DNA of 10,384 bases from Aquificaceae bacterium (GTDB taxonomy: Bacteria > Aquificota > Aquificia > Aquificales > Aquificaceae). Numbering within the stretch: position 1 is the stretch's first letter; the number at the start of each line of letters is the position of its first letter. The stretch spans positions 1 through 10,384 of the forward strand of contig JALSTO010000202.1 of NCBI GenBank assembly GCA_026983685.1, written 5' to 3'. The notes beneath the pieces are model-generated. The model made no database searches and was not told where the DNA came from. It was given only the letters and a program-made list of their open reading frames with translations. Shown here one piece after another: positions 1 to 10,384 of this stretch. A program made the position numbers and the translations under genes.

Positions 1-365
1 TACCTCCAGATGCCATCAGCATAGGTATAGCAGCGGACGGAACGGTCTCCGTATTCAGGCAGGGTGCGACGACCGTTGAGGAAGTCGGAAGGATTGAGCT
101 CGCCAAGTTCATAAACCCTGCGGGTCTCAGAAGGATAGGGAACAACCTCTACGTCCAGACCGATGCATCGGGAGACCCCATAATAGACAACCCGGGAAAC
201 CAAGGGCTCGGAACCTTACTGCAGGGCTACCTTGAATCTTCAAACGTAAATATAGTTGAGGAGATGGTAAACTTGATAATTGCCCAGAGGGCATATGAGT
301 TCAACACCAAAGGGATAACCGCTGCTGATGAAATGCTATCTCAGGCAGCTAACCTGCGTCGTTAG
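1..365 (+). CDS. flgG: Flagellar basal-body distal rod protein FlgG, C-terminal part
   Basis: Only the last 120 or so codons are present, in the frame beginning at base 3; the start lies upstream of the window. FlgG builds the distal rod of the flagellar basal body, which crosses the periplasm. The C-terminal segment is the conserved basal-body rod/hook domain: a stretch reading [20 protein letters not shown] followed by AYEFN and ending [12 protein letters not shown]. The SNVN..EEMV..I.AQRAYE pattern followed by DEML..ANNL is much closer to FlgG than to FlgF, FlgE or FlgC. The gene ends with TAG at 363-365 and overlaps the start of flgA by 38 bases, the usual flgG-flgA order. Identity is very secure; only the N-terminal part is unseen. 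Confidence 0.93.
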
Positions 366-1014
366 CCTTCTCTTACTTTTCCTGAGCACTGGTCTGGCTG
401 AGGTTCTGGATGAGGAAGGTATAAGGAAGCTTGCAGTTCAGGAGCTCAGGAAGACCTTCGGTGATAGGGTAAAACTCAAGGAGATTCACATATTTCTCAG
501 CAGACCCATCCACTACCAGAGGATTGAGAGGAGGTCCCTTAACCTTACAAAAGGCTCCCCGAGGGGAAGCTTCCATATATACCTGAGGACGAAAAAAGGG
601 CTCAGGAGGGTGAGCGCGAGCCTTGATGTGCTCTGGAGATGTGAGGTTCTGGTGGCTACGGAAGAAATACCAAAGGGGGAGAGGCTCTACCCTTGGCAGA
701 CAGCTCTTGAGTTGAGATACATGAGCAGGTGTCCGAAGAGTTCAATATCTCAGGAGGAGCTTCTCAACTACGTTGCGTTGAGGCATATACAGAAGGGAGA
801 GCCTATAAGGAAAAGCTATCTTAAGAAGGAACCCCTCGTAAGGAGGGGAGACGAGGTTGATGTTATATTCAGGAGCGGGAATCTTGAGATAGGATTCAGG
901 GGCGAAGCCCTTGATACGGGCTTTTACGGGGACACGGTCAGGGTCAGGTCCCTGAATACGGGCAAGATACTGAGGGGAAGGGTAGTCTCTGAAGGCAGTG
1001 TTCTCGTGAGATGA
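328..1014 (+). CDS. flgA: Flagella basal body P-ring formation protein FlgA
   Basis: The protein has 228 residues. FlgA is the periplasmic chaperone that helps FlgI assemble into the P ring around the rod. A signal peptide is clear: a short basic start, a hydrophobic core at about residues 9-22 rich in Leu, and a likely cleavage after Ala24. Residues from about 108 to 165 match an SAF-type domain ([12 protein letters not shown], then a second segment with [10 protein letters not shown]), the hallmark of FlgA. The C terminus ends with the family pattern V.V.. [13 protein letters not shown] followed by a short SEGSVLVR strand. The ATG lies inside flgG, 38 bases before its stop, with AAAGGGA about 12 bases upstream. 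This start is preferred because later starts would destroy the signal peptide. The length is normal. No flgH or flgI follows here. Confidence 0.9.
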
Positions 1015-1021
1015 TAGATGA

Positions 1022-1036
1022 TATAACGCCGTTATA
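1022..1036. promoter_or_regulatory. Perfect 15-base dyad just after flgA
   Basis: TATAACG-C-CGTTATA is a perfect 7+1+7 inverted repeat, 8 bases after the flgA stop. As RNA it could form only a 5-bp A/U stem with a CGCCG loop and no following T run, so it is a poor terminator. A protein-binding site (operator) upstream of petA is the more likely reading. No regulator can be named. Confidence 0.35.
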
Positions 1037-1069
1037 AGAGGGACTCATAAGAGTATTAGAAATTTTTTA

Positions 1070-1093
1070 TATGATAAATGACATATAGGTCAT
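1070..1093 (+). promoter_or_regulatory. petA: Possible petA promoter box with overlapping dyad operator
   Basis: TATGAT at 1070-1075 resembles a -10 hexamer in the A/T-rich leader of the bc1 operon; no good -35 hexamer lies 16-18 bases upstream. Starting at 1078 is an inverted repeat, ATGAC-ATATAG-GTCAT (1078-1093), with perfect 5-base arms. If TATGAT is the -10, the dyad covers the predicted transcription start near 1082, a repressor-like position. The arms do not match FNR (TTGAT..ATCAA) or CRP (TGTGA..TCACA). Both the promoter and the operator are tentative. Confidence 0.35.
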
Positions 1094-1123
1094 GATAAAA
1101 TATCGGGGTCAGGAGGTAAGGAG

Positions 1124-1666
1124 ATGGAAGCTTCAAGAAGGGACTTCATCAACGTAGCCATAGGTGGCATGGGAGTTATAGGAGCCCTAGGGGTTCTTTA
1201 TCCGATCGTCAAGACCCTCGCTCCGAGCGCAGCCTCCACCACGGAGGCTAAGGTTGAGGTTGATATCAGCAAGGTGCCCGAGCTGGGTGTTAGGGTGACC
1301 TCCTACAAGGGCAAGCCTCTCTTTGTCCTCAAGCTTCCCAAGGACCTGACTATTGATAAGTACCAGGTTAAGAAGGAGCAGGTCAACAGTGCGGGGAAGC
1401 TCAACTACGACCTTCTCAAGGGACACGATGTCTTTGCTCTGATAGGTGTGTGCACCCACTTAGGTTGTATTCCCCTCTGGAAGCCCGAAGGTAGCGAGTC
1501 GGTCAATGCTCCCTATCTCCACTGCCCCTGCCATGGTGGTCTTTATACCCCTTGGGGTGATAACATAGGTGGACCCCCTCCGAGACCTCTCTTTGTGCCA
1601 CCTCAGAAGCTGGAAGGAAGCAAGCTTGTTGTCGGTGAGCCCGGATTTGTGGATAAGCTCGTTTAA
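1124..1666 (+). CDS. petA: Rieske iron-sulfur subunit of cytochrome bc1 complex
   Basis: The protein has 180 residues and carries the high-potential [2Fe-2S] cluster that takes an electron from quinol at the outer side of the membrane and passes it to cytochrome c1. Both cluster motifs are intact: CTHLGC at 110-115 and CPCHGG at 134-139. Ligands are Cys110/His112 and Cys134/His137; Cys115 and Cys136 are placed to form the stabilising disulfide. The Pro-rich segment GGPPPRPL follows at about 149-156. The N terminus has a twin-arginine motif (SRRDFINV) and a hydrophobic segment at about 11-30 that serves as Tat signal and membrane anchor. A very strong ribosome site (AGGAGGTAAGGAG, ending right before the ATG) supports the start. 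It is the first gene of petABC, with a 14-base gap to petB. Confidence 0.97.
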   Translation: MEASRRDFINVAIGGMGVIGALGVLYPIVKTLAPSAASTTEAKVEVDISKVPELGVRVTSYKGKPLFVLKLPKDLTIDKYQVKKEQVNSAGKLNYDLLKGHDVFALIGVCTHLGCIPLWKPEGSESVNAPYLHCPCHGGLYTPWGDNIGGPPPRPLFVPPQKLEGSKLVVGEPGFVDKLV

Positions 1667-1680
1667 GGGAGGTAGATGAG

Positions 1681-2904
1681 ATGCTAAGGCGCGTGGTTGA
1701 CTGGATAGACGAAAGGGCACACGTGAGGGACCTTTACAGGGAACAGATGGTTGATTACAAGGTTCCCAAAAACCTTACCTTTCCCTACGTCTTCGGTGTT
1801 CTGGCTCTGACCACCTTCGCAATACAGATAATCTCGGGGATAATCCTCATAATGTACTACAAGCCCCTTATAGCCCATGCCTTTGACAGCACCAACTTCA
1901 CCATAATGAGGGAGATATCCTTCGGATGGCTCTTCAGGCACATACACGCAGCGGGTGCTAACTTCTTCTTAGCCATAGTCTATCTTCACATGTTCACGGG
2001 GATTTACTACAACGCCTACAAGAAGCCGAGAGAGCTCGTGTGGATAATAGGCTGGGTCATATTCTTCGTTCTCCTGATGACAGCCCTCTCGGGATACCTG
2101 CTCCCTTGGGGACAGCTCTCTTACTGGGGTATGGTGGTCACAACCGAGATACCCATGTCTCTGAAGGAAGCTCCCTTCCTGAAGGGACTGCTCGGTGCTA
2201 TAGGTGAGACCGTATCCATCTGGATGAAGGGTGGCTACAAGCTTGAGGACCTCGCTCTGGGCAGGTTCTTCGGTCTTCACGTCCTGTTCCTTCCTCTCCT
2301 GCTCATGATTCTCGTCGGTATCCACCTCTTCCTCGTCAGAGCTGCGGGCATATCCAACCCCGATGGATATGAGATAGACAAGAAGGCGGAGCCCGAGAAG
2401 GTCGTTCCCTTCCATCCTTACATGACCCTCAAAGAGGGTGCCTACGCTATGTGGTACCTCGCCTTGTTTTTCTTCTTTGTTTTCTTCCACATGTCCCACT
2501 TCCTGCCTGCGGACAACTTTGAGCCAGCGGACCCGCTCAAAACACCTCCCCACATAGCACCCGAGTGGTACCTGCTGGGCTTTTACGAGATATTCAGGTC
2601 AATACCGAGTAAGTTCTGGGGGTTCGTAGCCTTCAACCTCTCCCTCATATTCCTTCTTATACTTCCCTTCCTTGACTTCTCACCGATAAAGAGTGCAAGG
2701 CGCAGACCCCTATTCTTCATCATGTTCGTTGTATTCGTGATATCAGCTATTGCCCTTACCATACTTGGGACAATGGCTCCCACACCCACCAACGCAAAGC
2801 TCGGTATGTTCTTTACCTTCACAACATTCCTCTTCTTCCTGTCCCTGCCAGTGATTTCCTTCCTTGAGTGGGGATGGTACAAAGCAAAGGGAGGTCAGTC
2901 ATGA
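1681..2904 (+). CDS. petB: Cytochrome b subunit of cytochrome bc1 complex
   Basis: The 407-residue membrane protein has eight or so hydrophobic helices and is the quinol-oxidising core of the bc1 complex. It holds two b hemes. The heme ligands are visible as His89 (RHIHAAGA) and His103 (YLHMFTGIYY), 14 residues apart, and His200 and His215 in helix D, 15 apart. The quinol-site motif PEWY is at 294-297, within HIAPEWYLLG. The b and subunit-IV-like halves are fused in one chain, as in bc1 rather than b6f. The helix D histidine spacing is, however, the one known from b6-type proteins. The ATG at 1681 is preceded by GGGAGGTAG, and the TGA stop overlaps the petC ATG by an ATGA, so translation is probably coupled. 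Confidence 0.97.
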   Translation: MLRRVVDWIDERAHVRDLYREQMVDYKVPKNLTFPYVFGVLALTTFAIQIISGIILIMYYKPLIAHAFDSTNFTIMREISFGWLFRHIHAAGANFFLAIVYLHMFTGIYYNAYKKPRELVWIIGWVIFFVLLMTALSGYLLPWGQLSYWGMVVTTEIPMSLKEAPFLKGLLGAIGETVSIWMKGGYKLEDLALGRFFGLHVLFLPLLLMILVGIHLFLVRAAGISNPDGYEIDKKAEPEKVVPFHPYMTLKEGAYAMWYLALFFFFVFFHMSHFLPADNFEPADPLKTPPHIAPEWYLLGFYEIFRSIPSKFWGFVAFNLSLIFLLILPFLDFSPIKSARRRPLFFIMFVVFVISAIALTILGTMAPTPTNAKLGMFFTFTTFLFFLSLPVISFLEWGWYKAKGGQS

Positions 2905-3602
2905 GCACATGGGGATTGATAAAGACTGTTTTTTTCACGGCGCTTACGGTCGTCTTCTTCTTCATTATATGGGTAGAGAATCCCTTCACCCACCATGCGG
3001 AGTACGAGATTCCCGAAGAGGCGGAGAAGATAATAAATGACCCAAAGGCTGCGCTTGAAGGTAGAGAGCTCTTCAAACAGAACTGCACCAGCTGTCACTC
3101 CCTCAGGTACGACGGTATTTATCTCATGTCTGTGACCGCAAAGCCCGAGTGGTCAAAGATAGAGAAGACTATGGGAAAACCTTTACTTGAGGAGAAGGAT
3201 GGAAAGATAAGGGTCAAGGGCTACTTCGTTCCAAGGGACGTTTACGAATCGGTTGCTTTTGCTGACCTCCAAGCTCTGAAGGCTTCTTTCGGTAAGATCC
3301 CTCCCGACCTCTCTACAATGTACCTTTCAAGGGGTGCGGGCTATCTCTACAACTTCATATCAGATCCACAGAAGGTTCTTCCGGGAACCTCAATGCCCAA
3401 GCTCTTCTTCCCCGAATACGACAAAGAAGCTCCCCAGAAAGTTGCCAAGATAGTAGCCTACATGAGGTCCGTGAACGAGCCTCCTCCCGGTGAGAAGGCA
3501 AAGAGGGCTCTGATGGGAGTTGTGACCATTGCCTACTTCATAGGCATGGGTGCCCTTCTGTGGCTCTACAGGAAAAAGGTGGTTGCTTCTATGAAGCACT
3601 AA
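2901..3602 (+). CDS. petC: Cytochrome c1 subunit of cytochrome bc1 complex
   Basis: The protein is 233 residues counted from the ATG at 2901. That start overlaps the petB stop (ATGA) and has GGGAGG about 7 bases upstream; an upstream ATG at 2868 would lie inside petB and is not preferred. One heme c site, CTSCH, sits at 62-66, and Met165 in PGTSMPKLFF is the likely sixth ligand. GKIPPDLS at 131-138 is a common c1/c-type signature. There are two hydrophobic segments, at about 7-23 (signal anchor) and 205-222 (C-terminal anchor followed by basic residues), so the heme domain sits in the periplasm. It accepts electrons from the Rieske protein and hands them to a soluble cytochrome c. It is monoheme, and no second CXXCH exists. 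Confidence 0.95.
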   Translation: MSTWGLIKTVFFTALTVVFFFIIWVENPFTHHAEYEIPEEAEKIINDPKAALEGRELFKQNCTSCHSLRYDGIYLMSVTAKPEWSKIEKTMGKPLLEEKDGKIRVKGYFVPRDVYESVAFADLQALKASFGKIPPDLSTMYLSRGAGYLYNFISDPQKVLPGTSMPKLFFPEYDKEAPQKVAKIVAYMRSVNEPPPGEKAKRALMGVVTIAYFIGMGALLWLYRKKVVASMKH

Positions 3603-4000
3603 AGCTCGGGTGCCCACCCGAGCCTCACCTTCTTAAACTTGACCGTCGCTGTCATGTAGCAGACCCTTCCCTTCTCAATCAGACCGCACTTCCTCAAGAG
3701 ATCGTTTAGCATGAATATCTTTAAAAAGAGCTTTAGGTTTTTCAGGTCCTTTTCCTTTCCAAGCTCCTTCTTTAGCTCTCCCTCAAACCATGATAGGTTC
3801 TCCCTGAACCTTATACCATACTTTATCTGGGCTACATAAGTCTCGTCATCTATTTTGATCATGTTTATAAGTCTTACATCAACCACATCTCCGAACCATC
3901 GGTACCTTCCTTCAAGGGCGTTTTTGACATCCTTTATCTGAGGTCTGCTTTCGCAGGACAGGAGCAGGAGGAAGAGAAAGGGTAAAAGCTTTCTTATCAT
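3599..4000 (-). CDS. Small putative lipoprotein of unknown function
   Basis: The protein has 133 residues and I do not recognise its family. The N terminus is a lipoprotein signal: MIRK, a Leu/Phe-rich core, then LLLLSC with the lipidated cysteine at position 16, so the mature chain starts at Cys16 and is membrane-anchored in the periplasm. The rest is a small, charged, alpha/beta-looking domain (VVDVRLINMIKIDDETYVAQ) followed by a Lys/Leu-rich helix (about 72-104). Two further cysteines, Cys105 and Cys114 (KCGLIEKGRVC), could form a disulfide. The ribosome site upstream is weak. Its stop (3599-3601) overlaps the petC stop in the opposite direction, and its start faces away from the binding-protein gene at 4056. 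A link to the bc1 complex is only positional. Real-gene status rests on the clean lipobox and the lack of a competing frame. Confidence 0.75.
   Translation of the reverse strand: MIRKLLPFLFLLLLSCESRPQIKDVKNALEGRYRWFGDVVDVRLINMIKIDDETYVAQIKYGIRFRENLSWFEGELKKELGKEKDLKNLKLFLKIFMLNDLLRKCGLIEKGRVCYMTATVKFKKVRLGWAPEL
3604..3623. terminator. GC-rich hairpin at the petC/lipoprotein convergence
   Basis: GCTCGGGT-GCCC-ACCCGAGC is a perfect 8-bp stem with a 4-base loop, beginning 2 bases after the petC stop. It is followed on the plus strand by a pyrimidine-rich but not pure T tract (CTCACCTTCTT). It also encodes the last residues of the minus-strand lipoprotein (about Gly128 to Leu133). A bidirectional or plus-strand terminator is likely; the weak T tract keeps this below certainty. 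Confidence 0.6.
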
Positions 4001-4022
4001 GGTGATTAGTCTAACTTATGTT
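3994..4022 (+). promoter_or_regulatory. Weak sigma-70-like promoter candidate for the sensor operon
   Basis: TTATCA (3994-3999) and TATGTT (4017-4022) are separated by 17 bases and match the -35 and -10 consensus at four of six positions each. They lie ahead of the gene starting at 4056 and partly inside the divergent lipoprotein start. The match is modest and could be chance; no other promoter is apparent in this 55-base gap. Confidence 0.25.
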
Positions 4023-4055
4023 CGGTGCGGAGGATAAGGAGTTATATTTTCCCTG

Positions 4056-5021
4056 ATGAGGTTTCTGTTTTTGCTTCTGCCCTTCTTATTACTTCTCGGG
4101 TGTGAGGTTGGCAAGAAAGAAAGCTACAGAATAGCTGTTTTCATCTCGGGAGAGGGGAGGATGGGGAAAGTAAAGGGCTTTCAGGAAGGTCTTAAGAACC
4201 TCGGTCTTGAGAAGGTTGCCTACGACCTCTACGAAGGCGATAACACCCTGAGCAGGATGAGAGAGCTTGCTCAGGAGCTTGCCCTCAGAGAGGAGGAGTA
4301 CGACCTTATAGCGGTGGGGGGTAGCTTAGAGGCTTACATGATAAAGGAGGCTTCGGGCAAGCTAAAGACTCCCGTTGTGATACTCGGAGGGACGAGCATA
4401 CTCCAATGGGGACTCACAAAGAGCCTTTCAAACCCTTCTGAGAACATAACCGGAGTTGATAACCTCAACGCGGAGCTGATGGAGAAGAGGGTTGAGCTCT
4501 TCACAAAGATGTTTCCCAACATAAAGAAGGTGCTCGTTTTCTGCAACCCCCAGTTTGAGGCATCAAAGAACGCAACTAAGATAACCATAAGGGCAGGAAA
4601 GAAGTTCGGTATAAAGGTTGTCCCCCTGAACGTAAAGGACGTAAAGGAGCTTGAGTACATAATCAGCCACATGAAGGAGGACGGCTACAGGGCGATAATA
4701 ATAACCCCCTGCTTCTACACTGAGAACTTCCTCACAACCTACATACTCCACTACGCCAATTTCCACCAGATACCTGTCTTCTGCCACTCTCCCGGGCTCG
4801 TTAAGAAGGGATGCCACGTAGCCTATGGAACATCTGGATACGAACAGGGCTTTCAGGCTGCCCACATAGCCTACAAGATACTCAACGGCACTCCGGTAAA
4901 GCACGTTCCCTTTGAAAGGGCTTACTACCCCCGGTTGGCGGTTAACGAGACAGCCCTTACAGAGCTCGGTGTGGGCTACAACAGAGAGTTCTTCACATAC
5001 GTTGATGAGGTGGTCAAATGA
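4056..5021 (+). CDS. Lipid-anchored periplasmic substrate-binding protein (ABC_sub_bind-like)
   Basis: The protein has 321 residues. A lipoprotein signal ends at LLLLGC, with Cys16 lipidated. The rest matches the two-lobed ABC_sub_bind (DUF534-like) binding-protein fold: RIAVFISGEG opens lobe 1, NITGVDN at about 130-136 is followed by EKRVELFTKMFPNIKKVLVFCNP, and the family motif region VAYGTSGYEQGFQAA is at about 255-269. No permease or ATPase gene lies nearby. Instead the TGA overlaps the ATG of a sensor kinase (ATGA at 5018), which suggests that it acts as the periplasmic detector for that kinase. Cysteines at 163, 219, 243 and 253 are unusual, and two are CH pairs (243-244 and 253-254). 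AGGAG at 4037-4041 is 14 bases from the ATG, a rather long gap. The ligand is unknown. Confidence 0.8.
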   Translation: MRFLFLLLPFLLLLGCEVGKKESYRIAVFISGEGRMGKVKGFQEGLKNLGLEKVAYDLYEGDNTLSRMRELAQELALREEEYDLIAVGGSLEAYMIKEASGKLKTPVVILGGTSILQWGLTKSLSNPSENITGVDNLNAELMEKRVELFTKMFPNIKKVLVFCNPQFEASKNATKITIRAGKKFGIKVVPLNVKDVKELEYIISHMKEDGYRAIIITPCFYTENFLTTYILHYANFHQIPVFCHSPGLVKKGCHVAYGTSGYEQGFQAAHIAYKILNGTPVKHVPFERAYYPRLAVNETALTELGVGYNREFFTYVDEVVK

Positions 5022-6976
5022 GGCTCTCTCTGAAGGCAAGGGTTATCCTGCTCCTTTCCATACTTACCCTCATACCTATTGCCCTCTTCTTCTACCACAA
5101 CTCAGCGATGAGGGAGAAGATACTCCAGGACAGGCTCAGGTTCAACAGTCTTTACGCTTCCTCGGTGGTGAGTAGGGTAGAGCTCTTTTTGGAAAGGGTT
5201 ATGTCCGAGACGAGCTCTCTCGTATATCTTTACAGGAACTTCGGTTTTTCGGAGGAGGAGATAATCTGGAGGGTAACGGGACATGTCAGAGGAATATTTG
5301 AAGGGGCGTTTTACTCCCCCGATGGAATACTGATGACATCGGTGAGCAGGGAGTTATCCGAACCGAAGTTTGATAAGTTTGTAGAGCTAAAAAGCTCAAA
5401 GAGGATACTCGGCATCCTGTACACCCAGTACAAGGAGCCCTTTCTAAGAATAGTCGTTCCCGACGTTGAGGATGGAGTTCTCAGGGGTTACTTCCTCTTT
5501 TCCCTTGACCTTTCCCTCTTCTGGCAGTCGGTTGTGTCCGCAAAACCCTCGCCCAGCGTTGAGGTCTTCCTTGCAGACGAGAAGGGGAACGTCCTTGCCT
5601 TCAGCGATATGAGGTTCTCCGAAAGAAGAAGGATACCCTTCCGGAAGGGTCTCTACAGGTCCTCCCTAACTGGCACCGACGTTGTGGGCGTATATACGAA
5701 GAGCGAGGACGGAAAGTGGGTAGTCTTCGTTGAAGAGCCTGTCAACACCGTCCTCAAGCCTCTCTACAGCTTCCAGCAGAAGGCTCTCGTTGCGGGCTCT
5801 CTCTTCGTTCTGAGCGGGGGCGTTTTTGCCATATTTGTCTTTCTGAGGATATTCAAGCCCCTTGAGAACCTGAAGAACTACATCATCTCTTGGGAGGAGG
5901 AGAACATAAGAAAGCCTATTGAGTCCGGGGACGAGGTCAGTGAGCTATCTCAGGCTTTTGAGAACCTGATAAGAAAACTTCAGGAGGAGAGAAAGCTCTA
6001 CTTCTCTCTCTTTGAGAACACCTTGGACGGAATAGTTGTCTTCAATTCGGAGAAAAGGGTTATAGACGTAAACAGAACTATCCTTGAGCAGTTCGGTATA
6101 GATAGAGAGGACATAATAGGCAAGAGGATGTCAGAGCTTATAGGTGAGGATCTTCCCTTCAAAAGTCTCTTCTTCACTGAAAGAAAGGTCAAACTCAAGG
6201 AGGAGGTCTTCTGTCAGCTGAGGCAGGAGGTTCTGAAGATTGAAGGAAGTCTATACGTCCTCTGGAGGCTGAGGGACGTATCAAAAGAGAAGGAGCTTAG
6301 CATTCTCCTTGAACAGACAGCCAAGCTATCCCTTGCGGGTGAGATAGCCTGCTCGGTAGCCCACCAGATAAACAATCCCCTCGCCTCAATAATGGGCTAC
6401 TCGGAGAGCCTGCTCTTGAGTGCCAAGGATGAGGAAGTCAGGAAAAAGGCACAGGTGATATTCAAACAGGCTCAGAAGTGTGCGGAGACGGTGAGAAAAC
6501 TCCTTGACGTCGGCAAACCCTTTGAAGGAAAGCCTGACCATGTAAAGCCTGAGGAGATTACCGTTGAGGCTATAAACATGCTCTCCCCTAAAGCGAAGCG
6601 AAAAGGTGTGAGAATTGAGTTTGAGAGCTCCCTTAACGGAGAGAGGATATTCACCTTCCCCTGGCAGATTGAGCAGGTCCTCATAAACATAGTGGACAAC
6701 GCCATTGATGCGGCTTCGGGAGGTGGTAGGGTTAAAGTCAGTCTCTACAAGGAGGGTTCACGGGTCGTTTGGAGGGTTGAAGACAACGGACACGGTATAG
6801 AAAGGGAGGAGCTTGAAAGGATATTCAAGCCCTTTTATACTACAAAGCCCTACGGGACAGGCCTGGGACTCCCTCTTGCGAGGAGGTTTATTGAGAACCT
6901 CGGCGGTGAGTTGAAGGTTAGAAGCGAGCCCGGAAGGGGTACGGTTGTTGAAATATACATAGGAGAGGGGAAATGA
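5018..6976 (+). CDS. Membrane sensor histidine kinase (sensor-TM-HAMP-PAS-HisKA-HATPase)
   Basis: The protein has 652 residues. A first membrane helix at about 8-26 and a second at 255-276 bracket a periplasmic sensor domain of about 225 residues, possibly Cache-like. Next come a HAMP linker (about 277-327), a PAS domain (about 329-425, with LFENTLDGIVVFNSEKRVID) and the HisKA region, where His449 in AHQINNPL is the phosphorylated residue. The ATPase domain shows the N box (NIVDNAIDAA, 557-566), DNGHG (589-593) and GTGLGL (613-618). NtrB/AtoS-type kinases usually have Glu after the His; here it is Gln450. Overlaps of ATGA with the genes on both sides mark one coupled operon. The partner is surely the adjacent activator, and the binding protein upstream probably presents the signal to its periplasmic domain. 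Confidence 0.92.
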   Translation: MRLSLKARVILLLSILTLIPIALFFYHNSAMREKILQDRLRFNSLYASSVVSRVELFLERVMSETSSLVYLYRNFGFSEEEIIWRVTGHVRGIFEGAFYSPDGILMTSVSRELSEPKFDKFVELKSSKRILGILYTQYKEPFLRIVVPDVEDGVLRGYFLFSLDLSLFWQSVVSAKPSPSVEVFLADEKGNVLAFSDMRFSERRRIPFRKGLYRSSLTGTDVVGVYTKSEDGKWVVFVEEPVNTVLKPLYSFQQKALVAGSLFVLSGGVFAIFVFLRIFKPLENLKNYIISWEEENIRKPIESGDEVSELSQAFENLIRKLQEERKLYFSLFENTLDGIVVFNSEKRVIDVNRTILEQFGIDREDIIGKRMSELIGEDLPFKSLFFTERKVKLKEEVFCQLRQEVLKIEGSLYVLWRLRDVSKEKELSILLEQTAKLSLAGEIACSVAHQINNPLASIMGYSESLLLSAKDEEVRKKAQVIFKQAQKCAETVRKLLDVGKPFEGKPDHVKPEEITVEAINMLSPKAKRKGVRIEFESSLNGERIFTFPWQIEQVLINIVDNAIDAASGGGRVKVSLYKEGSRVVWRVEDNGHGIEREELERIFKPFYTTKPYGTGLGLPLARRFIENLGGELKVRSEPGRGTVVEIYIGEGK

Positions 6977-8304
6977 GGATTCTCGTTGTTGAGGACGATG
7001 GGGACTTCAGAGAGCTTCTCGTTGAGCACTTTCAGGGACTTGGCTATCAGGTTGATGGAGCCCCTGACAGAGAAGAAGCCTACGAGCTCCTTGAGGAGAA
7101 GGATTACTCCGTTGTACTCCTTGACCTATTCCTTCCCGATGGCAACGGCATGGAGATACTGGAGTGGATAAGGGAGAACTCACCTCTAACGGAGGTTCTC
7201 GTAATAACAGGGCACGGGACAATAAAGACCGCAGTTGAGGCTATGAAGCTTGGAGCATACGACTTTCTGACGAAGCCCTGCTCTCTCAGGGAGGTTGAGA
7301 TAACGGTAAGGAAGGCGCTTGAGTCCAGAGGTATAAAGAGGGAGAACCTACTTTACAGGAAGGAGAAGGACCTTTCCCTTGACTACCTGGGTTTTGTTTT
7401 CCAGAGTAAGGCGATGCTTGAGGTGGTGAGTCGGATTGAAAGGATCGCATGCTCGGACTGCCCCGTCCTTATAACGGGAGAGTCGGGTGTGGGAAAGGAG
7501 GTTGTGGCAAACCTGATCCATCGCAAGAGTGAAAGGGCTGACAGACCCATGGTATCCCTGAACATCGCCTCAATACCGAAGGAGCTCATGGAGGCTGAGC
7601 TCTTTGGCTACGAGAAGGGAGCTTTCACCGGTGCGGACAGAGGAAAGGAAGGCTTCTTTGAGCTTGCGGACGGAAGCACCCTCTTTCTTGATGAGATAGG
7701 AGAGATGGAGCTGTCCCTTCAGGCAAAGCTCCTGAGGGTGTTGGAGACCAAAAGGTTTTACAGATTAGGTGGGAGGAGAGAGATAGAGAGCGATGTTAGG
7801 GTAATAACCGCTACAAACAGGGACCTGAAGAGGCTCGTCAAGGAGGGAAAGTTCAGGGAAGACCTGTACTACAGACTCAACGTTGTTGAGATAAACATCC
7901 CGCCTCTGAGGGAAAGGAAGGAGGATATACTACCTCTCGCCTACCACTTCCTGAACCTCTTCAACAGGAAGTACTCAAAGAGAATAAAAGGATTCTCCGC
8001 GGAAGCTGAAGAACAGCTCCTTTCCTACCCATGGTACGGGAATGTGAGGGAGCTTAAGAACATGGTGGAGAGGGCGGTTCTCTTCTGCGATTCTGGTGAG
8101 ATAGGAACGGAGGACATCTCCTGCCTCTTTACCCATAGAGAAGGTGAGGGCAAGAAGGAGTTCAAGACCATAAAGGACCTGGAGAGAGAGTACATAGTGG
8201 AGGTACTCAGACAGGTAAACTTTAACAAGAGAAAAGCCGCCCAGATTTTAGGCATACCCCTCAGGACCTTCTACCGCAAGCTTGAGAGCTACGGTATAAA
8301 GTGA
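6973..8304 (+). CDS. NtrC-family sigma-54-dependent response regulator
   Basis: The protein has 443 residues in three parts. The receiver (about 1-115) has the acidic pair Asp8/Asp9, the phosphorylated Asp51 (LLDLFLPDGNG), Thr79 and Lys101. The AAA+ domain (about 140-370) has Walker A GESGVGKE (169-176), the sigma-54-contacting loop GAFTGA (216-221), Walker B LFLDEIGEM with Asp240/Glu241, and the arginine-finger region REDLYYRLNV (295-304). The Fis-type helix-turn-helix (about 400-443) has NKRKAAQILGIPLRTFYRKL. All key residues are intact, so it should open sigma-54 promoters when phosphorylated by the preceding kinase, whose stop overlaps its ATG. Two tandem dyad sites and a -24/-12 promoter begin right after its stop codon, so its likely target is the following DsrE-porin operon. 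Confidence 0.96.
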   Translation: MRILVVEDDGDFRELLVEHFQGLGYQVDGAPDREEAYELLEEKDYSVVLLDLFLPDGNGMEILEWIRENSPLTEVLVITGHGTIKTAVEAMKLGAYDFLTKPCSLREVEITVRKALESRGIKRENLLYRKEKDLSLDYLGFVFQSKAMLEVVSRIERIACSDCPVLITGESGVGKEVVANLIHRKSERADRPMVSLNIASIPKELMEAELFGYEKGAFTGADRGKEGFFELADGSTLFLDEIGEMELSLQAKLLRVLETKRFYRLGGRREIESDVRVITATNRDLKRLVKEGKFREDLYYRLNVVEINIPPLRERKEDILPLAYHFLNLFNRKYSKRIKGFSAEAEEQLLSYPWYGNVRELKNMVERAVLFCDSGEIGTEDISCLFTHREGEGKKEFKTIKDLEREYIVEVLRQVNFNKRKAAQILGIPLRTFYRKLESYGIK

Positions 8305-8305
8305 G

Positions 8306-8318
8306 TGCCAATCTGGCA
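8306..8318. promoter_or_regulatory. Upstream activator site 1 (inverted repeat)
   Basis: TGCCA-ATC-TGGCA is a perfect inverted repeat beginning one base after the activator's stop codon. Its centre is about 121 bases ahead of the predicted transcription start, a usual distance for NtrC-type enhancer sites. A near-identical copy follows 20 bases downstream. Confidence 0.75.
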
Positions 8319-8325
8319 AAGGTAT

Positions 8326-8338
8326 TGCCGATCTGACA
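8326..8338. promoter_or_regulatory. Upstream activator site 2 (degenerate copy)
   Basis: TGCCGATCTGACA repeats site 1 with two changes. With the trailing AAAGG the match is 15 of 17 bases. The 20-base period puts both copies on the same face of the helix, about two turns apart, as expected for two dimers of an activator binding side by side. Its centre lies near -101. Confidence 0.7.
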
Positions 8339-8406
8339 AAGGATATCAGGAAGAAATCCAGGGCTCAAAATCCGTAAGTTCTTGACATTCATCGCCTTTC
8401 CGTCTT

Positions 8407-8422
8407 CGGCACGAAATTTGCA
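8407..8422 (+). promoter_or_regulatory. Sigma-54 (-24/-12) promoter
   Basis: CGGCACGAAATTTGCA fits the consensus TGGCACGNNNNTTGCW in all but the first base. GG is at 8408-8409 and GC at 8420-8421, with exactly 10 bases between them as required. The predicted start is near 8433, leaving a short leader with a strong AAGGAGG ribosome site ahead of the ATG at 8456. A cognate sigma-54 activator is encoded immediately upstream. Confidence 0.88.
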
Positions 8423-8455
8423 ACAAAAGCAGTAAAACCAAAGGAGGTAGGAGTT

Positions 8456-8959
8456 ATGGACAGGAGAGATTTCTTTAAGTTCGGAGCAGCGGCAATGTCA
8501 GTGCCTATACTCAGCACAGTTGCCTCAGCAAAGAACGTGAGGCTTAGCTTTGACGACCTCAAGAAGGAGGCTAAGGTAAACGTCATATACCATGCGGACT
8601 TTCCTCAGGAGAAGAGGTTCAAGACCATGCTCAGGAACATCACCAACCACCTCTCCGTTTACGACTTTGACCCCTTCAAGATAAAGATAGTGGTGGTATC
8701 TCACGGAGCGGGTGGAAAGTTCATGCTCAAGGACCTGAGAGGTACCAAGTGGGCTAAGGAGCCCATAGACCAGAAGGCTCTCAGGATAAAGATGGAGGAG
8801 CTCCTTCAGTACGGGGTTGAGTTTTACCTCTGTGGTATCACGGTCAAGAGGGCAAAGCTTGCAGGTAAGCTCTACGACTTTGTGAAGATAGTTCCCTCGG
8901 GAGTCGGAACCGTTGCCCATCTTCAGACCTTGGGCTATGCCTACATAAAGGTTCAGTAA
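8456..8959 (+). CDS. Tat-exported DsrE/DsrF-like protein
   Basis: The protein has 167 residues. The start MDRRDFFKFG is a twin-arginine signal, followed by a hydrophobic stretch (11-24) and an AxA-type cleavage region (ASA, about 23-25), so the mature protein probably folds in the cytoplasm before export to the periplasm. The remainder resembles the DsrE/DsrF/YchN small alpha/beta fold: VNVIYHADF opening strand, KIVVVSHGAGGKFML, then KMEELLQYGVEFYLCGITVKR, with the single cysteine Cys126 at the place where sulfur-carrying DsrE proteins hold their active cysteine, and finally VPSGVGTVAHLQTLGYAYIKV. Members of the family bind or relay sulfane sulfur, usually in the cytoplasm, so a Tat-exported version is notable. 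It is the first gene after the sigma-54 promoter, has AAAGGAGGTAGGAG just upstream, and is 20 bases from the porin gene. Confidence 0.85.
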   Translation: MDRRDFFKFGAAAMSVPILSTVASAKNVRLSFDDLKKEAKVNVIYHADFPQEKRFKTMLRNITNHLSVYDFDPFKIKIVVVSHGAGGKFMLKDLRGTKWAKEPIDQKALRIKMEELLQYGVEFYLCGITVKRAKLAGKLYDFVKIVPSGVGTVAHLQTLGYAYIKVQ

Positions 8960-8979
8960 TCTCATAAAGGAGGGGAAGC

Positions 8980-10384
8980 ATGAGGAAGTTAGCTCTCACA
9001 GGAGTGGCACTTGGAACTTTGGCCGTTTTTACGCCCGATACCTCCCACGCTATAAGGGTATGGAGTGCCTCAACCCAGCAGTTCCTTGATATCAACTTCC
9101 TGATCCAGACCTGGTTCAGGTACCAGAAGATAGACGACAAAAACAGACCTAACTTTATAAAGGCTCCCAGCGGTAACTTTGACACCTCCTTCAGGAGGAT
9201 AAGATTCAGGCTCGGAGGCAGTTACAACAAGTACTTCAAGTTCAACTTCGTCATGAGGCTCAATAACACCGGAAGAGATGCCTACATAGCTCCCTTTGGG
9301 GGACAGCCTCCGGGCTACCTCAGACAGGGAGGACTCCTTGGAGGAAGGAACTTCGCCCTCCACGAGCTTGACTTAAAGTTTGCCCTTCACAACATGTTTG
9401 AGTCTAAGGGCTGGATAATTGACGCTCACCTTGGTTTCCCCAGAATTCCTCTGGGTAGGGAACAGTATGGAAGGACTGGCTTTGACAACCTTGAGTCCGA
9501 CAGGACCTTTGCCACTCTCCGGTGGACCCATCTCACGGTTGCAAACGTTACGGGAAGAGCTTACGGTGGTTTCATCCACGTCAGAAAAGGCAACAAGGCA
9601 AAGGGTTTCAGGAGGATAACCTGGGACGGATTCGTAGGTGTCTTTGACGGCTTCAAAGGTATAGAACAACCTTGGGATGAGACAGCGAGGGTAGGAAATA
9701 CAGGAAGTGTTGATCCTGCCTGCACAAGCGGTACGGCTTTTGCAAAGTGTCTTTCCCAGCTCAGAAGCAATTCAAAGGATTCTTTCCTATACACCTTCAG
9801 GACAACCCTTATGCTCGGGAAACCGGAAGGAAAGCCTAAGGGCCTCAATTGGCTTTACAGGGACACCTACCTTGGGAAGAGAAAGGGTATTACCATAGGT
9901 CTGTCCTACGCCATGCAGAACAACATAGACCAGGAGCTTATAACTGATGTTCAGGGACCAGCGCCTGGAGTTAAGGGGAATGGTAATCTTCAACCGGGTG
10001 CAGGTTCTGTTCAGGTCAGGGTTCCCTATATGATTCTCCCCAATCCAATAGCCGCCTTTAGCAACGTTGCAAACCACCCAGTTGACATGCAGATGTACGG
10101 AGCGGACATTGCCATTCACTACGGACCTCTGACGCTCATAGGTGAATTTGGACAGCATCAGTTCAAAGGTGTCTGGCTCTCCAACTCAAATCCGAGTGAG
10201 GACTTTAAGAACAAGTGGCTTATCCTCAAAGGTGCTTGGGTTATAAATCCCAGTAGTGTCCATCTATGGGAACCGTATGTCAGCTACTATGAGTGGAATC
10301 CTGATATAAAGGAAGCTCCCTGTTCAGGAGGTAATGTCTGTGCTTACGGGGATGCCGCTAACTTCATAAAGAAGAACAAATGGC
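8980..10384 (+). CDS. Outer-membrane porin-like beta-barrel protein, C-terminally cut by window end
   Basis: The frame is open from the ATG at 8980 to the last base: 468 codons with no stop. A signal peptide (MRKLALTGVALGTLAVF, cleavage near SHA at 22-24) is followed by alternating hydrophobic and aromatic strands rich in Arg, Phe and Gly, for example RRIRFRLGGSYNKYFKFNF and WIIDAHLGFPRIPLG. This pattern resembles the phosphate-selective porin O/P family. Two close cysteine pairs, Cys248/Cys257 (PACTSGTAFAKC) and Cys448/Cys454 (CSGGNVC), are placed in what look like surface loops and could form disulfides. AAAGGAGGGG sits about 5 bases ahead of the ATG, and the gene is 20 bases after the DsrE-like gene, so the two probably share the sigma-54 promoter. 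The transported solute cannot be told from sequence. Confidence 0.82.
   Translation, partial: MRKLALTGVALGTLAVFTPDTSHAIRVWSASTQQFLDINFLIQTWFRYQKIDDKNRPNFIKAPSGNFDTSFRRIRFRLGGSYNKYFKFNFVMRLNNTGRDAYIAPFGGQPPGYLRQGGLLGGRNFALHELDLKFALHNMFESKGWIIDAHLGFPRIPLGREQYGRTGFDNLESDRTFATLRWTHLTVANVTGRAYGGFIHVRKGNKAKGFRRITWDGFVGVFDGFKGIEQPWDETARVGNTGSVDPACTSGTAFAKCLSQLRSNSKDSFLYTFRTTLMLGKPEGKPKGLNWLYRDTYLGKRKGITIGLSYAMQNNIDQELITDVQGPAPGVKGNGNLQPGAGSVQVRVPYMILPNPIAAFSNVANHPVDMQMYGADIAIHYGPLTLIGEFGQHQFKGVWLSNSNPSEDFKNKWLILKGAWVINPSSVHLWEPYVSYYEWNPDIKEAPCSGGNVCAYGDAANFIKKNKW

Follow-up and report, generated by a model that had tools for sequence, protein, structure and literature searches.

We propose that a solute-binding lipoprotein, a sensor histidine kinase and a sigma-54 activator, encoded side by side in an Aquificaceae bacterium, probably constitute a dedicated three-component circuit in which the signal runs from the lipoprotein to the kinase, from there to the activator NtrC1 and finally to a dsrE-porin operon. 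In this mechanism the lipoprotein, a member of PF04392, would bind an extracytoplasmic ligand and, by likeness to LuxPQ and AioXSR, pass the signal to its partner kinase, which from its conserved domains is expected to phosphorylate NtrC1. The binding of NtrC1 to a pair of TGYCA-N3-TGRCA dyads, placed about two helical turns apart with centres near -120 and -100 relative to the inferred start, is strongly supported by the comparative analysis below; on these dyads the activator would switch on sigma-54 polymerase at a -24/-12 promoter, an element present in the sequence, and an exported DsrE-like protein together with a basic porin would be made. That the predicted regulon of NtrC1 is essentially the dsrE-porin operon is well supported, and the identity of the ligand is much less sure than this regulatory core.

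Organisation and conservation of the locus

The window, by which we mean the whole stretch of DNA analysed (10,384 nucleotides), is the entire contig C202 of a genome of 338 contigs and 1.48 Mb that is 84.6% complete. The ORF list contains five consecutive genes, all rightward (Table 1), and both the lipoprotein/kinase and the kinase/activator junctions are 4-bp ATGA overlaps. The anatomy given in the first-pass annotation, that is an ATGA-coupled trio followed in the same direction by twin dyads, a -24/-12 element, a Tat-type DsrE gene and a porin gene, was found again by means of ORFs, Pfam and a pattern scan. Judging from the translations, the left part of the contig appears to carry genes for the flagellum together with a Rieske/cytochrome b/cytochrome c1 set, and no Rfam family was found within the window at the gathering threshold.

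Table 1. Coordinates of the features in the window and the basis of each assignment
Feature	Position	Strand	Basis
PF04392 (TrpX-like) solute-binding lipoprotein	4056..5021	+	lipobox Cys16; Pfam
Sensor histidine kinase: periplasmic dCache-like region, PAS, HisKA, HATPase_c	5018..6976	+	Pfam; dCache_1 below cut-off
Sigma-54 activator, NtrC1 ortholog: receiver, AAA+ with GAFTGA, Fis-type HTH	6973..8304	+	Pfam, 4l4u match, alignment of 15 orthologs
Distal dyad TGCCAATCTGGCA, putative NtrC1 enhancer	8306..8318	+	pattern scan, loci comparison, genome-wide model
Proximal dyad TGCCGATCTGACA, putative NtrC1 enhancer	8326..8338	+	pattern scan, loci comparison, genome-wide model
Sigma-54-type -24/-12 element CGGCACGAAATTTGCA (GG-N10-GC)	8407..8422	+	sequence; loci comparison
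DsrE-family gene, RR-containing (Tat-type) signal, conserved Cys126	8456..8959	+	PF02635 50.6 bits; R3, R4, C126 in 29/29
Porin-like outer-membrane protein gene, open at contig end	8980..10384	+	ORF open at 3' end; relatives; low-confidence beta-barrel model

Judged by its sequence, the activator is an ortholog of NtrC1, a standard structural model for sigma-54 activators. It shows the Pfam domains Response_reg, Sigma54_activat and HTH_8, and a sequence search of solved structures gave 4l4u as the best match (617 bits, full length) and 1ny5 at 557 bits, both of which we take to be chains of Aquifex aeolicus NtrC1; the next full-length-type chain in the same search, 3dzd (355 bits), is presumably NtrC4, and 1zy2 carries the NtrC1 label in the search output. 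The window protein is 64% identical to A. aeolicus NtrC1 over the full length, and the ortholog of a genome with the same gene order (G001) aligns with PDB 4l4u with a difference of one residue. Orthologs are present in 26 of 64 Aquificaceae genomes at 55-100% identity, the next paralogs reaching at most 50%, and in the 15 that were aligned the receiver Asp51 and the HTH segment IPLRTxYR are invariant, with the GAFTGA loop kept but for one GSFTGA. For sites upstream of lpxC, it is NtrC4 and not NtrC1 whose binding is reported. No paper naming a target or enhancer of NtrC1 was found in a literature search whose range did not extend to the original reports on NtrC1 or to the sigma-54 paper on A. 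aeolicus of 2000, and the dsrE-porin operon may have been predicted as an NtrC1 target in that earlier literature.

A survey of gene neighbourhoods for conservation of all five genes, as proposed by the first-pass annotation, found them in one run in 16 genomes out of the 26 with NtrC1. In three of the 16 (the window genome, G015 and G021) the porin gene is truncated by the end of its contig; G001 has a split porin frame, and G057 has both lipoprotein and porin split. An additional ORF lies between activator and DsrE in G038, and contig ends interrupt the set in four NtrC1 genomes (G013, G014, G019, G020). The set is dispersed in five (G024, G026, G027, G028, G063), where the lipoprotein and kinase genes remain together, as do the DsrE and porin genes. 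Thus, the description of the module as self-contained holds for some genomes but not for these five. Joint decay is seen in G025, which has a lipoprotein fragment and a DsrE gene interrupted by two stops, and which lacks an NtrC1 ortholog.

Membership of the lipoprotein in PF04392 is clear (297 bits, cut-off 25.9), and this family gives a single match, always the lipoprotein gene, in each of 30 Aquificaceae genomes, two remnants included. The gene is present in all 26 NtrC1 genomes. Across 28 loci, counted with the short remnants in G002 and G025 excluded, the kinase gene follows directly in 27, the remaining locus being a contig end, and the two genes stay paired even where the activator gene is elsewhere. 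This supports the earlier view that the binding protein is partnered by a kinase and not by a transporter; a regular association with permease and ATPase genes, which had been named as the finding that would speak against it, was looked for among the annotated neighbours of the other loci and not seen, and the window contains no such genes beside the lipoprotein. Named relatives of the locus amount to 17, titled Aquificaceae, Aquificota, Aquifex or Hydrogenobacter; the search for relatives outside Aquificota used peptide patterns specific to this lipoprotein subfamily, and all 17 loci are of Aquificota type. More distant PF04392 relatives on plasmids matched in 69 records, and the three inspected, for which the gene table is incomplete, show no permease within a distance of 4 kb. 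One of these three records has an 'ATP-binding protein' of unstated type.

Proposed enhancer and promoter of the dsrE-porin operon

The dyads TGCCAATCTGGCA and TGCCGATCTGACA lie 20 bp apart between the activator and DsrE genes, and the pattern TGCCNATCTGNCA has two occurrences in the 1.48-Mb genome, which are these dyads themselves, the reversed control giving zero. Comparison was made over 49 DsrE places (at least 39% identity, match start within the first five residues, chosen stretches), the counts leaving out L068, which has no upstream sequence, and the second G014 copy, which is among the further matches. In 27 of the 28 porin-type places the porin is visible, and the contig of the remaining one (L075) ends inside DsrE. 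At least one strict dyad was found in 27/28 porin-type loci against 0/20 other DsrE loci, a strict dyad pair 18-22 bp apart in 17/28 against 0/20, and a strict -24/-12 element in 24/28 against 0/20; without L075 the porin-type counts are 26/27, 17/27 and 23/27, respectively. Shuffled upstream stretches gave dyad, pair and -24/-12 element in 9/560, 0/560 and 0/560 cases for the porin-type set and in 1/400, 0/400 and 0/400 for the other set. The dyads and the -24/-12 element in porin-type loci are thus above chance. GG and TTG are present in the best-scoring -24/-12 candidate of every locus (28/28), although that candidate was itself chosen by score.

The porin-less DsrE genes are not a single clade, since some of them nest among the porin-type ones in a tree in which 8 of 26 inner branches are weak, and therefore the dyads track the porin operon and not the DsrE lineage. 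Two genomes devoid of the lipoprotein and of NtrC1 orthologs (G018, G008) keep a DsrE gene that has neither porin nor dyads, and L116 (genome G102), from a different family of the same order, pairs DsrE with a porin and lacks both the dyads and a strict -24/-12 element. The centres of the distal dyads cluster near -120, -108, -95 and -86, and no exact helical phasing was found in the dyad-promoter distances. Within the 60 stretches retrieved, a further dyad pair was seen only in L067, where a contig ends next to an NtrC1 gene; the DsrE-porin operon of that genome lies on a different contig. The RpoN gene is present in the genome of the window and in 58 of the 64 Aquificaceae genomes, and a sigma-70 consensus scan of positions 8290-8470 and 3580-4080, a weak kind of evidence, gave no match. 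Considered as a single-strand fold, the enhancer is unremarkable (z -1.7), and this idea was dropped.

A sequence-only model of the dyad pair, built from 18 sites, was run on the 64 Aquificaceae genomes with stricter filters, by which weak matches may be lost, and at E<=0.01 it recovered the dsrE-porin enhancer in 27 genomes (the G020 one being a contig-end copy) with a single other match, one site in G051 (E 0.0057). Nine of these 27 enhancers are outside the training set (G019, G021, G024, G026, G027, G035, G036, G045, G046). All five dsrE-porin operons that are unlinked to the activator gene keep the enhancer, those of G028 and G063 being training sites. NtrC1 and enhancer are found together in 25 genomes, NtrC1 alone in one, the enhancer alone in two and neither in 36; the Fisher P of 2e-14 is too good a value owing to the relatedness of the genomes, which makes the counts not independent. 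The genome with NtrC1 only is G038, in which the enhancer stands at the right place with E 0.11. The regulation of essentially a single operon by a single regulator is well supported because the enhancer accompanies NtrC1 in 25/26 genomes, is retained when the genes are unlinked, and has dyads in 27/28 porin-type loci against 0/20 others. The same counts agree with the earlier suggestion that the activator acts on the promoter beside its own gene, and it apparently acts on this promoter also where the two are unlinked.

That a different activator binds the dyads, the proximity of NtrC1 being incidental, appears highly improbable to us. Such a reading would account for G011 and G062, two genomes that have the enhancer and no detected NtrC1 ortholog, but it sits badly with the 25/26 co-occurrence, with the 36 genomes that lack both and with the retention of the enhancer by unlinked operons; furthermore G011 is 78% complete and its operon begins at a contig end. 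G062 (96% complete) is either a real exception or an assembly gap.

Proposed target proteins and the possible nature of the signal

The DsrE protein scores 50.6 bits against PF02635 (cut-off 22.7), and R3, R4 and Cys126 are invariant in 29/29 sequences. A single conserved cysteine is expected of a sulfane-sulfur carrier in this family. The gene after DsrE is the porin and the window's gene list holds no other DsrE-family ORF, so that no DsrEFH set is seen there; a PHROGs search with the DsrE protein gave no match. For the window porin no Pfam family was found at E<=0.001, and Porin_O_P (PF07396) matches one of the three porin orthologs searched at 16.7 bits, below its cut-off of 20.9. The only NCBIfam match is ExtI, far sub-threshold at 19 bits against a cut-off of 150. 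Full-length relatives have 508-525 residues and end in F, and the porins are net basic in 7/7 cases (+9 to +21, with the first 25 residues left out of the count); that the protein is an anion channel may reasonably be guessed. The structure model is poor (pLDDT 55.7), with OprP/OprO as top Foldseek matches and other porins closely behind, and the fold was dropped as an argument for that reason. Ppx/GppA genes adjoin the porin in all six loci examined, from four genera, were not seen in the genus of the window, and were rejected as operon members for their convergent orientation on the other strand.

The kinase has HisKA and HATPase_c domains by Pfam, and its dCache_1 match of 37.7 bits is below the cut-off of 45. 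It could be argued that the kinase senses alone through this dCache-like region, the lipoprotein being for example a scavenging or storage protein and not a co-receptor. The dCache-type match, although sub-cut-off, lends this some credit; the persistent pairing of the lipoprotein and kinase genes, even with the activator elsewhere, and the lipoprotein's presence in every NtrC1 genome argue against it, as does the double-PDC kinase of LuxPQ, which senses through its binding protein (PMC8534201). We consider kinase-alone sensing unlikely and retain the lipoprotein as the proposed receptor. The mature lipoprotein has exactly four cysteines (Cys163, 219, 243 and 253), whose sites are invariant in 19/19 sequences and for this reason suggest either a thiol-reactive ligand or two disulfides; disulfides may indeed be what they form. 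The first-pass annotation noted neither these cysteines nor the identity of the activator with NtrC1. Our first guess for the signal is a thiol-reactive ligand, such as sulfur in reduced or zero-valent form or a soft metalloid. It is possible, and we advance it tentatively, that the four-cysteine lipoprotein represents a new class of extracytoplasmic receptor, in which a binding protein of the amino-acid type has been converted to sensing sulfur, zero-valent or reduced, or else a soft metalloid. In that case it would supply NtrC1 with its native input, and the single-operon regulon of NtrC1 would open a dedicated outer-membrane channel and provide a periplasmic persulfide carrier for the compound. 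SoxB is present in 55 of the 64 genomes and thus neither supports nor excludes sulfur; it was set aside as uninformative.

Other ligands have to be weighed against this one. Held by the cysteines and handled by porin and DsrE, a soft metal or metalloid (arsenite, copper, selenite and tellurite are examples) is a doubtful candidate: the four invariant cysteines would suit it, AioX, from a similar gene set, binds arsenite (PMC5908839), and the sub-threshold porin match ExtI is tied to selenite and tellurite (PMC5877670). Nevertheless inspection of the operon revealed no arsenic gene, and AioA is unlinked to the module, occurring in 4/26 NtrC1 genomes against 7/38 others, which led us to reject arsenite oxidation as the target. 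There is a small probability that the ligand is an aromatic amino acid or similar nutrient, as for TrpX and CD0873, with the cysteines as structural disulfides in a hot periplasm. The closest solved folds, 3lft with L-Trp and 6hni (CD0873) with its ligand bound, point in this direction, as does the NCBIfam TrpX equivalog model at 86 bits, far under its cut-off of 390; yet identity to such structures is only 19-23%, and a DsrE-porin operon would be an odd response to an amino acid. Genes for tRNA or amino-acid functions are unlinked to the locus, save trpA two genes downstream in one genus. Still less probable, and in our opinion very unlikely, are phosphate- or polyphosphate-like anions as both signal and cargo of an OprP/OprO-like channel. 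The best fold matches of the porin, its basic charge and the adjoining Ppx/GppA genes are in favour of such anions, and against them stand the low quality of the model with other porins scoring closely behind, the sub-cut-off Porin_O_P match in one ortholog of three, and the opposite strand of Ppx/GppA, which moreover was not seen in the window's own genus.

Relation to known signalling systems

The proposed circuit is one that works like AioXSR and LuxPQ, assembled from other parts. AioXSR likewise combines the genes of a binding protein, a kinase and an activator of AtoC/NtrC type, has at its target an RpoN promoter and a conserved site upstream, and includes a binding protein that stands outside any transporter (PMC5908839); AioX is however PhnD-like and the target is arsenite oxidase, whereas here the lipoprotein belongs to PF04392 with a TrpX-like fold and the proposed target is DsrE and porin. 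In LuxP-LuxQ and HptA-HptS a separate binding protein signals to a double PDC (dCache) kinase (PMC8534201), but through other response regulators to other targets; in our case the contact is a predicted one and the dCache match is sub-cut-off. The TrpX/CD0873-type proteins (3lft, 6hni, 3lkv), at 19-23% identity, are amino-acid-type binding proteins of which none has the four cysteines, and here the next gene encodes a kinase. For the target operon a parallel is found in ExtH-ExtI of Geobacter, where a porin-like protein with weak likeness to OprP/OprO is encoded with a rhodanese-like, sulfur-transfer-type protein (PMC5877670), although the match is far below cut-off, the partner is of another family and the ext cytochrome genes are absent from the present operon.

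According to a 2020 review, structural studies of sigma-54 activators were all done without upstream sites (PMC7175178). The present arrangement is of particular use because its activator is NtrC1: to the structures solved for the A. aeolicus protein (4l4u, 1ny5) it would add, as proposals, an enhancer and a promoter used in nature, the sensor pair acting upstream and the target, there being a choice of 27 homologous enhancers. Structures of an activator on its enhancer and a reconstituted thermophile signalling chain thereby become directly testable, and in the cysteine-bearing binding protein, bacteria of vents and hot springs may have a receptor for sulfur or metalloids.

Genes beside the sensor operon and PF04392 matches in other families

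The lipoprotein-like ORF that diverges from the sensor operon gave no match in Pfam or NCBIfam. Within the genus, four loci (L063, L065, L066 and L067) have relatives with 39-47% identity in the same position. In genomes from families other than Aquificaceae (G112, G113, G071 and G123-G125) the PF04392 matches are weak and lie in longer frames; these longer-frame proteins are possibly fused receptors.

Coordinates of the features discussed
Feature	Location	Positions	Strand
Divergent lipoprotein-like ORF, 133 aa	window	3599-4000	-
Second Tat-type DsrE gene	own genome, contig C301, L108	3621-4145	
DsrE-porin pair	G102, L116	7816-9917	
Broken porin frame	G001, L081	10085-11720	
OsmC-like and tryptophan synthase alpha genes	L064	11031-12202	
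Isolated enhancer-like site	G051, C4	1549-1577	

DsrE genes outside the proposed NtrC1 circuit

The window's own genome carries a second Tat-type DsrE gene, whose end is overlapped by a helicase-type gene (Helicase_C_2, DEAD), and further genes of this second type are found in L109, L110, L111 and L119. Identity is about 54-57% for these five genes, and their loci are without porin, dyads or a strict -24/-12 element. A DsrE-porin pair with about 40% identity occurs in another family of the order (G102), with neither dyads nor a lipoprotein match.

Porin surroundings and exceptional enhancer sites

Frame changes break up the porin gene of G001, a genome of the Aquifex aeolicus type, and reflect either sequencing error or real decay. 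A convergent Ppx/GppA phosphatase gene adjoins the porin in six loci (L086, L092, L093, L095, L097 and L100), including those where the sensor genes sit elsewhere. In the window's genus the genes after the porin code for an OsmC-like protein and the alpha subunit of tryptophan synthase, as in L064; the proximity of OsmC to DsrE in this genus may be of interest.

Neither NtrC1 nor the lipoprotein was detected in G062, where both enhancer and operon are present (L103). The isolated enhancer-like site of G051 has an E value of 0.0057.
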